From positions 842,869 through 906,868 of the forward strand of contig NZ_JACHJQ010000005.1 of the NCBI RefSeq assembly GCF_014203735.1: a stretch of DNA of 64,000 nt. Direction: 5' to 3'. The notes under the pieces were generated by a model, which was not told the DNA's origin, made no database searches, and saw only the letters and a list, made by a program, of their open reading frames with translations. The translations under genes were made by a program, and so were the position numbers. This stretch comes from Actinophytocola algeriensis. Its GTDB lineage: Bacteria; Actinomycetota; Actinomycetes; Mycobacteriales; Pseudonocardiaceae. Of the stretch, positions 1 to 64,000 are shown piece by piece. Every line of letters starts with the position of its first letter. The stretch's first letter is position 1.

Positions 1-1
1 G

Positions 2-2680
2 GCGCCGCCGGTGGTGTTCGCGCACACGGACGCGACCGTGACCGTGCTCGTGCACCACGTCCTCGCCGACGGCTGGAGCGTCGGCGTGCTGCTGCGCGAG
101 TTCGCGGACCTGTACGCGGGTGCCGACCTCGGTGCGGCGCCGAGTCCGGAGTGGATCGGGACCCGGCTCGCGGCGGTGTCGGGGTCCCGGGACGCGGCGC
201 TCGCCAGGGTGACCGCGCGGCTCGACGGCGCACCGGCCGAGCTGACGCTGCCCACGGACCTGCCGCCGGTCGTGGAGGCCGACGGCCGGGGTGCCCGGCT
301 GGTGTTCACGCTGTCGCAGGCGGCCGCGACCGCGGCGGAAACCCTGGCCCGGCAGGCGTCGGCGACCGTTCCGACGGTGCTGCTCGCGGCGTGGTCGCTC
401 ACCGTGGCGCGCCGCGCCGGAGCGGCCGACCTCGTGCTCGGCGTCCCCGCGGCCGGGCGGTTCGAGGCCGGCATGGACGGGATCGTCGGGTTGTACACGC
501 GGGTGGTGCCGGTGCGGTGCCGGATCGCGGGCGACGGCGCGCCGACCGCGTTCGTCCGTGCGTCGGCGGCGGCGATGGCCGACGCCGTTGCCGATGCGGA
601 CCTGCCGTTCGAGGACGTCGTCGCCGCGCTCGGCCACACCGGCGACACGGGGCACAACCCGGTGGCACAGTTCGGTTTCGCGGCCCACCACGAGCTGGTG
701 CCGTCCACCGTGGGGCCGTGGCACCTCCACGAGGGGCACTGCGCAGGCGCGGTGTTCGACGCGTTGCTGTACCTGCGCACGTGGTCGGCGCGGCCCCGGT
801 TCGCACTGGAGTACGCGACCTCGGTGCTGACCGCGGCCGACGCGGGGGAGCTGGCGTCGTCGTTCGAAGCCGTGCTCGTGGAGCTGGCCACCGCGGCCAG
901 GGTCGACGACGTGACGGGTCTGTCCGCCGCGCAGGCCGCGCGTCTGCGGGAGCTGGGCGCGGGTGGCGAGTTCGCCACCGCCGACGACCTGTGGAGCGCC
1001 TTCGTCCGCCACGCCGCCGCGACCCCGGACGCACCGGCCGTCACCGACGAGCACGAGAGCCTGACCTACGGGCAGCTGCACGACCGGGCGCTCGCGCAGG
1101 CCGCCGCACTGCACGCGTGCGGGGTGGGTGCCGGCGACCGGGTCCTGCTGGACGTGACCCGCTCGGTCGCGGAAGCGGTCGCGGTGCTGGGCATCGCGCG
1201 GATCGGCGCGGCCTACGTGGCGGTCGACCGCACGGCGACGGCCGAGCAGCGCGCCCACCTCGCGCGGGCCGCGACCCCGAGGGCCCGCATCGCGGATCGC
1301 CCGGCGGAGCCGGAGTGGACACACATCCCGGACTGCCCGGCCACGGCGGCCTGCGAGCCGCCACCGCACACCCCCGACCCCGCCGGTGTCGCCTACGTGT
1401 CGTTCACCTCGGGGTCCACCGGTACGCCGAAGGGCGTCGTCATCCCGCACCGCGCGGTGCTGCGGCTCGCGGCCGACCCGAACCTGTTCGCCGACCGGGA
1501 CGGCATGTCCTTCCTGCGGCTCGCGCCGATGGCGTTCGACGCGTCCACCCTCGAACTGCTCGTCCCCCTCGCGAGCGGGCACGCCGTCCGCGTCCACCCG
1601 CCCGGCGACCCCACGCCGCAAGGGCTCGCGGACTTCCTGCGTGGCAGCGGTGTCACCCACCTGTGGCTGACGTCCGGCGTCTTCCACCTCGTCGCCGAGC
1701 ACCGGCCCGACGCGTTCGTGGGCCTGCGTCAGGTGTTCACCGGCGGCGGGGTCGTGTCGCCGCCGCACGTGCGCCGGGTCCTCGAGCACTGTCCCGGCCT
1801 GCGCGTCACCAACGGCTACGGCCCGACCGAGAACACGACGTTCACCACGACCTTCGACCTCGACCACGCGTCCGCGGTGCCCGACCCGCTGCCGATCGGC
1901 ACGCCGGTGCACGGCACCACCCTCCGGGTCGTGGACCGGGCGGGCAGGCTCGTGCCGCCCGGTGCGGTCGGCGAACTGCTGGCGGCCGGGCCCGGCCGCG
2001 CCGACGGGTACCTCGCCGACGCCGAACGCACCGCCGCCGCGTTCGGGACCGACGGGTACCGGACCGGTGACCTCGTCCGCTGGGACGCCGCCGGGCGGCT
2101 GCGTTTCCTCGGGCGCAACGACAAACAGGTCAAGATCGCCGGGCACCGCGTCGAGCTGGCCGACGTCGAACGGCGGATCCGGGACCAACCCGGCGTCCTC
2201 GACGTGGTCGTCTTCCTCGCGGGTGACGAACCGGCCGCCAAGCGGCTGTGCGCCGCGGTGAAGGCCGAGCCCGGCACGGACCCGGTGCCCGCCGCGCGGA
2301 CGGCCGCCGAAGGGGGGCTCGCCCCCTACGCGCGTCCCCAGCAGTGGTTCACCGTGACCGAGTTCCCGTTGGACCGCAACGGGAAGGTCGACCTCCGCGC
2401 GCTCGCCGCCACACCGTCCACTCCGGACGCGGTCGCCGAGCGAGCCCCCGCTCTCGACGTCGAAACCGTGATCGTCGACGCCTGGACCGAGGCGCTCGGC
2501 ACCGACGACTTCGACCTCGACGAGGGCTTCTTCGACGTCGGCGGCGACAGCCTCAGCCTCGCCGTCGCCCGCAAGCTGATCCAGCGGGGGCTCGGCGGCC
2601 GGCCGCTGCCCCTCACCGACCTGTACCGCTTCCCGACCGTGCAGTCGCTCACCCAGCACCTGGCAGGAACACACTCATGA
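2..2680 (+). CDS. NRPS module C-A-T (5' end outside window)
   Basis: The frame is open to the left edge, so the N-terminus is missing; 892 residues are visible. A condensation domain begins just before its HHxxxDG motif (HHVLADGWS, about residues 18-26). The adenylation domain follows (about 330-800) with SGSTGTPKGV, FDAS, YGPTE, YRTGDL and NGKVD cores. A carrier domain ends the protein with DVGGDSL, the phosphopantetheine Ser near visible residue 850. Aligning to the GrsA pocket gives the code D-A-L-W-F-G-G-T-F-K, one or two changes from the known valine code DAFWIGGTFK, so valine (or a similar branched residue) is inferred. No epimerase or thioesterase is present. The stop overlaps the next start (ATGA), so it is translationally coupled to the PKS gene and should hand an aminoacyl or peptidyl chain to its KS. 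Confidence 0.93.
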   Translation, partial: APPVVFAHTDATVTVLVHHVLADGWSVGVLLREFADLYAGADLGAAPSPEWIGTRLAAVSGSRDAALARVTARLDGAPAELTLPTDLPPVVEADGRGARLVFTLSQAAATAAETLARQASATVPTVLLAAWSLTVARRAGAADLVLGVPAAGRFEAGMDGIVGLYTRVVPVRCRIAGDGAPTAFVRASAAAMADAVADADLPFEDVVAALGHTGDTGHNPVAQFGFAAHHELVPSTVGPWHLHEGHCAGAVFDALLYLRTWSARPRFALEYATSVLTAADAGELASSFEAVLVELATAARVDDVTGLSAAQAARLRELGAGGEFATADDLWSAFVRHAAATPDAPAVTDEHESLTYGQLHDRALAQAAALHACGVGAGDRVLLDVTRSVAEAVAVLGIARIGAAYVAVDRTATAEQRAHLARAATPRARIADRPAEPEWTHIPDCPATAACEPPPHTPDPAGVAYVSFTSGSTGTPKGVVIPHRAVLRLAADPNLFADRDGMSFLRLAPMAFDASTLELLVPLASGHAVRVHPPGDPTPQGLADFLRGSGVTHLWLTSGVFHLVAEHRPDAFVGLRQVFTGGGVVSPPHVRRVLEHCPGLRVTNGYGPTENTTFTTTFDLDHASAVPDPLPIGTPVHGTTLRVVDRAGRLVPPGAVGELLAAGPGRADGYLADAERTAAAFGTDGYRTGDLVRWDAAGRLRFLGRNDKQVKIAGHRVELADVERRIRDQPGVLDVVVFLAGDEPAAKRLCAAVKAEPGTDPVPAARTAAEGGLAPYARPQQWFTVTEFPLDRNGKVDLRALAATPSTPDAVAERAPALDVETVIVDAWTEALGTDDFDLDEGFFDVGGDSLSLAVARKLIQRGLGGRPLPLTDLYRFPTVQSLTQHLAGTHS

Positions 2681-5535
2681 CAGACAGCAGTGACATCGCG
2701 ATAGTCGGCATGGCCGGCCGCTGGCCCGGCGCCACGACCGTGGAGCAGCTGTGGTCGAACATCTCGGCCGGCCGGGTCACGATCACCGAGCTGACCCGCG
2801 GCGAGCTGGTCGCGGCCGGGGTGGCCGAGGAGACCCTCGACGACCCGGCCTACGTACCCGCCCGCGGCACCATCGCCGACCCGGACCGGTTCGACGCGGA
2901 CTTCTTCGGCATCCCACCGAAAGAGGCCGCGATCATGGACCCGCAGCACCGGCTGCTGCTGCAGACCGCGTGGGAGGCGCTCGAGTCGGCCAACCTGACC
3001 GGTGACGCACCGTTCGGCCGCGTCGGCGTGTTCGCCGGCGCCGGGTTCAACTACTACCTGCTCAACCACGTCCTGGCGCGACCGGAGGTCGTCGACACGC
3101 ACGGCCTGCTGTCGGTGGTGCTGGGCAACGAGAAGGACCACCTGGCGGCGAAGCTCGCCTACCGGCTCGACCTCGGCGGCCCCGCCGTCACCGTGCAGAC
3201 CGCGTGCTCCACCTCGCTCGTCGCCGTGCACCTCGCGTGCCAGAGCCTGCGGTCCGGTGACGCGGACGTGGTGCTGGCCGGCGGCGCGTGCGTCGCCGTG
3301 CCGCAACAGGCGGGCTACACCTTCGAGCCGAAGGGGATCACGTCACCGGACGGGGCGTGCCGGCCGTTCGACGCGGGCGCGGGCGGCACGGTGCCGGGCA
3401 ACGGCGTCGCGCTGGTCGCCATGAAACGGCTCGCGGACGCGACCCGCGACGGCGACACCGTCTACGCGGTGATCAAGGGCTCGGCCATCAACAACGACGG
3501 CGGCGCCAAGGTCGGCTACACCGCGCCGGGCATGGCGGGCCAGGTCGACGTGCTCGCCAGGGCGTACGCCGCGGCCGGGGTGGATCCCGCGTCCGTCGGC
3601 TACGTCGAGGCCCACGGCACGGCGACCGAGATGGGCGACGCGATCGAGCTGGCCGCGCTCGCCGAGGTGTTCGGCGCGGCGGCCGCCTGCTCGCTGGGCT
3701 CGGTGAAGGCGAACATCGGTCACCTGGACGCGGCGGCCGGGGTCACGGGGTTGATCAAGGCCGCGCTGGCGCTCCACTTCGGACAGATCCCGCCGCTGGC
3801 GGCGCTGAAGCAGCCGCGGCCCGAGCTGCTGGACGGGTCGACGCCGTTCACCGTCGACCCGGCCGGCCGGGCGTGGGACGACGGCCGGGTGCGCCGGGCC
3901 GGCGTCAGCTCGTTCGGTCTCGGTGGCACGAACGCGCACGTGGTACTGGAGGAGCACACCCCGGCCCGGCCGGCAGCGTCTGATGTGGACTCCCGGGAGG
4001 CGGTCCTGACCGTCTCGGCCCGGACACCGGAGGCGTTGCGGGAGTCGGCGGACCGGCTCGCCGAGCACCTGCACGACGAGCTGGACCTGCACGACGTGGC
4101 GCTGACCCTGCAGTCGCACCGCAGGCACTTCCCGCACCGGCTCGCGGTCACCGCCGCCGACGTGCCCGCCGCGGTCAAGGCCCTCCGCAAGGGACGGGGC
4201 CGGGAACGGTTGCGGCGCCCCAAGGTCGTGTTCCTGCTGCCCGGCCAAGGCGCGGAAGCGGCGGGGATGTCGGCGGAACCGTACGACCGGTACCCCTCGT
4301 TCCGCGCGGACATCGACCGCGGCGCCGAGCACCTGCGGGACCTGACCGGCATCGACCTGCGGGACGTGCTGGTGGGCGCCGACCCGCGGAACCTGGTGCA
4401 CCGCACCGACATCACCCAGCCCGCGCTGCTGCTGCACTCCTACGCGTTCGGCAGGCTGCTGATGTCCTGGGGTGTGCTGCCGTCCGCGCTCGTCGGGCAC
4501 TCGGTCGGCGAGCTGGCCGCCGCGTGCCTCGCGGGCGAGCTGGACCTGACCGACGCGCTGCGGCTCGTCGCCACCCGCGGCCGGCTCATGCAGGAGGCAC
4601 CCGAGGGCGGGATGCTCGTCGTGATGGCGGCACGCGCCGAGGTCGAGGCGCACCTGGGCGGTGACACGGGCGGTGGCCTGGATGGCGACCTGGACGTCGC
4701 GGCCGTCAACGCGCCGGACGTCACCGTCGTCGCGGGACCGGTCGCGGCCCTGGCCGCCCTGCGTGCCAGGCTCGACGTGGCCGGGATCACGCACCGCGCG
4801 ATGCCCGCGACCAGGGCGTTCCACTCCCGCATGATGTCCGGCGCGTCCGACGGACTGGCGGCCGTGCCGGTGACGCACCAGCCCAGGAAGATCGACGTGA
4901 TCAGCAGTGTGACGGGCGCGGTGCTGCCGCGTGGGCAGGTGCGTGACGCCGGGTACTGGCCGGAGCAGCTGCGCCGCCCGGTCGACTTCCTCGCCGCGAT
5001 CACCACCGCCGCCGCGCGGGGCCCGGTCGTGTTCGTCGAGGTAGGCCCTGGCACCGCCCTCACCGGCTCGGCGCGGCAGATCGCCGCCGACGCCGCCACC
5101 GTGGCCGTACAGCCGCGCCGGTCCGGCGCCCGGGACGTCGCCGCGGCCGCGGGAACCCTGTGGTCCCTCGGTGTTCCGGTCGACTGGGCCGCGGCGCGCG
5201 GCGTGCGGGCGGCCCGCGTCACGTTGCCGACGTACCCGTTCGCGCGGACCCGCCACTGGCTCGACGCGGCACCCGCCACCCCGGCGGCGGTGCCCGAGGC
5301 GCCCGCCCCGGACCCCGTTCTCGACCAGGTGCTCACGCTGTGGCGGTCGATGCTCGGCGACCCCGACATCGACGCCGACACGAGCTTCTACGCGGCGGGC
5401 GGGGAGTCGTTGCTGTTCATCAGGATGGTGTCGCGCGTCCAGCGCACGTTCGGCGTCACGGTGCCGGTCGGCGACCTGGCGTCGTCGCCGACACCACGCA
5501 CGCTGGCCGCACAGCTCACGGAGGCGCGGGCATGA
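2677..5535 (+). CDS. Type I PKS module KS-AT-ACP
   Basis: 952 residues, started at the ATG that overlaps the upstream stop. The KS domain spans about 6-430 with active Cys177 (TACSTS), His313 (EAHGTA) and His349 (NIGH), so it looks active. The AT domain (about 520-800) has GHSVG with Ser609 and the AFHS motif at His716, which in this family marks malonyl-CoA. There is no KR, DH or ER, so the added ketide unit should stay a beta-ketone unless another enzyme acts. A C-terminal carrier domain has GGESL with Ser911; Glu replaces the more usual Asp before Ser. It sits between two NRPS genes with 4-base overlaps on both sides, which supports a single hybrid assembly line. Together the KS and upstream carrier imply an NRPS-to-PKS transfer. 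Confidence 0.94.
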   Translation: MTDSSDIAIVGMAGRWPGATTVEQLWSNISAGRVTITELTRGELVAAGVAEETLDDPAYVPARGTIADPDRFDADFFGIPPKEAAIMDPQHRLLLQTAWEALESANLTGDAPFGRVGVFAGAGFNYYLLNHVLARPEVVDTHGLLSVVLGNEKDHLAAKLAYRLDLGGPAVTVQTACSTSLVAVHLACQSLRSGDADVVLAGGACVAVPQQAGYTFEPKGITSPDGACRPFDAGAGGTVPGNGVALVAMKRLADATRDGDTVYAVIKGSAINNDGGAKVGYTAPGMAGQVDVLARAYAAAGVDPASVGYVEAHGTATEMGDAIELAALAEVFGAAAACSLGSVKANIGHLDAAAGVTGLIKAALALHFGQIPPLAALKQPRPELLDGSTPFTVDPAGRAWDDGRVRRAGVSSFGLGGTNAHVVLEEHTPARPAASDVDSREAVLTVSARTPEALRESADRLAEHLHDELDLHDVALTLQSHRRHFPHRLAVTAADVPAAVKALRKGRGRERLRRPKVVFLLPGQGAEAAGMSAEPYDRYPSFRADIDRGAEHLRDLTGIDLRDVLVGADPRNLVHRTDITQPALLLHSYAFGRLLMSWGVLPSALVGHSVGELAAACLAGELDLTDALRLVATRGRLMQEAPEGGMLVVMAARAEVEAHLGGDTGGGLDGDLDVAAVNAPDVTVVAGPVAALAALRARLDVAGITHRAMPATRAFHSRMMSGASDGLAAVPVTHQPRKIDVISSVTGAVLPRGQVRDAGYWPEQLRRPVDFLAAITTAAARGPVVFVEVGPGTALTGSARQIAADAATVAVQPRRSGARDVAAAAGTLWSLGVPVDWAAARGVRAARVTLPTYPFARTRHWLDAAPATPAAVPEAPAPDPVLDQVLTLWRSMLGDPDIDADTSFYAAGGESLLFIRMVSRVQRTFGVTVPVGDLASSPTPRTLAAQLTEARA

Positions 5536-7469
5536 CCGCCATGGACACAGCCACCATCGACACGGCCACCGTCGACACGGCCACCATCGACACGGCGACG
5601 GCCGCCGCTGCCGCGGCGGTCCTGGTGCACCGGCTCGAGCGACGGGACACCGTGACGGTCGCGCTGCCCGACCGCACGGTGTCGGTGACCGTCCGACCGG
5701 GCAGCACCCTCGCCGAGGTGGTCGACGGTTTCCGCCCGGCCACGGCACCTCCCGACGTCGTGTTCGGGTCCGACGCGACGGTCGCCGACCTCGGGCCGCA
5801 CACGCTCGGGTTCCGCTTCGAGTGGCCGGAGCACACGACCGAACGCCTCGCGACCCTGCTCGACGGCCTCCGCGCGGGCTTGCCCGTCGGCGCGTGCCGG
5901 GTCGTCGGGCCGGTCGAACGGTCGGCCCTCCTCGCGTTCAACCCGCCGCTCGGCACGCCACCGCGGGTCCCGGTGCACGAGCTGATCCGCCGTCAGGCCA
6001 TGGCGACCCCGGACGCGGTGGCGTTGCGCGACGCGTCCGGCGAGCGCACCTACCGGCAGCTCATGGCCGACGCCGCGGTGGTCGCGGGCCGTCTGCGGAG
6101 CGAGGGCGTCGGGCCGGGCGCGGTCGTCGCGCTGTGCACGGAACGCTCCGGAGACATGGTGGCCGCGGTCCTCGGCATCCTGCTGGCCGGGGCCGCGTAC
6201 CTGCCGCTCGACCCCGCGCATCCCCAGGCGCGGCTGGACCTGATGCTCGCGACGGCCGGTGCCGAGCTGGTACTGGTGAGCCCGGCCGCCGCGCCGGTGT
6301 TCGCCGACTCCGCCGTACCGGTCCGCCCGCTGCGTGCGCAGGGCGATCCGCTGTCGTGGCGGGACTTCTCCACCTCGGTCGACGGCCTGGCGTACGTGAT
6401 CTTCACGTCCGGCTCGACCGGGCAGCCCAAAGGTGTGGAGATGACGCACGCGAGCCTCGCGAACCGGCTCGCGTGGATGCGGGACGAGTACCGGCTCGGT
6501 GCGGACGACGTGGTGCTGCACAAGACGCCGTACACGTTCGACGTGTCGGTGTGGGAGCTGCTGTGGGCGTTCGCGGCCGGTGCGCGGCTGGTGGTGGCGC
6601 CGCCGGAGGCGCACCGCGACCCGCAGGAGCTGGTCGAGCTGATCGTGCGCGAGCGGGTCACGACTGTCCACTTCGTACCGTCGATGCTCGCGCTGTTCGT
6701 CGCGGAGGACGAGGTGGCGCGGTGCGTGTCGCTGCGGCGCGTCATCTGCAGCGGCGAGGCCCTGCCACCGAAGGTGGTGAACAAGCTGACGGCCGCGTTG
6801 CCCGCTGTCGAGGTGCACAACCTGTACGGCCCGACCGAGGCGGCGATCGACGTGACGGCGTGGCCGTGCCGCCACCCGGAGCCCGCCGACGGGGTGCCGA
6901 TCGGCCGCCCGATCGCGAACGTGGCGGCGTACGTGCTCGACGAGACCGGTGACCTGGCGCCGATCGGGGTGCCCGGTGAGCTGGTCCTGGGTGGACACTG
7001 CCTGGCTCGCGGGTACGCGTCCCGGCCGGACCTGACGGCGGAGCGGTTCCCGCACGTCGAGGTCGCGGGCAGGCGGGAACGCGTGTACCGCACCGGTGAC
7101 GAGGTGTGGTGGTCACCGGAGGGGCACCTGAACTACGTGGGCCGCATCGACACCCAGGTCAAGATCCGCGGCCAGCGCGTGGAACTGAGCGAGATCGAGT
7201 CGGTGCTGAACCGCCACGCCGCGGTCGCGAACTCGGCCGTGCTGCTCCGCACCGACCTGGGCGCGACCCCGGCACTGGTGGCCTACGTGGTGCCGGAACC
7301 GGGTGCGGACCCGTCGGACAAGGAGCTGCGCGCACACCTCGCCACCTACCTGCCCGACCACATGGTGCCGCTGCGGTACGTGTCGCTGCCCGAGCTGCCC
7401 GCCACCGCGAACGGCAAAGTGGACCGCCGGGCCCTGCCCGCGCCGGCGCCGAGGACCCGCCGCCGCTGA
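5532..7469 (+). CDS. Stand-alone NRPS adenylation protein, predicted serine-specific
   Basis: 645 residues; start is the ATG in the ATGA overlap with the PKS gene. Residues 1-150 are not a recognisable domain: a DTATI/DTATV repeat (about 4-21), an Ala run, then a short region resembling the tail of a condensation domain. The adenylation domain follows (about 155-640): FTSGSTGQPKGV, FDVSVWELLW, YGPTEAAID, YRTGDEVWW, GQRVEL and NGKVDRR. The pocket code reads D-V-W-H-I-S-L-I-D-K, one change from the published serine code DVWHLSLIDK. The protein ends right after the A10 core with a basic tail and has no carrier domain, so it must load a carrier on another protein, perhaps one outside the window. 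No thioesterase follows. Confidence 0.9.
   Translation: MTAMDTATIDTATVDTATIDTATAAAAAAVLVHRLERRDTVTVALPDRTVSVTVRPGSTLAEVVDGFRPATAPPDVVFGSDATVADLGPHTLGFRFEWPEHTTERLATLLDGLRAGLPVGACRVVGPVERSALLAFNPPLGTPPRVPVHELIRRQAMATPDAVALRDASGERTYRQLMADAAVVAGRLRSEGVGPGAVVALCTERSGDMVAAVLGILLAGAAYLPLDPAHPQARLDLMLATAGAELVLVSPAAAPVFADSAVPVRPLRAQGDPLSWRDFSTSVDGLAYVIFTSGSTGQPKGVEMTHASLANRLAWMRDEYRLGADDVVLHKTPYTFDVSVWELLWAFAAGARLVVAPPEAHRDPQELVELIVRERVTTVHFVPSMLALFVAEDEVARCVSLRRVICSGEALPPKVVNKLTAALPAVEVHNLYGPTEAAIDVTAWPCRHPEPADGVPIGRPIANVAAYVLDETGDLAPIGVPGELVLGGHCLARGYASRPDLTAERFPHVEVAGRRERVYRTGDEVWWSPEGHLNYVGRIDTQVKIRGQRVELSEIESVLNRHAAVANSAVLLRTDLGATPALVAYVVPEPGADPSDKELRAHLATYLPDHMVPLRYVSLPELPATANGKVDRRALPAPAPRTRRR
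5541..5600 (+). repeat. 15-bp in-frame tandem repeat
   Basis: About four copies of a 15-bp unit of the form gacacrgccaccrtc encode DTATI/DTATV near the N-terminus of the serine adenylation protein. Repeat number could vary by slippage without breaking the frame. Confidence 0.8.
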
Positions 7470-7543
7470 CACCGTGCGCGCTGAACCGCACGCGGCCTGC
7501 CCACGTGTAGTGGACAGCTGTCGTCGGCGCGGAAGGCGGGGGG

Positions 7544-8668
7544 ATGGCACACGACACGGTGCCCGGCACGGTGCCCGACGCGAGGGCGCCCGCGTCCCGC
7601 GGCGCGGCGGGTCCTCGTCTCGAGGTGCTCGACGGCCTGCGGTTCCTCGCCGCGATGGCGGTCCTCGCGTACCACTTCACGACGATGGACCGGGTCTGGC
7701 AGCGACCGGCCGTCGAGCTGTTCCCGAGGCAGACCTTCGCGTACGGGTGGCTGGGTGTCTACCTGTTCTTCCTGATCAGCGGGTTCGTGATCGGCATGAG
7801 CGCCTGGGGCCGCGGCGCCGGGTCGTTCCTGGCGTCGCGGGCGGTCCGGCTCTACCCCGCGTACTGGCTGTCCGTCGTGGTGGTCGCGGCCGTGACGACC
7901 GTGTGGCCGTGGTGGCAGCGGCCGGACGGGTGGGGGAGCACGCTGGTCAACCTGACCATGTTCCAGGACGCGGTCGGGGTGTCCTCGGTCGCCGAGGTGT
8001 ACTGGACGCTGTGGGCGGAGCTGCGGTTCTACCTGCTGTTCTCGTTGGTCGTCCTGTGGGGCCTCACGTACCGGCGGGTCGTCGGGTTCTGCGTGGTGTG
8101 GCTGGGCGCGGTGGCGTTCGCCAAGGTCGCGGTGCCGGACTCCGACGTCCTGGTCCACACCGCGCTCATGACCGACCACGCCCCCCTGTTCGTCGGCGGT
8201 GTGGGCTGCTACCTGATGTACGGCTTCCGGCCGACGATCACGACGTGGGGGATCGTCGGGGCGTCGTTCGTGCTCTCGGTGCCCTCGGCCCGGTTCCGCG
8301 CCGGACTGGAGGCCCACCACGGCGAGGTCGTGTCACGCTGGCCGGCGGTCGTGCTGATGGCGGTGTGCTTCGCCCTGGTCGCGGCCGTGGCACTGGGCTG
8401 GTTGTCGTGGTTGCGGGGCCGGTGGCTGGTGGTGCTGGGGTCGACGACCTACCCGCTGTACCTGCTGCACATGGATCTGGGCGCACCGGTGCTGTCCCGG
8501 CTGCGGGGGATCCTCCCGCCGACGGTGCTGGTGTGCGTGGTGACCGCGGCGGTGATCGGTGTGGCGTGGCTGGTGCACCGCTTCGTGGAACGCCCGGTCG
8601 CCGCCTGGTGGCGCGCCAGGAGGCCGGCTGCCGACAGCACTCCTCCCCACCGCCCGCCCGTGCGCTAG
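7544..8668 (+). CDS. Acyltransferase family 3 membrane protein
   Basis: 374 residues with about ten hydrophobic segments. The N-terminal LDGLRFLAAMAVLAYHF block, with the family's conserved His (His44), is the hallmark of acyltransferase-3 (OafA/ExoZ/NodX-like) proteins that move an acyl group, often acetyl, onto sugars or secondary metabolites at the membrane. The ATG is preceded by a purine-rich RBS (ggaaggcgggggg). It lies 74 bp after the last NRPS gene on the same strand, so it may tailor the NRPS-PKS product, but this is inferred from position only. The C-terminus (after about residue 350) is a hydrophilic Arg/Pro tail. Family assignment is firm; substrate unknown. Confidence 0.88.
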   Translation: MAHDTVPGTVPDARAPASRGAAGPRLEVLDGLRFLAAMAVLAYHFTTMDRVWQRPAVELFPRQTFAYGWLGVYLFFLISGFVIGMSAWGRGAGSFLASRAVRLYPAYWLSVVVVAAVTTVWPWWQRPDGWGSTLVNLTMFQDAVGVSSVAEVYWTLWAELRFYLLFSLVVLWGLTYRRVVGFCVVWLGAVAFAKVAVPDSDVLVHTALMTDHAPLFVGGVGCYLMYGFRPTITTWGIVGASFVLSVPSARFRAGLEAHHGEVVSRWPAVVLMAVCFALVAAVALGWLSWLRGRWLVVLGSTTYPLYLLHMDLGAPVLSRLRGILPPTVLVCVVTAAVIGVAWLVHRFVERPVAAWWRARRPAADSTPPHRPPVR

Positions 8669-8678
8669 CCTCCCTCGA

Positions 8679-9413
8679 ATGGGTGGTCGGCGCGGGTACT
8701 GGTTTCCGTTGGTGCTGCTGGGTTTCGGGTTGCTCACGCTGCTCGGCTGGGAAACCGTGACGGCACCTGCCGACCACGGCTGGTTCGCCTACACCCCGGG
8801 GTCGTTCCAGATCACGCAGACCGTGGTGGGGGTGTCGGTCGCCGAGTCGCCGGTGGGATCCCAGCTCCGGGACTGGCCGTGGACGGTGCTGATCGCCGTG
8901 ACACTGGTCGGAACCGTGGCCTGGTACGCGTTCCGCGCTCGCCGGGCGGGCGGTCCGGTGCGTACCCACGTGGCCCTGGCGGTCGCCGGAGGACTGGCCG
9001 TGCCCACCTGTTACATCGTGGCGGGGATGGCCGACGCGATCGCCGACCCGGAAGGGATGATCCCGGCCGTCGGATTGCCGCTGCTCGGGCTCGGCGCCCT
9101 GACCGGCGCGGCGTACGTCGTTCTCGGCCCCTGGCGCCGCACGGCGGCGGCGGTCAGCGTCGGCTGCCTGGTGACCGGTGCCGCCACGGTGCTGGGCGCG
9201 TGGTCGCCAGGACTGCTCGAACCCGTGCTCATCACCGTCGGCCTGCTGGCCCTCGCCCGGTACGAACGCAGCCGCCTGCTCGCGGTCGCGGCCGTCGCGG
9301 TGCCGGTGGCGCTGGTGGTGTTCCCCGACGGCACCCTGAGCATGCTGGTCCCCGCCGCGATCGCGCTCGCCGTCGCGATCGCGGCGCTGGTGCGCGAGAA
9401 CAGCCTGGCCTAG
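8679..9413 (+). CDS. Small integral membrane protein, unknown function
   Basis: 244 residues with about six to seven hydrophobic segments, beginning with a signal-anchor-like stretch (WFPLVLLGFGLLTLLGW). I do not recognise a family. The ATG at 8679 is chosen because the protein then starts with a basic cap and a membrane helix, and because upstream starts would run deep into the acyltransferase gene. It starts 10 bp after the acyltransferase stop, so the two are probably co-transcribed; no clear Shine-Dalgarno precedes it. Its stop faces the M48 gene only 3 bp away. Confidence 0.7.
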   Translation: MGGRRGYWFPLVLLGFGLLTLLGWETVTAPADHGWFAYTPGSFQITQTVVGVSVAESPVGSQLRDWPWTVLIAVTLVGTVAWYAFRARRAGGPVRTHVALAVAGGLAVPTCYIVAGMADAIADPEGMIPAVGLPLLGLGALTGAAYVVLGPWRRTAAAVSVGCLVTGAATVLGAWSPGLLEPVLITVGLLALARYERSRLLAVAAVAVPVALVVFPDGTLSMLVPAAIALAVAIAALVRENSLA

Positions 9414-9416
9414 TTC

Positions 9417-10319
9417 TCAGCGCCGCAGACCGTGGAGGCGGTGGATCCGGTCGGTGGGTGACGGGTGCGTGGCGAGCATCCGAGCCTTGACGGACTCCTG
9501 ACGCCGGCCGTCGGCCGCGATCCACCGGTGCAGGACCTCGACGAGATGCGGGCCGTAGCCGAGCTCGGCCGCCGTGCGGTCCGCGCGAAGTTCACCGATG
9601 CGGCTCGCCCAGGCGAGGAGCGGCGCGGTGAGCGGGATCAGGAGGAGCCAGAAACCGACGAACGCCAGCATGGTCAGGACGACGAGGCTGAGCAGCAACG
9701 CCACGAGTGCACCCGTGCCGCCGCCGAACCGGGCGAACGCGTCCGCCACGGCCAGGATGAACCGCACCGCGATCCGGGCCAGGAACGCGGCTCCACGGGC
9801 AGGCAGCGCGTACCACCACGACAGGATGCTCACCGTCGGATGTCCGGACAGGTGGTGCCCGAGTTCGTGCGCGAGCACGGCTTCCAGCTGTTTCGGCGGC
9901 AGCCGCAGGGACGTCTGGGTGACCGCCACTGTCCGCCCACCCGCGGCGAAGGCGTTGAGCTCGTGGGAGTCCTCCACCATCAACACGAACCTGCCGGGGG
10001 CGACCCCCGCTGCCTGGCACACCGACTGCCAGGGCTGCCTGAGGTGGTTCATCTCGTCCGGCCCCGGCGGTCGCACCCTGAACATCAAGCGGGACACGGT
10101 CGTCTCGACCGACGGCACGAACAACACCGCACCAGAGGATATCCACAGCACGGGTATCAGCCAGGGTATGTCCGGCAGAATGTAGGAACCCGCCAGGGCC
10201 ACCACGGCGAGACTGCACAGGAAAGCGGGCAATCCCAATAGCACGGACATCGAACTGGACGCGTCCGGTCGCCGCCGCATTGCCGGTCTCGGGGAGTACG
10301 GATCCATCTGGTTCGCCAT
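9417..10319 (-). CDS. M48 family (HtpX-like) membrane metalloprotease
   Basis: 300 residues. The zinc motif HELGH is at residues 151-155 (Glu152 catalytic), and the ELRAD segment near residue 245 supplies the third ligand Glu. Hydrophobic segments lie near residues 25-65 and 170-225, giving the membrane-anchored layout of HtpX/Ste24-like proteases that clear misfolded membrane proteins. The AFAAGG motif before the zinc site is also typical. The ATG is preceded by gaggga on the minus strand. It is divergent from the kinase-helicase operon across a 322-bp gap, and a functional link is possible but unproven. Confidence is high for the fold, low for the substrate. Confidence 0.9.
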   Translation of the reverse strand: MANQMDPYSPRPAMRRRPDASSSMSVLLGLPAFLCSLAVVALAGSYILPDIPWLIPVLWISSGAVLFVPSVETTVSRLMFRVRPPGPDEMNHLRQPWQSVCQAAGVAPGRFVLMVEDSHELNAFAAGGRTVAVTQTSLRLPPKQLEAVLAHELGHHLSGHPTVSILSWWYALPARGAAFLARIAVRFILAVADAFARFGGGTGALVALLLSLVVLTMLAFVGFWLLLIPLTAPLLAWASRIGELRADRTAAELGYGPHLVEVLHRWIAADGRRQESVKARMLATHPSPTDRIHRLHGLRR

Positions 10320-10641
10320 GTGGCTCCCTCACAAGAATTCCGCTCGCGACAACCCTGTTCACGAGTGCGGAAGACCATAGCCCGGTCACCCAAAGTATTT
10401 CTATCGGGTATTGCTGTCACGGAAAGTCACGGCCGGGGAAATGAAAGACGAGTTCTCGTCGGACCTTCGTGGCAATGTGGAACGTGCCGGAGTCACATCC
10501 AGAACAAATCCATGTGTGGTCAGGACGCGTGCGGCAGCATGCCATCTCCGGCCTGAACAGGTTTTATGCGGCGGATTACCGGGCCGGGTCCGGGTGTCCC
10601 CACAGGGCGGTTAGTCTGAGCACTTTCATCTCCCGGCGAGT
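10320..10641. promoter_or_regulatory. Divergent intergenic region, M48 protease / pseudokinase operon
   Basis: 322 bp with clearly lower GC than its neighbours, holding the promoters for both directions. A TAGTCT hexamer at 10612-10617 would suit a -10 box for the rightward operon. A weak 57-codon frame at 10441-10614 (see findings) lacks the third-base GC bias of local genes and is not called as a gene. Confidence 0.4.
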
Positions 10642-11634
10642 GTGAGCGGTGGCGTGGAACGACAAAGCGAATCGGCGCGAACGGATGACGGTCACGTCGT
10701 GCACGGAGATGTGCACGGGAATGTCCTCCAGGCGGGAATCATCGGCGGGGATGTTCACCTGCACGAGAATTCTCCGAAAGTCCACGTCGTAACGACTCGT
10801 GACCCCGTGCCGGTGTTCGGCGCCGGCGTGGAGGTGTCGGTCGGTGATCTCACCTATCTCGTCCACGACCACATGGTGGCCGAGGAATTCGCGGCCGGCG
10901 GTGGAGCCGTGTGCCGGCGAGCCAGAGTCAGTTCGGTGCGGGGACGGCCGCCCGGGTTCGGCTGGTTCCGGCAGATCGACGACCGGGACGGCGGCGGAGC
11001 GGGCCGGACGTTGGTGGACGAGTACGCGCTCCTGCGTGAGTACCTGCCGGACGCGCCACTGCAGTTCCACCGCGACGACCGCACCACCACGCTGGTGACC
11101 CGGTGGCCCGGCGAGCGTTCCGGTCGGCCGAGCGACAGCCTGCACCAGGTGCTCGGCGACGGCACCGGGCGGGACCACGGCCAAACCTCCCGATGGTGTA
11201 CCGGTCTCGCCGGGTTGTGCGACTCGCTCGGCGCACTCCACGATCGGGGCCGCGCGCATCGCGCGCTGTCTCCGGCCGCGCTCATCGCGCGTGACGACGG
11301 GCGAATCGTGCTCCGTGACCTCGGGCTCGCCGCGCAGGCGGGCCGCGCGGGCGAGAACCCCGGCGAGTACCAGACTCCCGAGCAGCGCAGGCGTGGCGCA
11401 GCAGGCCCTGGACCGTGGACCGACGTGCGCCAGGTGGCGGCGATCGCGCATCTCGTTCTCACCGGTCGCGTACCGCATGCCACCGCGCCGCCGCCGTTGC
11501 GGAGGTGGGAGCCCGCCGTTCCCGGTGAGATCGCGACCGTGGTCGACGCCGCTCTCGCGGCCGATCCCGCGGCCCGTCCGGACATCCGGTCGCTCGGCGT
11601 CGCGTTGCACCTGGCCCAGCACCACATGGACTGA
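10642..11634 (+). CDS. Degenerate protein kinase with N-terminal strand-repeat motif
   Basis: 330 residues from a GTG (a second GTG at 10654 is possible). Residues about 15-38 form an alternating pattern (DVHGNVLQAG, then GGDVHLH) like the short Gly/Val repeats seen at the N-terminus of many actinobacterial conflict-type proteins. The rest resembles a Ser/Thr kinase C-lobe: LHDRGRAHRALSPAALI stands where HRDxKxxN should be, followed by DLG for DFG, then a QTPEQ/APE-like block and the C-lobe helices. The catalytic Asp and the metal-binding Asn are both replaced by Ala, the Lys is lost, and no glycine-rich loop is visible. It should therefore be a pseudokinase, perhaps a sensor or scaffold. It is 11 bp upstream of the helicase gene and probably co-expressed with it. 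Confidence 0.8.
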   Translation: MSGGVERQSESARTDDGHVVHGDVHGNVLQAGIIGGDVHLHENSPKVHVVTTRDPVPVFGAGVEVSVGDLTYLVHDHMVAEEFAAGGGAVCRRARVSSVRGRPPGFGWFRQIDDRDGGGAGRTLVDEYALLREYLPDAPLQFHRDDRTTTLVTRWPGERSGRPSDSLHQVLGDGTGRDHGQTSRWCTGLAGLCDSLGALHDRGRAHRALSPAALIARDDGRIVLRDLGLAAQAGRAGENPGEYQTPEQRRRGAAGPGPWTDVRQVAAIAHLVLTGRVPHATAPPPLRRWEPAVPGEIATVVDAALAADPAARPDIRSLGVALHLAQHHMD

Positions 11635-11645
11635 GGGGAGACCAG

Positions 11646-14552
11646 GTGCGCTTTGTCCGGCTGATCGGATCCGTCACCATCGTCGTGTCGGCGGAATCCC
11701 AGGCTCACCTGCACCGCAAGCGCGTGGACCACCCGACCCTGCCAGGATCCTTCGCGCAGGTCCTGCGCGAGTTGAACGAGCGGCCCGACGGTGTCCCGGT
11801 CGTGGTCGACCACCCCGGCCGCCTCGGCGACCGGAGCCTCCTGGTCCACGGGTCGACCTGGGCGATGCGCCTGTACCCGACCAGGGAGTTCAAGGGAACA
11901 CGTCGCGGGTACACGGTCGCGTCCATCGACCCCCTCCGGCTGCGAGACCACCACCGGCTCGCCGAGGGCTACCTGTCGGTGCGACCCCTGTCCTGGGAGC
12001 AGGTACCGACGATCAGGGACCTGGGTCCGCACACCGACGCCCAGTACGAACGGCTGCTCCACGAATGGCAGACCCCGGCCAGGGGACGCCCGGTGTCCCG
12101 TCCGGAGTCGCACCGGCTGCCGCCGGCGCACACGGCGTTCCTGGACACGGTGGACCAGGTGATCGACGCCAACGAACGGATCACCACCGCGACGGCCCGG
12201 GCCCAGCGCCCCTTTCCCTACCGCGCGGTGAAACCGGTCGGCGAGCGCAGGCACGGCACCCATTCGGTCTACGAGTTCGTCCTCACCGCAGGCCGCCCGG
12301 AGGACGACGCGTTCGTGCAGATCCGGGGCGAGCGGGAGCAACGCGGTCAGGTGACGCGGGCCGTGCGCGGCGCGGTGACCGTCCGGTTCGACCGGCCCAT
12401 CGACTGGGACCGGATCGCGAAGGTCGGCGAGCTGGAACTCACCCCCAGCACCGTCGTCTTCCGCAAGCAACGGGAGGCGGTGACGACGCTCCGCGACGGG
12501 AAGTCGCGCAACCCCGCCGCCCTGGACGTGCTGGTGGACCACCGGACCCAGCGGTCGGACCCGGCACCGGACCGTCCGACGATCGACCTCGACCAGAGCC
12601 AGGTCCGCGCGTTCGGCAGCGCGCTCGGTGTGCCGGACCTGATGGTGATCCTGGGACCACCCGGCACCGGCAAGACCAGGGTGATCAGCCAGATCGCCAA
12701 CGCGGCGGCCGTCGGCGGTCCCCATCGCCCTGCGCAGCGGGTGCTGATCACGAGCCACACCAACCGCGCGGTCGACAACGTGCTGCAACGGCTTCCCGGT
12801 CACCTCGTCGTCGTGCGGGTCGGCAGCGAGGGCTCGGTGACCGACGAGGGCCGGCCCTACCTGCTGGAGACGCAGGCGCGCGAGCTGCGCACCCGGATCA
12901 TCGAGACGGTCGGCGCCACCATCGGCGGCTTGGGGGACCTGGAGATCGCCGATCAGTGGGCGTCCGAACTCGGCGAGCGCACCGGGGTTCTCACCGCCGC
13001 CATGACGGCGGTGGCCCAGGCCAGGCAGAGGCTCGACGGCGTTCGCCGTGCCGGTGGCGGCGCCGCCCAGGTGGAGCTCGACCGCATCGCCACGGCATGG
13101 CGACGGCGTGCCGCCCGGCTCTCACGGGTGAACCGTTCGTTGCACCGCGCCGCGGCACGTGCCGGGAAAGCCGGACTGCTCAGCGGCTTCTGGCAGGGAC
13201 GACGAACACGTCTGCTCTCCCGGGCCCAACAGCTGCACAGCGAGCAGAACGCGGCGAACGTCGCGCTCGCCGCGGCCGAACGGCACCTCGAGGAGGTCAC
13301 GCGAGACCTGCCCGCGGTGCGCGAAGCCGGCGCCCACCTCGCCGCGGCCACCGCCCACCTCGGCCAGGTCCAGGACAGCGCGCTCACCGCCGCGCACTGT
13401 GCGCGCGCGGCCGTGGGCAACCAGCAGGCACCGCCGCCGGTACGGGACGGGAGTACGCCCGAGGAGACCCACTCCGACCTGACCGCGCTGCTCGCGTGGC
13501 TGGCCCACTGGCTCCCGTTGCTGGGCAGGCGAGCCCGGCTGCTGGCCGAATGGCACGCCGAGGTGTCCAGCGCCACCGGGCAGCTGAGCCCCGAGCTGGT
13601 CCGGTACGCCGACGTCATCGCGGCCACCGCGATCGGCACCGCGTCGCGCCCCGAACTGTCCGAGATGGACTTCGGGCTGGTGATCGTGGACGAGGCGGGC
13701 CAGATCGGCACCGCGGACGTGCTCGTCCCGCTGGTGCGGGCCCGGCGCGCCGTCCTGGTCGGCGACCACCAGCAACTGCCGCCCTACCTGGATTCCGAGG
13801 TCGAGGTGTGGGGCAAGGGCATCGACGACCCCGCCGTGCGCGGGCTCCTGTCGCACAGCGCGCTGGAGCTACTGGTGGACGGGCTGCCGCAGGCGAACGT
13901 GGTGCCGCTGACCGAACAACGCCGGATGCCGCTGGTGATCGCCCGGTTCATCTCCGACACCTTCTACGAGGGCCTGCTCGAGACCGCCGTGGCGCGAGAC
14001 CACACCGACCAGCTGTTCACCAGCGCGTTCGCATTCGTCGACACCGCACGGCTGCCGGCCGGCACACAGCACGAGCAGCCGGTCCGCGGCGAGGACCGCG
14101 GCCTGCGCGGCTACCGCAACCCGGCCGAGGCACGCCTGCTGGTGAAGCTCGCGGCACACTACGACCAGCTCGGCCAGGACTGGGCGGTGATCGTGCCCTA
14201 CCGCGCCCAGATCAAGGAGATCACGAACGCGCTGATCGACCTCATCGGCCAGGCCGACAAGGTCCGGCTCAACGTCGGCTCGGTGGACTCCTTCCAGGGC
14301 GGCGAGCGCGACGTCATCCTGTACGGGTTCACCCGCAGCAACGCGGCGGGGAACGTCGGCTTCCTCGCGGAGCTGCGGCGCGCCAACGTCGCGTTCACCC
14401 GCGCGAAGCGGCAGCTGGTACTCGTCGGTGACCTCGGCACGCTGACCACCGCGCGGGACCAGCCGTTCCGGGAACTGTCCCGCGCTCTGCGCGACTACGT
14501 GGCCCGGTGGGGCGACATCCGCCAGTACGAGGAGATCGACGCGAAACTGTGA
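11646..14552 (+). CDS. UPF1/DNA2-NAM7-type superfamily 1 helicase
   Basis: 968 residues from a GTG with a strong RBS (gaggggag) 6-11 bases upstream. A 320-residue N-terminal region has no family I recognise. A Q-motif-like DQSQVRAF is followed by Walker A GPPGTGKT (337-344, Lys343). Motif II is DEAG (682-685), then GDHQQLPP (III), EQRRMP (IV), VDSFQGGERD (V) and VAFTRAKRQL (VI). These are the AAA_11/AAA_12 signatures of UPF1-like helicases, so ATP-driven movement on DNA or RNA is expected. About 300 residues rich in Ala, Arg and Leu, probably coiled coil, separate motif Ia from motif II. The gene is the middle member of a three-gene unit and overlaps the next start by GTGA. Confidence 0.93.
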   Translation: MRFVRLIGSVTIVVSAESQAHLHRKRVDHPTLPGSFAQVLRELNERPDGVPVVVDHPGRLGDRSLLVHGSTWAMRLYPTREFKGTRRGYTVASIDPLRLRDHHRLAEGYLSVRPLSWEQVPTIRDLGPHTDAQYERLLHEWQTPARGRPVSRPESHRLPPAHTAFLDTVDQVIDANERITTATARAQRPFPYRAVKPVGERRHGTHSVYEFVLTAGRPEDDAFVQIRGEREQRGQVTRAVRGAVTVRFDRPIDWDRIAKVGELELTPSTVVFRKQREAVTTLRDGKSRNPAALDVLVDHRTQRSDPAPDRPTIDLDQSQVRAFGSALGVPDLMVILGPPGTGKTRVISQIANAAAVGGPHRPAQRVLITSHTNRAVDNVLQRLPGHLVVVRVGSEGSVTDEGRPYLLETQARELRTRIIETVGATIGGLGDLEIADQWASELGERTGVLTAAMTAVAQARQRLDGVRRAGGGAAQVELDRIATAWRRRAARLSRVNRSLHRAAARAGKAGLLSGFWQGRRTRLLSRAQQLHSEQNAANVALAAAERHLEEVTRDLPAVREAGAHLAAATAHLGQVQDSALTAAHCARAAVGNQQAPPPVRDGSTPEETHSDLTALLAWLAHWLPLLGRRARLLAEWHAEVSSATGQLSPELVRYADVIAATAIGTASRPELSEMDFGLVIVDEAGQIGTADVLVPLVRARRAVLVGDHQQLPPYLDSEVEVWGKGIDDPAVRGLLSHSALELLVDGLPQANVVPLTEQRRMPLVIARFISDTFYEGLLETAVARDHTDQLFTSAFAFVDTARLPAGTQHEQPVRGEDRGLRGYRNPAEARLLVKLAAHYDQLGQDWAVIVPYRAQIKEITNALIDLIGQADKVRLNVGSVDSFQGGERDVILYGFTRSNAAGNVGFLAELRRANVAFTRAKRQLVLVGDLGTLTTARDQPFRELSRALRDYVARWGDIRQYEEIDAKL

Positions 14553-15757
14553 ACAGGAACCGACTATTCTCGTTCCCCGAGCAGCGGGTGCTGGAGGATG
14601 CCGCCTTCGCCAGGGACGTGCTGCCCACCCAGATCTTCGCGCTGTTGCTGCCGGTCTGGTCGGTCACCATCCAGGCCGACATCACCGAGGCCGAGGACTA
14701 CGAGCTGATCGACCGGTTCCTCGCGCGGGGCATCGCCGAGGGCGGTTTGACCACCACCGCGGAGCTGGCCGACTTCTACGCGCTGGAGCCGGAACTCGTC
14801 GACCGCGCGCTCCGGGCCCTCGCCGCGATCGGGCACGTGGCCGACGACTCCGGACGATGGGCCCTCACCGGTCTCGGCCTGCGGTCGGTGCGCGACCGGA
14901 AGCGGTACATCGTCACCCGCGGGGACCGGCGCAAGCTCTACTTCACCGCGTTCGGCTCGAAGCCGCTGACCCGGCCGTACTACGACACACGCAAGGTCAC
15001 GCTCGTCACCGCAGAAGAGGTGCCCGGCATCCGGTCGGCGGACGGCCCGCGCTTCCACGAGTTGATGACCACCCGAGGGCTGGACGGGAACGCGTTGGAC
15101 GCGTTGGCCGCCAACCCGCAGCGCGACCGGTTCAACATGCCCGACCGCGTCGAGGGACTCCGGAGGCTCGGCTCGGACGAGCTGGTCTACCTCCCGGTGT
15201 ACGTCGTCCGTGGCCGCACACCACAGGGTAGGCAGCGCTACCTCGCGTACGGCCAGGTCTCCGCCGAGGCCGACCCCGACCTGAGCGACCTCGTCGACCG
15301 GACCCCGGAAGTGGTCACGGTGCTGGAAGCCGAGCTGACGACCGCCCGGCGCGAGAGCGACCTCGAACGCGTGCGAGCGTGGCTGCGCAAGCAGAACCTG
15401 GGGAAGCAACACGTGGCGCGGGTGTCGTCCGACGAGCTGCTCCGGGTGCGCCTTTCTCCGGACCGCTTCGGCGGCGACGGCCTTTCCCTGAATCGGGTCG
15501 GCTCCTTCGTCGTCCAGGCGAACAGCCTCTTCCAACTGTGGTGCGACGACGTCGCGGTACGCCGTCTCGCGCTGCTCAGCCGCATCGACACCACCCTGGC
15601 CGCTTATTCCAAAGTGGACAGAACCGTGGTGGTCGACCGGATCGCCCGCATCGCCCGGCAACTCGACCTCGGCGAGATCAGCCTGGCCGAGCTGCGCGAC
15701 GCGGCCGTCGCGAACAAGAGAACCGCGCTGGCGGCCCAGCTGAACGGGTTCCTGTGA
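14549..15757 (+). CDS. Winged-helix protein of unknown function, third gene of helicase operon
   Basis: 402 residues, started at the GTG that overlaps the helicase stop. I do not recognise the full-length family. Residues about 60-125 look like a winged helix (LTTTAELADFYALEPELVDRAL, then a short wing ending in LTGLGL). A middle block from 135 (RKLYF... TRPYYDTRKVTLV) and a C-terminal helical part near 280-400 have no motif I can name. There is no nuclease signature such as D-ExK or HKD, no signal peptide and no membrane segment. Translational coupling implies it works in fixed ratio with the helicase, perhaps as target-recognition or effector subunit. Function unknown. Confidence 0.75.
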   Translation: MNRNRLFSFPEQRVLEDAAFARDVLPTQIFALLLPVWSVTIQADITEAEDYELIDRFLARGIAEGGLTTTAELADFYALEPELVDRALRALAAIGHVADDSGRWALTGLGLRSVRDRKRYIVTRGDRRKLYFTAFGSKPLTRPYYDTRKVTLVTAEEVPGIRSADGPRFHELMTTRGLDGNALDALAANPQRDRFNMPDRVEGLRRLGSDELVYLPVYVVRGRTPQGRQRYLAYGQVSAEADPDLSDLVDRTPEVVTVLEAELTTARRESDLERVRAWLRKQNLGKQHVARVSSDELLRVRLSPDRFGGDGLSLNRVGSFVVQANSLFQLWCDDVAVRRLALLSRIDTTLAAYSKVDRTVVVDRIARIARQLDLGEISLAELRDAAVANKRTALAAQLNGFL

Positions 15758-15778
15758 GCGGCGCGGCCTGAGGAGCGG

Positions 15779-17095
15779 TCAGGCGACCTCCACGTAGTCG
15801 AGTTCCGCCCAGCGGCTCCGGAACTGGAGGCGGACGGTGTTGAAGCCCGCCGCCAGGTTCACGTCGACGGACACCTGGGTCCAGTTGTCCCAACCGCGGT
15901 TGGGATACGTGACCGCCTGTGCCGCGCCGCCGTTCACCGTCAGGGTGTGCTGGGCGTCGCCGTAGCCCGCGGCGTATCCGATGTGGACGGTGTAGTTCCC
16001 GGCCACCGGGGCGAAAACGGTCATGTCCACCCAGCTGTCGGCGTAGTCGATGCCCGCGGCGACCGCGCCCTGGGACGCCCCCGCCGCGCCGGTGCGGATG
16101 TGGGCGTGGTTCAGCGTGCCGCGTTCTGCCTCGTAGCGGACGCGGCTGCCGCGCACCACCGGGTAGTCGTTGGCCCAGCCCAGCGCGGCCGTGTACATGC
16201 CGCGGCCGCCGCCGGAGAGGTGGCCGTGGAAGAAGATCCGGTCGCCGACCACGTCCGCGCCGCCCGGGCCGTTGACGGCGCCGTCCACCGACGCCGTGGT
16301 GAGCAGCGGGCGGTACGCGCGGGTGTACGGGCCGGTCAGCGAGCCGGACACCGCGTAGCTCGTGTGGTAGTTGCCGGTGGTGTACACGCCGGCGGAGTAG
16401 AACAGCACGTAGTGCGACGGCCGCCGCACCAGCACCGGCGCCTCGATCACGCCTTCGTCCTCCGGGCGGTTGTTGCGCAGCAGCTCGACCCGGTTGCCGG
16501 TGAACGTCACGCCGTCCGCCGCGGTCGGCTGCAGCCAGATGATCGTGGGCTGGCCGATCGCGTTCCCGTCGTTCTTGTACAGCAGGTACCGCGCGCCGCC
16601 TGCGTCGACGAAGCTCGACGGGTCGATGTCACCGCCTTCGCCCGCGTTGCACACGAGCGGCTGGCCGGACGTGGGCACGAACGGTCCGGCGGGGCTGTCC
16701 GCGAGCGCGGCGCCGAGGCACATGCGGCCGGTCGCGGTGCTCGGGCCGGTGAAGTACATGAGGTACCTGCCGTCCGCGCGCCGCGACACGTCCGGTGCCC
16801 AGAACCCGCCGTTGCCCGCCCACGCGGGCTTCTGCGGCAGCGCGTCACCGCGGACGGTCCACGGCCCGGTGGGCGTGGACGCGGTCGCGTACGGGACGCG
16901 GCCGGGGGAGGAGCTGGTCGAGTAGGCGTAGTACGTGCCGCCGACCTGGAGCACGTCCGGGTCGGGGAAGTCCCGGTTGATCACCGGTGCCGGCGGCACC
17001 GTGCGGACCGGACCGCTCGCGGCGGTGGCCGGGGTGGCGAGACCGCACGCCACCGCGGCCACCATGGACAGGACAACGGCCCGTGACAGATTCAC
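15779..17095 (-). CDS. Secreted GH43-type glycosidase with C-terminal CBM
   Basis: 438 residues with a Sec signal peptide (cleavage after about TPATA, residue 25). The five-bladed GH43 catalytic part (about 35-300) shows the expected acids: NRDFPDPDVL (base Asp), DIDPSS (pKa modulator) and VIEAPVL (acid Glu). This family removes arabinose or xylose units from plant polysaccharides. From about residue 305 a jelly-roll CBM6/35-like module begins (YEAERGTLNHAHIRTG) and ends in RSRWAELDYVEVA. The start is a GTG. It is convergent with the helicase operon and divergent from the MFS gene. No sugar regulator is adjacent. Substrate is not resolved. Confidence 0.9.
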   Translation of the reverse strand: MNLSRAVVLSMVAAVACGLATPATAASGPVRTVPPAPVINRDFPDPDVLQVGGTYYAYSTSSSPGRVPYATASTPTGPWTVRGDALPQKPAWAGNGGFWAPDVSRRADGRYLMYFTGPSTATGRMCLGAALADSPAGPFVPTSGQPLVCNAGEGGDIDPSSFVDAGGARYLLYKNDGNAIGQPTIIWLQPTAADGVTFTGNRVELLRNNRPEDEGVIEAPVLVRRPSHYVLFYSAGVYTTGNYHTSYAVSGSLTGPYTRAYRPLLTTASVDGAVNGPGGADVVGDRIFFHGHLSGGGRGMYTAALGWANDYPVVRGSRVRYEAERGTLNHAHIRTGAAGASQGAVAAGIDYADSWVDMTVFAPVAGNYTVHIGYAAGYGDAQHTLTVNGGAAQAVTYPNRGWDNWTQVSVDVNLAAGFNTVRLQFRSRWAELDYVEVA

Positions 17096-17327
17096 AGCTT
17101 CACCCGCCAGTCAGTCAATCCCCTCCATTCGAGAGGTACCGGACGGTGCCCCCGAACACCAGCGATGTCCCGCGAACGGACCAGCGGCCGAAAGCGGCCG
17201 CGACCGCACGGGCCGGTGCGAGTGCGGCTGATCGCCGGGACGTGATCGTCGCGACGTTTGACGGTGGCCGGGCCGGAGGGCGTGCTGGACTGGGCTGTCC
17301 GTGCTCTGTTCTCGCAGGAAGGCCGCC

Positions 17328-18569
17328 ATGACACTGCCCGCTACGTCGACCGGTGGGCGTACGTTCGCGATCGCTGTGCTCTCCCTCGCCGTCGGCGGGT
17401 TCACGATCGGCACGACCGAGTTCGTCACCATGGGACTGCTGCCGAGGATCGCCGACGGCATCGGCGTCTCCGAGCCGACCGCGGGGCACGTGATCTCGGC
17501 GTACGCCATCGGCGTGGTGGTCGGGGTGCCGATCCTGTCCTTCTTCGCCGCCCGGCTGCCCAGGCGGGGGCTGCTGGTCGCGCTGATGGCGGCGTACGGC
17601 GTGTTCAACCTGGTCAGCGCGGCGGCCTCGTCCTACGGGCTGTTGTTCGCGGCACGTTTCTTCGACGGGCTGCCGCACGGCGCGTACTTCGGTGTCGCGA
17701 GCCTGGTGGCCGCGAGCCTGGCACCGCCGCACCGGCGCGGCCGGGCCATCGCCAGCGTGATGCTGGGCCTGTCGGTCGCGAACGTGGCCGGGGTGCCCGT
17801 CGCGACGTGGGTGGGGCAGCACCTCGGGTGGCGGGCGGCGTACGTGCTCACCGCGGGCCTCGCGCTGGTGACCGTGGTGCTCATCCTGGTGTTCGTGCCG
17901 TCCGTGGCGGGCGACCGGAACGCGACCGGCCGGGGTGAGGCGCGCGAGTTCTTCCGCCGCAAGCAGGTGTGGCTCACGATGACCGCGGGCGCCGTCGGGT
18001 TCGGCGGGCTGTTCGCCGTCTACTCCTACATCGCCACGACCGTCACCGACGTCAGCGGCCTGACCGAGGCGACGGTCCCGGTGTTCCTGCTGGCGTTCGG
18101 CCTCGGCATGACGATCGGCACCTGGGTGGGCGGCGAGCTGGCCGACTGGTCGGTGTTCCGCACCCTTCTGTGGTCGAGCGTCGTCTCCGTGGCGGTCATG
18201 ATCGCGTTCTGGGCCGTCGCGCCGTACGGCTGGTGGCTGCTGCCCGTGGTGTTCCTGACCACCGCGATCGGCTCGGTGACCGTCACGAACCTGCAGCTGC
18301 GGCTGATGGACGTGGCGGGCGATGCCGTCACCCTCGGTGCGGCGATGAACCACGCGGCGCTGAACGTCGCCAACGCGCTGGGCGCCTGGCTGGGCGGGAT
18401 CGTGATCGCGGCCGGTCACGGTTACCGCGCACCGGCCCTGGTGGGCGCGGTGCTGTCGGTGGCGGGCGTGGGGATGTTGCTGTGGTCGGCCGCCGTCGAC
18501 CGCCGCACCACCGGCGAGGTCCCTGCCGCCGGCACCTCCCGGCTCGATCCGACCGAAGCCCGCCGCTGA
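17328..18569 (+). CDS. MFS exporter, DHA1 (AraJ/Cml-like)
   Basis: 413 residues with 12 predicted membrane helices. The opening segment with TIGTTEFVTMGLLPRIA is characteristic of the DHA1 subgroup that includes AraJ, YdhP and chloramphenicol exporters, and RLPRRG marks the loop 2-3 motif. The ATG at 17328 has the RBS caggaagg at a good distance; an upstream GTG at 17301 gives only a poor leader. It is convergent with the LysR gene (15 bp between stops). It could export a drug, sugar or the nearby cluster's product; the sequence does not decide. Confidence 0.9.
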   Translation: MTLPATSTGGRTFAIAVLSLAVGGFTIGTTEFVTMGLLPRIADGIGVSEPTAGHVISAYAIGVVVGVPILSFFAARLPRRGLLVALMAAYGVFNLVSAAASSYGLLFAARFFDGLPHGAYFGVASLVAASLAPPHRRGRAIASVMLGLSVANVAGVPVATWVGQHLGWRAAYVLTAGLALVTVVLILVFVPSVAGDRNATGRGEAREFFRRKQVWLTMTAGAVGFGGLFAVYSYIATTVTDVSGLTEATVPVFLLAFGLGMTIGTWVGGELADWSVFRTLLWSSVVSVAVMIAFWAVAPYGWWLLPVVFLTTAIGSVTVTNLQLRLMDVAGDAVTLGAAMNHAALNVANALGAWLGGIVIAAGHGYRAPALVGAVLSVAGVGMLLWSAAVDRRTTGEVPAAGTSRLDPTEARR

Positions 18570-18583
18570 CGGATGCCCGCCGC

Positions 18584-20895
<2,312 letters not shown>

Positions 20896-20950
20896 CGAAG
20901 TGGCGGTCAGGTCGTTGACCCGCGACAGGTCGTGACCGGCACCATGCACC

Positions 20951-21850
20951 ATGGACACCGCGCAGCTGGCCGCTTTCGTGGCCGTGGTGGACGTCGGCAG
21001 CTTCACGCGGGCGGCCGCGCGGCTGAACGTGTCCCAGCCGACGGTGACCACGCGGATCCAGGCGCTGGAGCAGGGCGTCGGCACCCCGCTGCTGGAGCGC
21101 CTGCCACGCGGCGTCAGGCTGACACCCGCCGGTGTGGACCTGCTCCCGTACGCGCGGGACATCATGACGCTCACGGAACGGGCCAGGCAGGCGGTCATGT
21201 CCGGTGGGCAGCCCCACGGCCGGCTCGAGGTCGGCACGGTGGAGAGCCTCACCACCTACCGGTTGCTGCCGCTGGTCGAGTACCTGTACCGGCGCTACCC
21301 GGACCTGCGGATCTCGCTGCGGTCCCCGGCGTGCGGCGAGACGATCGCCAGGGTGCGCGACGGCGGGCTGGACTGCGCGTTCTTCGTCGACTCCGCGGCG
21401 AGCCACGCCGACCTGGAGACGGTCGTGCTGTGCCAGGAGCCGCTGGTGCTCGTCGGGGCGCCGGACCACCTCCTGGTCGGCCGGCACCGGGTGACCGACG
21501 ACGACCTGCTCGGCGCGACGCTGGTCCGGGCCGACCACGGCGCCGACTACCACCAGGGGCTCGAACGGGTCGTCGCACCCGGTGCCGGCCACGAACGCCC
21601 GCGGATCCTCGAACTGGACTCGATCACCGCGGCGAAGCGCGGCGTCGCGAACGGCATGGGCATGGCGCTGCTGCCGCTGGTCGCCGTGCGACAGGAACTG
21701 GCCGCCGGGACACTGCACCGGATCGACTGGGAACCGCCGTTCCGGGTGTACACACAGGTGACGTGGCGCCGCGGTGTCCGGTCCGCTGCGGTGCGCGCGC
21801 TGGTCGACGCCGCCGCCCAGGTCATCGAGGACCAGCTCGCCGGGACCTGA
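20951..21850 (+). CDS. LysR-type transcriptional regulator
   Basis: 299 residues, complete LysR layout. The helix-turn-helix is at residues 3-60 (FVAVVDVGSFTRAAARLNVS then QPTVTTRIQALE), followed by the sensor fold from about 90 (GRLEVGTVESL). It starts 55 bp after the decarboxylase stop in the same direction, so it may be co-transcribed with it. It resembles family members described as CynR/CysL or LysR of efflux genes; no target can be named. Two LysR genes around one enzyme gene is unusual and leaves open which one controls it. Confidence 0.88.
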   Translation: MDTAQLAAFVAVVDVGSFTRAAARLNVSQPTVTTRIQALEQGVGTPLLERLPRGVRLTPAGVDLLPYARDIMTLTERARQAVMSGGQPHGRLEVGTVESLTTYRLLPLVEYLYRRYPDLRISLRSPACGETIARVRDGGLDCAFFVDSAASHADLETVVLCQEPLVLVGAPDHLLVGRHRVTDDDLLGATLVRADHGADYHQGLERVVAPGAGHERPRILELDSITAAKRGVANGMGMALLPLVAVRQELAAGTLHRIDWEPPFRVYTQVTWRRGVRSAAVRALVDAAAQVIEDQLAGT

Positions 21851-21862
21851 CACCCGTGCCCT

Positions 21863-22144
21863 TCAACGCGCGTGCGTCCCGGCGAGCACCGCGTCGACGA
21901 AGTCCCCGACGGTCCGGAACCGGCGTCCCACGACGATGTCGTCCGGCAACCGCACCGCCAGGTCCGCCTCGAGCCGCACCAGCAACCACACCGCGTCGAC
22001 CGACGTGAGCCGTAACCGTCCGCCGTTCAGGGGTTCGTTCTCGGCGAGCGTGTCCGGGTCGATGGGCTGCCGGGAGTCGGCGACCAGGAGCGCGCGCACC
22101 GCGTCGACGACGGTCCCACGAGTCAGTTCGTCTACTGTGGACAT
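21863..22144 (-). CDS. Stand-alone acyl/peptidyl carrier protein
   Basis: 93 residues, with a good RBS (aaggagaac) before the ATG. The helical pattern and the LTSVDAVWLLVRLE segment match the phosphopantetheine region of ACPs, the Ser being at about residue 54 in TSVDAV. The usual DSL is changed to TSVDA, as in acyl carriers of some amino-acid or aminocoumarin-type pathways. It is divergent from the SARP activator gene across 220 bp with a palindromic box, so that regulator may control it. It is convergent with the LysR gene (12 bp). No partner ligase is next to it; it might serve the NRPS-PKS genes. Confidence 0.75.
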   Translation of the reverse strand: MSTVDELTRGTVVDAVRALLVADSRQPIDPDTLAENEPLNGGRLRLTSVDAVWLLVRLEADLAVRLPDDIVVGRRFRTVGDFVDAVLAGTHAR

Positions 22145-22221
22145 CGGGTTCTCCTTGTGTTCCCAACGAAAACGTTCTGGAATCTTGGACAACGGAGCGC
22201 ACGACGTTGTTCCGGGAGGAG

Positions 22222-22252
22222 ATAGGGATGCCCTATGCCTGAATAGGGAATG
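22222..22252. promoter_or_regulatory. Palindrome and direct repeat between ACP and SARP genes
   Basis: ATAGGG-ATG-CCCTAT at 22222-22236 is a perfect 6-bp-arm palindrome. The same half-site recurs as ATAGGGAATG at 22243-22252, 21 bp further on. SARP activators bind spaced direct repeats upstream of target promoters, so this is a plausible operator for the ACP and/or SARP gene. Binding is inferred. Confidence 0.5.
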
Positions 22253-22365
22253 TTCGCGTCCCGCCACCGGCACAGGGCGGCGTGCCGAGGTGAGGGGAAC
22301 CGGGGCGGGCGCGCGCCCCTCTACTTCCGAGTAGCCCTGCGACTCGAACTCGGGAGGCCCGGCCG

Positions 22366-25191
22366 GTGCGATTCCAGCTGCTGGGGCCGTTGCGCGTGGA
22401 CGTGGACGGCCGCCCGGCGCCACTCGGAGGCACGAAGCAGCGGATGCTGCTCGCGCACCTGCTGTTGAACGCCGGCAGGCCGGTGCGGGCGGCGCAGCTC
22501 GTCGACGTGCTCTGGGGTGCGGCACCACCGACGTCGGCGACGGCGAACCTGCAGACCTACGTGTGGCGGCTGCGGCGCGCGCTGCCCTTCGACGGCGGCG
22601 ACGGCGGCCTCGTCACCAACGGCGCGGGCTACGAGCTGCGGACACCGCTGGAGTCGGTCGACGCGCGGCTGTTCCGGGCGGAGTGCGCGCGGGCCCGTGC
22701 CGAGCGGGACCCGGCGGTCGCGCTCGCGGCACTGCGCGCCGCGGAACGGCTCTGGCGCGGTGACCCGCTCGCCGACCTGCCCGTGGTGCCTGCCTGGGAG
22801 GCCGAGCTGAGCGGCCTCACCGAGGCCCGGCTCGCCGCGACCGAGGACCGGCTGGCCCTGCAGGTCCGCCTCGGGCAGCACGAACCGGTGCTCGAGGAAC
22901 TTTCGGCGCTCCTCGCCGAGCACCCGTACCGGGAACGCCTCTGGCAGCAGTACGTGCTGGCGCTGGCCGGGGCCGGGCGGCGGGCCGACGCGCTCGCCGC
23001 GTACACCGACGTGCGGGAGCGGTTCGTCGCCAACCTCGGGGTGGAGCCGGGGCCCGCGCTGCGCGACGCGCAGGCCGCGGTGCTCCGCGGGGATCGTCCC
23101 GGCGCCGCCCAACGGGGTGTGCGGGTCACCGGCGTCCACCAGCTGCCCGCGGACATCACCGACTTCGTCGGGCGCGAGGCCGTCGTCGCCGAGCTGCAGG
23201 TGGCGCTGGCGCCGCGGCCGGGGACGTTCGCGGCGCCGGTCGCGGTGGTGTCGGGGCCGCCGGGCACGGGGAAGTCGGTGCTCGCGCTGCACGTCGCCCA
23301 CCGGTTGCGGGAGGCGTACCCGGACGGCCAGTTCTACGCCGACCTCGACGCCATGGGCGACCAGCCGCTCGAACCCGCCGCGGTGCTCGCCGACTTCCTG
23401 CACGCCCTCGGCGTGTTCGGGGCCGGCCTGCCCGACGGGGCCCCGGCCAGGGCCGCGCTGCTGCGTTCGCGGCTGGCCGGGCGGCGGGTGCTGGTGGTGC
23501 TCGACAACGCGGCGACCGCCGCCCAGGTCCGTCCGCTGCTGCCCGCCGACGGTGGCTGTGCCGTGCTGGTCACCGCGCGCACGAGGCTGCCAGGGCTGAC
23601 CGGCGCCCACGCCGTCGAGCTCGCCGTGTTCGCAGAAGAGGAGAGCACGCGGCTGCTCGCCGCCGTCGCCGGCGCGGACCGGGTCGCCGCAGAACCCGCC
23701 TGCGCCGCCGACATCGTGGCGTTCTGCGGGCACCTGCCGTTGGCGATCCGGATCGCGGGGACGCGGCTGGCAGGCAGGCGGGCGTGGTCCCTGCGGACGT
23801 TGCGCGACCGCCTTGCCGACCGGTCCGCGCGCCTGACCGAACTGCGGGTGGGTGACCTCGCGGTGCGGCGGAGCTTCGAGCTGAGCGTCCGGCAGCTGCC
23901 CGAGGCAGGCGTGCGCGCGTTCGGCAGGCTCGCGCTGCTCGGCGGCCGTGAGTTCCCGGCGTGGATGGTCGACGCGCTGCTGGGCGAGCCCGCGCACGAT
24001 GTGCTCGACGTCCTGGTCGACGCGAACCTGGTCGCGGTCGTAGGACCGGGCCGGGACGGGCAGCCGCTGTACGCGCTGCACAGCCTCCTGCACTGCCACG
24101 CCGTGGAGATCGTCAGCGCCGAGCGGGCGGAGGTGCGTGTCGCCGCGTTCGTGCGGTGGGTGTCGGCGCTGCTCTCGCTGGTCAAACGAGCTGCCGCGCG
24201 GCTGCCGACGGCGTTCGGCGCGGTGACCGGCGAACCGCTCGGCTGGACGCTCGACGAGGCGACGGAGCGGGCGGTGGTCGCGGAGCCGCTGGAGTGGTTC
24301 GGCGCCCAGCGGCTTACGCTCACCCGCACGGTGAAGCTGGCCGCCGCGGCGGGGGAGGCGGCGCTCGCGTGGCAGCTCGCCGCCGCCTCGGTGCCCTTCC
24401 ACGACCTGCGCGGCCACTACGACGACTGGCGGACCTGCCACGAGCACGCCCTCACCGCCGTCCGCGCCGCGGGAGACCCGGTGGGCGAGGCCGCGTTGCT
24501 GCGCGGCCTGGGACAGGTCCACCTCTACCGCGACGAGTACCGCGACGCGCACCACGCGTTCACCCGGTCCACGGCGTTGTTCGCCGAGGCAGGCGACCGG
24601 CGCGGCGAGGCGTTCGCCGTGGCCGGGCTTGGCACGGTGGCGCGCGTGGCGGACCGGCCGGACGAGGCCCTGCCGCACTACCTGCGTGCGCTGGGCCTGT
24701 TCCGCGAGGTCGGGGATCGCGGCGGCGAGGCGCAGATGCTCGGGTCGCTCGGCACGATGTGCCACGTGCTCGGTGAGCCGGAGGAGGCCACGGCACATCT
24801 GGAGGCGGCGCTGGCCATCGCCCGCGACCTCGGGGACCGCCACCGGGAGGCGAAGGTGCGCACCGAACTCGGCGCCGTGCACCGGACCACCGGTGACGTC
24901 GCCGCCGCCGAACGGGAACTCGTTGTCGCACTGGGCATCCTGGAGGAGATGCGGGACGAGCGCTGCACCGCGCACGCGCTGCTGGGCATCGGGGAGACAC
25001 TGCTGGCGACCGGCTCGCCAGGACGGGCGCGGGGGATGGGGGAGCGCGCGCTGGACGTCTTCCGGCAGACAGGGAACCGCGGCGGCGAGACGCAGGCGCT
25101 GATCCTGCTGGCACAGGCCAGGAGAGCACGGGTGCCCGCGCATCCGCCGGAGTCGCGGCAGGTGCGCGGGCAGCGTGGCTCAGGACGTTAG
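22366..25191 (+). CDS. AfsR-like SARP regulator (SARP-NTPase-TPR)
   Basis: 941 residues from a GTG with RBS gggagg about 9 bases upstream. Residues 1-90 are the OmpR-type winged helix (RFQLLGPLRVDVDG, LLLNAGRPV, TYVWRLRRAL). The bacterial transcriptional activation domain follows to about 245. An NB-ARC-type NTPase has GPPGTGKS (Lys303) and VLVVLDNA. From about residue 690 tetratricopeptide-like repeats run to the end. This is the AfsR/RedD-family layout that activates secondary metabolite genes. It faces the carrier-protein gene and is a candidate cluster-situated regulator. Confidence 0.93.
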   Translation: MRFQLLGPLRVDVDGRPAPLGGTKQRMLLAHLLLNAGRPVRAAQLVDVLWGAAPPTSATANLQTYVWRLRRALPFDGGDGGLVTNGAGYELRTPLESVDARLFRAECARARAERDPAVALAALRAAERLWRGDPLADLPVVPAWEAELSGLTEARLAATEDRLALQVRLGQHEPVLEELSALLAEHPYRERLWQQYVLALAGAGRRADALAAYTDVRERFVANLGVEPGPALRDAQAAVLRGDRPGAAQRGVRVTGVHQLPADITDFVGREAVVAELQVALAPRPGTFAAPVAVVSGPPGTGKSVLALHVAHRLREAYPDGQFYADLDAMGDQPLEPAAVLADFLHALGVFGAGLPDGAPARAALLRSRLAGRRVLVVLDNAATAAQVRPLLPADGGCAVLVTARTRLPGLTGAHAVELAVFAEEESTRLLAAVAGADRVAAEPACAADIVAFCGHLPLAIRIAGTRLAGRRAWSLRTLRDRLADRSARLTELRVGDLAVRRSFELSVRQLPEAGVRAFGRLALLGGREFPAWMVDALLGEPAHDVLDVLVDANLVAVVGPGRDGQPLYALHSLLHCHAVEIVSAERAEVRVAAFVRWVSALLSLVKRAAARLPTAFGAVTGEPLGWTLDEATERAVVAEPLEWFGAQRLTLTRTVKLAAAAGEAALAWQLAAASVPFHDLRGHYDDWRTCHEHALTAVRAAGDPVGEAALLRGLGQVHLYRDEYRDAHHAFTRSTALFAEAGDRRGEAFAVAGLGTVARVADRPDEALPHYLRALGLFREVGDRGGEAQMLGSLGTMCHVLGEPEEATAHLEAALAIARDLGDRHREAKVRTELGAVHRTTGDVAAAERELVVALGILEEMRDERCTAHALLGIGETLLATGSPGRARGMGERALDVFRQTGNRGGETQALILLAQARRARVPAHPPESRQVRGQRGSGR

Positions 25192-25273
25192 TGCCGTGGC
25201 TGGTTCGTTTGCTGGTCGTTGTCCTTGGCGAGGTTCTGCCTCGGCGGGATTTGTCTTCGCCGGACGGGCTTGC

Positions 25274-25295
25274 CTCCGGCGGCTCCTCGCCGGAG
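25274..25295 (+). terminator. Hairpin downstream of AfsR-like gene
   Basis: CTCCGGCG / CGCCGGAG, perfect 8-bp arms with a 6-base loop, about 80 bp after the SARP stop. There is no U-run, as is common in GC-rich actinomycetes. A terminator is likely but not certain. Confidence 0.5.
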
Positions 25296-25385
25296 GGGCA
25301 GGTCTCTGGGATGGCAGGCAGCCTCGGATGTGGTGTGGGGCTAACCCCCCTCGGCGCCTGCGCGCCCTCGCGACGACCCGTTGTG

Positions 25386-25500
25386 CCGTGAAAGGCGCTT
25401 TCACGGCGTTGGCCACGCTGTGAAAGGCGCTTTCAGGGCACCCAACGCCCTCAACGCGCCTTTCACAACGCCAGCTATGTCCCGAACGCGCCTTTCACGG
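25386..25500. repeat. Cluster of GTGAAAGGCGC palindromic repeats
   Basis: Four related elements. CCGTGAAAG-GCG-CTTTCACGG (25386-25406) is a perfect palindrome. TGAAAG-GCG-CTTTCA (25421-25435) is a second. Two inverted half-copies (CGCGCCTTTCAC) end near 25466 and 25500. The same unit reappears near 49478. The whole 25192-25586 stretch (395 bp) holds no convincing gene, only these repeats and the hairpin at 25274. Confidence 0.8.
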
Positions 25501-25586
25501 CAAAACCAGCCCACCCCGGCACGGCGATCACCGACGGCTTGGCCGGACCCGCCGCAGGACCCGGCAAAACATTGGTGGACACAGCA

Positions 25587-26111
25587 CTAGTTGCTGTTGC
25601 CTGGCTTCCAGCCGAGGTAGTTGGCGAAGTAGTGCATGCTCACGTGTCCGATGCGGCCGTTGACGCTCGTCGCCCAGACGCCGCCGTTGCCGTCGGACAG
25701 GCCGACGTGGCCGTAGGCGGAGATGTTCCAGAAGACGAACGCGCCACGCGGCGGGTTGTTGCCGGTGTGGCGTGCGCCGTCGGACGACCGCCAGTGGGCG
25801 ATGGCGCTCGCGTGATGGGTGGCGCGGTTCCACGCGAGGCGGACGGCACGCTCGCAGTAGCCGTCGTAGGCGGTGCTGCCGTTGCGGTTCCGGAACCAGG
25901 CGATGGCGCCCTCGACCGTCTGCAGCGTGCCGATCTCGTCGTCGGCGCTGTCGGCGGGCAGGATCGCTGTCGGGTCGGCGATGTCGGCGGCCGTGACCGG
26001 GCTGTAGACCTCCGCGGGCCGCGGTTCCGCCGTGGCCGTGCCGAACCCGGTCCCGGCCGCGATGGCCACCGCCACTCCGAGCGTCCCGATGATCCTGGCC
26101 AGTTTCTGCAT
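25587..26111 (-). CDS. Secreted CHAP/NlpC-like cysteine peptidase
   Basis: 174 residues with a clear Sec signal peptide (MQKLARIIGTLGVAVAIAAG, cleavage near ATAEP). The mature part has a papain-like amidase pattern: Cys in DGYCERAVRLAW (near residue 85) and His in YGHVGLSDG, preceded by the RGAFVFW block. This is how CHAP and NlpC/P60 peptidoglycan hydrolases look, so a role in cell-wall cutting outside the cell is likely. It is smaller than most and has no binding domain. It is divergent from the STAS gene. The third catalytic residue cannot be fixed by eye. Confidence 0.75.
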   Translation of the reverse strand: MQKLARIIGTLGVAVAIAAGTGFGTATAEPRPAEVYSPVTAADIADPTAILPADSADDEIGTLQTVEGAIAWFRNRNGSTAYDGYCERAVRLAWNRATHHASAIAHWRSSDGARHTGNNPPRGAFVFWNISAYGHVGLSDGNGGVWATSVNGRIGHVSMHYFANYLGWKPGNSN

Positions 26112-26275
26112 GGTGCGTACTCCCTCGCGTTCGAAGTCCGGCAGGGCGAGCGCGGGTCCCGACCCCCGCCGATGACCCGGTCAGGCTGTGCCGTGCCGCT
26201 ACACGGGCACTACAACCGCAGGTCCCGCGCCCCTGTGCGCGTTCCGGCGACTCCGCGATCCATTACGCGTCATGG

Positions 26276-26680
26276 TTGTATACGTGGGTGGGAACGGACG
26301 AGACCGTCAACGTGCCAAGGCCCAGCGACCTGTTGCGGGTCTGGCAGGAACCAGCCGGTGAGTCGGTGCACGTCGTCGTGCACGTCGCCGGTGAGGTCGA
26401 CCTGACCACCGCGCCGCAGGTCGACGACCTGCTGTGCGGGATCGAGCCGCGGCAGGCCGAGCCGCGGTGCGTCATCCTCGTCCTGACCGGGGTGACGTTC
26501 CTCAGCTCGGCAGGCCTCAGCCTCCTGATCAAGAACGACCGCCGGATGCGGGACGCGGGTGGTCACCTGTACGTGGTCACCGGCAACAGGCTTGTGAACC
26601 GGACGATCACCAGGACAGGACTCGCGGAGACGCTGGTTCTCTTCGACACACTCGGCGATGCCGTGACCGCCGCGCCGTGA
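26276..26680 (+). CDS. STAS-domain anti-sigma factor antagonist
   Basis: 134 residues from a TTG; in-frame GTG codons at 26288 and 26312 are alternatives. The fold signature is HVVVHVAGEVDLTTAP, then RCVILVLTGVTFLSSAGLSLL, where the Ser pair is at the usual phosphorylation position of SpoIIAA/RsbV-like proteins. Such proteins bind an anti-sigma kinase and release a sigma factor when unphosphorylated. No anti-sigma gene is next to it, though two more STAS genes lie at 41-42 kb. It is convergent with the methyltransferase gene, 9 bp apart. Confidence 0.85.
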   Translation: MYTWVGTDETVNVPRPSDLLRVWQEPAGESVHVVVHVAGEVDLTTAPQVDDLLCGIEPRQAEPRCVILVLTGVTFLSSAGLSLLIKNDRRMRDAGGHLYVVTGNRLVNRTITRTGLAETLVLFDTLGDAVTAAP

Positions 26681-26689
26681 ACGCAGGTG

Positions 26690-27382
26690 TCACACGGCCC
26701 GGCCGGTGATCAGGAACTGCATCCGGACCTCGTGCCCGTCGGCGACGCCGTGGCGGCGGTCGAGGTCGAGGATCTCCGGCAGCGGTGTGACGGTCACGTC
26801 GGCGAAGCCCGCGGCGCGGACGATGTCGGCGCTCGCCCCGATTCCGGTGGCCTCGGCCAGCGGCAGCAGCGACCGCACGTCCTGGTCGTACAGCTCACCC
26901 ATCGACGTGCCCTGGATGCCGTTCGGGAACCACGTGCTGTCGACGGCCGCCAGCAGTCCGCCCGGTGCCAGCAGTCCGCGCCAGTTCCGCGCGGCGGTCA
27001 GCGGCGTCCGCAGTGTCCACAGCACGTACCGGCTCGTGACCACGTCGAAGCTCGCCGCCGGGAAGTCCGGTGCCACCGCGTCGCCCAGGCGCAGGTCCGG
27101 CGGGTCCGGCAGCTCCGCCGCCTTCTCCTTGGCCTTGGCGAGCATCCCTTCGGCGAGGTCGATGCCGGTGACGTCGTAGCCGAGCCCGGCGAGCAGCAGC
27201 GACACGTGCCCGGTGCCGGTCCCCACGTCGAGCACCCGTGCCGGCGGGGCGGGCAGCACACGGCGCCAGACGTCCGTCCACCCCTGCCGGATCTCCGGGT
27301 TCCCGATCTGCCTGACCTGGTGCGCGTCGTAGGAGTCCGCGCGTCCCGTCCAGTACCGGTTGATGTTCTGCTGGGCGGTCAT
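26690..27382 (-). CDS. Class I SAM-dependent methyltransferase in siderophore-import operon
   Basis: 230 residues. Motif I VLDVGTGTGHVSLLLA (near residues 49-64), motif post-I GYDVTGIDLA and motif II in DVVTSRYVLWTL define a UbiE/Methyltransf_11 fold. Its ATG overlaps the ATPase stop (ATGA), so it is the last gene of the ABC importer operon. A methyltransferase here is odd for an iron importer. It may modify an imported ligand or a metal chelator, but the sequence does not show the substrate. Confidence 0.88.
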   Translation of the reverse strand: MTAQQNINRYWTGRADSYDAHQVRQIGNPEIRQGWTDVWRRVLPAPPARVLDVGTGTGHVSLLLAGLGYDVTGIDLAEGMLAKAKEKAAELPDPPDLRLGDAVAPDFPAASFDVVTSRYVLWTLRTPLTAARNWRGLLAPGGLLAAVDSTWFPNGIQGTSMGELYDQDVRSLLPLAEATGIGASADIVRAAGFADVTVTPLPEILDLDRRHGVADGHEVRMQFLITGRAV

Positions 27383-28155
27383 GCGGGTTTCTCCTCGTGG
27401 TCGAGCGGGCGGAACAGCAGCTGGACGCCGTCGTCGGTGGCGATGCGCTGGACGCCGATGCCGTAGACCGGCTCCAGCACCTCCGGCCGGAGAACGACGT
27501 CCGGGGTGCCGGTGGCGGCGACCCGGCCGGTGTCGAGCAGGACCAGCTCGTCGCAGTACCGGGCGGCGAGGTTGAGGTCGTGGAGCACCACGACGGTCGT
27601 GACACCGAGGCGGCGCACCAGAGCCAGGACCTCGTGCTGGTAGCGGATGTCCAGGTGGTTGGTCGGTTCGTCGAGCAGCAGGTGGTCGGCCTGCTGCGCG
27701 AGCGCGCGGGCGATCAGCACCCGCTGCTTCTCCCCGCCGGACAGCCCGGCGAAGACGCGGTCGGCCAGGTGCCGGACACCGACCCTGGCCAACGCCGCCG
27801 CGGCGATGCGGTGGTCGCCGCGGCCGGGTCGCTGGAAGGTCGTCAGGTGCGGTGCCCTGCCGAGCAGGACAGTGTCCGCCACCGTGAGCGGCAGTTCGCC
27901 GGAACCCTCCTGCGCCACCACCGCGAGCCGCAGGGCCAGCTCCCGTGGCCTGAGGTCACCGATCGGCTTCTCGTCCAGCGCGACCAGGCCGGCGCGCGGG
28001 GTCAGTGCGGCGTAGAGCGTCCGCAGCAGCGTGGTCTTGCCGCTGCCGTTGGGGCCGATCAGGCCGACGACCTGGCCGGGAGCGACGGCGACCTCGACCC
28101 CGTCCAGCACCAGGGTGCGGCCGTAGGAGAAGGAGACGACGTCGGCGGTGATCAC
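27379..28155 (-). CDS. ABC importer ATPase, FecE/FepC type
   Basis: 258 residues. Walker A GPNGSGKTT (about 36-44), Q-loop, signature LSGGEKQRVLIARAL, Walker B HLLLDEPTNHLD and the switch His in VVLHDLNLAARY are all intact. The DLNLAARYCD segment is typical of iron-siderophore and cobalamin importers. It overlaps the binding-protein gene upstream by 4 bases and the methyltransferase downstream by 4, so the operon is translationally coupled. It drives import of the ligand held by the lipoprotein at 28152-29135. Confidence 0.95.
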   Translation of the reverse strand: MITADVVSFSYGRTLVLDGVEVAVAPGQVVGLIGPNGSGKTTLLRTLYAALTPRAGLVALDEKPIGDLRPRELALRLAVVAQEGSGELPLTVADTVLLGRAPHLTTFQRPGRGDHRIAAAALARVGVRHLADRVFAGLSGGEKQRVLIARALAQQADHLLLDEPTNHLDIRYQHEVLALVRRLGVTTVVVLHDLNLAARYCDELVLLDTGRVAATGTPDVVLRPEVLEPVYGIGVQRIATDDGVQLLFRPLDHEEKPA

Positions 28156-29135
28156 CGGCCGCCGCCGAACCGGTCGGCGATCCGTTCCAGCCCGACCATC
28201 GACAGCGGCGTGGGTGGTTCGGTGAAGTTGAACAGCTGCACCAGGATCTCGTCGTTCTTCACCGCGCGCAGGCTCTCGGCGCCGGGGAGGGCGGTGACGG
28301 CGTTCTTCACGTCGCCGGGGTCGCCGTCGATGTGGAGCAGCACCAGCACGTCGGGGTCGGCGTCGACGAGCTGTTCCGTGGTGACCTCGAAGACCCGCTC
28401 GTCGACGTCACCGAAGACGTTCGTGAACCCGGCGGCGGCCAGCTGCGGGTGCGCCATGCTCCGGTTGCCGTACGCGTAGCCGCTGCCGCCGCCGACGGTG
28501 GGGAAGAGGACGGCCGCGGTGCGCTCCGCACCGGGTTTCGCGGACTTCTCGACCGCGGCCATGCGCGCACGCAGGTCAGCCACCAGCGCGGCGGCCTCGT
28601 CGCCCCGGTCGAAGATCCGGCCGTAGGTCTCGATCTGCTCGTAGACGTCGTCGAAGGTCGTCGCGTCCACGCCGTCCGGGCAGTACACCGGCTGCACCAG
28701 CGCGTTGATGCCCACCCCCGACAGGCTTTCCCGCGTGATGCCGTCCGGCAGGCCCATCACCAGCTCCGGCTGCCGGTTGATGATCGTCTCCTGCGAGATC
28801 TGCAGGTGACCGCTCTCGTCGAGGTCCTCCCCGAGCGACTCGATGCCGGCGATCGCCGCGTTGGTCTCCGCGTCGTAGTACTCCTCGGGGAACGCGCCCG
28901 CCCGCAGCACGGCCCGGTCGAGCACGCCCAGCCCGTGCAGGATCGTGACCGGCGCGCTCTCCAGCAACGCGATCCGCTCCGGCGGCGCGTCGAACGTCAC
29001 GTCGGTGCCGCAGTTCCGCACGGTCACGGGAAAGCCGGCGGTCGCCGACGGTGCCCTGCTGTCGTCTTTCGCGGCACAGGCGGTGGTGAGCAGGGCGAGT
29101 GTCAGCAGCGGCGTCATGATCCGCGGGCCGGGCAT
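28152..29135 (-). CDS. Siderophore-type substrate-binding lipoprotein
   Basis: 327 residues from ATG 29135, preferred to the upstream GTG at 29159 because gaaggaga sits just before it. The signal sequence ends in a lipobox-like LLTTAC, so the protein is anchored outside the membrane. The FecB/BtuF fold is shown by ERIALLESAPVTILHGLGV near the N-terminus and by the ...PELVMGLPDGI and DPDVLVLLHIDG blocks. It binds a ligand, probably a ferric siderophore, and gives it to the permease encoded just upstream. The exact ligand is unknown. Confidence 0.9.
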   Translation of the reverse strand: MPGPRIMTPLLTLALLTTACAAKDDSRAPSATAGFPVTVRNCGTDVTFDAPPERIALLESAPVTILHGLGVLDRAVLRAGAFPEEYYDAETNAAIAGIESLGEDLDESGHLQISQETIINRQPELVMGLPDGITRESLSGVGINALVQPVYCPDGVDATTFDDVYEQIETYGRIFDRGDEAAALVADLRARMAAVEKSAKPGAERTAAVLFPTVGGGSGYAYGNRSMAHPQLAAAGFTNVFGDVDERVFEVTTEQLVDADPDVLVLLHIDGDPGDVKNAVTALPGAESLRAVKNDEILVQLFNFTEPPTPLSMVGLERIADRFGGGR

Positions 29136-29151
29136 GGGTCTCCTTCGGTTG

Positions 29152-30303
29152 TCAGGCACCGGACGCGTGGAAGCGCCGGACGAGGATCAGCAGGAACGGG
29201 GCGCCCACGAGGGCGGTGATGATGCCGATCGGCAGCTCGCGCGGCTCGAGCACGGTCCGCGCGACGACGTCCGCCCACACGAGGAAGATGGCGCCGATCA
29301 ACGCCGCCACCGGGATGACGCGGCCGTGCCCGGCACCGACGAACCGGCGGGCCACGTGCGGGATCACCAGGCCGACGAACCCGATCCCCCCGGAGGCCGC
29401 GACGATCGACCCGACGCACAGCGACACCACGACCAGCAGCTGCATCCGGAACCGGGTCGGCGGCACCCCGAGCGTGTGCGCCGTCTCGTCGCCGATCGCC
29501 AGCGCGTCCAGCCGCCGCCCCCACACCATCAGGAGCGCGATCGTCAGGCACACCACCACGACCACCACGGCCAGCGGGATGGACCACCGCGCCAGGCTCA
29601 GCGAACCGAGCAGCCAGAAGAGCACCGACCGGGCCCCTTCCGCCGAGTCGGCCGCGAAGATCAGGAAGCTGGTGGCCGCGTAGAGCGCGTACCCGACCGC
29701 GACACCCGCCATCAACAGCCGCAGCGACGTGATCCGGCCACCCGCCCTGGCCACCAGGAACACGGCGACCGACGCGGCGAGCGCACCGAGGAAAGCACTG
29801 GCCGACAACGCGTTCTCCCCGAAGCCCGCTCCCAGTCCGAAGAGGATGGCCGCCGCGGCACCGGTCGACGCGCCGGAGGTGACACCGAGCAGGTACGGGT
29901 CGGCCAGCAGGTTGCGGACCATCGCCTGCAGCGCCACCCCGCACACCGCCAGCGCGGCACCCACCAGTGCCCCGAGGATCACCCGTGGCAGCCGCACCCG
30001 CCACACGATGGAGTCCTGCGCGGGTGTCCAGACCACCTCGGACGGCCAGCCCACGAGGTGGTGCCCCACCACCCGCGCGACCGTCCCCGGCGCGATCCCC
30101 ACCGCCCCCAGGCCCACCGCGAGCACGAGCGTCACCAGCAACCCGGCCGACAGCCCACCGACCCACAGCACGGTCGACCGCCGCCGCGCGGCATGGCCGA
30201 GGTCGTCCTCGGGTTCGTGGTCGTCCACCAGCTCCGCAACGTCGATGCCGCCCAACGCCACCGAACCACCCGCCCCCTGCTGCCCTGAGCTGGCTAGTGC
30301 CAA
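29152..30303 (-). CDS. FecCD-family importer permease
   Basis: 383 residues if the TTG at 30303 is used; GTG codons inside the first 30 residues are also possible and the start is not settled. After a hydrophilic leader the protein has about nine to ten membrane helices. RVRLPRVILGALVGAALAVCG, NLLADPYLLGVTSGAS and GFVGLVIPHVARRFVG are hallmark FecCD segments, the last being the ATPase contact loop. First gene of the permease, lipoprotein, ATPase, methyltransferase operon on the minus strand. One permease gene implies a homodimeric pore. Confidence 0.92.
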   Translation of the reverse strand: MALASSGQQGAGGSVALGGIDVAELVDDHEPEDDLGHAARRRSTVLWVGGLSAGLLVTLVLAVGLGAVGIAPGTVARVVGHHLVGWPSEVVWTPAQDSIVWRVRLPRVILGALVGAALAVCGVALQAMVRNLLADPYLLGVTSGASTGAAAAILFGLGAGFGENALSASAFLGALAASVAVFLVARAGGRITSLRLLMAGVAVGYALYAATSFLIFAADSAEGARSVLFWLLGSLSLARWSIPLAVVVVVVCLTIALLMVWGRRLDALAIGDETAHTLGVPPTRFRMQLLVVVSLCVGSIVAASGGIGFVGLVIPHVARRFVGAGHGRVIPVAALIGAIFLVWADVVARTVLEPRELPIGIITALVGAPFLLILVRRFHASGA

Positions 30304-30376
30304 CTACTTGCAACAGCGTAGGCGGCAGCGGCGCGAAAGGTCTGTGGCACTCACCACAAACCAGCAGGTGGCCGGG

Positions 30377-30480
30377 TCAGCGGGCGACCGACGGGTCGAC
30401 CTCGGCGAAGGACGTGCCGATGGCGATGTTGTCGTGGAAGACCGTGCGGCTGGTGACGGTGGTCGGGCCGGTTTTGCCGT
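30377..30480 (-). pseudogene. C-terminal coding remnant
   Basis: A minus-strand frame ending at a TGA (30377-30379) encodes about 33 residues, including TVFHDNIAIGTSFAEVDPSV. Nearly every codon ends in G or C, as in real genes here, and this bias stops abruptly upstream of about 30480. No start codon fits: the only upstream GTG lies inside the hairpin at 30511-30540. I read it as the tail of a lost gene. The family is not recognised. Confidence 0.45.
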
Positions 30481-30510
30481 CCGCTGCCAGCCGGGGTTCT
30501 TGTGGGTCTG

Positions 30511-30540
30511 GTTGCTGTCCGGCGAACACCGGACAGCAAC
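30511..30540. terminator. Strong hairpin after the phosphatase gene
   Basis: GTTGCTGTCCGG / CCGGACAGCAAC, perfect 12-bp arms around a 6-base loop, 20 bp beyond the stop of the minus-strand phosphatase gene. Best read as its terminator. Confidence 0.8.
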
Positions 30541-30559
30541 ACCTGACACGGGGTTGTCC

Positions 30560-32344
<1,785 letters not shown>

Positions 32345-32439
32345 GCTTCTCCCTCAGCGCTGGGGACCACGTCACCGGTGGTCCGGGTACCGGTTGGTGC
32401 TACCCAACCGGACCGCGGCCCGATGCGGAAGTGCGCGTC

Positions 32440-33562
32440 TCATCGCTGACCGGTGCCGTCGTCGCCGAAGCGGGCGGCCTGGCTGTCGATGACGTGTTGC
32501 GCGCGTTCGAGGGTGTGGGAGCTGTAGGTGCCGCCCGCGCGGGCGTCCAGCAGTGCGTTCTGCTGGGCGTCCAGCATGAGGCGTCGCAGTTCGCGGCGTT
32601 GCGACAGCGGGCTGTCCGGCTGGCGGTCGGTGAGCAGCTTGTCGATGGCCTCGGCCATGCCCGCGCTGCGTGCACGGGCGTGGCCGAGAAGGGTCTCGTC
32701 GAACGGGTCGCCGTTCTCGCGGCACAGGGCCGGGTTGTCGAGGAGGTCCTGGGTGGCGGCGTTGATCTCGGTCGCGAGGCGGGAGTTCGCGGCGTTCGTG
32801 GTCGGCGTCGGTGCCCTGGATGCCGAGCCGCTTGATGAGCACGGGCAGGGTGCCGCCCTGGCCGATGAGGGTGACGATCGCGACGGTGAAGGCGATCAGG
32901 ACGAGTTCGGCGCGGTGGGGCACGTCGGTGGGCAGTGACTGGGCGGCGGCGAGGGTGACGACACCGCGCATCCCGGACCAGGCGAGGACGGCACCGCCGC
33001 GGGTGCCGAGCCCTTCGTTGGAGTAGAAGACGGCGTCGGCGTGGCGCCTGCGGAGCGCGTGGGTCACCCGGTCGTGCCGGCGCTGGTTGCCTTGGCGCGG
33101 TCCGCGGGCCATGAGCCGGTCCAGCGCGGCCTCGATGCGTTCGACCATTCTGCCCGCGCCCGCCTGCTGGCGGCGGAGCCGCGCGATGACCGGGACGATG
33201 AACGCGACCCGCAGGACGACGAGCGTGACCGTCGCGAGCAGCCCGAGCCCGACCGAGGACCACACGCCCTGACCCGCGGCGTGCACGTCGGCGACCACGG
33301 TCGTGATCTCGAAGCCCATGACCAGGAAGACGCCGTTCTCGAGGAGCAGCTGGACCGTGCGCCAGTTGGTGCGTTCGGGGATCCGGTCGTGTGCGGTGAA
33401 CCGCTTCGCGCTCTGGTGGCCGGTGATCAGGCCCGCCGTGACGACGGCGATGACACCGGAGGCGTGCAGCTCCTCGGCGGGGATGAACGCGAGGAACGGC
33501 ACCACGAGCGAGATCGCGGTCATGAGCACCGGCTGAGTGCGGATCCGGGAGCGGGCCCACAC
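32440..33562 (-). pseudogene. Na+/H+ antiporter (CPA1/NhaP-like), truncated and frameshifted
   Basis: From 33562 the frame opens in mid-protein at a helix plus the LAEELHASGV-like motif (IPAEELHASGVIAVVTAGL). It then runs through about five further membrane segments to TLPVLIKRLGIQGTDAD. Near 32800 the sense shifts by one base, and the true tail continues in another frame (NSRLATEINAATQDLLDNPA onward) to the stop at 32440. The first half of the usual 500-residue protein is absent, so the ion-binding core is incomplete. Both lesions argue for a dead gene rather than a sequencing slip alone. Confidence 0.8.
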
Positions 33563-33608
33563 CGATCCTGGGTTTGTGCGACTGTGCCGTGCCGTGGGCT
33601 GGGCGGAC

Positions 33609-33989
33609 CTAGCCGTCGGCCGGAACCTGGGTGTTCGTGCGCCGGAGGAGCCAGTCGGAGCCGGTGTCGATCAGGACGTAGCGCACGTCGTCGTGGCGGC
33701 CGTGCAGGGTGAAGATGAAGCGTCGCGGGGTCCGGTCGTGTTCTTCCCACCAGCCGATGTCGGCGATGCTCTTGTGCTCGTCCTCGTAGCGGAGGTGGTC
33801 GAGGTCGTGGTCGGGCACGGCGATCGCGAGCCGGTTCTCCCCCGGCTTGTCCGGCAGCCCGCGCGGCACGGCCCACGAGCGCAGCACACCGTCCTGTTCG
33901 AGCCGCAGGTCGAAGTGTGGCCGCGGCCGACGGTGGTCGTGCAGCACGAACGCGGGCCGGGGGCAGGGCGGTGCTGTGTCCGAACCCAT
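33609..33989 (-). CDS. Stand-alone LigD-type 3'-phosphoesterase domain protein
   Basis: 126 residues from ATG 33989. The segment PAFVLHDHRRPRPHFDLRLE followed by SWAVPRGLP and WWEEHD matches the phosphoesterase domain of LigD, which trims 3' ends during non-homologous end joining. The two His and the Asp expected for metal binding (HDH, HFD) are present. It lacks the polymerase and ligase domains, so it is a free enzyme or a helper of a LigD elsewhere. It lies just upstream of the antiporter remnant, whose 5' end was lost here, so this junction may be a deletion point. Confidence 0.88.
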   Translation of the reverse strand: MGSDTAPPCPRPAFVLHDHRRPRPHFDLRLEQDGVLRSWAVPRGLPDKPGENRLAIAVPDHDLDHLRYEDEHKSIADIGWWEEHDRTPRRFIFTLHGRHDDVRYVLIDTGSDWLLRRTNTQVPADG

Positions 33990-34131
33990 GCCATCCCCCG
34001 ATCGACCGCGCCTCCGTGAGGGTAACCACGCCCGCCGTGCCGCGGCCGAACCGAGCCGTCGCACCGGCCTGACCTCGGGGTCAACAAACGCGCAACGTCC
34101 ACGCAACGACGAGCCGGTTGAGTACCGCACC

Positions 34132-34782
34132 ATGATCAGCCCCGGGGGACGGCACCACCAACTCATCGACGGCCTGCGGGCGGGGATGGCCGCGAAAGAA
34201 GTTCACCGGCTACGACATCGTCGCCGAGTGGACCCCGGTGGTCCTCGGCGACTGGGGCGCGGGCTACCGGATCGCCGACGCGTGGACCGAGGTGGCGCAC
34301 AGCCTGCGGGCCATCGGCGCGGACCTCGACGGCGGGCTGACCCTGCTGTCCGCGCACTGGACCGCCGCGGACGGGGGTGGCGCGGCAGCCGCGTTCGCAC
34401 GGTTCGCCCACGACAGGACCGGCGTGGTGACGGTCTTCGCGGAGCTGGCCGACGCGGTGAGCGAGGCCGTCAAGGTCCCGTCCCTCTACTACGAAGGCGT
34501 CATCACCAACGCGTTCTGGGTGATCGAGTACTACGGCGTCCGGTTCAAGGCGGTCGCCAAGAAGATCTCCAAGGCCTTCAAGGACCTCACCGTCAACCCG
34601 AAGACGTGGATCGACCTCGGCGAGGAGCTGTGGGGGATCGTCGAGGACTACATCGAGTTCATCAAGACGACCTTCGAGGCGCTCAAGACCTGCGTGGAAC
34701 TGATCGTCCAGATGGGCGAGCTGGCATCGAGGTGATCGACCTGATCGCCGTGACCCTGGAGTGGAAACTCGGCGGGAACTGA
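34132..34782 (+). pseudogene. WXG100/ESX-like helical protein gene with two compensating frameshifts
   Basis: Three frame segments make one protein. It opens at ATG 34132 (MISPGGRHHQLIDGLRAGMA), shifts by one base near 34192-34201 into FTGYDIVAEWTPVVLGDWGAG, and runs about 175 codons. It then shifts back near 34724 to finish IEVIDLIAVTLEWKLGGN at the stop 34780-34782. The middle frame alone would stop at 34735. The product, about 216 residues, is helical with a WTA...GGGAAAAF segment recalling WXG100-type secreted proteins, but the family is uncertain. It could be a decayed gene, a sequencing error pair, or a natural altered middle. It ends just before a 20-bp-arm terminator. Confidence 0.6.
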
Positions 34783-34790
34783 CAGCGGTG

Positions 34791-34844
34791 CCGAACACGA
34801 ACGGCCTCGGCAACCAGTGGGTCACCGAGGCCGTTCGTGTTCGG
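34791..34844. terminator. Bidirectional terminator, 20-bp perfect stem
   Basis: CCGAACACGAACGGCCTCGG (34791-34810) pairs perfectly with 34825-34844 across a 14-base loop. It sits between the convergent helical-protein gene and the ABC-2 permease gene, so it should stop transcription from both sides. Confidence 0.9.
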
Positions 34845-34849
34845 AGCAG

Positions 34850-35581
34850 TCAGTTCTTGGACAGCCGCCGCGAGGCGAGCGCGAACCCGGCGACCGCGAT
34901 GAGCACCAGCGTCACCATCGCCGTCACGTCCAGCCCGTTGCCCGCCCAGGGGGAGCGGATGGCGTCGAGCAGCAACCCGGTCGGCGTCCACGACGTGATG
35001 GCGTTCAGCGCGGCCGGGAACACCGCGGGCGGCGGACCGCCACCCACCAGCAGGAAGGTGCCGAAGAACAGCAGCAGGCCAAGGCCTTGCGCGGAGCGGG
35101 CGCCCGGCATGATCGACCCGAGCAGTGTGCCGATGCCCGCGAAGGCGAGGATGCCGACGGCGAACGCGGCGGCCACCCCGAGTGCCGAGGCCGGACCGGG
35201 GATGTCGAACAGGATGGTGGCCAGCACCAGCATCACCGCGGCGCCGATGACCGCCAGCAGCGTGAGGACCGCGGCCTGCGAGAACACCACGGCACGCGCG
35301 GAGATCGCGGCGGCGCGGAAGCGGCGGAGCACGCCACTCTCGCGGTACCCGGCGAGGTGGGTTGGCGTGCCCATGAACCCCATGATCGCGATGCCCGCGC
35401 CCAGGTAGGCGGTCACGTAGAACTGGGTCCCGTCCAGGTTGGCGAACACCGGGCCGCCGTGGTCGGCGAACGCGGCGGCCAGCACGACCATGAGCAGGAT
35501 CGGGAACATCAGCGTCAGTACCAGCACGAGTGGCTCGCGGGTCAGCAGCTTGAACTCGGTCCAGGTCAGGTAACGGGTCAC
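34850..35581 (-). CDS. ABC-2 type export permease (DrrB-like)
   Basis: 243 residues, six membrane segments. The opening YLTWTEFKLLTREPLVLVL and the central GIAIMGFMGTPTHLAGYRESGVLRRFRA block match the ABC-2 permease family, where the latter lies in a cytoplasmic loop. It overlaps the ATPase gene by 4 bases. Together they form an exporter of the DrrAB kind, which moves antibiotics or lipids out. Substrate unknown; the distance to the NRPS genes (about 27 kb) gives no strong link. Confidence 0.9.
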   Translation of the reverse strand: MTRYLTWTEFKLLTREPLVLVLTLMFPILLMVVLAAAFADHGGPVFANLDGTQFYVTAYLGAGIAIMGFMGTPTHLAGYRESGVLRRFRAAAISARAVVFSQAAVLTLLAVIGAAVMLVLATILFDIPGPASALGVAAAFAVGILAFAGIGTLLGSIMPGARSAQGLGLLLFFGTFLLVGGGPPPAVFPAALNAITSWTPTGLLLDAIRSPWAGNGLDVTAMVTLVLIAVAGFALASRRLSKN

Positions 35582-36501
35582 GACGGAACCTTCTCGCTCA
35601 GCCGGTGGCCGGTCATGGACAGGAACACGTCCTCGAGGGACGGGTAGTGCGTGCGGTAGTCGGCCGGGGCGACGCCGTGCTCGGCCAGCGCGGCGGCGAC
35701 GTGGACGACCGTCTGGCCAGGTCCGGTGACCGTGACCGTGTCGCCCGCCCTCGTGGCGGACTCGACACCGGGAACGGCGAGCAGGTGGTCCGGCCGGTAA
35801 CCGTTGGTGGTGCTGAACGTGATCGTCACCGGCTTGCCGCTACCCGCGGTCAGCCCGCCGGGGGTGTCGCAGGCGACCATCTTCCCGCGGTCCATGATCG
35901 CGACGCGGTCGCACAGCAGTTCGGCCTCGTCCATGAAGTGGGTGACCAGCACGACCGTGGTGCCGCGGTCGCGCACCTCGCGGATGAGGTCCCACGTCGC
36001 GTGCCGGGCACTGGGGTCGAGGCCGGTGGTCAGCTCGTCGAGCAGCACGAGCTCCGGGTCGCCGAGCAGGGCCAGCGCGACGAACAGCCGCTGCTGCTCA
36101 CCGCCGGACAACGACCCGAACGCGCGGTTGCGCAGTGTCTCCAGGCCCCAGGTGCCGATGGTGGCCTCGACGTCGACGGGAACGTTGCGGGTGTGGGCGA
36201 ACAGCTTGATGGCCTCGACGACCCGCAACCGCTCGGGCAGGGCCGCCGACTGCAGCTGGGAGCCCAGCTTGCGGCGCAGCTGGTTCTTCTCCCGGGCGGG
36301 GTCGAGGCCCAGCACGGAGACGTGTCCGCTCGTGCGGTCCCGCAGTCCCTGCAGGATTTCCACGGCGGTGGTCTTGCCGGCACCGTTCGAGCCCAGGATG
36401 CCGAAGATCTCGCGTCGCCGGACCTCGAAGGAGACGTCGGAGACCGCCGCCTGCTGTCCATAGGATTTGTGGAGGTTCTCCACGGTGACAACGGTATCCA
36501 T
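35578..36501 (-). CDS. ABC export ATPase (DrrA-like)
   Basis: 307 residues. Walker A GSNGAGKTTA (about 39-48), signature LSGGEQQRLFVALAL and Walker B LVLLDELTTGLD, with Leu in place of the common Pro after DE, as in many ABC-2 exporters. The switch His is in VTHFMDEAELLCD, and a C-terminal DrrA-type extension follows. It is first in a two-gene operon with the permease. The start ATG lies about 100 bp downstream (in the reading sense) of the monooxygenase stop, so the two operons may be read through. Confidence 0.93.
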   Translation of the reverse strand: MDTVVTVENLHKSYGQQAAVSDVSFEVRRREIFGILGSNGAGKTTAVEILQGLRDRTSGHVSVLGLDPAREKNQLRRKLGSQLQSAALPERLRVVEAIKLFAHTRNVPVDVEATIGTWGLETLRNRAFGSLSGGEQQRLFVALALLGDPELVLLDELTTGLDPSARHATWDLIREVRDRGTTVVLVTHFMDEAELLCDRVAIMDRGKMVACDTPGGLTAGSGKPVTITFSTTNGYRPDHLLAVPGVESATRAGDTVTVTGPGQTVVHVAAALAEHGVAPADYRTHYPSLEDVFLSMTGHRLSEKVPS

Positions 36502-36602
36502 GCCGGATTGGTCCTCAGGGGTTCACGGGAAGCTTCCTTGACGTGCACCCACCAACCTGCCGCAGTGATCACGATTTTCGCTCGTACCTGACTCGCACCG
36601 CG

Positions 36603-38168
36603 TCATGACGGTGCCAGGGAGACCGCTGACGTCGCGGTGGCGTACACGAAACGGTCGGGCCGCAGGACGACCACGCCGACGTCGTGGCGGGTGAACCACG
36701 CGGCCAGCGACTCGTCCACCAGCTCACCGACCGCGCCGGCCGGTGTCTCGTTCGATGTCACGGTCGGTGTCACGCCCGGTGTCTCGCCCGGTGTCTCAGT
36801 TGGTGTATCGGCCTGTGTCACGCGGAAGAAGCGGGCCCGAGGGCCCTGCCACGTGCCGGCCGTGTGCCGGTCGACGGCCGGGCCGAGTACGGCGAAGTCC
36901 GGGCCGAGCAGGTCGTCCAGTGGCCGGTCCCCGATGGCAGGCTGGGGGAACATCGTGCCGATCACGCCGGTGCGGCGGCCACCCGCCATCAGGCCTTCGC
37001 GGTGGGCGGGGAGCGGTTTGAACTCGAAGTGGCTGATGAACCGCCGGATGCGCGGAACGGTCTGGATCGCGGTCAGCACCGCGTCGCGGGTCGCGGCGGC
37101 GAACCGGTTGCGCACCAGGAAGACGTGGCCCATGCGCACACTGGTGGTCGCCATCTCCTCGGTGTGGGGGCGGCGTTCGGTCTCGTAGGTGTCGAGCAGG
37201 TCGTCGCCCGCGTCGCCCGCGAGGACCAGTGCGAGCTTCCACGTCAGGTTCGCCGCGTCGCGCAGGCCGCTGCACAGGCCCTGGCCGAGGAACGGCGGCA
37301 TCTGGTGCGCGGCGTCGCCGAGCAGGAACACCCGGCCGGCGCGCCACCGCGACGCCACCAGCTGGTGGAAGGTGTAGCCGGTGGACCGGGTGATCGTGAA
37401 GCGGCCGGGGTCGACGTAGGGGGCGACGAGCGCGGGCACGTCCATCGTCTCGGGGGTCTCGCCGCCGTGCAGCATGAACTCGAGGCGGTACGTGCCGTGC
37501 GCGCCCGGCGACACGAACGCGGGGCGGCGCCAGTCGCACACGAACCGCGTGTCGGCCACGCGGACCGCGTCCGGCGCCACGGGGCCCGACACCGCGAGCC
37601 ACTGCTCGGCGTAGGACGAGCCGGACAGGGGGATGCCGACCGCGTGCCGGGTCGCGCTGCGGGCACCGTCGCAGCCCAGCACGTACCGCGCGCGGACCCT
37701 GGTCTCCTCGCCGGTCGCCGGGTCGCGCAGGACGGCGGTCACGGTCGCCGTCCCCTGCGACAGCGCCACCATGGCCACGCCGGTGCGCAGGGTGACGTGG
37801 TCGAACCGGTCCAGGCCCGCCCGCAGCGTCGCCTCCAGCCTCGGCTGGTCGAAGAAGTACAGCGGGCGGGAGCCGAGGCCGAAGTCGATCTCGTCGAGTG
37901 CGATGCGGGCGAACACCCTGCCTTTCGCGTTGACGTAGTCGGCGACCGACGGCACGTGCATGTCGGCGGCGACCTCGTCGCGCAGGCCGGCCTGCTGGTA
38001 GATCCGCAGGGCCTCGTCGTCGCACGAGAACGCCCTCGGCTGCCCGTGCGGTGCGGTGCTGTGTTCCACGACCAGCGTGCGGACGCCGCGCACGCCAAGC
38101 AGGTTCGCGGTCAGGGCGCCGACCGGTCCGCAGCCGACCACCAGGACGTCAACGTCTTCTGTGTGCAT
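36603..38168 (-). CDS. FAD-dependent aromatic hydroxylase (MhpA/RdmE-like)
   Basis: 521 residues. The N-terminal Rossmann motif VVGCGPVGALTANLLGVRG (about 10-28), the VLGCDGARSATR block (DG motif) and VFLLGDAAHQMPPFLGQGLCSG (FAD ribityl contact) define the phenol/aromatic hydroxylase class. These enzymes use NAD(P)H and oxygen to hydroxylate aromatic rings, often in polyketide tailoring. The C-terminal thioredoxin-like part carries an unusual Thr-Pro-Glu repeat (about 449-472) from a 12-bp DNA repeat. The gene starts 9 bp after the SARP gene stop, so it forms an operon with its likely regulator. Confidence 0.9.
   Translation of the reverse strand: MHTEDVDVLVVGCGPVGALTANLLGVRGVRTLVVEHSTAPHGQPRAFSCDDEALRIYQQAGLRDEVAADMHVPSVADYVNAKGRVFARIALDEIDFGLGSRPLYFFDQPRLEATLRAGLDRFDHVTLRTGVAMVALSQGTATVTAVLRDPATGEETRVRARYVLGCDGARSATRHAVGIPLSGSSYAEQWLAVSGPVAPDAVRVADTRFVCDWRRPAFVSPGAHGTYRLEFMLHGGETPETMDVPALVAPYVDPGRFTITRSTGYTFHQLVASRWRAGRVFLLGDAAHQMPPFLGQGLCSGLRDAANLTWKLALVLAGDAGDDLLDTYETERRPHTEEMATTSVRMGHVFLVRNRFAAATRDAVLTAIQTVPRIRRFISHFEFKPLPAHREGLMAGGRRTGVIGTMFPQPAIGDRPLDDLLGPDFAVLGPAVDRHTAGTWQGPRARFFRVTQADTPTETPGETPGVTPTVTSNETPAGAVGELVDESLAAWFTRHDVGVVVLRPDRFVYATATSAVSLAPS
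36741..36822 (-). repeat. 12-bp repeats inside FAD hydroxylase gene
   Basis: Imperfect copies of cggtgtctcgcc / cggtgtcacgcc (plus-strand sense) encode a Thr-Pro-Glu/Val run near the C-terminus of the hydroxylase. Low-complexity and in frame. Confidence 0.75.
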
Positions 38169-38177
38169 GCGGCCACT

Positions 38178-41108
38178 TCAGCCCGCCGTTGTGGAGATCC
38201 TGTTGAGGTCGGCCGCCACCCGCTCCGACAGCAGGCCCGCGCCCTGTGCCGCGGCCAGGCCGGCGGCCGTGCGCAGGTCGGCGGGGTCACGGGTGGCGAC
38301 GCCGCGAACCCGGTGCAGTTCGGCGGCCAGCACCCGTTCGCCCGTCGTGCCGGACCGGGTCAGCGCCTCGTCCGCCAGCCGGGCGGCGGTCGCGGTGTCG
38401 CCCGCGGCGAGGTACGCGTCGGCCATGGCGGCCGCGGTGATCGTGCGGGTCGAGCGCAGGCCCAGCCGGTACACCCCGGCACCGGCGGCCCGCATCGCCG
38501 CCAGCCTGCCCGGGTCGCCGCCGCGGGCCGCCGCCCACTCGGTGAAGAACTCACCGGTGTGCACGAAGTGCGGCATGTTCTCCTCGACGCCCACCGCGTG
38601 GCAGCGCAGCCCCGCCACGCGGCCCGCGTCGGCGTCCTGTTCCTGGAGCGCGACCCAGCCCGCGAACAGCGCGGCGTTGGCGCGGCCGTGCGGGTCCATG
38701 GCCGCGCGGGCCTCGGCCAGGTCGGCCTCGGCCCCGGCGTGGTCGCCGCGCAGCGAACGGGTGAGGGCGCGGAAGTGGTGCACGGTCAACGTCGGTGTGC
38801 GGGCAGGAGGGACCGGCCCGGCAGCGGCGAGCAGGGCCAGCGCCCGGTCGAGGAAGGACTCGGCGGTCGCGAGCCGCCCGGTGAAGTAGGCGACGACGCC
38901 ACGCAGGTAGTGGCCGCCGACCGCGACCAGGCCGGTTCTGTCGTGGTCACGGCTGTCGGTCGCCGCGCACAGCCTGGCGGCCAGGTCGTCGGCCACCGCG
39001 AAGTCGGCGTGGTTGCACGCGATCTCGCCCAGCGCCCACAGCGCGGGCCGCTGGTCGACGTCGGAGCCTGCCTGGGGGAGCAGGGCCCTGGCGCGCGTGG
39101 CCGCGGCGACGACGGCGTCGCTGCCGATGCCCGCGGTGACCTGCAGCAGCGACATCCGCAGCAGCTGGACCTCCAGCTCGCCCTTCGCGTCGGCGAGGTG
39201 CGCGAGGCGGTCCGCGGCGCGGTCCAGGTGCGCGACGGCGTCCTCGTAGGCGAGGCGGCGGGTGGCGTCGTCGGCCGCGCGCAGCGTCCAGCGCAGGTGC
39301 TCCTCGTCGTGGCCCGCGCGGTCGTGGTGGTGCGCGCGTTCGGCCGGGGTGAGGCCGGGCCAGCGGGCGAGCCGTGCGTGCAGTGCGGCGCGTTCGGCCG
39401 GGGCCAGCGCCGCGTAGACGACCTCCGCGAACAGCGGGTGCCGGAACCGGACCGTGCCCTGGCGCGCCTCGGTGACCAGGTGCGCGGCGAGTGCGTCGGC
39501 CAGGCCGCCTGGGTCGTCGAAGAGGGCGGGCGCCAGGTCCCGGTCCGCGACGGCCAGCAGGTCGAGGCACGCGCGGGCCGGGCCGGGCAGCGTGTCCAGG
39601 TGAGCGCGGACCGCGTCACGCACGCTGGGCGGCAGCGCGGCGCCGGTGCGGTCGGCCGCGAGGACCTCGGTGATGAAGAACGGGTTGCCGCCGGTGCGCG
39701 CGACCAGCCTGCCGACCAGTCCGGGCGGCGGTGGCGCAACCGTGGCGGTCCGGACCAGGGCGGTCACGGCGCCTGCGTCGAGCCCGGCGGGGCGCAGCTG
39801 GGTGCCACCCGGGGTGCGGACCAGGTCGGCGACGGCGGCGACCACGGCAGGCAGGTGGTCGTAGGGGCGGGACGTGACGACGACGAGGACGCGGGCGGTC
39901 GCGAGCGTGGGTGCGAGGTAGCGCAGGAGGAGCAGGGAGTCCGGGTCGGCGGCGTGGAGGTCGTCGAGCACGAGGACCAGTCCCGCACGCGCCGCGGCCG
40001 CCGTCACCAGCGCCGCCACGGCGTCGTAGGTGCGGAACCGCGCGGCCGGGTCCGCGGTCTCGGCGGGCCGGCCCTCGGTGAACACGGCCAGCGCCGCCGA
40101 CTGGTCCGATGTGGACAGTTCGCGGACGACCTGGGTCCACAGCCAGAACGGCGGGGTGCGGCCGAGATCGGGGCAGCGGGTCCACACCACCGGCACGCCC
40201 CGCGCCCGCGCCTGGTCCCGGACTGCCGAGGCGAGGCTGGTCTTGCCGATGCCCGCCTCGCCGACGATGGTCACGACCCGCCCGCGGCCGGCGTTGGCGT
40301 CGTCCAGGAGGGCGGTCAGCCGGGCCAGCTCGGCCTCACGGCCGAAGAGCCCCGGCTCGACGAGGGGGACGGTGTGGGTGAGGACCTGCCGGTGCAGGGC
40401 GCGGAGCTCCGGGCCGGGTTCGACCCCGAACTCGGTGGCGAGCAGCCGCTGCCCGTCGGTGTACGCCGCCAGCGCGGCGGTCTGGCGGCCCGCGCGGTAG
40501 AGGGCGAGCATCAGGGTGGCCCGCGCCGCCTCACGCTGGGGGTGGGACGCGACGTGGTGGTGCAGCTCGGGCAGCACGCTCTCGTGCCGCCCGGCGGCGA
40601 CCGCGGCGGCGTGGCGCCCGTCGACGGCGGCGAGCCGGGCCTCGGTGAGGCGGGTGAGGTCGGGCCGCAGCACGGTGAGCCCGGCGGCGCTGGCCAGCGG
40701 GTCGCCGTGCCACAGCGCGAGCGCCTCGGTGTACCGGCGCTCGGCCGTCACCGGGTCGGCGGTGGCCGCGGCCTCGGTCAGCCGGTCGAAGCGGACCGCG
40801 TCGATGGCGTCCGGCTCGACGTGGAGCTCGTAGCCGCCGGGATGGGCGCGGAGGAGGTCGCTGTCGGCCCGCCTGCCCCGGCCGGGTTCGAGAGCGCGGC
40901 GCAGCCCGGTGACGTAGGTGCGGAGCGTGACGTGCGCACCGGCGGGTGGGCGGCCGTCCCACAGCGCGTCGGCCAGCCAGTCGGTGGTGAGCACCTGGCC
41001 GGGCCTGGTCAGGAACACCGTCAGGAGCGCACGCTGCTTGGGCCCACCCACGTCGACCGGCGCACCGTCGCGCAGCACGCGCACGGGCCCCAGGATTGCG
41101 AACCGCAC
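38178..41108 (-). CDS. SARP-NTPase-helical-repeat regulator
   Basis: 976 residues from a GTG. Residues 1-95 form the OmpR-type DNA-binding domain (RFAILGPVRVLRDG, LRTYVTGLRRALE) and about 100-245 the BTAD domain. An AAA domain has Walker A VGEAGIGKTS and Walker B LVLVLDDLHAAD. The rest is helical repeat. Large SARP proteins of this type activate antibiotic clusters. It is the first gene of an operon with the FAD hydroxylase, which suggests it controls that operon or a cluster containing it. It is divergent from a STAS gene across 116 bp. Confidence 0.92.
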   Translation of the reverse strand: MRFAILGPVRVLRDGAPVDVGGPKQRALLTVFLTRPGQVLTTDWLADALWDGRPPAGAHVTLRTYVTGLRRALEPGRGRRADSDLLRAHPGGYELHVEPDAIDAVRFDRLTEAAATADPVTAERRYTEALALWHGDPLASAAGLTVLRPDLTRLTEARLAAVDGRHAAAVAAGRHESVLPELHHHVASHPQREAARATLMLALYRAGRQTAALAAYTDGQRLLATEFGVEPGPELRALHRQVLTHTVPLVEPGLFGREAELARLTALLDDANAGRGRVVTIVGEAGIGKTSLASAVRDQARARGVPVVWTRCPDLGRTPPFWLWTQVVRELSTSDQSAALAVFTEGRPAETADPAARFRTYDAVAALVTAAAARAGLVLVLDDLHAADPDSLLLLRYLAPTLATARVLVVVTSRPYDHLPAVVAAVADLVRTPGGTQLRPAGLDAGAVTALVRTATVAPPPPGLVGRLVARTGGNPFFITEVLAADRTGAALPPSVRDAVRAHLDTLPGPARACLDLLAVADRDLAPALFDDPGGLADALAAHLVTEARQGTVRFRHPLFAEVVYAALAPAERAALHARLARWPGLTPAERAHHHDRAGHDEEHLRWTLRAADDATRRLAYEDAVAHLDRAADRLAHLADAKGELEVQLLRMSLLQVTAGIGSDAVVAAATRARALLPQAGSDVDQRPALWALGEIACNHADFAVADDLAARLCAATDSRDHDRTGLVAVGGHYLRGVVAYFTGRLATAESFLDRALALLAAAGPVPPARTPTLTVHHFRALTRSLRGDHAGAEADLAEARAAMDPHGRANAALFAGWVALQEQDADAGRVAGLRCHAVGVEENMPHFVHTGEFFTEWAAARGGDPGRLAAMRAAGAGVYRLGLRSTRTITAAAMADAYLAAGDTATAARLADEALTRSGTTGERVLAAELHRVRGVATRDPADLRTAAGLAAAQGAGLLSERVAADLNRISTTAG

Positions 41109-41224
41109 CCATGGAGAGTCGGCACTCCGGCGGATCCGTTACGCGCCACGCCGCGGAGCGTGATCTTCGCCAATCGCGACCCTTCACCGAGGTGCTTGCG
41201 ACCGGTCTCTGGGAAGGTGAATCC

Positions 41225-41617
41225 ATGTGGGACGACACGTACTTGCCGAAGGGGCAAGGGTTCGACATCGAAGTTCGCCGCAGTGACGACGGCACCCTCG
41301 TGGTGGTGACGGTGTCGGGTGCGCTCGACCTCTCTGCCACGCCGGCACTGGGCACGACGCTCGGCGCGGAGGTCGACCGCGAGCCGGTCACGCTGGTCGT
41401 CGACCTGACCGCGGTGACCATCCTGTCCTCCCCGGGGATCGCGGTGTTGCTCAGGACGCACCGCGGGATCGGGAAGACGCGGTTGTGCTTGCTCGTGGAC
41501 ACCGATCACGTTCAGCGCCCGCTGGAGCTGCTGGGCGTCACCGAGGCGATCCCCGTCTTCCGGCGGCTCGAGGAGGCCGTGGCGGGTCACGGCGGCGGCC
41601 GCGACTCGACGGCGTGA
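41225..41617 (+). CDS. STAS-domain anti-sigma factor antagonist
   Basis: 130 residues from ATG 41225 with gggaaggtg upstream. Features are LVVVTVSGALDLSATPAL, then TLVVDLTAVTILSSPGIAVLL with Ser at the phospho-acceptor position (SSPG). This is the RsbV/SpoIIAA fold, which counters an anti-sigma kinase. Residue pattern differs from the next gene's, so it is an older paralogue rather than a recent copy. It leads a run of regulatory genes on the plus strand to 44.8 kb. Confidence 0.87.
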   Translation: MWDDTYLPKGQGFDIEVRRSDDGTLVVVTVSGALDLSATPALGTTLGAEVDREPVTLVVDLTAVTILSSPGIAVLLRTHRGIGKTRLCLLVDTDHVQRPLELLGVTEAIPVFRRLEEAVAGHGGGRDSTA

Positions 41618-41749
41618 CGGCCACCGCTGAACAGCAGCCTGGCGCGATCGTGGAAGGACGGTTACGCTGGGCCTCCTGAACGGGTTGAAACCCCAGCCTG
41701 ACGCCGCAGCGATTTCTCGAGGTCGCACACCGTAGGCCGGAGGACCCAG

Positions 41750-42130
41750 TTGTCACAGCCCAACCCCGTCGATGACGCCCTGTTGTGGGTCGATCGCATC
41801 GTGGACAACCACGCGGTCGTCGTACGCGCCGTGGGTGAAGTCGATCTCACCACCGCGCCCTTGCTGAGCGCACAGCTCGAGCTGGCCGAAGCCGTCGTGG
41901 TGCCGCCCGCACCGGTGATCCTCGACCTCACGCGGGTCACCTTCTTCGAGTCGGCGGGCGTGAACGTCCTGCTCGACCACCACGGCCGGTGTACCGAACT
42001 GGGTACCCGGCTCCAGGTGGTGGGCAGCCGGTCCGTCACCCGGGTGCTCGCCCTCGTGGGCGTCGACAAGGTGATCCAGGTCGTGTCATCGCAGCCAGGA
42101 CCGCCATCGGAGTCGCCCTCCCTCGCCTGA
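41750..42130 (+). CDS. STAS-domain anti-sigma factor antagonist
   Basis: 126 residues from a TTG with a ggagga-type RBS (ccggaggaccc) at a good spacing. VVVRAVGEVDLTTAPLLSAQ, then VILDLTRVTFFESAGVNVLL with Ser in ESAG at the acceptor site. The EVDLTTAP block matches that of the 26-kb STAS protein, suggesting they are closer to each other than to the protein at 41.2 kb. It lies between another STAS gene and a Ser/Thr kinase gene and may be part of one partner-switching network. Confidence 0.87.
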   Translation: MSQPNPVDDALLWVDRIVDNHAVVVRAVGEVDLTTAPLLSAQLELAEAVVVPPAPVILDLTRVTFFESAGVNVLLDHHGRCTELGTRLQVVGSRSVTRVLALVGVDKVIQVVSSQPGPPSESPSLA

Positions 42131-42198
42131 TCGTCATGTTTAGCTCCGCCCGGAAAATGCAATCCCTGTGACGGGAGGCACCTGGCGAGAGCGAGGGC

Positions 42199-43440
42199 GT
42201 GATGACCGACGAGGGCCATCTGGTGGCCGGGCGTTACAGACTGGTCCGCCGGATCGGCACGGGCGGGATGGCCGTCGTCTGGCAGGGCCACGACGAACGG
42301 CTGAACCGGCCGGTGGCGGTCAAGAAGCTGCTGCCGCACCGCGGCCGTCCGCAGCCCATGAAGGCGGTGGCCCGCTGCCTGCGTGAGGGTCGCATCGCCG
42401 CCCGGCTGCACCACCCGAACGCGACGACCGTGTTCGACGTGGTCGACGAGGACGGCGTGCCCTGCCTCGTCATGGAGTACCTGCCGTCCCGCAGCCTGGC
42501 GACGGCCATCGCCGAGACGGGCACCCTCCCGCCGGGCGAGGTCGCCGCCATCGGCGTCCAGATCGCGGCGGCACTGGCCGCGGCGCACGCCGCGGGCATC
42601 GTGCACCGCGACATCACGCCTGCCAACATCCTCCTCGGTGAGGACGGTTCGGTGAAGCTCACCGACTTCGGCATCTCCCGGTCGGCCGACGACGCAGCGG
42701 CGACCAGGACAGGCGTGATCGGCACCCCCGCGTACCTGGCGCCCGAGGTGGCTCTCGGCGCTGAGCCCACGCCTGCCTCGGACGTCTTCTCACTGGGCTC
42801 GACCCTGTACACCGCGCTCGAGGGGGAACCACCGTTCGGCAAACCACCGAACACCCTCGCCCTGCTGCACGCGGTGGCAGGCGGCGAGATCAACCCGCCC
42901 CGGCGGTCCGGCCCGCTGACCGGGGTGCTGACCGCGCTGCTCACGGCCGACCCGCACACTCGCCCCACCGCGCAGGAGGCGCTGGATCTGCTCGCCGCCG
43001 CCGGGTTCGGCGCGGTCGCGGAACCTGTGCCGCCGCCGGTCACGTCCACCGGACGCCGGCCCGTGGCGGCGGTCGGTGCCCTGGTCGTCGCGCTGGCGGC
43101 GGCGGGCATCTGGCTGACGGGCGATCGCACCAGCGTGATCCCGGTCGAGGAGCGGGCCCCGGTGACGGGGACCGAACACAACCCGACCACCCAGCCACCG
43201 GCGAACGCGCCTGCTGGTGAACCCGTCCGACTGGACGAGACGCCGACCAGGACGAGGCCGGCCCCGAAGGCGCCGCCACCCCCGGCCGTCGATGTGCCCG
43301 TGACGACGACCCAGCCGGCGACCACCACCGAGAACACGCCCGCCCCGTCGGAGCCCGTCCCGACCACCACTCCGCCGACCAGCAGTGAAGAGACGACCAC
43401 CGCCCCCGGCTCCGTGGAACCCACCGAACCACCGGAGTGA
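42199..43440 (+). CDS. Membrane Ser/Thr protein kinase (PknB-like, no PASTA)
   Basis: 413 residues from GTG 42199, or 412 from ATG 42202 (gcgaggg RBS suits both). The kinase domain (about 10-260) has GTGGMAVVW (P-loop), VAVKKL (Lys), HRDITPAN with the catalytic Asp at 138, DFG, and APE. All catalytic residues are intact. One membrane helix lies near 288-305 (PVAAVGALVVALAAAGIWL). Outside it is a Pro/Thr-rich tail to the end, with no sensor domain such as PASTA. It follows two STAS genes and precedes two ECF sigma genes, all on the plus strand, suggesting a signalling cluster. Confidence 0.93.
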   Translation: MMTDEGHLVAGRYRLVRRIGTGGMAVVWQGHDERLNRPVAVKKLLPHRGRPQPMKAVARCLREGRIAARLHHPNATTVFDVVDEDGVPCLVMEYLPSRSLATAIAETGTLPPGEVAAIGVQIAAALAAAHAAGIVHRDITPANILLGEDGSVKLTDFGISRSADDAAATRTGVIGTPAYLAPEVALGAEPTPASDVFSLGSTLYTALEGEPPFGKPPNTLALLHAVAGGEINPPRRSGPLTGVLTALLTADPHTRPTAQEALDLLAAAGFGAVAEPVPPPVTSTGRRPVAAVGALVVALAAAGIWLTGDRTSVIPVEERAPVTGTEHNPTTQPPANAPAGEPVRLDETPTRTRPAPKAPPPPAVDVPVTTTQPATTTENTPAPSEPVPTTTPPTSSEETTTAPGSVEPTEPPE

Positions 43441-43472
43441 ATTCGAAGCACGCAGTCGTGAAGAACGCATAT

Positions 43473-43500
43473 GTTCCCCGGTCGCGTCGGCCATTACTCT
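43473..43500 (+). promoter_or_regulatory. Conserved box upstream of ECF copy 1
   Basis: GTTCCC (43473-43478), then GTCGG (43486-43490) and an AT-containing ATTACTCT stretch, 35 bp before the start codon. The same order and near-identical spacing occur before ECF copy 2 (44193-44220), so it is probably a shared promoter or operator. Confidence 0.5.
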
Positions 43501-43507
43501 CCAGAAT

Positions 43508-44080
43508 GTGACGGCTCCTCATAGTGATGACGACCTGACCGAGGCAGCCTTCGCCGCAGGCGGGGGCGATCGGGCGGCGCTCGAGCGGTTCGTGCGCGGT
43601 ACGCAGCGTGACCTGTGGCGGATGGTCGCCCATTTCGCCGGTCCTGGTCTGGCCGACGACCTGACACAGGAGACGTATCTGCGGGCACTGCCCAGCCTGC
43701 CTTCCTTCGCGGGCCGCTCATCGGCGCGGACGTGGTTGATGTCGATCGCCCGCCGGGTGGTCGTGGACCACATCAGAGCCGCCAGGGTGCGGCCACGCGC
43801 GGATGGTGCCGCCGACCTGGACTGGATCTCCGACCGGAAGCAGTTCGCCACCCAGTCCGGGATGGCGGGTTTCGAGGAGGTCGTGGAGGTCGGTCTCCTT
43901 CTCGAGGGTCTCCTTCCGGAGCGTCGTGAGGCGCTCCTCCTGACCCAGGTGATCGGCATGTCCTATGGGGAAGCCGCCGAGGTCGTCGGTGTCCGGGTCG
44001 GCACCATCCGGTCGCGTGTCGCACGGGCCAGGGACGATCTCCTGCACGCCGACCGGAACGTCGCGCTGCGCACAGGCTGA
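43508..44080 (+). CDS. ECF sigma factor (SigC-like), copy 1
   Basis: 190 residues from GTG 43508, aligned to the matching GTG in its downstream paralogue. Region 2 has DDLTQETYLRALPSL and FAGRSSARTWLMSIARRVVVDHIR; region 4 has LLPERREALLLTQVIGMSYGEAAEVVGVRVGTIRSRVARAR. No anti-sigma gene is next to it. The gene and the following one share length and most motifs, so they arose by tandem duplication. A conserved box lies upstream of both (see 43473). Likely self-regulated and controlling a small stress regulon. Confidence 0.9.
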   Translation: MTAPHSDDDLTEAAFAAGGGDRAALERFVRGTQRDLWRMVAHFAGPGLADDLTQETYLRALPSLPSFAGRSSARTWLMSIARRVVVDHIRAARVRPRADGAADLDWISDRKQFATQSGMAGFEEVVEVGLLLEGLLPERREALLLTQVIGMSYGEAAEVVGVRVGTIRSRVARARDDLLHADRNVALRTG

Positions 44081-44192
44081 GCGGTGCCTGCGCGGCGAGT
44101 CGCACCCCGCCGTCGTCGGCAGCTGGTTCCCTGGTCAGGCGGCACGGTGGCGGCCGGTCCGCACGCCGATGGCCGGGCCACATGGGCCTGTG

Positions 44193-44220
44193 GTTCCCGG
44201 CGGTGTGTCGGATACGCTCC
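44193..44220 (+). promoter_or_regulatory. Conserved box upstream of ECF copy 2
   Basis: GTTCCC (44193-44198), GTCGG (44207-44211) and ATACGCT, 34 bp before GTG 44227. It mirrors the element of ECF copy 1, which supports autoregulation or a shared regulator. Confidence 0.5.
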
Positions 44221-44226
44221 GGGCCT

Positions 44227-44799
44227 GTGGGGACTCCTCGGGACGTCGACGAGCTGACCGAGTCGGCGATCGCCGCGGGCAAGGGCGATCGCGGCGCGCT
44301 GGAGCGGTTCGTGCGGGCGTCGCAGCGGGACGTGTGGCGGCTCGTCGCGCATCTCGCTGGTGTCGGTCTCGCGGACGACCTCACGCAGGAGACCTACCTG
44401 CGGGCGCTGCCCAGTCTGTCGTCGTTCGCGGGCCGGTCGTCCGCGCGGACGTGGTTGATGTCGATCGCGCGGCGGGTCGTGGTGGACCACATCAGGACCG
44501 TGACGTCTCGGCCGAGGACCACCGGCGCCGTGGACTGGACCCAGGTCGCCGACCGGGGGCAGGCCGCCGCTCACGACAACGTGGCGGGTTTCGAGGACAT
44601 CGTCGAGCTCGACCTCCTCCTCGACGGACTCCTGCCGGAGCGCAGGGAAGCACTCGTCCTGACCCAGGTGCTGGGCCTGTCCTACGGCGAGGCGGCCGAC
44701 ATCTGCGGCGTGCCGGTCGGCACCATCCGGTCCCGCGTGTCACGCGGCAGGCAGGACCTCCTCGACGCGGAGGGGTCCCGGCAGCACGGCACGGCCTGA
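44227..44799 (+). CDS. ECF sigma factor (SigC-like), copy 2
   Basis: 190 residues from GTG 44227. Region 2 (DDLTQETYLRALPSLSSFAG, RTWLMSIARRVVVDHIR) is nearly identical to copy 1, and region 4 reads LLPERREALVLTQVLGLSYGEAADICGVPVGTIRSRVSRGR. Differences gather in the linker and the recognition helix region (AAEVVGVRV versus AADICGVPV), so promoter choice may have diverged. No anti-sigma gene is adjacent. The intergenic stretch of 146 bp carries its own upstream box. Confidence 0.9.
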   Translation: MGTPRDVDELTESAIAAGKGDRGALERFVRASQRDVWRLVAHLAGVGLADDLTQETYLRALPSLSSFAGRSSARTWLMSIARRVVVDHIRTVTSRPRTTGAVDWTQVADRGQAAAHDNVAGFEDIVELDLLLDGLLPERREALVLTQVLGLSYGEAADICGVPVGTIRSRVSRGRQDLLDAEGSRQHGTA

Positions 44800-44904
44800 C
44801 GCGGCGAACGCCGAGCCGGGGCAGGTGCACGCGACTCCCGGACAGCCGCCCGGCATGCGGCACGTGGATCTGCCGGGAGCCGTCCTGTCGAGCAGACTGG
44901 ACCG

Positions 44905-45255
44905 ATGTCGAACTACTCGGTGAACCAGGCCGGCGTGGCGTACGCACGCCGGTTGATCGACACACGGCAGTACGTGGTGCGGAGCCAGTGGCGGGACGTC
45001 CAACCCAGTGCCACAGCGGAGAACGACTACCTCGACGGCCACTCGTGGGACGAGTACGGCGCGTGGCACCTCGCGGTGACCGACGGTGCCACCGAGGAGA
45101 CGAAGGCCCGCTACGCCTTCGTCTTCGGCGACTTCCGCCGCCTGCACCGGATGGGCATCATCGCGTGTCACTACCGCGCCGCCGAGTGGGGGCACAAGGA
45201 GGTCGAACTGGCGGCTCACGAGCTGCTGCAGTACCTCGACAACGCCCGGGGCTGA
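44905..45255 (+). CDS. Conserved actinobacterial small protein, unknown function
   Basis: 116 residues from ATG 44905. I recall near-identical short proteins in many Streptomyces-type genomes; typical blocks are RRLIDTRQYVV, HSWDEYGAWHL, TEETKARYAFVFGDFRRLHR and CHYRAAEWGHKEVE. No catalytic motif, signal peptide or membrane segment is visible. It is acidic-to-neutral, helical and likely cytoplasmic. It lies 105 bp after the second ECF gene and is convergent with the 2'-5' RNA ligase family gene. Function unknown. Confidence 0.85.
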   Translation: MSNYSVNQAGVAYARRLIDTRQYVVRSQWRDVQPSATAENDYLDGHSWDEYGAWHLAVTDGATEETKARYAFVFGDFRRLHRMGIIACHYRAAEWGHKEVELAAHELLQYLDNARG

Positions 45256-45291
45256 CCACCGTGTGCCGAGCGGCCACCGCGCCGCCGTCGC

Positions 45292-45849
45292 TCAGCCCGC
45301 ACCCCGTGACCCTGCCACGACGGACCGGCGGAACGGCACGGTCCGGATCGCTGCCCACCGACCGCCCTCGTAGTGCCACAACGCGATGCCGGTCGCGGTG
45401 CCCGTCCACCGGCACGGTGCGGCGGCGCGGAGCTCGGCCAGTGTCCGGCGGGCGAGCTGGGCATCGACCTTGTTCTGCACGGTGACGTGCGGCCGGAACG
45501 GCTGACTGTCCTGCCGGGAAAGCCAGGCGCCCCAGCGGGTCGCGAGGTCGGCACGCACGGCCCGCAACCCGGCCGAGACCACCCGCAGCGCCACGCCGGA
45601 GCCGAGCGAGTACGGCTCGTCCTCCGTGACCGGGAACGGTCCGGTCTCCTCCGCCAGCGCCGTCACGTCGGCGAGCGCGCCGTCGCCGCGCTCGCCGGGA
45701 ATGGCGTGGAACAGGGTGACGTGCGCGCCGACCAGCAGCCGGTGCGACGGGAAGTGGCGGCGGCGCAACGCATCCCACCGCTGCTGGGTGTCGTCGTCCA
45801 CGGCCAGGGTCACGACCACCGGCCGGACCGCGATCGCGCTGCTGTCCAC
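45292..45849 (-). CDS. 2'-5' RNA ligase family (2H phosphoesterase) protein
   Basis: 185 residues. Both His-x-Thr motifs of the 2H superfamily are present: HVTLF near residue 43 and HVTVQ near residue 121, at the usual spacing. These proteins open or join 2'-5' linked or cyclic phosphates in RNA or nucleotides; the physiological substrate in bacteria is mostly unknown. The C-terminal half ends with IALWHYEGGRW, also typical. No tRNA or RNA-repair gene is adjacent. Confidence 0.88.
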   Translation of the reverse strand: MDSSAIAVRPVVVTLAVDDDTQQRWDALRRRHFPSHRLLVGAHVTLFHAIPGERGDGALADVTALAEETGPFPVTEDEPYSLGSGVALRVVSAGLRAVRADLATRWGAWLSRQDSQPFRPHVTVQNKVDAQLARRTLAELRAAAPCRWTGTATGIALWHYEGGRWAAIRTVPFRRSVVAGSRGAG

Positions 45850-45975
45850 GTACCGACCCTGCCCGACGGGTCGTCGCGGCGCGCGGTGAACCGGTCGGCG
45901 CCAGCCGGTCGTGGGACGCCGAGGAGTCCTGGCCGGCGCAGGGTTTCCGGCCAGGACTCCGTCACGGGGTGGCGC

Positions 45976-46845
45976 TCAGGAGTGGGGGCAGGTGTCCCGG
46001 TACTCCTGGATCAGGTTGCTCGGACCCGGTGCGGGGCACAGGAACTGCTCGTACCGGGTGTCGTTGTCGATGAAGCGTTTGAGCCAGGAGATGCTGTACC
46101 GGGCCACGGTCGTGTTGGCGCTCGTCGGGGCCGAGTGGCTCGCGTTGTTCAGTTCCAGGTACGCCTTGTCCTGGGCCGCGCTCATGCTGGTGTAGAACGG
46201 TTCGGAGTGGGACGACACCGGGGCCACCCGGTCGTTCTCCGCGCCGATGATCATCGTGGGCACGCCGACGGTCGACCAGGACTTGGTGCCGTGCCAGGGA
46301 GTCAGCGGGACCGCGGCCTGGATCGTCGGCCGGGTGCGGGACGCCGCGAGGCTGCCGCCACCGCCCATCGAGTGACCCATGACGCCGAGGCGGGTGCCGT
46401 CGACGCGGGTCCGCACGGAGCTCGTGTTCCGCACGTAGTCGAGCGCGGCCAGCAGCTGACCGCCCCGGCTGTCGGGCTGGTCGAGCGTCGAGAGGGTGTC
46501 GATGGTGATCACCACGAAGCCCTGGGACGCCAGGCGCGGGCCCAGCCACGCCACGCTCGACTGCGACGCCGTGAAGCCGGGTGAGATCGCCACCGCGCCG
46601 AACGTGCCCTCTGTGGTGCTCGTGGGGTAGTAGACGGTGCCGCCGCCGAAGCCCGATGCCGACGACCGGGACACGGTGACGCTGGCGACGGCGAACGGGC
46701 CGCGCGACGCCTCGATGCTCGACGTGGTCGGTGCGGGGCCACGTTCGTACGGGTTGGCGGCGACCGGTACGGCGGCCTGCGCCGGGGTGCCGGCCACGAG
46801 CAGCGCCGACGCGGACAGCGCGCAGAGGATGCTGCGGATTCGCAT
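45976..46845 (-). CDS. Secreted cutinase / PET-hydrolase-like polyester esterase
   Basis: 289 residues with a Sec signal peptide (MRIRSILCALSASALLVAG, cleavage near PAQA-AV). The mature protein follows Thermobifida cutinases and LCC almost block for block: ANPYERGPAPT, SASGFGGGTVYYP, AISPGFT, TLDQPDSRGGQL, MGHSMGGGG, IPLTPWH-like VPLTPWHGTKSW, SISWLKRFIDNDTRYEQFLC and a final DTCP. The triad is Ser159, Asp205 and His237; Cys270 and Cys286 would form the terminal disulfide. The substrate-side aromatic Trp185 of TPWH is kept. Expected to cut cutin and other polyesters outside the cell. It is divergent from a LuxR-LAL regulator across 162 bp. Confidence 0.95.
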   Translation of the reverse strand: MRIRSILCALSASALLVAGTPAQAAVPVAANPYERGPAPTTSSIEASRGPFAVASVTVSRSSASGFGGGTVYYPTSTTEGTFGAVAISPGFTASQSSVAWLGPRLASQGFVVITIDTLSTLDQPDSRGGQLLAALDYVRNTSSVRTRVDGTRLGVMGHSMGGGGSLAASRTRPTIQAAVPLTPWHGTKSWSTVGVPTMIIGAENDRVAPVSSHSEPFYTSMSAAQDKAYLELNNASHSAPTSANTTVARYSISWLKRFIDNDTRYEQFLCPAPGPSNLIQEYRDTCPHS

Positions 46846-47007
46846 GGATGCCTCGCTGGTGCAGGGGAACAGACGCCTTCGACCCTCGGGCACCCGCCGG
46901 ACCGCGCGCATCGGCGGACACACCGGTTCCCCGCCAACTGGGATCGGTAAAACTACCGTGCGGATGGCGTCTTCCCGTCGCGGTGCCCGGTGTGGAAGAA
47001 AGGTTCC

Positions 47008-49443
47008 ATGCTGCGGGGACGCGACCGGCAGCGCGTCGCCGTCGACGCGTTGCTCGACCGGGTTCGCGCCGGGCGCGGCGGGGTGCTGGTGTTGCGCGGT
47101 GAACCGGGAGCGGGCAAGAGCGCCCTCCTGCGTGCCGCGCGGGCGGCGGCCGCCGACTTCGCCGCCGACCCGCGGCGGGTGTTGCTGTGCGTCGACGACG
47201 CCCACGACCTGGACCTCGCCTGGCTGCTCGACGCGCTCCCCGACCTCGCCGACAAGCCGGTCGCGGTGCTCATCGCCACCGAGGGCACCACACACGGGTT
47301 GCCGTGTGTGGAGCTGGACCCGCTGGACCAGGCGGCGAGTGTCCTGCTGCTGCGCGACCTGCTGCCGGGCCTGCCCACCGGGCTCGCCGCCGAGGTCGCC
47401 CGGGGCGCGGGCGGCAACCCCCTCGCACTGGTGGAGGTGGCGCGGTCGCTGACCAGCGCCCAGCTCGGCGGTGCGGAACCACCGCCGGACGTGTTGCCAC
47501 CACACAGTTCCCTCCGCGCGCGGCTGCGGGACCGGTTCGCCGCGCTGTCGCGGGACGCGCGGCACGCGCTCGCGATGACCCTCGTCGACGACGAGGTCGA
47601 CGTGGACACCCTGGCGCGCACGCCAGGGCTGGACCTCGCCGCGGTCGAGGAGGCCACCGCACTCATGTACCGCGCGCCGCTCGTGCGGGCGACGCTGTGC
47701 GCGGAGCTCCCCGTCACCGCGCGCTACGCCGCCCACGCGACGCTCGCCGCCACCCTGCCCGACGGCCCGCGCCGCACCTGGCACGAGGCCGCCGGCCTGC
47801 CCGGCCCGAGGGACGCCCACGCCGACCTGCTCCGCGCCGCCGCCGTCGATGCCCGCTGTCGAGGCGACTTCGCCGCGGCGGCCCGGGATCACGACCGTGC
47901 CGCCACGCTGACCACCGCACCCGACCTGCGGGCCCGGCATCTGGTGTCCGCCGCGGCCGACCACTGGCGGCACGGCCTGCCGCACCGGGCGCGCGCGACG
48001 CTGCGTGCCGTGCTGCCGCTGTCCGCGCAACCCGAGGTGCGGGCACTGGCCGAACTCGTGGCGGGCGGCATCGAGGTCGGTGCCGGCCGGCCGGTCGTCG
48101 CCGCGCGCAGGCTGGTCCGCGCCGCGGAGCAGCTCCTCGCAGGCAACCGCGCGCTGGCCGTGACGGCGCTGGGGTTCGCGGGCGAGGCCGCCGCCGTCGC
48201 GGGCGACCACGCGCTGCACGGCGAGATCGCCGCCATCGCCGCCCGGTGGCGCGCCCCCGGCGAGGCACCCGGCCAAGGGCTGGTGCTGGACCACCTCATC
48301 GGCACGGCCGCCAGCTTCGCGGGGCGGCACGAGGCGGCGCTGCCCGCGCTGCGCTCGGCGGTGGCGCTCGCGGGCGGGCTGCCCGACGCGACGTCCGCGA
48401 TCTGGGGCGGCCACGCGGCGTTCGTCCTCGGGGACGTGGTGACCGCGCTGCGGCTCACCGAACGGGGTGTCGCCGCGGCGCGGGAAACCGGCCTGACCAC
48501 GCTCGTGCCGTGGGCGCTGACCTATCGCGCGATGACGGCGCTCCTCGCCGACCAGCACGAGCTCGCCCGCGAGTCCGCGTTCGAGGGCGCGCACGCGGCG
48601 ATCGCGGCGGGACAGCCCAACGCCATGACCGACCACCTCATGTTCCTGGCGCTGCTCGCGGCGTTGCTCGGCGACACCGACACCGCGCTGCACCGGATCG
48701 GCGCGGTCGGCGCGGAGGTGCGCGACCGCGGCCTCGGCCGGTCGGGCACGCTCGGTGCCTGGGCGTTGACGTGCGTGGACCTCGTCCGCGACCGGCCCGC
48801 CGACGCCCTGGGCCACCTGGCCGACGGCGGCACGGACAGGGTGCACGCCGGCGTGCGGGCGCTGGCGGCCCCGGACATCGTGGAGGCCGCCGTCCGCTGC
48901 GGCGAGCCGGCCACGGCCCACTCCGCGCTGCGCGGCTACACCCGCTGGGTGCACAGCACCGGCCCGTCGTCGCGGCTCGCGGTGTCACACCGCTGCCAGG
49001 CCATGGTGTCCGACGGCACGGACGCCGAGGACCACTTCACCGAGGCGATCCGCCTGCACCACATCAGCGGCACGTCGATGGAGCTGGCGAAGACCGAGCT
49101 GTTCTACGCCACCCGCCTGCGCCGCAACCGAAAACCGAGGCAGGCCCGCGAGCTGCTGTACGACTCGATCGACTACTTCGAACGTCACGAGGCCGACTAC
49201 TGGGCGAACCGCGCCCGCGCGGAACTGCACGCGGTGGGCGAGCCACCGAAGGGCGGTCGTGGGACGCCCGCGCTGACCCCGCAGCAGGACAAGATCGCGC
49301 GCCTCGTCGCGGAGGGGGCCACCAACCGCGAGGTCGCGGCCCAGTTGTTCCTGAGCCAGCGCACCGTGGAACACCACCTGCGCAACATCTTCACCCGCCT
49401 CGGGGTGCGCTCCCGCGTCGAACTGGTGCGCATCCTCGAATGA
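47008..49443 (+). CDS. LuxR-LAL type regulator with shortened NTPase
   Basis: 811 residues from ATG 47008 (RBS gaagaaagg). Walker A GEPGAGKS has Lys37, and Walker B VLLCVDDAHDLD begins at residue 58. Only about 25 residues lie between them, where LAL proteins usually have 70-90, so part of the NTPase core is missing although the frame is kept. A long helical-repeat region follows, then a C-terminal LuxR helix-turn-helix (LTPQQDKIARLVAEGATNRE, LFLSQRTVEHHLRNIFTRLG). Divergent from the cutinase gene, so it may regulate it. Whether it still binds ATP is open. Confidence 0.88.
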   Translation: MLRGRDRQRVAVDALLDRVRAGRGGVLVLRGEPGAGKSALLRAARAAAADFAADPRRVLLCVDDAHDLDLAWLLDALPDLADKPVAVLIATEGTTHGLPCVELDPLDQAASVLLLRDLLPGLPTGLAAEVARGAGGNPLALVEVARSLTSAQLGGAEPPPDVLPPHSSLRARLRDRFAALSRDARHALAMTLVDDEVDVDTLARTPGLDLAAVEEATALMYRAPLVRATLCAELPVTARYAAHATLAATLPDGPRRTWHEAAGLPGPRDAHADLLRAAAVDARCRGDFAAAARDHDRAATLTTAPDLRARHLVSAAADHWRHGLPHRARATLRAVLPLSAQPEVRALAELVAGGIEVGAGRPVVAARRLVRAAEQLLAGNRALAVTALGFAGEAAAVAGDHALHGEIAAIAARWRAPGEAPGQGLVLDHLIGTAASFAGRHEAALPALRSAVALAGGLPDATSAIWGGHAAFVLGDVVTALRLTERGVAAARETGLTTLVPWALTYRAMTALLADQHELARESAFEGAHAAIAAGQPNAMTDHLMFLALLAALLGDTDTALHRIGAVGAEVRDRGLGRSGTLGAWALTCVDLVRDRPADALGHLADGGTDRVHAGVRALAAPDIVEAAVRCGEPATAHSALRGYTRWVHSTGPSSRLAVSHRCQAMVSDGTDAEDHFTEAIRLHHISGTSMELAKTELFYATRLRRNRKPRQARELLYDSIDYFERHEADYWANRARAELHAVGEPPKGGRGTPALTPQQDKIARLVAEGATNREVAAQLFLSQRTVEHHLRNIFTRLGVRSRVELVRILE

Positions 49444-49476
49444 CGGGGAGGGCGCCGCGCTCGTTGCCGCCGATGC

Positions 49477-49560
49477 CGTGAAAGGCGCTTTCAGGACACC
49501 GAACGCCCCGAAAACGCCTTCGGGACACCAGCCAGAACCACGAAAGGCGCGAAAGCCGCG
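49477..49560. repeat. GTGAAAGGCGC repeat, second site
   Basis: CCGTGAAAGGCGCTTTCAGG at 49477-49496, then ACGCCTTCGGG and ACGAAAGGCGCGAAAG variants to about 49560. The unit is the same as at 25386-25500 and again lies in the gap after a large regulator gene. The 49444-49626 gap holds no gene. Confidence 0.75.
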
Positions 49561-49626
49561 CGCGGAGGGCGCAAGCCCCACATCACCCCCGTGCAGAACC
49601 TCCGACGAGGACAGCACCCACCAGGG

Positions 49627-49896
49627 CTAGGAGACGGCTTCGAGCGGTAGGTCGGTGCCGCGCCAGGTGGCTGCCAGTTCCTGCACGGGCAGGTCGAGTG
49701 CCTCGGCCAGGCCGACGATCGTGCCGAATCCGGGGGAGGGCAGCCGTCCGGTCTCGATCTTGCGCAGGGTTTCCGGTGAGATGCCCGCCGCGTGTGCGAC
49801 GTCCGCCAGGTCGCGTCCCGCTCGCGCGCGGCGCAGCAGGGCGCCGAGTCGTCTGCCTGCTTCGATCTGCTGTGGCGTGAGCGGTTGGCGGACCAT
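49627..49896 (-). CDS. XRE-family helix-turn-helix regulator
   Basis: 89 residues. The Cro/C1 helix-turn-helix covers about residues 14-75: RLGALLRRARAGRDLADVAHAAGIS and PETLRKIETGRLPSPGF, then GLAEALDLPVQEL. Small single-domain repressor or activator. It is divergent from a methionine aminopeptidase gene, and the 85-bp gap between them holds an 18-bp-arm palindrome that includes likely -10 boxes for both. The pairing is seen in other actinobacteria, in my memory, and suggests control of this extra aminopeptidase copy and itself. Confidence 0.9.
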   Translation of the reverse strand: MVRQPLTPQQIEAGRRLGALLRRARAGRDLADVAHAAGISPETLRKIETGRLPSPGFGTIVGLAEALDLPVQELAATWRGTDLPLEAVS

Positions 49897-49910
49897 GCTG
49901 CCAGGATACG

Positions 49911-49960
49911 GTTGGTATTACTGTACCGGCAAGTGTTAGAGTCGGTATAGTAATACCAAC
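49911..49960. promoter_or_regulatory. 18-bp-arm palindrome in XRE/map promoter
   Basis: GTTGGTATTACTGTACCG (49911-49928) and its inverted partner (49943-49960) match at 17 of 18 positions with a 14-base spacer. The arms contain TATAGT (49946-49951, plus strand) and TACAGT (minus strand, 49920-49925), which suit divergent -10 boxes. This is a strong operator candidate for the XRE protein. Confidence 0.8.
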
Positions 49961-49981
49961 ACTCTGTGACGTGAGGTTGTC

Positions 49982-50806
49982 GTGATCGAACTGAAGACGC
50001 CTGCGGAGATCGAACGCATGCACGTGGCCGGGCGTTTCGTCGCCGAGGTGCTCTCCGAGGTCGGCAGGCTCGCCGACGTCGGCGTCAACCTCCTCGATCT
50101 GGAACACCACGTGCGCGGCATGATCGAACGGCGCGGGGCGGAGTCGTGCTACTGGGACTACGCGCCCTCCTTCGGCAGGGGCCCGTTCCGCAACGTCATC
50201 TGCCTGTCGGTCAACGACGCCGTCCTGCACGGTCTGCCCCACGACTACACGCTGCGAGACGGGGACGTGCTCAAGGCGGACCTCGCGGTCGGCATCGACG
50301 GCTGGGTGGCCGACTCGGCGCGCACGGTCGTCGTCGGGACCGCCGCCGAGGAGGACCTGCGGATCATCCGTGCCACCGAGGAGGCCCTCGAAGCGGCGAT
50401 CGAGGTGGCGCGTCCTGGCAACCGCCTCGGCGACATCTCGGCGGCGATCTTCGCGGTGGCCTGCGACTACGGCTACCCGGTCAACACCGAGTTCGGCGGT
50501 CACGGCATCGGCCGCACCATGCACGAGGAGCTCCACGTGTCGAACAAGGGCCGGGCCGGTCGCGGCCTGAAGCTCCGGCCTGGCCTCACCCTCGCGCTCG
50601 AGCCCTGGTTCGCCCGCACCACCGACCGGATCGTCTTCGACCCCGACGGCTGGACCATCCGGTCGGCCGACGGCTCACGCACGGCCCACTCCGAGCACAC
50701 GATCGCCATCACCGAGAACGGCCCCTTGGTGCTGACCCGCCGCGAATCGGAGAACCCCGTGACGAGGGGCGACGCCACCGGTCAGCTATCCACAAAGGAC
50801 GCGTAG
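49982..50806 (+). CDS. map: Type I methionine aminopeptidase
   Basis: 274 residues from a GTG with gtgagg upstream. Removes the first Met from new proteins using two metal ions. Ligand blocks are visible: Asp in KADLAVGIDGW and ADSARTV, His in FGGHGIGRTMHEE, Glu in LALEPWF and in the terminal AHSEHTIAIT. The usual substrate-gate His sits in HGLPHDYTL. It has no N-terminal SH3-binding extension. As the gene is paired with an XRE regulator rather than ribosomal genes, it is probably a second, conditionally expressed map copy. The far C-terminus is a non-conserved tail. Confidence 0.93.
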   Translation: MIELKTPAEIERMHVAGRFVAEVLSEVGRLADVGVNLLDLEHHVRGMIERRGAESCYWDYAPSFGRGPFRNVICLSVNDAVLHGLPHDYTLRDGDVLKADLAVGIDGWVADSARTVVVGTAAEEDLRIIRATEEALEAAIEVARPGNRLGDISAAIFAVACDYGYPVNTEFGGHGIGRTMHEELHVSNKGRAGRGLKLRPGLTLALEPWFARTTDRIVFDPDGWTIRSADGSRTAHSEHTIAITENGPLVLTRRESENPVTRGDATGQLSTKDA

Positions 50807-50872
50807 CGGCCCCGGCCGGGTTCGGGGACACCCGCCGCGGGTCTGGGCGAATTGTCCGGCTAGGGTCGGGTC

Positions 50873-51175
50873 GTGTTGACCAACCCCGTTGCCCGGTTCC
50901 GTGTGCTCTCCCTCGTCGAGGGCTGGTCGTTCGTCGTGTTGATCCTGTTCGGGTCGGTGCTGAGCCGCGTCTCGGACATCGACCTCGTGATGCCGCTCGG
51001 CATCCTGCACGGTGCGTTGTTCACCGCGCTGGTCGTGGCCATCCTCACCGTTCGTCGCGTGCTGGACTGGAGTCTGCTCACGACCCTGCTCGCGCTGCTG
51101 GCGGCGGTCGTCCCGTTGGGACCGTTCGTCTTCCACTACGCCAAGCGCGACGAGCTCCGCACCGCCGCCGCCTGA
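50873..51175 (+). CDS. DUF3817 membrane protein
   Basis: 100 residues from GTG 50873 (TTG follows at once). Three membrane helices. FRVLSLVEGWSFVVLILFG and MPLGILHGALFTALVVAIL, then VPLGPFVFHYAKRDELR are typical of the DUF3817/integral-membrane family common in actinobacteria. Function unknown. Follows map by 66 bp, possibly in the same transcript. The next gene is convergent. Confidence 0.88.
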   Translation: MLTNPVARFRVLSLVEGWSFVVLILFGSVLSRVSDIDLVMPLGILHGALFTALVVAILTVRRVLDWSLLTTLLALLAAVVPLGPFVFHYAKRDELRTAAA

Positions 51176-51218
51176 GTCGCCATCCGTCGTGGCCGGGCAC
51201 CGGCAGACCACGTGACGG

Positions 51219-51530
51219 TCACTGCTGGGGCTGGGGGTTCGCGGACAGTTCGACGCAGCAGCCACCCGCGCCCGGGTCGAGGACAGCCCGGATCGACGTG
51301 GCCGCCAGCCCGTCGACGACGCCGGTGAGGAAGGCGTGGTTGATCCCGCACACCACGTCGGGCGCTTTGGCGGCCAGGGGGTGGAACGCGGCGAGCTTGC
51401 GGGAGATCCCGACAGCCGCGGCGGCCTCGTCGCGGGTCACCGGCCTGCTCGCGGTCCGGATGAAGGTGTACATGCCGCGCCGCAGGTCGTCGTCGAGTAC
51501 GGCGATCGCCACGCCCCTGGACGGGCTCAC
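51219..51530 (-). CDS. ArsR-like regulator with internal deletion
   Basis: 103 residues from a GTG. The N-terminal winged-helix half (VLDDDLRRGMYTFIRTASRP, EAAAAVGISRKLAAFH) runs straight into what is normally the last part of the protein (HPLAAKAPDVVCGINHAFLTG, then DPGAGGCCVEL). In the full-length family these blocks are about 110 residues apart, separated by the dimer and linker parts. The join falls on a shared FH, so recombination between short repeats is likely. The frame is intact, so it may still be translated, but ligand binding or dimerisation should be lost. Divergent from the BASS transporter. Confidence 0.75.
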   Translation of the reverse strand: MSPSRGVAIAVLDDDLRRGMYTFIRTASRPVTRDEAAAAVGISRKLAAFHPLAAKAPDVVCGINHAFLTGVVDGLAATSIRAVLDPGAGGCCVELSANPQPQQ

Positions 51531-51645
51531 TGCGGGCGACTGACCCCGCTGCCGGGTGGCCGCGGCGACATGACGGCAACGTGGAGGAAGCAAACGGACG
51601 AACCGGTCGCGACACTGTGGGAACGATCCACGAAGGGCGACCGAC

Positions 51646-52533
51646 ATGGGACCGATTCTCACCGTGCTCCTGCCGGCCACGCTCGGCGTCGTCATGCTGG
51701 GGCTCGGGCTGGCACTGACCACCGCCGACTTCGCGCGTGTCGTGACCGCGCCCAAAGCGGTGGTCGTGTCACTGGGGTGCCAGCTCGTCGTCTTGCCGCT
51801 GTTGTGCTTCGGCCTGGTCGAGATCGCCGACGTGCCACCGGTGTTCGCGGTGGGCATGATGATCCTCGTCGCCTCGCCGGGCGGGACCATGGCCAACCTC
51901 TTCAGCCACCTCGCGCGTGGTGATGTCGCCTTGAACGTCACCCTGACCGCGATCAACTCGGTGCTGGCGGTGGTGACGTTGCCGGTCGTCGTCGGGCTGT
52001 CGATGAACCACTTCCTGGCCGACGACGCGAACATCGGGCTGCAGCCGGACAAGTTGGTCCAGGTGTTCGCGGTGGTGCTGGTGCCGGTCGCGGTCGGGAT
52101 GTGGATCAACCGGGTGTTTCCCGAATTCGCGCGGCGGATGCGGGGACCGGTCAAGAAGACGTCGGTGGTCGTGCTGGTGGTCATGCTGGTCGGGACCGTC
52201 GTGCAGAACCGCGAGACGATCTTCTCGAACATGGGCACGATCGGTGGGGTGGCGCTCGCCCTCACCGTCCTCAGCTTCACCGTCGGCTACTGGGCGCCGC
52301 GGCTGGCCGGGGTGAACCGGGAGCAGTCGATCGCCTCCGCCATGGAGATCGGTGTGCACAACGCGGTACTGGCGATGACCGTCGCCGCGTCGGTGTTCGA
52401 CAGCCTGGAGATGGTCATCCCGGCTGCCGTGTACGGCACGTTGATGTTCGTTCCCGCCGGGCTCGCCGCCTTCTGGTTCGCACGCAAGGCGGCCCCGGCC
52501 GCGGCACCCCAGGCGGACGTCGCGCGGGTCTGA
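51646..52533 (+). CDS. Bile acid:sodium symporter family (BASS/SBF) transporter
   Basis: 295 residues, about nine to ten membrane helices. Signature blocks are ASPGGTMANLFSHLARGDVALNVTLTAINSVLAV (split in two motifs around residues 78-105) and SIASAMEIGVHNAVLAMTVA, which carry the sodium-site polar residues. These transporters bring in organic acids with sodium. The start ATG fits the first helix. Divergent from the deleted ArsR-like gene and followed by a strong hairpin. Substrate unknown. Confidence 0.92.
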   Translation: MGPILTVLLPATLGVVMLGLGLALTTADFARVVTAPKAVVVSLGCQLVVLPLLCFGLVEIADVPPVFAVGMMILVASPGGTMANLFSHLARGDVALNVTLTAINSVLAVVTLPVVVGLSMNHFLADDANIGLQPDKLVQVFAVVLVPVAVGMWINRVFPEFARRMRGPVKKTSVVVLVVMLVGTVVQNRETIFSNMGTIGGVALALTVLSFTVGYWAPRLAGVNREQSIASAMEIGVHNAVLAMTVAASVFDSLEMVIPAAVYGTLMFVPAGLAAFWFARKAAPAAAPQADVARV

Positions 52534-52678
52534 ACATCGTTTCGTTTTCCGGCCCCTTTCGCGCCTGTGCTGGGTGGGGAATGTCGTCTGGTGTGCTGTC
52601 CGGAGGCGGGCAGGCGGGGAGAATCGGTGGGTGCCCCACTGGAATCCGGTGACCTGGACCCTGTCGCCGCCCCAGGAG

Positions 52679-52722
52679 GCGGGCTCCTGGCGTCGTCCCC
52701 CTTCACACCGCCAGGAGCCCGC
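52679..52722. terminator. Bidirectional terminator, 14-bp perfect stem
   Basis: GCGGGCTCCTGGCG (52679-52692) and its perfect complement (52709-52722), 16-base loop, placed right at the AraC gene stop (52724) and after the BASS gene. Stops convergent transcription. Confidence 0.85.
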
Positions 52723-52723
52723 T

Positions 52724-53704
52724 TCAGGGCGCGTCCCGGAGCAGGGTCTGGTAGGGCGAGTTGCCATGCGCTTCACGGTAGTAGCGGGCGAAGCGGCCCG
52801 GGTGGAAGAAGCCCCACCGCGCGGCGACCTGCGTGACCGTCACCCCGGAGGTCGGGTCCGTGGCCAGCAGTTCCCGGTGGGCCTGCCGCAACCGGACCTG
52901 CCGGACGTAGCCCATGGGTGTGGTGTCGCGGTGCCGCCGGAAGGCGTGTTGCAGCGCGCGGATCGTGACGTTCGCGGCCGCGGCGATGTCGGCGACGCTG
53001 ATCTCCTCGTTGGCGTGGTCGTCGATGTACGCGATGGCCCTGCGCAACGTGCGGGGGTGGGAGTCGTGCCGGTCCTCGATGGTCGGGTCGAACCGGGCCG
53101 TGTTGGGGAAGGCGGACAGGACCGCCGCGCACAGCTGCTGGCCGGACGCGCTCGCCACGAGCGGCTCGGCCATGATCTCCGGCCGGTCGCGCAGCGCGTC
53201 GATGAGGTAGTCGATCGTCGCGGCGAGGTGGCGGGTGGCCGCGCGGTTGTACGGGCGCAGGTCGGTGAACCGGACCGGTTGGTCGTGGACCGTGTCGTCG
53301 GTGGCCGCGACCTGCCGCAGCAGGTCGAACGGCAGCGCCGTGGCCTCGATGACGCCGTCGACCCACTCCACCCGGTACGGCAGGCCGACGTCGCTCGCCG
53401 ACGCGATGAACAGCTCCCCGGCCCCGACCTTGTGTTCGACGTGGTTCGACCGGTAGTCCATGATCGTCCCGTGCGGCCGCACGATGAACAGGCTCGGCGG
53501 ACTCTCCACGGTGATCGCCATCTCGTCGGTCTGCGCCGCGGTGCCGACGGAGAACGTCGACATGGTCAGCTGCGTGAAGCGGAACGAGTACCCGACCCGG
53601 CCGCCGGTCATGTGCATGTTCGTGCCGTAGACCCTGGTCAGGTATTCGCCTGCCTGGTCGTAGTCGGTGGTCTGGAACGACACGTGCTGGGGTGAAGTGG
53701 TCAT
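52724..53704 (-). CDS. AraC-family transcriptional regulator
   Basis: 326 residues from ATG 53704, which has aggag 7-11 bases before it. Upstream in-frame starts lack one. The C-terminal double helix-turn-helix is complete (EISVADIAAAANVTIRALQH, then VTQVAARWGFFHPGRFARYYREAHG). The N-terminal part (about 10-190) resembles the AraC-binding-like domain of regulators of aromatic or alkane genes, with a YSFRFTQLTMSTFSVG block. No target gene is next to it; the flanking genes are convergent or divergent housekeeping-type genes. Confidence 0.9.
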   Translation of the reverse strand: MTTSPQHVSFQTTDYDQAGEYLTRVYGTNMHMTGGRVGYSFRFTQLTMSTFSVGTAAQTDEMAITVESPPSLFIVRPHGTIMDYRSNHVEHKVGAGELFIASASDVGLPYRVEWVDGVIEATALPFDLLRQVAATDDTVHDQPVRFTDLRPYNRAATRHLAATIDYLIDALRDRPEIMAEPLVASASGQQLCAAVLSAFPNTARFDPTIEDRHDSHPRTLRRAIAYIDDHANEEISVADIAAAANVTIRALQHAFRRHRDTTPMGYVRQVRLRQAHRELLATDPTSGVTVTQVAARWGFFHPGRFARYYREAHGNSPYQTLLRDAP

Positions 53705-53936
53705 CGTCGACACTCCTGGGACACGGTTCATCGCCCGGCGACGGGCGCGGCCCGTCGTCGGTGGCAACCCGGCCAGCCTCCTACTCCCGGTGGCAGAAGG
53801 AACCGCTTCGCGCGCATTGCCACCCGGCTGGAGCAGCGGCCGAACCCGTCCGTGCCCGGAATCGGCTCTGTCGTGCGGATCCGGCGGCCGGTGAATTCGG
53901 TCGACAGTGCCGTGGTGCGGCGCGCACCATGGCGGC

Positions 53937-54893
53937 GTGGAGCTTCCTGCCGGGTATGTAGCCAGGGCGCCGCGGGTCGGTGACGACCTGGCGGACGCGC
54001 GGGCCCTGCACGTGCTCGTCCGCGACTACACGCTCGCCGTCACCGGGTCCGCCGACTACAGCTTCGACGACGCGCGGGACGAGCTGACCGAGCCCGGGTT
54101 CGAGCCCGCGCGGGACGGGCGGTTCGTCCTCGACGCGGGCGGGCGGCTCGTCGGGAACGCGTTCGTGCACCGCAAGGGTGACGGCGGCATGGTGAACGTC
54201 GACGTCGTCGCGCGGGACGACGTCGTCCGGCGGTGGCTGTTCTGGTGGGCGCTCGATCAGGTGCGGGCTGGCGCCGACGGCCACGGAGCCATCACCGTCG
54301 ACCACGGGTGCTACCGCGACGACGTGCCGCTGCGGAACACGTTGACCGAGAACGGGTTCCGCCTCGCCACGACCTACCACCGCATGCGGGCCGACCACAC
54401 CGCCGAGGTGCCGGCGCCCGCACCGCCCGACGGTGTGGTGCTCCGGGTGGCAGGGGACGACGACGGGCTTCGGCGCTCCGCGCACCACGTGCTGATGAGC
54501 GCGTTCACGGACCACTTCGGGTTCGCCGACCAGCCCTACGACGAGTGGCTCGAGCACCACGAGCGGCGGCCGGTGTTCGCGTGGTCGCAGCTGTGGGTGG
54601 CGGAGCTCGACGGCAGACCCGTTGGCGTGCTCGAGTGCGACGACCGGTTCGCCGCCGACGAGCGGTGCGGGTGCGTCGCCGAAGTCGGGGTGGTCGCGGC
54701 GGCGCGGGGGCGTGGCATCGCCTCGTTCCTGCTCCGCCACGCCTTCGCCACCGACGCCGCCGCGGGCCTGGCCGGCACGCTGCTGCACGTGGACACCGAC
54801 AACGTCACCCCGGCGCTGCGTCTCTACGAGTCGGTGGGGATGCGCCCGGTGCTCGTCATCGACGCCTGGCGCGCGGTCGTGACGCCGGGCTGA
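53937..54893 (+). CDS. Double-GNAT acetyltransferase
   Basis: 318 residues from GTG 53937; no strong RBS, so the start is moderate. Two GNAT halves: a degenerate one (about 10-160) and an intact one (170-315) with VAEVGVVAAARGRGIASFLL as the acetyl-CoA motif A. The layout recalls mycothiol synthase-like proteins. The final 70 bp overlap the 3' end of the riboflavin transporter gene on the other strand. Substrate unknown. Confidence 0.85.
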   Translation: MELPAGYVARAPRVGDDLADARALHVLVRDYTLAVTGSADYSFDDARDELTEPGFEPARDGRFVLDAGGRLVGNAFVHRKGDGGMVNVDVVARDDVVRRWLFWWALDQVRAGADGHGAITVDHGCYRDDVPLRNTLTENGFRLATTYHRMRADHTAEVPAPAPPDGVVLRVAGDDDGLRRSAHHVLMSAFTDHFGFADQPYDEWLEHHERRPVFAWSQLWVAELDGRPVGVLECDDRFAADERCGCVAEVGVVAAARGRGIASFLLRHAFATDAAAGLAGTLLHVDTDNVTPALRLYESVGMRPVLVIDAWRAVVTPG

Positions 54894-55489
54894 GCCGCCG
54901 CCCGGTACCAGGTCCACAGCCCGTTGAGCACCAGCGCGCCGAACACCACGTAGACCAGTGCGCTGAAGTACAGGTGCGACGAGATCTGCAACGGCACCCC
55001 GATCGCGTCCACGACCAGCCACACGACCCAGAACTCGACCAGGCCCAGGCTCTGCAGCAGGAACGCGAGGGCGGTGCCGACGAAGATCGCGGCGTCCGGC
55101 CACGGCGCCCACGACGCGTCGAACGCGTCCAGCGCCAGCGCGAACACCACGGTGCCCACGACGAAACCGGCCACGGCGGCGAGCCGTTCGCGGGTGGTGC
55201 CGGTCCGCACCGGGACCCCGAGGACGGGGTCACGCCGCCGCGCCCACGCCCACCAGCCGTACACCGCGATCAGGCCCACGATCACCTGGCGCACGGCCAG
55301 CCCGCCGAGCTGTGCCGAGGCGTAGACGCCGAACAGGAGTGCCACCGACACCAGCTGCACCGGCCACGTCCACAGCGTGCGCGCGCGGGCGAGGAACACC
55401 ACCGCGATCGCGAAGACCTGGCCGATCAGCTCGGCGTAGGACATGGTCTGGCCCAGGAAGGGAATTCCGTTGTCCAGCAACGTGTGCAT
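54824..55489 (-). CDS. ribM: RibM/PnuX-type riboflavin transporter (PnuC family)
   Basis: 221 residues with about seven to eight membrane helices. It belongs to the PnuC family by fold (AELIGQVFAIAVVFLARARTLWTWPVQLVSVALL... with WTWP and the late EFWVVWLVVDAIGVPLQI block). The family includes nicotinamide riboside and riboflavin transporters. The 5' leader holds a full FMN riboswitch, which strongly favours riboflavin as the substrate, as in Corynebacterium and Streptomyces ribM. Its 3' end overlaps the GNAT gene by 70 bp antisense. Expected to import riboflavin by facilitated diffusion and be shut off by FMN. Confidence 0.9.
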   Translation of the reverse strand: MHTLLDNGIPFLGQTMSYAELIGQVFAIAVVFLARARTLWTWPVQLVSVALLFGVYASAQLGGLAVRQVIVGLIAVYGWWAWARRRDPVLGVPVRTGTTRERLAAVAGFVVGTVVFALALDAFDASWAPWPDAAIFVGTALAFLLQSLGLVEFWVVWLVVDAIGVPLQISSHLYFSALVYVVFGALVLNGLWTWYRAAAQPGVTTARQASMTSTGRIPTDS

Positions 55490-55506
55490 GAGAACCTCTC
55501 AGCCCG

Positions 55507-55628
55507 CGTGCTCCTCCCATCCGGACTCTGACCGTCGGCCCCGGAATCCCACCGGGTCAACCATCCGCGGGTGCGGACGGGTCGCGGGCTGTACCGCCGG
55601 TTCGGAATTCCACCGACCCCGGAACACG
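55507..55628 (-). promoter_or_regulatory. FMN riboswitch (RFN element) of ribM
   Basis: Read on the minus strand the leader has all RFN core blocks in order: GGTGGAATTCCGAACCGGCGG, then AGCCCGCGA, then GGTGGGATTCCGGGGCCGACG followed by GTCAGAGTCCGGATGG and GGAGGAG (shown in parts). The last stem abuts the start, about 20 bases before the ATG at 55489, so it probably hides the ribosome site when FMN binds. Confidence 0.95.
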
Positions 55629-55722
55629 CGTCCCACCCACACTGCACCCGTCCAGAACCGCGGGCAGCGCCTTGTGACCAACCCCACCGAGGTCACCGGT
55701 CCCGGCGACGAGGATCCCTGTC

Positions 55723-56100
55723 CTAGGCGGCGAACGGGCCGAATCGCCCCCACGCCACGACGGCCGCGAGTGCGAGCAGGACGACGTTCATCGTGACCGC
55801 CTGGGCTTCGTGGCGGCGGGTGTGCGTGACGATCGCGCCGAGCATCAGCAGCACGACGCCGACCGCGGCCAGTGGGACGAGGACCGGGGTGATGTCGAGT
55901 GCGGCGGGGAGGACGAGGCCCACGGCGCCGAGGACCTCGAGGGTGCCGATGGCCTTGATGGCGGCGGGGCTGAAGCCGGCGAGCGCGGCGCCCATGGCCG
56001 AGGCGACCAGCTTCTCCTTGGACTGGGCGAGTTTCCCGATGCCGCTGGCCAGGAAGAGGGCGGCCAGTACCCCGGCGATGATCCACAGAGTGACGTTCAT
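55723..56100 (-). CDS. DoxX-family membrane protein
   Basis: 125 residues from ATG 56100. Four membrane helices; the FLASGIGKLAQSKEKL motif and the GTLEVLGAVGLVLP helix mark the DoxX family, linked in actinobacteria to oxidative-stress and thiol systems. Its minus-strand promoter contains CCTCACA-N16-CGTC, the same pair as in front of the divergent ECF41 sigma gene, so it is probably a direct target of that sigma factor. The gap between the two starts is about 100 bp. Confidence 0.9.
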   Translation of the reverse strand: MNVTLWIIAGVLAALFLASGIGKLAQSKEKLVASAMGAALAGFSPAAIKAIGTLEVLGAVGLVLPAALDITPVLVPLAAVGVVLLMLGAIVTHTRRHEAQAVTMNVVLLALAAVVAWGRFGPFAA

Positions 56101-56109
56101 GCCCGGTCC

Positions 56110-56136
56110 GACGACGCGGCCCGCCGTAGTGTGAGG
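56110..56136 (-). promoter_or_regulatory. ECF41-type promoter of doxX-like gene
   Basis: Minus strand: CCTCACA (56130-56136), 16 bases, CGTC (56110-56113), 10 bp before the DoxX start. ECF41 sigma factors recognise TGTCACA-N16-CGTC, so the match is good in spacing and -10. Confidence 0.75.
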
Positions 56137-56147
56137 TGACGCGCCGG

Positions 56148-56174
56148 CCTCACATCCGCGGGGCCTGTCTCGTC
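56148..56174 (+). promoter_or_regulatory. ECF41-type promoter of sigJ-like gene
   Basis: Plus strand: CCTCACA (56148-56154), 16 bases, CGTC (56171-56174), 27 bp before the ATG at 56202. Identical in both boxes and spacing to the divergent DoxX promoter, so the sigma factor probably drives its own gene. Confidence 0.75.
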
Positions 56175-56201
56175 GGACCAGGGGAAGGGGGTGGCGGCAC
56201 C

Positions 56202-57116
56202 ATGACCACACCGGCAGAGCCCGACCCGGGTCTGAGCGCGATCATGAGCGAGCGGCGTCAGCTGATCAACCTCGCGTACCGGCTGCTCGGTTCCCTGGCC
56301 GACGCGGAGGACGTCGTCCAGGAGACCTACGCCCGCTGGTACGCGATGCCGCGGCCGCGGCAGGAGGCCGTCGAGTCGCCAGGGGCCTGGTTGACGACCG
56401 TCGCCGGCCGCATCTGCCTCGACGTGCTCCGCTCGGCCCGCGCCAGGCGGGAACGGTACGTGGGGCAGTGGATCCCGGAACCGGTGCCCGAGCGCACGGA
56501 GTGGGGCAGCACGCGGCCCGCCGACATCGATCCGGCCGACCGGATCACCCTCGACGAGTCGGTCAACATGGCCTTCCTGGTCGTGCTCGAGTCGATGACC
56601 CCGGCCGAACGGGTCGCGTTCGTCCTCCACGACGTGTTCCGCTACTCCTTCGCCGAGGTGGCCGAGATCGTCGGCCGCACCCCGGCTGCCTGCCGCCAGC
56701 TCGCGTCGTCGGCGCGCCGACGCATCCGGGACTCGGCGGCACCCGCGACACCAGCACCCCAGCGCGCCGACGTCGTCAGCAAGTTCAAACGGGCGTGGCA
56801 GGCGGGCGACATCGCCGCGCTCATCAGCGTGCTCGACCCCGACGCCACCGCCACCGGCGACGGTGGGGGCCTCGTGACCGCGTCGCCGCGACCGGTCAAC
56901 GGCGCCGAGACGGTCGCGCGGTACTTCGCGGACCTCTCGCCGGGGCTGGCGGGCATGACGCTCCTCGAACGCACGGTCAACGGTCAGCCGGGCCTGGCGA
57001 TCCGGCACGACGGCGCCACGGTGGCGGTACTCGCGTTCGACGTGGCCGACGATCGGATCAGGAACATCTGGGCGGTGCTCAACCCGGAGAAACTGCGCCC
57101 CTGGACGGCAGGCTGA
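56202..57116 (+). CDS. ECF41 (SigJ-like) sigma factor with C-terminal SnoaL-like domain
   Basis: 304 residues from ATG 56202 (ggggaaggggg RBS). Region 2: RLLGSLADAEDVVQETYARW, then region 4: MTPAERVAFVLHDVFRYSFAEVAEIVGRTPAACRQL. After a short linker a SnoaL/NTF2-like domain starts (FKRAWQAGDIAALISVLDPDATATGDGGG) and ends with FDVADDRIRNIWAVLNPEKL. In this group the C-terminal domain both holds the sigma in check and aids activity, so no separate anti-sigma is needed. Mirrored promoters (56110, 56148) suggest self-activation and control of the DoxX gene. Confidence 0.93.
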   Translation: MTTPAEPDPGLSAIMSERRQLINLAYRLLGSLADAEDVVQETYARWYAMPRPRQEAVESPGAWLTTVAGRICLDVLRSARARRERYVGQWIPEPVPERTEWGSTRPADIDPADRITLDESVNMAFLVVLESMTPAERVAFVLHDVFRYSFAEVAEIVGRTPAACRQLASSARRRIRDSAAPATPAPQRADVVSKFKRAWQAGDIAALISVLDPDATATGDGGGLVTASPRPVNGAETVARYFADLSPGLAGMTLLERTVNGQPGLAIRHDGATVAVLAFDVADDRIRNIWAVLNPEKLRPWTAG

Positions 57117-57139
57117 CGGCGCATCGAACCGTCGTCGCG

Positions 57140-57145
57140 GGGTAC
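57140..57145 (+). promoter_or_regulatory. GGGTAC box before the acidic small gene
   Basis: GGGTAC lies 9 bp before ATG 57155; a GAACC is about 9 bp upstream. The same pair occurs before the gene at 58364. GGGTAC/T is the -10 of stress sigma-B/F-like factors in actinomycetes, but the -35 is not a clear GTTT. Confidence 0.4.
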
Positions 57146-57154
57146 CCGGCGCCC

Positions 57155-57325
57155 ATGACCACGAGCCCGATGGAACCGCACGAGGAACCACGTGAGGAAG
57201 TCGCCGCCGACCCGGGGCAGGAGGCGCCGGACACGGCACCCGATCTCGGGGACGAAGGCGTGGCGCCCGGCGACTCGCCGGAACGGGCCGCCGAAGAAGG
57301 TGAGCCCGTGGAGCCGCCCGACTGA
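57155..57325 (+). CDS. Small acidic protein, unknown function
   Basis: 56 residues, strongly acidic (about one third Asp/Glu) with many Pro and no aromatic residues, so probably disordered. The ATG at 57155 follows a GGGTAC box. It starts 38 bp after the ECF41 stop, possibly part of that transcript or driven by its own stress-type promoter. No family recognised; short acidic proteins of this kind are often stress-induced in actinomycetes. It is convergent with the membrane protein gene. Confidence 0.55.
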   Translation: MTTSPMEPHEEPREEVAADPGQEAPDTAPDLGDEGVAPGDSPERAAEEGEPVEPPD

Positions 57326-57333
57326 ACAGCCGG

Positions 57334-57657
57334 TCAGACGCTCAGCGTCGACAGCGCGTACAGGACCACGGCGAACGCGACCAGGACGAACGCGATCCCC
57401 AGGCCGCCGCCCACCAGCACGCCGACGCCGAACCGCCGCCACCGCGAGTGCTTGCCCGACGCCACCATCACGGTGCCGACGACGACCGAGGCGAGCGCGA
57501 TGCCGACGAAGGTGTTCGCGTACTCGCCGCCTGCCCAGCCCGCGCCGGCCAGTGCGCCGGTCTGGTAGGCGAGCACCACGACGAGCAGCAGCCCGAACGT
57601 CACCCCGAACCCGGCGGGCGCCATGCCCGGATGCCTCTGGTGGTCGATGTCAGCCAT
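57334..57657 (-). CDS. Small membrane protein, unknown function
   Basis: 107 residues from ATG 57657 (GTG 57663 also possible). Three membrane helices (APAGFGVTFGLLLVVVLAYQTG, NTFVGIALASVVVGTVMVASG, VLVGGGLGIAFVLVAFAVVLYAL, each given in part). The KHSRWRRFGVG loop between helices 2 and 3 is basic. No family recognised. Convergent with the acidic small gene, 8 bp between stops. Confidence 0.75.
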   Translation of the reverse strand: MADIDHQRHPGMAPAGFGVTFGLLLVVVLAYQTGALAGAGWAGGEYANTFVGIALASVVVGTVMVASGKHSRWRRFGVGVLVGGGLGIAFVLVAFAVVLYALSTLSV

Positions 57658-57748
57658 ACCCACGACTGTGACGACCCGGCGCCGCCCTGCGCATCGGTAG
57701 GACTACGCAACCCCGGCGCACCCGCCCCGCACCGTCGGACCGGCCGCC

Positions 57749-58240
57749 TCACCGGCGCCCGATGGCAGGCTCCCGGCGCGGGCGGTCCGACCCGGGCCAC
57801 ACGTAGGGCAGGTCGTCGGGGATGTCCGGGAAGAAGTGCCGGTAGTGGGCTGGGTCCTTGCGGACCAGAGCGGACCGGTGGCTGAGGTGGAACTCCGTGT
57901 CACCGAGCCAGGGCGGAAGTTCGCCCGCGCCCGCCAGGTCCTGCTGGGTGCGCACGACGTCCACGCCCGTCGCCCGGTGCAGGTCCTGGCGCAGCGTCAC
58001 CTGGCAGGTGTCCTGCCTGCCCGTCGCGCACCAGACCGCGCAGATCTCCAGCCCATAGCGCACGAGCGCCTCTTCGTAGCCCGCCCACATGGCCGCGGCC
58101 GGGTGGTGCCGCCAGCCGTAGCCCGCCACGGTCAGCGCACGCAGGACCTGGATGGTCTCGACGCGCTGTTTGCCGAGCCGCCGCTGGTCGAGCACCACCG
58201 CGGTGTCGTGGAAGTCGGCGTGGGGGAGGAAGGTCTGCAC
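57749..58240 (-). CDS. MSMEG_6728-like protein, possible pyrimidine-dimer glycosylase relative
   Basis: 163 residues from GTG 58240, chosen so that it opens with VQTFLPHADFHDTAVVLD as in relatives. Blocks RRLGKQRVETIQVLRALT and GWRHHPAAAMWAGYEEALVRYGLEIC are typical of actinobacterial proteins that resemble the T4 endonuclease V/pyrimidine-dimer glycosylase fold. The second half ends with FHLSHRSALVRKDPAHYRHFF. A DNA-repair role is inferred from the family only. Divergent from the hypothetical gene at 58364. Confidence 0.8.
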   Translation of the reverse strand: MQTFLPHADFHDTAVVLDQRRLGKQRVETIQVLRALTVAGYGWRHHPAAAMWAGYEEALVRYGLEICAVWCATGRQDTCQVTLRQDLHRATGVDVVRTQQDLAGAGELPPWLGDTEFHLSHRSALVRKDPAHYRHFFPDIPDDLPYVWPGSDRPRREPAIGRR

Positions 58241-58347
58241 GGTGCCGGTTACCCGGCGAGCTCCCCGGTATGCGGACCACTCAGGACGGACGACGCGAGC
58301 GGTCACCGTGCCTCGGTCCTGTGACCTGGCCTGAAACGCGTGATCGC

Positions 58348-58353
58348 GGGTAC
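58348..58353 (+). promoter_or_regulatory. GGGTAC box before the 58364 gene
   Basis: GGGTAC, 10 bp before ATG 58364, with GAAAC about 10 bp upstream. Mirrors 57140-57145. A shared alternative sigma factor is inferred. Confidence 0.4.
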
Positions 58354-58363
58354 CCCCACGCCC

Positions 58364-58810
58364 ATGACACACACGACGGACGACCCCCGCCTCGAGGGTG
58401 GCGACTGGCGCGACCGACTGGACGACGCCACGGTCGAGGCGGTGGGCGCGATGACCGAGGCCCTCGAGACCGTGGAGGTGGCCAGGGGCCACCTCTTCGC
58501 GTTCCACCAGCTCACCGGTTCGGCGGACTTCAAGCTGGAACGGGCGATCACGCTGCTGGGCGAGGCCGGTCACCACGACCTCGCCGAGCGCCTGAAACGC
58601 GAACTGCTCGGCCGCAACGTCCTACCGGGACGGTGGACGTTCCAGGTCATCGAGGACTACGAGGACACGTACTACACGCCCTTCCGCGGCCTGGAGCGCG
58701 AGGTCCGCGACCTCACCCACGGCGTGGCCCACGTCTACGAGGCCGACCTGAAACGCAGGCGCCGCACGGTCGGTGAACCCGGGCACGAGGCCACGCCCCG
58801 GGAGGTCTGA
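58364..58810 (+). CDS. Conserved hypothetical helical protein
   Basis: 148 residues from ATG 58364. Helical, charged; LFAFHQLTGSADFKLERAITLLGEAGHHDLAERLKRELLGRNVLPGRWTF forms the core (shown here only by its position, residues about 46-94). Such short proteins are common in actinomycetes with unknown role. Next to a GGGTAC box, it may be stress-controlled. The C-terminus is basic (KRRRRTVGEP). Confidence 0.75.
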   Translation: MTHTTDDPRLEGGDWRDRLDDATVEAVGAMTEALETVEVARGHLFAFHQLTGSADFKLERAITLLGEAGHHDLAERLKRELLGRNVLPGRWTFQVIEDYEDTYYTPFRGLEREVRDLTHGVAHVYEADLKRRRRTVGEPGHEATPREV

Positions 58811-58932
58811 GTTCCGCGGCCGCCTGCCCACGCGGCGGCGATCGGGTCGGCTGGGCCGGGTGGCTCTTTCCGTTGCGGCGCACATGGTGTACGACCGAAG
58901 CGGATGGGCTGTCCGTCGATGGGGGCGATCCC

Positions 58933-59538
58933 ATGAAGGCCCGTGTGCTGACGCAGCGGTCGCAGTCCTTGTTCGGGGCCATGGGAGGGTGGCGCACGGT
59001 CGCGGAGATCTTCGCGTCGCGAGTCGTGTTCCTCATCGCCTACCTGCTGACCGGGCAGGTGTGGTTCTCCGCGCTCGCGGCGGTCGGGGCGGTGGTCGTG
59101 TTCGTGGTGGTGCGGGTGTGGGCCGACCGGAAGTACTGGCAGGCGCTGGCCGCGCTCGTGATGGTGGGGATCTCGGCGTTGCTGGCCGGGGGCACCGGCC
59201 AGGGCATCAACTTCTACCTCACCGACATCGTCCGCAACGTCGGTGCGGCGGTCGTGCTGGCCGTTTCCATGCTGGTGCGGTGGCCGTTCATCGGCCTACT
59301 GGTCGGCGCGGCCCGCGGTGAACGGCTCGGCTGGCGGCAGGACCGCGCCAAGCGGCGGCGGTACCAGGCGTGCACGGGCGTGTTCCTGACGAAGTTCACG
59401 CTCGCGCCGCTGGTGATGACGCCGTTCTACCTCGCAGGGCAGGTGGTCGCTCTCGGCATCACCGCCACCCTGGTGGGCACCCCCGCGATCGCGGTCTGCG
59501 TCTACTTCTCCTGGCGGATCCTGCGCGTCAGGGCCTGA
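58933..59538 (+). CDS. DUF3159 membrane protein
   Basis: 201 residues from ATG 58933. Six membrane helices; RSQSLFGAMGGWRTVAEIFA opens it and FLTGKWWQALAALV-like repeats with VRVWADRKYWQALAALVMVG follow. This matches actinobacterial DUF3159 proteins, often near DNA-repair or dUTPase genes elsewhere, role unknown. The 3' end overlaps the FAD protein gene by 37 bp on the other strand. Confidence 0.88.
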   Translation: MKARVLTQRSQSLFGAMGGWRTVAEIFASRVVFLIAYLLTGQVWFSALAAVGAVVVFVVVRVWADRKYWQALAALVMVGISALLAGGTGQGINFYLTDIVRNVGAAVVLAVSMLVRWPFIGLLVGAARGERLGWRQDRAKRRRYQACTGVFLTKFTLAPLVMTPFYLAGQVVALGITATLVGTPAIAVCVYFSWRILRVRA

Positions 59539-60599
59539 GCCGCCACGGTGTCGGGGAACGAGCCGTCCCCGAACAGCAGACGGGACGCCGCCGCCCGGCC
59601 GGGGCGGGTGCGCAACAGGCGGAACGCCAGCTCCACCGTGGCCGGGTTTCCCATGCGGGACAGGGCATCGCGCAGCAGGAGCCGACCTCGGAACCGTGCG
59701 CGCAGTGCCGTGCCGTCGTAGTGCCGCAGCACCGAGGTGTCACCGGTGCGCAGGTAGTCGCCGGTGACGGCCGCCGCCAGCTGTGACAGGCGCAGGCACG
59801 GGTCGAGGCCGCCCGCGGTCAGCGGGGACACCGCGCCCGACGCGTCGCCGACGAGGAGGCCCTCGGCGCACGCGATCCGGCGCAGCACACCGCCGACGGG
59901 GATCGGCCCGCCGCGGCGGCGCACCGGGCCCTCGGGTGCCGGCACCGGAGGGAACCCGTCGCGGAAGGACCGCAGCAGCCGGGGGAGCGGCGCGGTGAGC
60001 CGGTCGGGCCGCCCGGCCAGGCCGAGGTGGGCGTGCGCCCCGTCGTCGACGAGCCAGGCGAGGTACCCGGGTGCGAGCCGCGGGTCGAGCACGCAGTGGA
60101 ACGTCGGCGTGCCCGCGCCGACCGGGTACACCTCCTCGACGCCGATGATCAGCCGTCGGTTCACGTCGAGTCCGAGCCTGCGTGCGACCGTCGACCGGGC
60201 GCCGTCGGCGCCGATGGTGAACCGCGCCGTGACCCCCTCCACCGGATACGGGACCCCCAGGCGGATCCGCGCCCCGGCCTGCCTGGCCGCGGCCAGCGCG
60301 TGCGCGTAGATGCCCGCCATGTCGGCGACCCGGAACTCGTCGCGAGCGCTGACCAGCTCGACCGGCTTCCGCAGCGACGGCGGGTAGAGCAGCACTCGCC
60401 GCACCGCGGGCCCGAGGTGGTGCTCCGGCAACGCGAAGTCCTCGAGCGTCCGCCGCACGAAGATGCCGGTGGTCCGGATGCCGACGTCGAGACGGCTGCG
60501 GCGCTCGCACACGAGGACGTCGAAGCCCTGCAACGCGAGCAGCCGCGCCGTGTGCAGCCCGGCGAGCCCGGCGCCGACGACGAGCACATCCACCATCAT
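59502..60599 (-). CDS. FAD-dependent oxidoreductase, geranylgeranyl-reductase-like
   Basis: 365 residues from ATG 60599 (60596 is equally good). FAD-binding VVGAGLAGLHTARLLALQGFDV (about 6-27) and the later LLVGDASGAVSPLTAGGLDPCLRLSQLAA block place it with geranylgeranyl reductase/halogenase-like flavoproteins. No halogenase WxWxIP motif is seen. It could reduce double bonds of an isoprenoid, but the substrate is not clear. It is divergent from the LLM flavoprotein gene over an AT-rich gap with an imperfect palindrome. Confidence 0.85.
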   Translation of the reverse strand: MMVDVLVVGAGLAGLHTARLLALQGFDVLVCERRSRLDVGIRTTGIFVRRTLEDFALPEHHLGPAVRRVLLYPPSLRKPVELVSARDEFRVADMAGIYAHALAAARQAGARIRLGVPYPVEGVTARFTIGADGARSTVARRLGLDVNRRLIIGVEEVYPVGAGTPTFHCVLDPRLAPGYLAWLVDDGAHAHLGLAGRPDRLTAPLPRLLRSFRDGFPPVPAPEGPVRRRGGPIPVGGVLRRIACAEGLLVGDASGAVSPLTAGGLDPCLRLSQLAAAVTGDYLRTGDTSVLRHYDGTALRARFRGRLLLRDALSRMGNPATVELAFRLLRTRPGRAAASRLLFGDGSFPDTVAAQALTRRIRQEK

Positions 60600-60613
60600 G
60601 CATCGAGTATCAC

Positions 60614-60634
60614 TTGAAATCTATCGATTTTCAA
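60614..60634. promoter_or_regulatory. Imperfect palindrome between two flavoenzyme genes
   Basis: TTGAAATC-TATC-GATTTTCAA, near-palindromic with one bulged T, in an AT-rich gap of about 96 bp between divergent genes. A likely MarR/TetR-type operator; the regulator is not in the window. Confidence 0.5.
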
Positions 60635-60695
60635 TAGGCAACTCCAGGGCTGTAGTTGAGGAATCAATCAGCTGGGTGGTGCGTTGGACAATGTC

Positions 60696-61715
60696 GTGAA
60701 GAACATCGGATTCCTCTCGTTCGGACACTGGTCGGACAGCCAGCACTCGCAGACGCGGACGGCGGCCGACGCGTTGCTGCAGGCCGTCGACCTGGCCGTG
60801 GCGGCCGAGGAGCTGGGTGCGGACGGCGCCTGGTTCCGGGTGCACCACTTCGCGCAGCTGGCCTCGCCGTTCCCGCTGCTGGCGGCGATCGGCGCGAAGA
60901 CCCAGCGCATCGAGATCGGCACCGGCGTGATCGACATGCGGTACGAGAACCCGATGTACATGGTCGAGGACGCGGGTGCGGCGGACCTCATCGCGGGCGG
61001 CAGGCTCCAGCTCGGCATCTCCCGCGGCTCACCGGAGCAGGTGATCGACGGGTGGCGCTACTTCGGCTACCAGCCGAACGAGGGCGACACCGACGCCGAC
61101 ATGGCCCGCAAGCACGCCGAGGTCGTGCTGAAGGTGCTGGAGGGCAAGGGGTTCGCCCAGCCCAACCCGCGGCCGATGTTCGCGAACCCGCCCGGGCTGC
61201 TGCGGGTCGAACCGCACTCGCCGGGGCTGCGGAACCGGATCTGGTGGGGCGCGGGCTCCAACGGCACCGCGGCGTGGGCGGCCAAGCAGGGCATGCACCT
61301 GATGAGCTCGACGCTGAAGAACGACGAGGGCGGCGCACCGTTCCACGTGCAGCAGGCCGAGCAGATCCGCGCGTACCGCAAGGCGTGGGCGGAGGCCGGG
61401 TGGGAGCACGAGCCGCGGGTCTCGGTGTCGCGCAGCGTCTTCGCGCTCACCACCGACCTGGACCACGCGTACTTCGGCGGTGACGGCGAGAGCGCCGACC
61501 AGATCGGCTACATCGACGCCGACACGAAGGCGATCTTCGGGCGCACCTACGCCGCGGAGCCGGACGCGCTGGTGGCGCAGCTGGCCGAGGACGAGGCGAT
61601 CGCCGAGGCCGACACGCTGCTCCTGACGGTGCCCAACCAGCTCGGCGTGGACTACAACGCGCACCTGCTCGAGAGCATCCTCACGCACGTGGCGCCGGAG
61701 CTCGGCTGGCGCTGA
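60696..61715 (+). CDS. LLM-class flavin-dependent oxidoreductase
   Basis: 339 residues from GTG 60696, which gives the usual opening KNIGFLSFGHW; a TTG 12 bases earlier is possible. The luciferase-like fold is shown by ADGAWFRVHHFAQLASPFPLLAAIGAKT, IEIGTGVIDMRYENP and GGRLQLGISRGSPEQ (in parts). Uses FMNH2 or F420 and a small substrate; many actinomycete members depend on F420. Divergent from the FAD protein over a likely operator. Downstream 100 bp hold no gene. Confidence 0.92.
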   Translation: MKNIGFLSFGHWSDSQHSQTRTAADALLQAVDLAVAAEELGADGAWFRVHHFAQLASPFPLLAAIGAKTQRIEIGTGVIDMRYENPMYMVEDAGAADLIAGGRLQLGISRGSPEQVIDGWRYFGYQPNEGDTDADMARKHAEVVLKVLEGKGFAQPNPRPMFANPPGLLRVEPHSPGLRNRIWWGAGSNGTAAWAAKQGMHLMSSTLKNDEGGAPFHVQQAEQIRAYRKAWAEAGWEHEPRVSVSRSVFALTTDLDHAYFGGDGESADQIGYIDADTKAIFGRTYAAEPDALVAQLAEDEAIAEADTLLLTVPNQLGVDYNAHLLESILTHVAPELGWR

Positions 61716-61814
61716 TCGGCGAGAACTCATCCCCAGCACCAAGTCCGAGGCGGGCGCGACCGACCGCGGCGACGGCGAGGACTGCGAGACCGACCGCTGA
61801 CCGGCCACCGCGGG

Positions 61815-62489
61815 TCACGGCCGGTGCCAGCCGTGCAGCTTGTCGGGGTTCAGGACGATCCACACGGCGGTGACCTCGGTGTCCGCGAGGCTCACGCTGA
61901 CCACCGCGACCGCCCGGCCCGCGCGGCGCAAGGCAAGGCCGGTCCTGCCGTTGACGGGTTCGACGGTCAGCACGTCGCCCGCGCGGCCGGACAGCAGCGC
62001 GGCGACGAACCGGGCGACCTCGGTCGCGCCCCGGATCGGGCGCACCGGCGCCCGCACCTTCCCGCCGCCGTCGCACACGACCACCGCGTCGGCGGCCATG
62101 ATCGCGGTCAGGCCCGCGATGTCGCCCGTGCCGCAGGCGGCGGCGAACCGGCGCGCGACGTGGTCGTGCGTGGCGAGTGCCGCCGGATCGGAACCGCCCG
62201 CCGGGCAGGGCACGTGCACCGGAGCCGGCACGGGAGCCGGAGGGCTCGCCGTGGTCCGGTCGATGTCGAGCAGCTCCAGGCTGATGTCCGCGGCGGCCCG
62301 GGTCAGCCAGGCCTTCGGCAGGAGGATGGCCGACCGCGTGTCGTCGTCGAGGGTGTACCAGCGGCGGTAGGTCTCCTGGACGATCCAGTCGGCCGTACTC
62401 GCCGACCCGAACATCCACAGCGCGATCTCGAGCAGGTGCTGTCGTTCGTCGAGCATCTCCGCCAGTGACTCGGCACCAGCATCAGGCAC
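61815..62489 (-). CDS. ECF41-like protein lacking sigma region 4
   Basis: 224 residues from ATG 62489. Residues about 10-85 resemble sigma region 2 (LLEIALWMFGSASTADWIVQETYRRWY), but the core -10-binding residues differ. The protein then goes directly to the SnoaL-like domain (FAAACGTGDIAGLTAIMAADAVVVCDGGG, ending in VWIVLNPDKLHGW). No region 4 is present, so it cannot read a -35 box by itself. Its ATG overlaps the stop of the full ECF41 gene upstream, so it is co-made with it. It may act as a partner or modulator; inference only. Confidence 0.75.
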   Translation of the reverse strand: MPDAGAESLAEMLDERQHLLEIALWMFGSASTADWIVQETYRRWYTLDDDTRSAILLPKAWLTRAAADISLELLDIDRTTASPPAPVPAPVHVPCPAGGSDPAALATHDHVARRFAAACGTGDIAGLTAIMAADAVVVCDGGGKVRAPVRPIRGATEVARFVAALLSGRAGDVLTVEPVNGRTGLALRRAGRAVAVVSVSLADTEVTAVWIVLNPDKLHGWHRP

Positions 62490-63408
62490 GGTCGGTCGTC
62501 CTGCTGGCGGCGGCCGTGATCTTGGCCGGGTTCATCATCCAGAGCACCTGGTCGATGCCCTGCGCGGAGGCGTTGACGGTGAGCACGGCGAACACGGTGC
62601 CGTCGTTGCGCAGCAGCGCCGAGGCCTGCCCGTTCGTGGTCGCGAACGACACGTCGACCCCGGCCCAGAACCGGTCCGCGAACGCGCGGTGGTACTTCGC
62701 CACCCGGTCCACGCCCACCACCGGGATGCGGGAGGCCCGCACGGCACCGCCGCCGTCGGAGTAGCTGATCACGTCGGCGGCGAGCAGCTCCTCCAGCGCG
62801 GCGAGGTCACCGGAACGGGCCGCGGAGACGAACGTGGCCAACAGCTTGCGCTGCTCGGCCCCGGACACGGGCGCGCGGCGCTCCGAGGCGACGTGTTTGC
62901 GGGCCCTGCTGACCAGCTGCCGGACGGCGGCCTCGCTGAGCTGCACGATGTCGGCGATCTGCGAGTACGGGTAGTCGAACGCCTCCCGCAGCACGTAGGC
63001 CGCGCGTTCGTTGGGGGTCAGCCGTTCCAGCAGGAGCAGCACCGCGAAGCCCAGCGCCTCGCCCCGCTCGGCGCCCAGGTGCGGGTCCGCGCTGGTGTCG
63101 ACCGGTTCGGGCAGCCACGGGCCGATGTAGGTCTCGCGGCGGACCCGTGCGGTCTGCGTGGCGTTGATGGCGAGCCGGGTGGTCGTCGTCGCCAGGAACG
63201 CCGCCGGGCTGGTCACCGACGCGCGGTCCTCGTAGGTCTGCCAGCGCACCCAGACCTCCTGCACCAGGTCCTCGGCGTCGGTGACCGTGCCCAGCATCCG
63301 GTAGGCGATCCCGAACAGGCGCGGCCGCACGTCCGCGAAGACCGCGGCCGCCTGTTCGAGGTCGTCCAGTCCACGGGTCTCGTTCGCGTGCACCGTCTCC
63401 GCCACCAT
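62482..63408 (-). CDS. ECF41 (SigJ-like) sigma factor with SnoaL-like domain
   Basis: 308 residues from ATG 63408 (GTG 63423 is possible). Region 2: RMLGTVTDAEDLVQEVWVRW; region 4: LTPNERAAYVLREAFDYPYSQIADIVQLSEAAVRQLVSRARKH; a SnoaL domain follows (FVSAARSGDLAALEELLAADVISYSDGGG) and ends in VLWMMNPAKI. Its promoter holds TGTCACA (see 63445-63471). It overlaps the region-4-less paralogue by a few bases, forming a two-gene unit. Probably self-activating. Confidence 0.92.
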   Translation of the reverse strand: MVAETVHANETRGLDDLEQAAAVFADVRPRLFGIAYRMLGTVTDAEDLVQEVWVRWQTYEDRASVTSPAAFLATTTTRLAINATQTARVRRETYIGPWLPEPVDTSADPHLGAERGEALGFAVLLLLERLTPNERAAYVLREAFDYPYSQIADIVQLSEAAVRQLVSRARKHVASERRAPVSGAEQRKLLATFVSAARSGDLAALEELLAADVISYSDGGGAVRASRIPVVGVDRVAKYHRAFADRFWAGVDVSFATTNGQASALLRNDGTVFAVLTVNASAQGIDQVLWMMNPAKITAAASRTTDRA

Positions 63409-63444
63409 CCTCGCCCCTGTCACGACAGCCTGTCAGACAGACAG

Positions 63445-63471
63445 GACAAGACAGCCGGGCGGTTTGTGACA
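63445..63471 (-). promoter_or_regulatory. ECF41-type promoter
   Basis: Minus strand TGTCACA (63465-63471), exact -35 consensus, then 16 bases and TGTC (63445-63448) in place of CGTC, 37 bp before ATG 63408. Suggests autoregulation. Confidence 0.75.
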
Positions 63472-63504
63472 GTGCCGAGAAGATTCAGCTGCTCAGCTCG
63501 GGTG

Positions 63505-63666
63505 TCACGGATGCCGGACGGGGACCGCCTGGTCGCCGGTGAACGCGTCCTCCAGCAGGTACAGCAGGGTGCGGTAGGCGTCGTTGAACTCCTCCTGCGC
63601 GACGCGGACCGGGTGGCCCACCTCGTGGTCGGCCAGTATGGGGTTCGGCCGCCATCGCGACGTCAT
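63505..63666 (-). CDS. Small protein coupled to the DksA/TraR-type gene
   Basis: 53 residues, started at the ATG that overlaps the upstream stop (ATGA). The core FNDAYRTLLYLLEDAFTGD is helical and recalls short ferritin-like-associated proteins, but the family is uncertain. The coupling suggests joint expression with the zinc-finger protein. It ends 97 bp from the ECF41 gene start. Confidence 0.6.
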   Translation of the reverse strand: MTSRWRPNPILADHEVGHPVRVAQEEFNDAYRTLLYLLEDAFTGDQAVPVRHP

Positions 63667-64000
63667 CGGCGGCGGTCGGCGCACCGGATGCAGGTGGTGG
63701 CCGCGGGTAGGGCCTCGAGCCGTCCCGGTGCGATGGGACCGCCGCACCGCAGGCAGGTCCCGTAGGTGCCGGCGGCGAGCCGCTCGGTCGCGGCGTCGAG
63801 GTCCCGCAGTTCCGTCCGTGCCTGCTCGAGCAGCGCGGCGGTCTGGGCCCGTTCGAACGCGATGGTGACGCCTTCGGGGTCGTGCTCGTCGTCGTCGGTC
63901 GTGTAGGCGGACGCCTCGATGATCCCGTCCAGCCTGCGGCTGAGCGCGTCGACCAGCCCGAGCGTCTCCGCACGACGCGCGGTCAGCCATCCCGCCGGGT
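63663..64000 (-). CDS. DksA/TraR-type C4 zinc-finger protein (5' end outside window)
   Basis: About 111 residues are visible; the frame is open to the right edge. The C-terminus has TYGTCLRCGGPIAPGRLEAL and TTCIRC, giving C-x2-C-x17-C-x2-C, the DksA/TraR zinc finger. A helical region precedes it (residues with TIAFERAQTAALLEQARTEL), the coiled-coil part. In this family the protein binds RNA polymerase or acts in stress response. The start is not in view. Confidence 0.85.
   Translation of the reverse strand, partial: PAGWLTARRAETLGLVDALSRRLDGIIEASAYTTDDDEHDPEGVTIAFERAQTAALLEQARTELRDLDAATERLAAGTYGTCLRCGGPIAPGRLEALPAATTCIRCADRRR

What the first reader, a model, noticed from the sequence alone, without database searches (positions are those of the whole stretch)
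10642..15757. Three-gene unit: pseudokinase, UPF1-like helicase, winged-helix protein
The three genes are spaced 11 bp apart and then overlapped by GTGA, so they are almost certainly one translational unit. A strand-repeat pseudokinase plus an SF1 helicase with a large insert plus an unknown winged-helix protein is not a combination I can name. SF1 helicases joined to sensor-like proteins are frequent in anti-phage and conflict systems, so a defence or RNA/DNA quality-control role is plausible. The divergent M48 protease may or may not belong.
Basis: partly seen in the sequence, partly recalled or inferred. Interest (0 to 1): 0.78.

Follow-up and report, generated by a model that had tools for sequence, protein, structure and literature searches.

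The report
Mokosh-like immune operon with amyloid motif
Three neighbouring bacterial genes look like a rebuilt version of a known anti-phage system (Mokosh) whose nuclease is gone and whose output end is a swappable module, here a short amyloid-type signalling motif like the one used in animal necroptosis, so the operon may be a virus alarm that triggers cell death through partner proteins.

Summary
The three genes are real and form one unit: K (pseudokinase, 10642-11634), H (UPF1-like SF1 helicase, 11646-14552) and W (winged helix, 14549-15757). The combination can be named. H and K correspond to the helicase and kinase parts of MkoA, and W to the N-terminal part of MkoB, of Mokosh type I anti-phage systems. 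Differences: the kinase is a separate gene and lacks catalytic residues, W has no detectable PLD nuclease, and K carries a variable N-terminal module. Across relatives this slot holds SEFIR, TIR, nucleoside phosphorylase, BTAD or a tentative Mrr-like nuclease, or, in the window's clade, a RHIM/BASS3-like amyloid signalling motif. The same motif ends a SEFIR protein and a Bell-like protein elsewhere in this genome, and a SEFIR protein beside the operon in the closest relative. The unit is patchy: 33 of 297 family genomes carry most of W, 2 of 6 in the genus. Best reading: a nucleic-acid sensor that signals through an amyloid-type motif to SEFIR/Bell-like effectors (abortive infection). Anti-phage activity and amyloid formation are untested. 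New variant of a known kind.

The parts
9417..10319 (-). M48-family metalloprotease (300 aa), divergent from K; probable accessory gene
   Evidence: Pfam Peptidase_M48 1.4e-21; homologues adjoin K-H-W in 6 of 36 W-bearing loci: window, L032, L041, L044 (overlapping K by 4 bp), L047, L059
10642..11634 (+). K: 330-aa pseudokinase with N-terminal amyloid-type motif; counterpart of the kinase part of MkoA
   Evidence: PADLOC MkoA 1.8e-8; hhalign to MkoA kinase 98.6%; in 30 K proteins the HRD Asp is lost in 29, the Lys two residues on and the catalytic Asn in 30, VAIK Lys is Arg in 28; alpha-C Glu and DFG Asp kept in 30
10696..10761 (+). RHIM/BASS3-like motif VVHGDVHGNVLQAGIIGGDVHL (K residues 19-40)
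   Evidence: 46.8 bits with a matrix built from relatives' K motifs; maximum of 19,280 shuffled proteins 17.3; conserved island
10828..11607 (+). beta-rich segment and pseudokinase domain of K (approximate)
11646..14552 (+). H: 968-aa UPF1/IGHMBP2-like SF1 helicase, counterpart of the helicase part of MkoA
   Evidence: Pfam AAA_11 4.2e-36, AAA_12 1.8e-34; PADLOC MkoA 4.7e-101; hhalign to MkoA 100%; PDB SMUBP-2/UPF1 by sequence
12654..12677 (+). Walker A of H (GPPGTGKT)
   Evidence: sequence; residues invariant or nearly so in 27 homologues
13689..13700 (+). motif II of H (DEAG)
   Evidence: sequence; invariant or nearly invariant
14549..15757 (+). W: 402-aa winged-helix protein, counterpart of MkoB without its PLD nuclease
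   Evidence: PADLOC MkoB in 31 of 31 aligned W; hhalign to MkoB 97% over residues 23-137 only; no PLD among the 18 Pfam families listed for 31 W; model pLDDT 88.2, the 50 Foldseek rows are winged-helix-type targets with short alignments
14705..14896 (+). winged-helix segment of W (approximate)
   Evidence: secondary structure of the model; type of Foldseek targets (no query ranges given)

Best explanation
K-H-W is a Mokosh-derived immune unit that has exchanged its built-in PLD nuclease for a plug-in output. Inferred mechanism: H (helicase), with W (winged helix), binds an invader-derived or damaged nucleic acid; ATP turnover changes the complex; the pseudokinase K relays this as a switch, not by phosphorylation; K's N-terminal module is then exposed and clustered. 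In many relatives that module is itself a candidate effector (SEFIR, TIR, nucleoside phosphorylase, tentative Mrr-like nuclease). In the window's clade it is a RHIM/BASS3-like motif that would nucleate amyloid-type assembly of proteins bearing the same motif: the SEFIR protein and the Bell-like protein encoded on another contig of the same genome. Their activity would deplete a metabolite or damage the membrane and stop phage production. The M48 protease would modulate activation or shut-off. Shown here: homology to Mokosh, loss of kinase catalytic residues and of PLD, conserved gene order, swapping of the module, the shared motif and its carriers. Inferred: sensing, amyloid templating, cell death, anti-phage effect, role of M48.
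For: Mokosh kinship. Dead kinase. No PLD. Conserved order. Swapped N-termini: SEFIR in 12 and TIR_2 in 11 of 30 K members at 0.01; PNP_UDP_1 5.7e-34 in L118, BTAD 1.2e-19 in L115; PNP in L211, TIR_2 6.5e-31 in L223, Mrr-like segment in 12 loci. Motif and carriers, scored with relatives' K motifs only: NLR-type protein 36.6, SEFIR beside K-H-W of the closest relative 32.9, Bell-like 29.1, SEFIR of own genome 28.9 bits, null maximum 17.3; the four K proteins whose called starts cut the motif score 32.8 to 53.3 once extended in frame. SEFIR is fused to K in 13 relatives by alignment, adjoins K-H-W as a separate SEFIR-motif gene in the closest relative, and is a separate SEFIR-motif gene in the window's genome. 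Nearest neighbours: 13 of 136 match PADLOC bSEFIR (no control set). BASS motifs were described at NLR N-termini and at C-termini of BELL, less often TIR and CHAT, proteins (PMC7889193, passages read).
Against: No experiment. Bell-like genes do not track the motif type of K: 11 of 13 motif-K genomes have a hit (10 if G132's motif-only hit is dropped) against 14 of 17 genomes with other K, and 143 of 297 overall. SEFIR with the motif was recognised only in the window's genome and G132 among 32 genomes (only matches reaching the C-terminus were looked at), so for most motif-K genomes the partner is not identified. In the window the partners are unlinked. In Actinomadura the neighbouring or fused module is a BTAD transcription-type domain, which fits regulation as well as death. 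No relative was found in the held plasmid, phage and viral collections. Module types follow deep clades with the minimum of 5 changes, so swaps are few and old.
Confidence: 0.5

Rival explanations
1. Mokosh-like direct interference: H and W act on phage RNA or DNA themselves or with an unlinked nuclease, and K's N-terminus only localises the complex. No cell death and no amyloid.
For: H keeps the helicase motifs and resembles MkoA. In one other actinobacterial family a Mrr-like nuclease segment sits on K, so nucleic-acid cleavage may be an output.
Against: No nuclease family was recognised in the window's three proteins. TIR, SEFIR and phosphorylase modules are not nucleases, and the motif is shared with SEFIR and Bell-like proteins.
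Confidence: 0.2
2. RNA/DNA quality-control or stress unit of the host (UPF1/IGHMBP2-like) with no dedicated antiviral role.
For: H is close in sequence to SMUBP-2 and UPF1. No relative was found in mobile-element collections.
Against: Patchy: 2 of 6 genomes of the genus and 33 of 297 of the family have most of W; pieces of the window's right flank lie at scattered places in five other genomes of the genus; bSEFIR-type neighbours; module swapping.
Confidence: 0.12
3. Developmental or secondary-metabolism signalling: K-H-W senses nucleic-acid state and controls transcription or programmed cell death during differentiation.
For: Large synthase-type ORFs lie to the left; BTAD domains are fused to or beside K in Actinomadura; filamentous actinomycetes are prominent among the named carriers (names, growth form recalled).
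Against: BTAD was seen only in the two Actinomadura loci; SEFIR, TIR, phosphorylase and Mrr-like modules were seen elsewhere; neighbouring genes differ between most loci shown.
Confidence: 0.12
4. The motif is a structural N-terminal beta hairpin and its likeness to BASS3/RHIM is incidental.
For: The motif is short; no fibre data exist; the single-sequence structure model of K was uninformative.
Against: Outside K it scores highest at the ends of proteins of the expected types (NLR N-terminus, SEFIR and Bell-like C-termini), 11 or more bits above the maximum of 19,280 shuffled proteins. One further protein (L042/L113, residue 58 of the gene call) scores as high and is of unknown type.
Confidence: 0.15

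Closest known systems
Mokosh type I (MkoA + MkoB)
   Same: SF1 COG1112-type helicase with a kinase domain, followed by an MkoB-type protein with a related N-terminal region; same order
   Different: Kinase split off as its own gene and without catalytic residues; MkoB-like protein has no detectable PLD nuclease; extra N-terminal effector/adaptor module or motif; M48 gene beside some loci
Bacterial amyloid NLR signalosomes (BASS3 motif, BELL effectors)
   Same: RHIM-like motif at the N-terminus of the putative receptor side and at the C-terminus of candidate effectors; the same genome has an NB-ARC/TPR protein with this motif
   Different: Receptor would be a pseudokinase-helicase-winged helix unit, not an NB-ARC/NACHT protein; partners are unlinked in the window
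bSEFIR defence protein (PADLOC) and TIR/SEFIR effectors
   Same: SEFIR domains fused to K in 13 relatives and in neighbouring genes
   Different: In the window SEFIR is in trans and would be recruited through the motif
RIPK1/RIPK3 necrosome (RHIM plus kinase); recalled, with RHIM background from passages of PMC7889193
   Same: RHIM-type motif joined to a kinase fold
   Different: Motif is N-terminal, the kinase lacks catalytic residues, and it is coupled to a helicase; no homology of the whole architecture is claimed
UPF1/IGHMBP2 (SMUBP-2) helicases
   Same: SF1 helicase core
   Different: Operon partners of Mokosh type

Membership tests
Mokosh type I | SF1 (COG1112-type) helicase related to MkoA | tested here: met
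   PADLOC MkoA 4.7e-101; hhalign 100% to three MkoA. Definition from passages of PMC11672841.
Mokosh type I | Ser/Thr kinase domain on MkoA | tested here: not met
   Related domain present (98.6%) but encoded as a separate gene and without catalytic residues; the three canonical MkoA used keep them
Mokosh type I | MkoB with PLD nuclease | tested here: not met
   W matches MkoB only N-terminally; no PLD in Pfam for 31 W and none among the 50 Foldseek rows listed of 1252; canonical MkoB L084 and L130 match PLDc_2
Mokosh type I | Anti-phage activity | not testable with these tools
   needs plaque assays
Bacterial amyloid NLR signalosome | BASS/RHIM-like motif at N-terminus of the receptor and C-terminus of an effector | tested here: met
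   Matrix scan against shuffled proteins; effector unlinked in the window, adjacent in the closest relative. The label BASS3 rests on resemblance, not on the published profile, which was not available.
Bacterial amyloid NLR signalosome | NLR (NB-ARC/NACHT) receptor | tested here: not met
   K, H and W are kinase-like, SF1 helicase and winged-helix proteins; NACHT only as a sub-threshold P-loop echo in H
Bacterial amyloid NLR signalosome | Motif forms templating amyloid | not testable with these tools
   needs peptides and cells
Active Ser/Thr kinase | VAIK Lys, HRD Asp, DFG Asp | tested here: not met
   Of the three only the DFG Asp is kept in the window's K
Active SF1 helicase | Walker A, motif II and other helicase motifs | tested here: met
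   Invariant or nearly invariant columns in 27 homologues; activity itself not tested

The most novel reading that the evidence does not exclude
This is an NLR-independent amyloid immune signalosome in bacteria: a helicase-based nucleic-acid sensor whose pseudokinase carries a RHIM-like motif that templates SEFIR- and Bell-type death effectors, a necrosome-like RHIM-plus-kinase arrangement built on a Mokosh chassis. The same chassis accepts interchangeable outputs (TIR, SEFIR, phosphorylase, nuclease, amyloid motif), as NLRs do.
Probability: 0.4. Interest if true: 0.9.

Novelty: new variant of a known kind. Interest (0 to 1): 0.74.

Why it matters
[quoted passage not shown] This operon is a concrete, small, testable candidate. 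It also shows how an anti-phage sensor can shed its nuclease and plug into a shared effector network, and it puts a RHIM-type motif next to a kinase fold in bacteria. Present Mokosh profiles match the proteins only in part, so such units may go uncounted as systems (inference). Searches of the held open-access library for Mokosh with pseudokinase (0 papers) and for Mokosh with Streptomyces (5 papers, listing only) showed no title or abstract start describing it; most subscription papers and all bioRxiv preprints are not held.

Tried and rejected
Single-sequence AlphaFold model of K: useless, pLDDT 34.5. My visual guess that the gene upstream of K in Actinomadura L116 holds a Bell domain: not supported by a Bell profile built from 14 sequences; its C-terminal motif does resemble the N-terminus of the adjacent K (5 of 20,000 shuffles score as high). 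Bell-like genes as a discriminating partner: rejected, they are about as common with other K types. Mobile-element origin: no match to W in plasmids or phages and none of 36 viral candidates confirmed. Empty-site comparison: pieces of the right flank match at scattered places in five genomes of the genus, so no test was possible. First motif regular expression flagged no K motif and was replaced by a scored matrix; the first matrix was partly circular because it included partner sequences, so one search used relatives' K motifs only (7 distinct motifs from 8 loci); four K proteins were missed there because my gene calls start inside the motif, and were rescored after in-frame extension. A G114 SEFIR hit that reaches the end of the query carries no such C-terminal motif, and a weak G287 hit overlaps K's own motif. 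Mrr-like nuclease on K in one family: conserved residues, but Pfam Mrr_cat reaches only E 0.095 in one of the six Mrr-like K scanned, so tentative. Defence-neighbour scan: 136 nearest neighbours from 34 loci (L049 left out as near-duplicate, L053 and L064 as fragments, the 14 loci not included), no control set run.

Rows dropped: in the family survey 7 of the 40 genomes with a match were left out of the counts as short or weak W hits; L053 (G065) is counted among the 33 but has a truncated W and no H or K. L054's K is incomplete in my gene call, its N-terminus is not typed, and the tree labels it SEFIR. L043 and L063 have H and W without K. L217 was left out of alignment A8. The loci are not in the tree. 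Gene calls come from my own frame-composition script, so starts are approximate; some loci were fetched twice (by the genome search handles and by name), so the 964 proteins include duplicates.
Full report
WHAT IS THERE. The window holds three genes on the plus strand: K (10642-11634, 330 aa), H (11646-14552, 968 aa) and W (14549-15757, 402 aa). K and H are 11 bp apart and H and W overlap by GTGA. W should be read from 14549; the GTG at 14507 lies inside H and homologues start near the later codon. An M48 metalloprotease (9417-10319) runs the other way upstream and a GH43 gene (15779-17095, minus) lies downstream. The genome has 9.7 Mb in 23 contigs; the nearest named relative is an Actinophytocola bin, so it is taken to be an actinomycete of that kind.

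WHAT THE PROTEINS ARE. H has AAA_11 and AAA_12, resembles SMUBP-2 and UPF1 in the PDB by sequence and matches PADLOC MkoA at 4.7e-101; K matches the kinase part of the same MkoA profile at 1.8e-8 and W matches MkoB at 1.7e-15 over profile positions 8-272 of 610. For comparison I took three canonical pairs: two cyanobacterial plasmids and one actinobacterial genome, G489. Profile comparisons gave 98.6% for K against the MkoA kinase, 100% for H against the MkoA helicase and 97% for W against MkoB, the last only over W residues 23-137. All 31 W proteins of the alignment match MkoB. The canonical MkoB proteins L084 and L130 carry a PLDc_2 domain; no PLD family is among the 18 listed for 31 W proteins at E up to 1. 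A model of W built from 20 sequences is confident (pLDDT 88.2, pTM 0.78); the 50 PDB rows listed (of 1252, best E 7e-3) are mostly O-methyltransferases and MarR/MntR-type regulators, mainly with alignments of 64-86 columns, which I read as the winged helix since the table gives no query range.

K IS A PSEUDOKINASE. In 30 K proteins the HRD Asp is replaced in 29, the Lys two residues on and the catalytic Asn are absent in 30, and the VAIK Lys is Arg in 28. The alpha-C Glu and the DFG Asp are kept in all 30. The canonical MkoA kinases keep the catalytic residues (3 of 3). The window's K alone scores only E 0.15 against Pfam Pkinase; 23 of 30 members pass 0.01.

CO-OCCURRENCE AND SPREAD. W was sought in 297 genomes of the family: 40 match at 1e-3, in 16 of 46 genera; 33 of these cover most of W. 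Among the 33, H adjoins W in 32 and K adjoins H in 30, in the order K-H-W on one strand (K of L045 found by tblastn). L043 and L063 lack K; L053 has only a truncated W. In 150 genomes searched with H, 15 match at 1e-50 and all 15 have W. In the genus 2 of 6 genomes drawn carry it, and pieces of the window's right flank match at scattered places in the five others. Outside the family it occurs in Actinomadura and Streptomyces; in a draw of 394 class genomes 15 match at 1e-10, the own genome included. No relative was found in plasmid, phage or viral collections.

THE VARIABLE N-TERMINUS OF K. This is the main new observation. Of the 30 K proteins of the family, 13 (the window's clade) begin with a short motif, 13 by alignment with a SEFIR domain, 3 with a TIR domain and 1 (L054) is not resolved (Pfam SEFIR in 12 and TIR_2 in 11 members at 0.01). 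Elsewhere K begins with a nucleoside phosphorylase (L118 at 5.7e-34; L211 at 6.1e-32), a BTAD transcription-type domain (L115), a TIR domain (L223) or a segment with the residues of a Mrr-like nuclease (12 loci; GID and WQxK invariant in the 11 aligned; Pfam support weak). On a tree of H for 33 typed loci the module types fall into separate clades with 5 changes, the minimum for six states (quick search, long-branch warnings), so modules were exchanged rarely and then kept. Several of these types are also known from NLR proteins (recalled).

THE AMYLOID-TYPE MOTIF. In the 13 motif-type K proteins residues 19-40 are about as conserved as the pseudokinase (mean pairwise identity 0.54 and 0.56) while the stretches on either side are not (0.26, from 10 pairs, and 0.27). 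A matrix built only from relatives' K motifs (7 distinct ones) finds, among 964 proteins of the fetched loci and the window (duplicates included), the window's K (46.8 bits), the N-terminus of an NB-ARC/TPR protein of the same genome (36.6), the C-terminus of a SEFIR protein beside K-H-W in the closest relative (32.9), and the C-termini of two neighbouring genes of the window's genome, a 114-aa Bell-like protein (29.1) and a SEFIR protein (28.9); the best of 19,280 shuffled proteins is 17.3. The four K proteins whose called starts cut the motif score 32.8 to 53.3 once extended in frame. Four more proteins, of the loci L042/L113 (34.7), L057/L124, L059 and L039, also exceed the null and were not followed up. 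The two neighbouring effector candidates lie 6 bp apart on contig C2, away from the operon. The name Bell-like rests on size, motif position and likeness to the published description (PMC7889193, passages); no Pfam family matches. In Actinomadura L116 the gene directly upstream of K ends in a motif resembling K's N-terminus (5 of 20,000 shuffles as good). Thus SEFIR is found in cis on K, next door with the motif, or elsewhere in the genome with the motif, which is a fusion-type argument for coupling.

RESULTS AGAINST. Bell-like genes are not clearly commoner with motif-type K (11 of 13, or 10 without a motif-only hit) than with other K (14 of 17); 143 of 297 family genomes have one. SEFIR with the motif was recognised only in the window's genome and in G132 (two copies) among 32 genomes (only matches reaching the C-terminus were looked at). 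So for 11 of 13 motif-type genomes the partner is unknown or merely available. There is no functional evidence of any kind.

NEIGHBOURS. Of 136 nearest neighbours in 34 loci, 13 match the PADLOC bSEFIR profile and 6 are M48 proteases; the other nine PADLOC families listed match one or two members each (no control set). M48 adjoins motif-, SEFIR- and TIR-type units in varied positions, in L044 overlapping K by 4 bp, so the window's M48 is probably an accessory. A ParA-like/AAA cassette, with a TIR gene in three of the four, lies beside or near the unit in L047, L050 and L052 and beside the W fragment in L053, and a VWA-PP2C-kinase triad (TerY-type, recalled) follows one gene after it in L115.

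HOW IT MOST LIKELY WORKS. H with W is the sensor of foreign or aberrant nucleic acid; K is a switch that keeps some kinase-fold residues but no catalytic set; K's N-terminus is the output. In the window's clade the output is an amyloid-type motif recruiting SEFIR and Bell-like effectors. Steps shown: kinship, losses, order, swapping, shared motif. Steps inferred: sensing, templating, death, anti-phage effect.

MEMBERSHIP. It is not a Mokosh by definition: two defining features (kinase domain on MkoA, PLD nuclease; definition from passages of PMC11672841) were tested and not met. It is a Mokosh relative and may work as a sensor in the same way. It is not an NLR signalosome, since no NLR is part of it, but it may signal as one does. 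I therefore rate it a new variant of a known kind, with a real chance that its signalling principle is new for bacteria.

Noticed in passing
L131 (G542) and L132 (G457), about 1.2-8.3 kb: VWA (TerY-like, recalled) protein, kinase-like protein, 1124-1137 aa protein and a 482-aa protein matching the MkoB N-terminus in one row: possibly another Mokosh-like derivative.
   Followed up: partly
L115:12817-15726: VWA-PP2C-kinase triad one gene downstream of K-H-W in Actinomadura sp. NBRC 104425.
   Followed up: no
L118:13076-17071 and L211:2-3520: Large GGTGG (tubulin-like, recalled) protein near phosphorylase-type K-H-W in two genomes (one Streptomyces adustus, one of the same genus group as G489).
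   Followed up: no
L047, L050, L052, L053: Conserved cassette of ParA-like KGGVGR protein, 210-aa protein and about 1031-aa AAA protein (TIR gene in three) beside or near SEFIR-type K-H-W, or beside a W fragment in L053.
   Followed up: partly
L128:7377-8363 (own genome, contig C2): Two-gene unit of Bell-like and SEFIR proteins, both ending in the RHIM-like motif, without an NLR among the neighbours listed.
   Followed up: yes
L129:8995-11280 (own genome, contig C6): NB-ARC/TPR protein with the same motif at its N-terminus and no motif-bearing effector recognised beside it.
   Followed up: partly
L042:14361-15419 (also L113), L057:14916-17108, L059:1080-2063, L039:320-2413: Further proteins with a motif above the shuffled maximum, near but not part of K-H-W.
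   Followed up: no
L084:3454-12864 (Nostoc plasmid pNPM2): Canonical Mokosh type I pair next to CBASS-type genes (DncV-like, E2, JAB) on a plasmid typed as conjugative.
   Followed up: no
L046, L048, L051, L055, L056, L061: A second, divergent SEFIR-type gene stands beside SEFIR-type K, suggesting homotypic SEFIR-SEFIR pairing.
   Followed up: partly
window 1-7469: Left edge of the window holds large synthase-type ORFs of a biosynthetic-type cluster, apparently unrelated to the operon.
   Followed up: no
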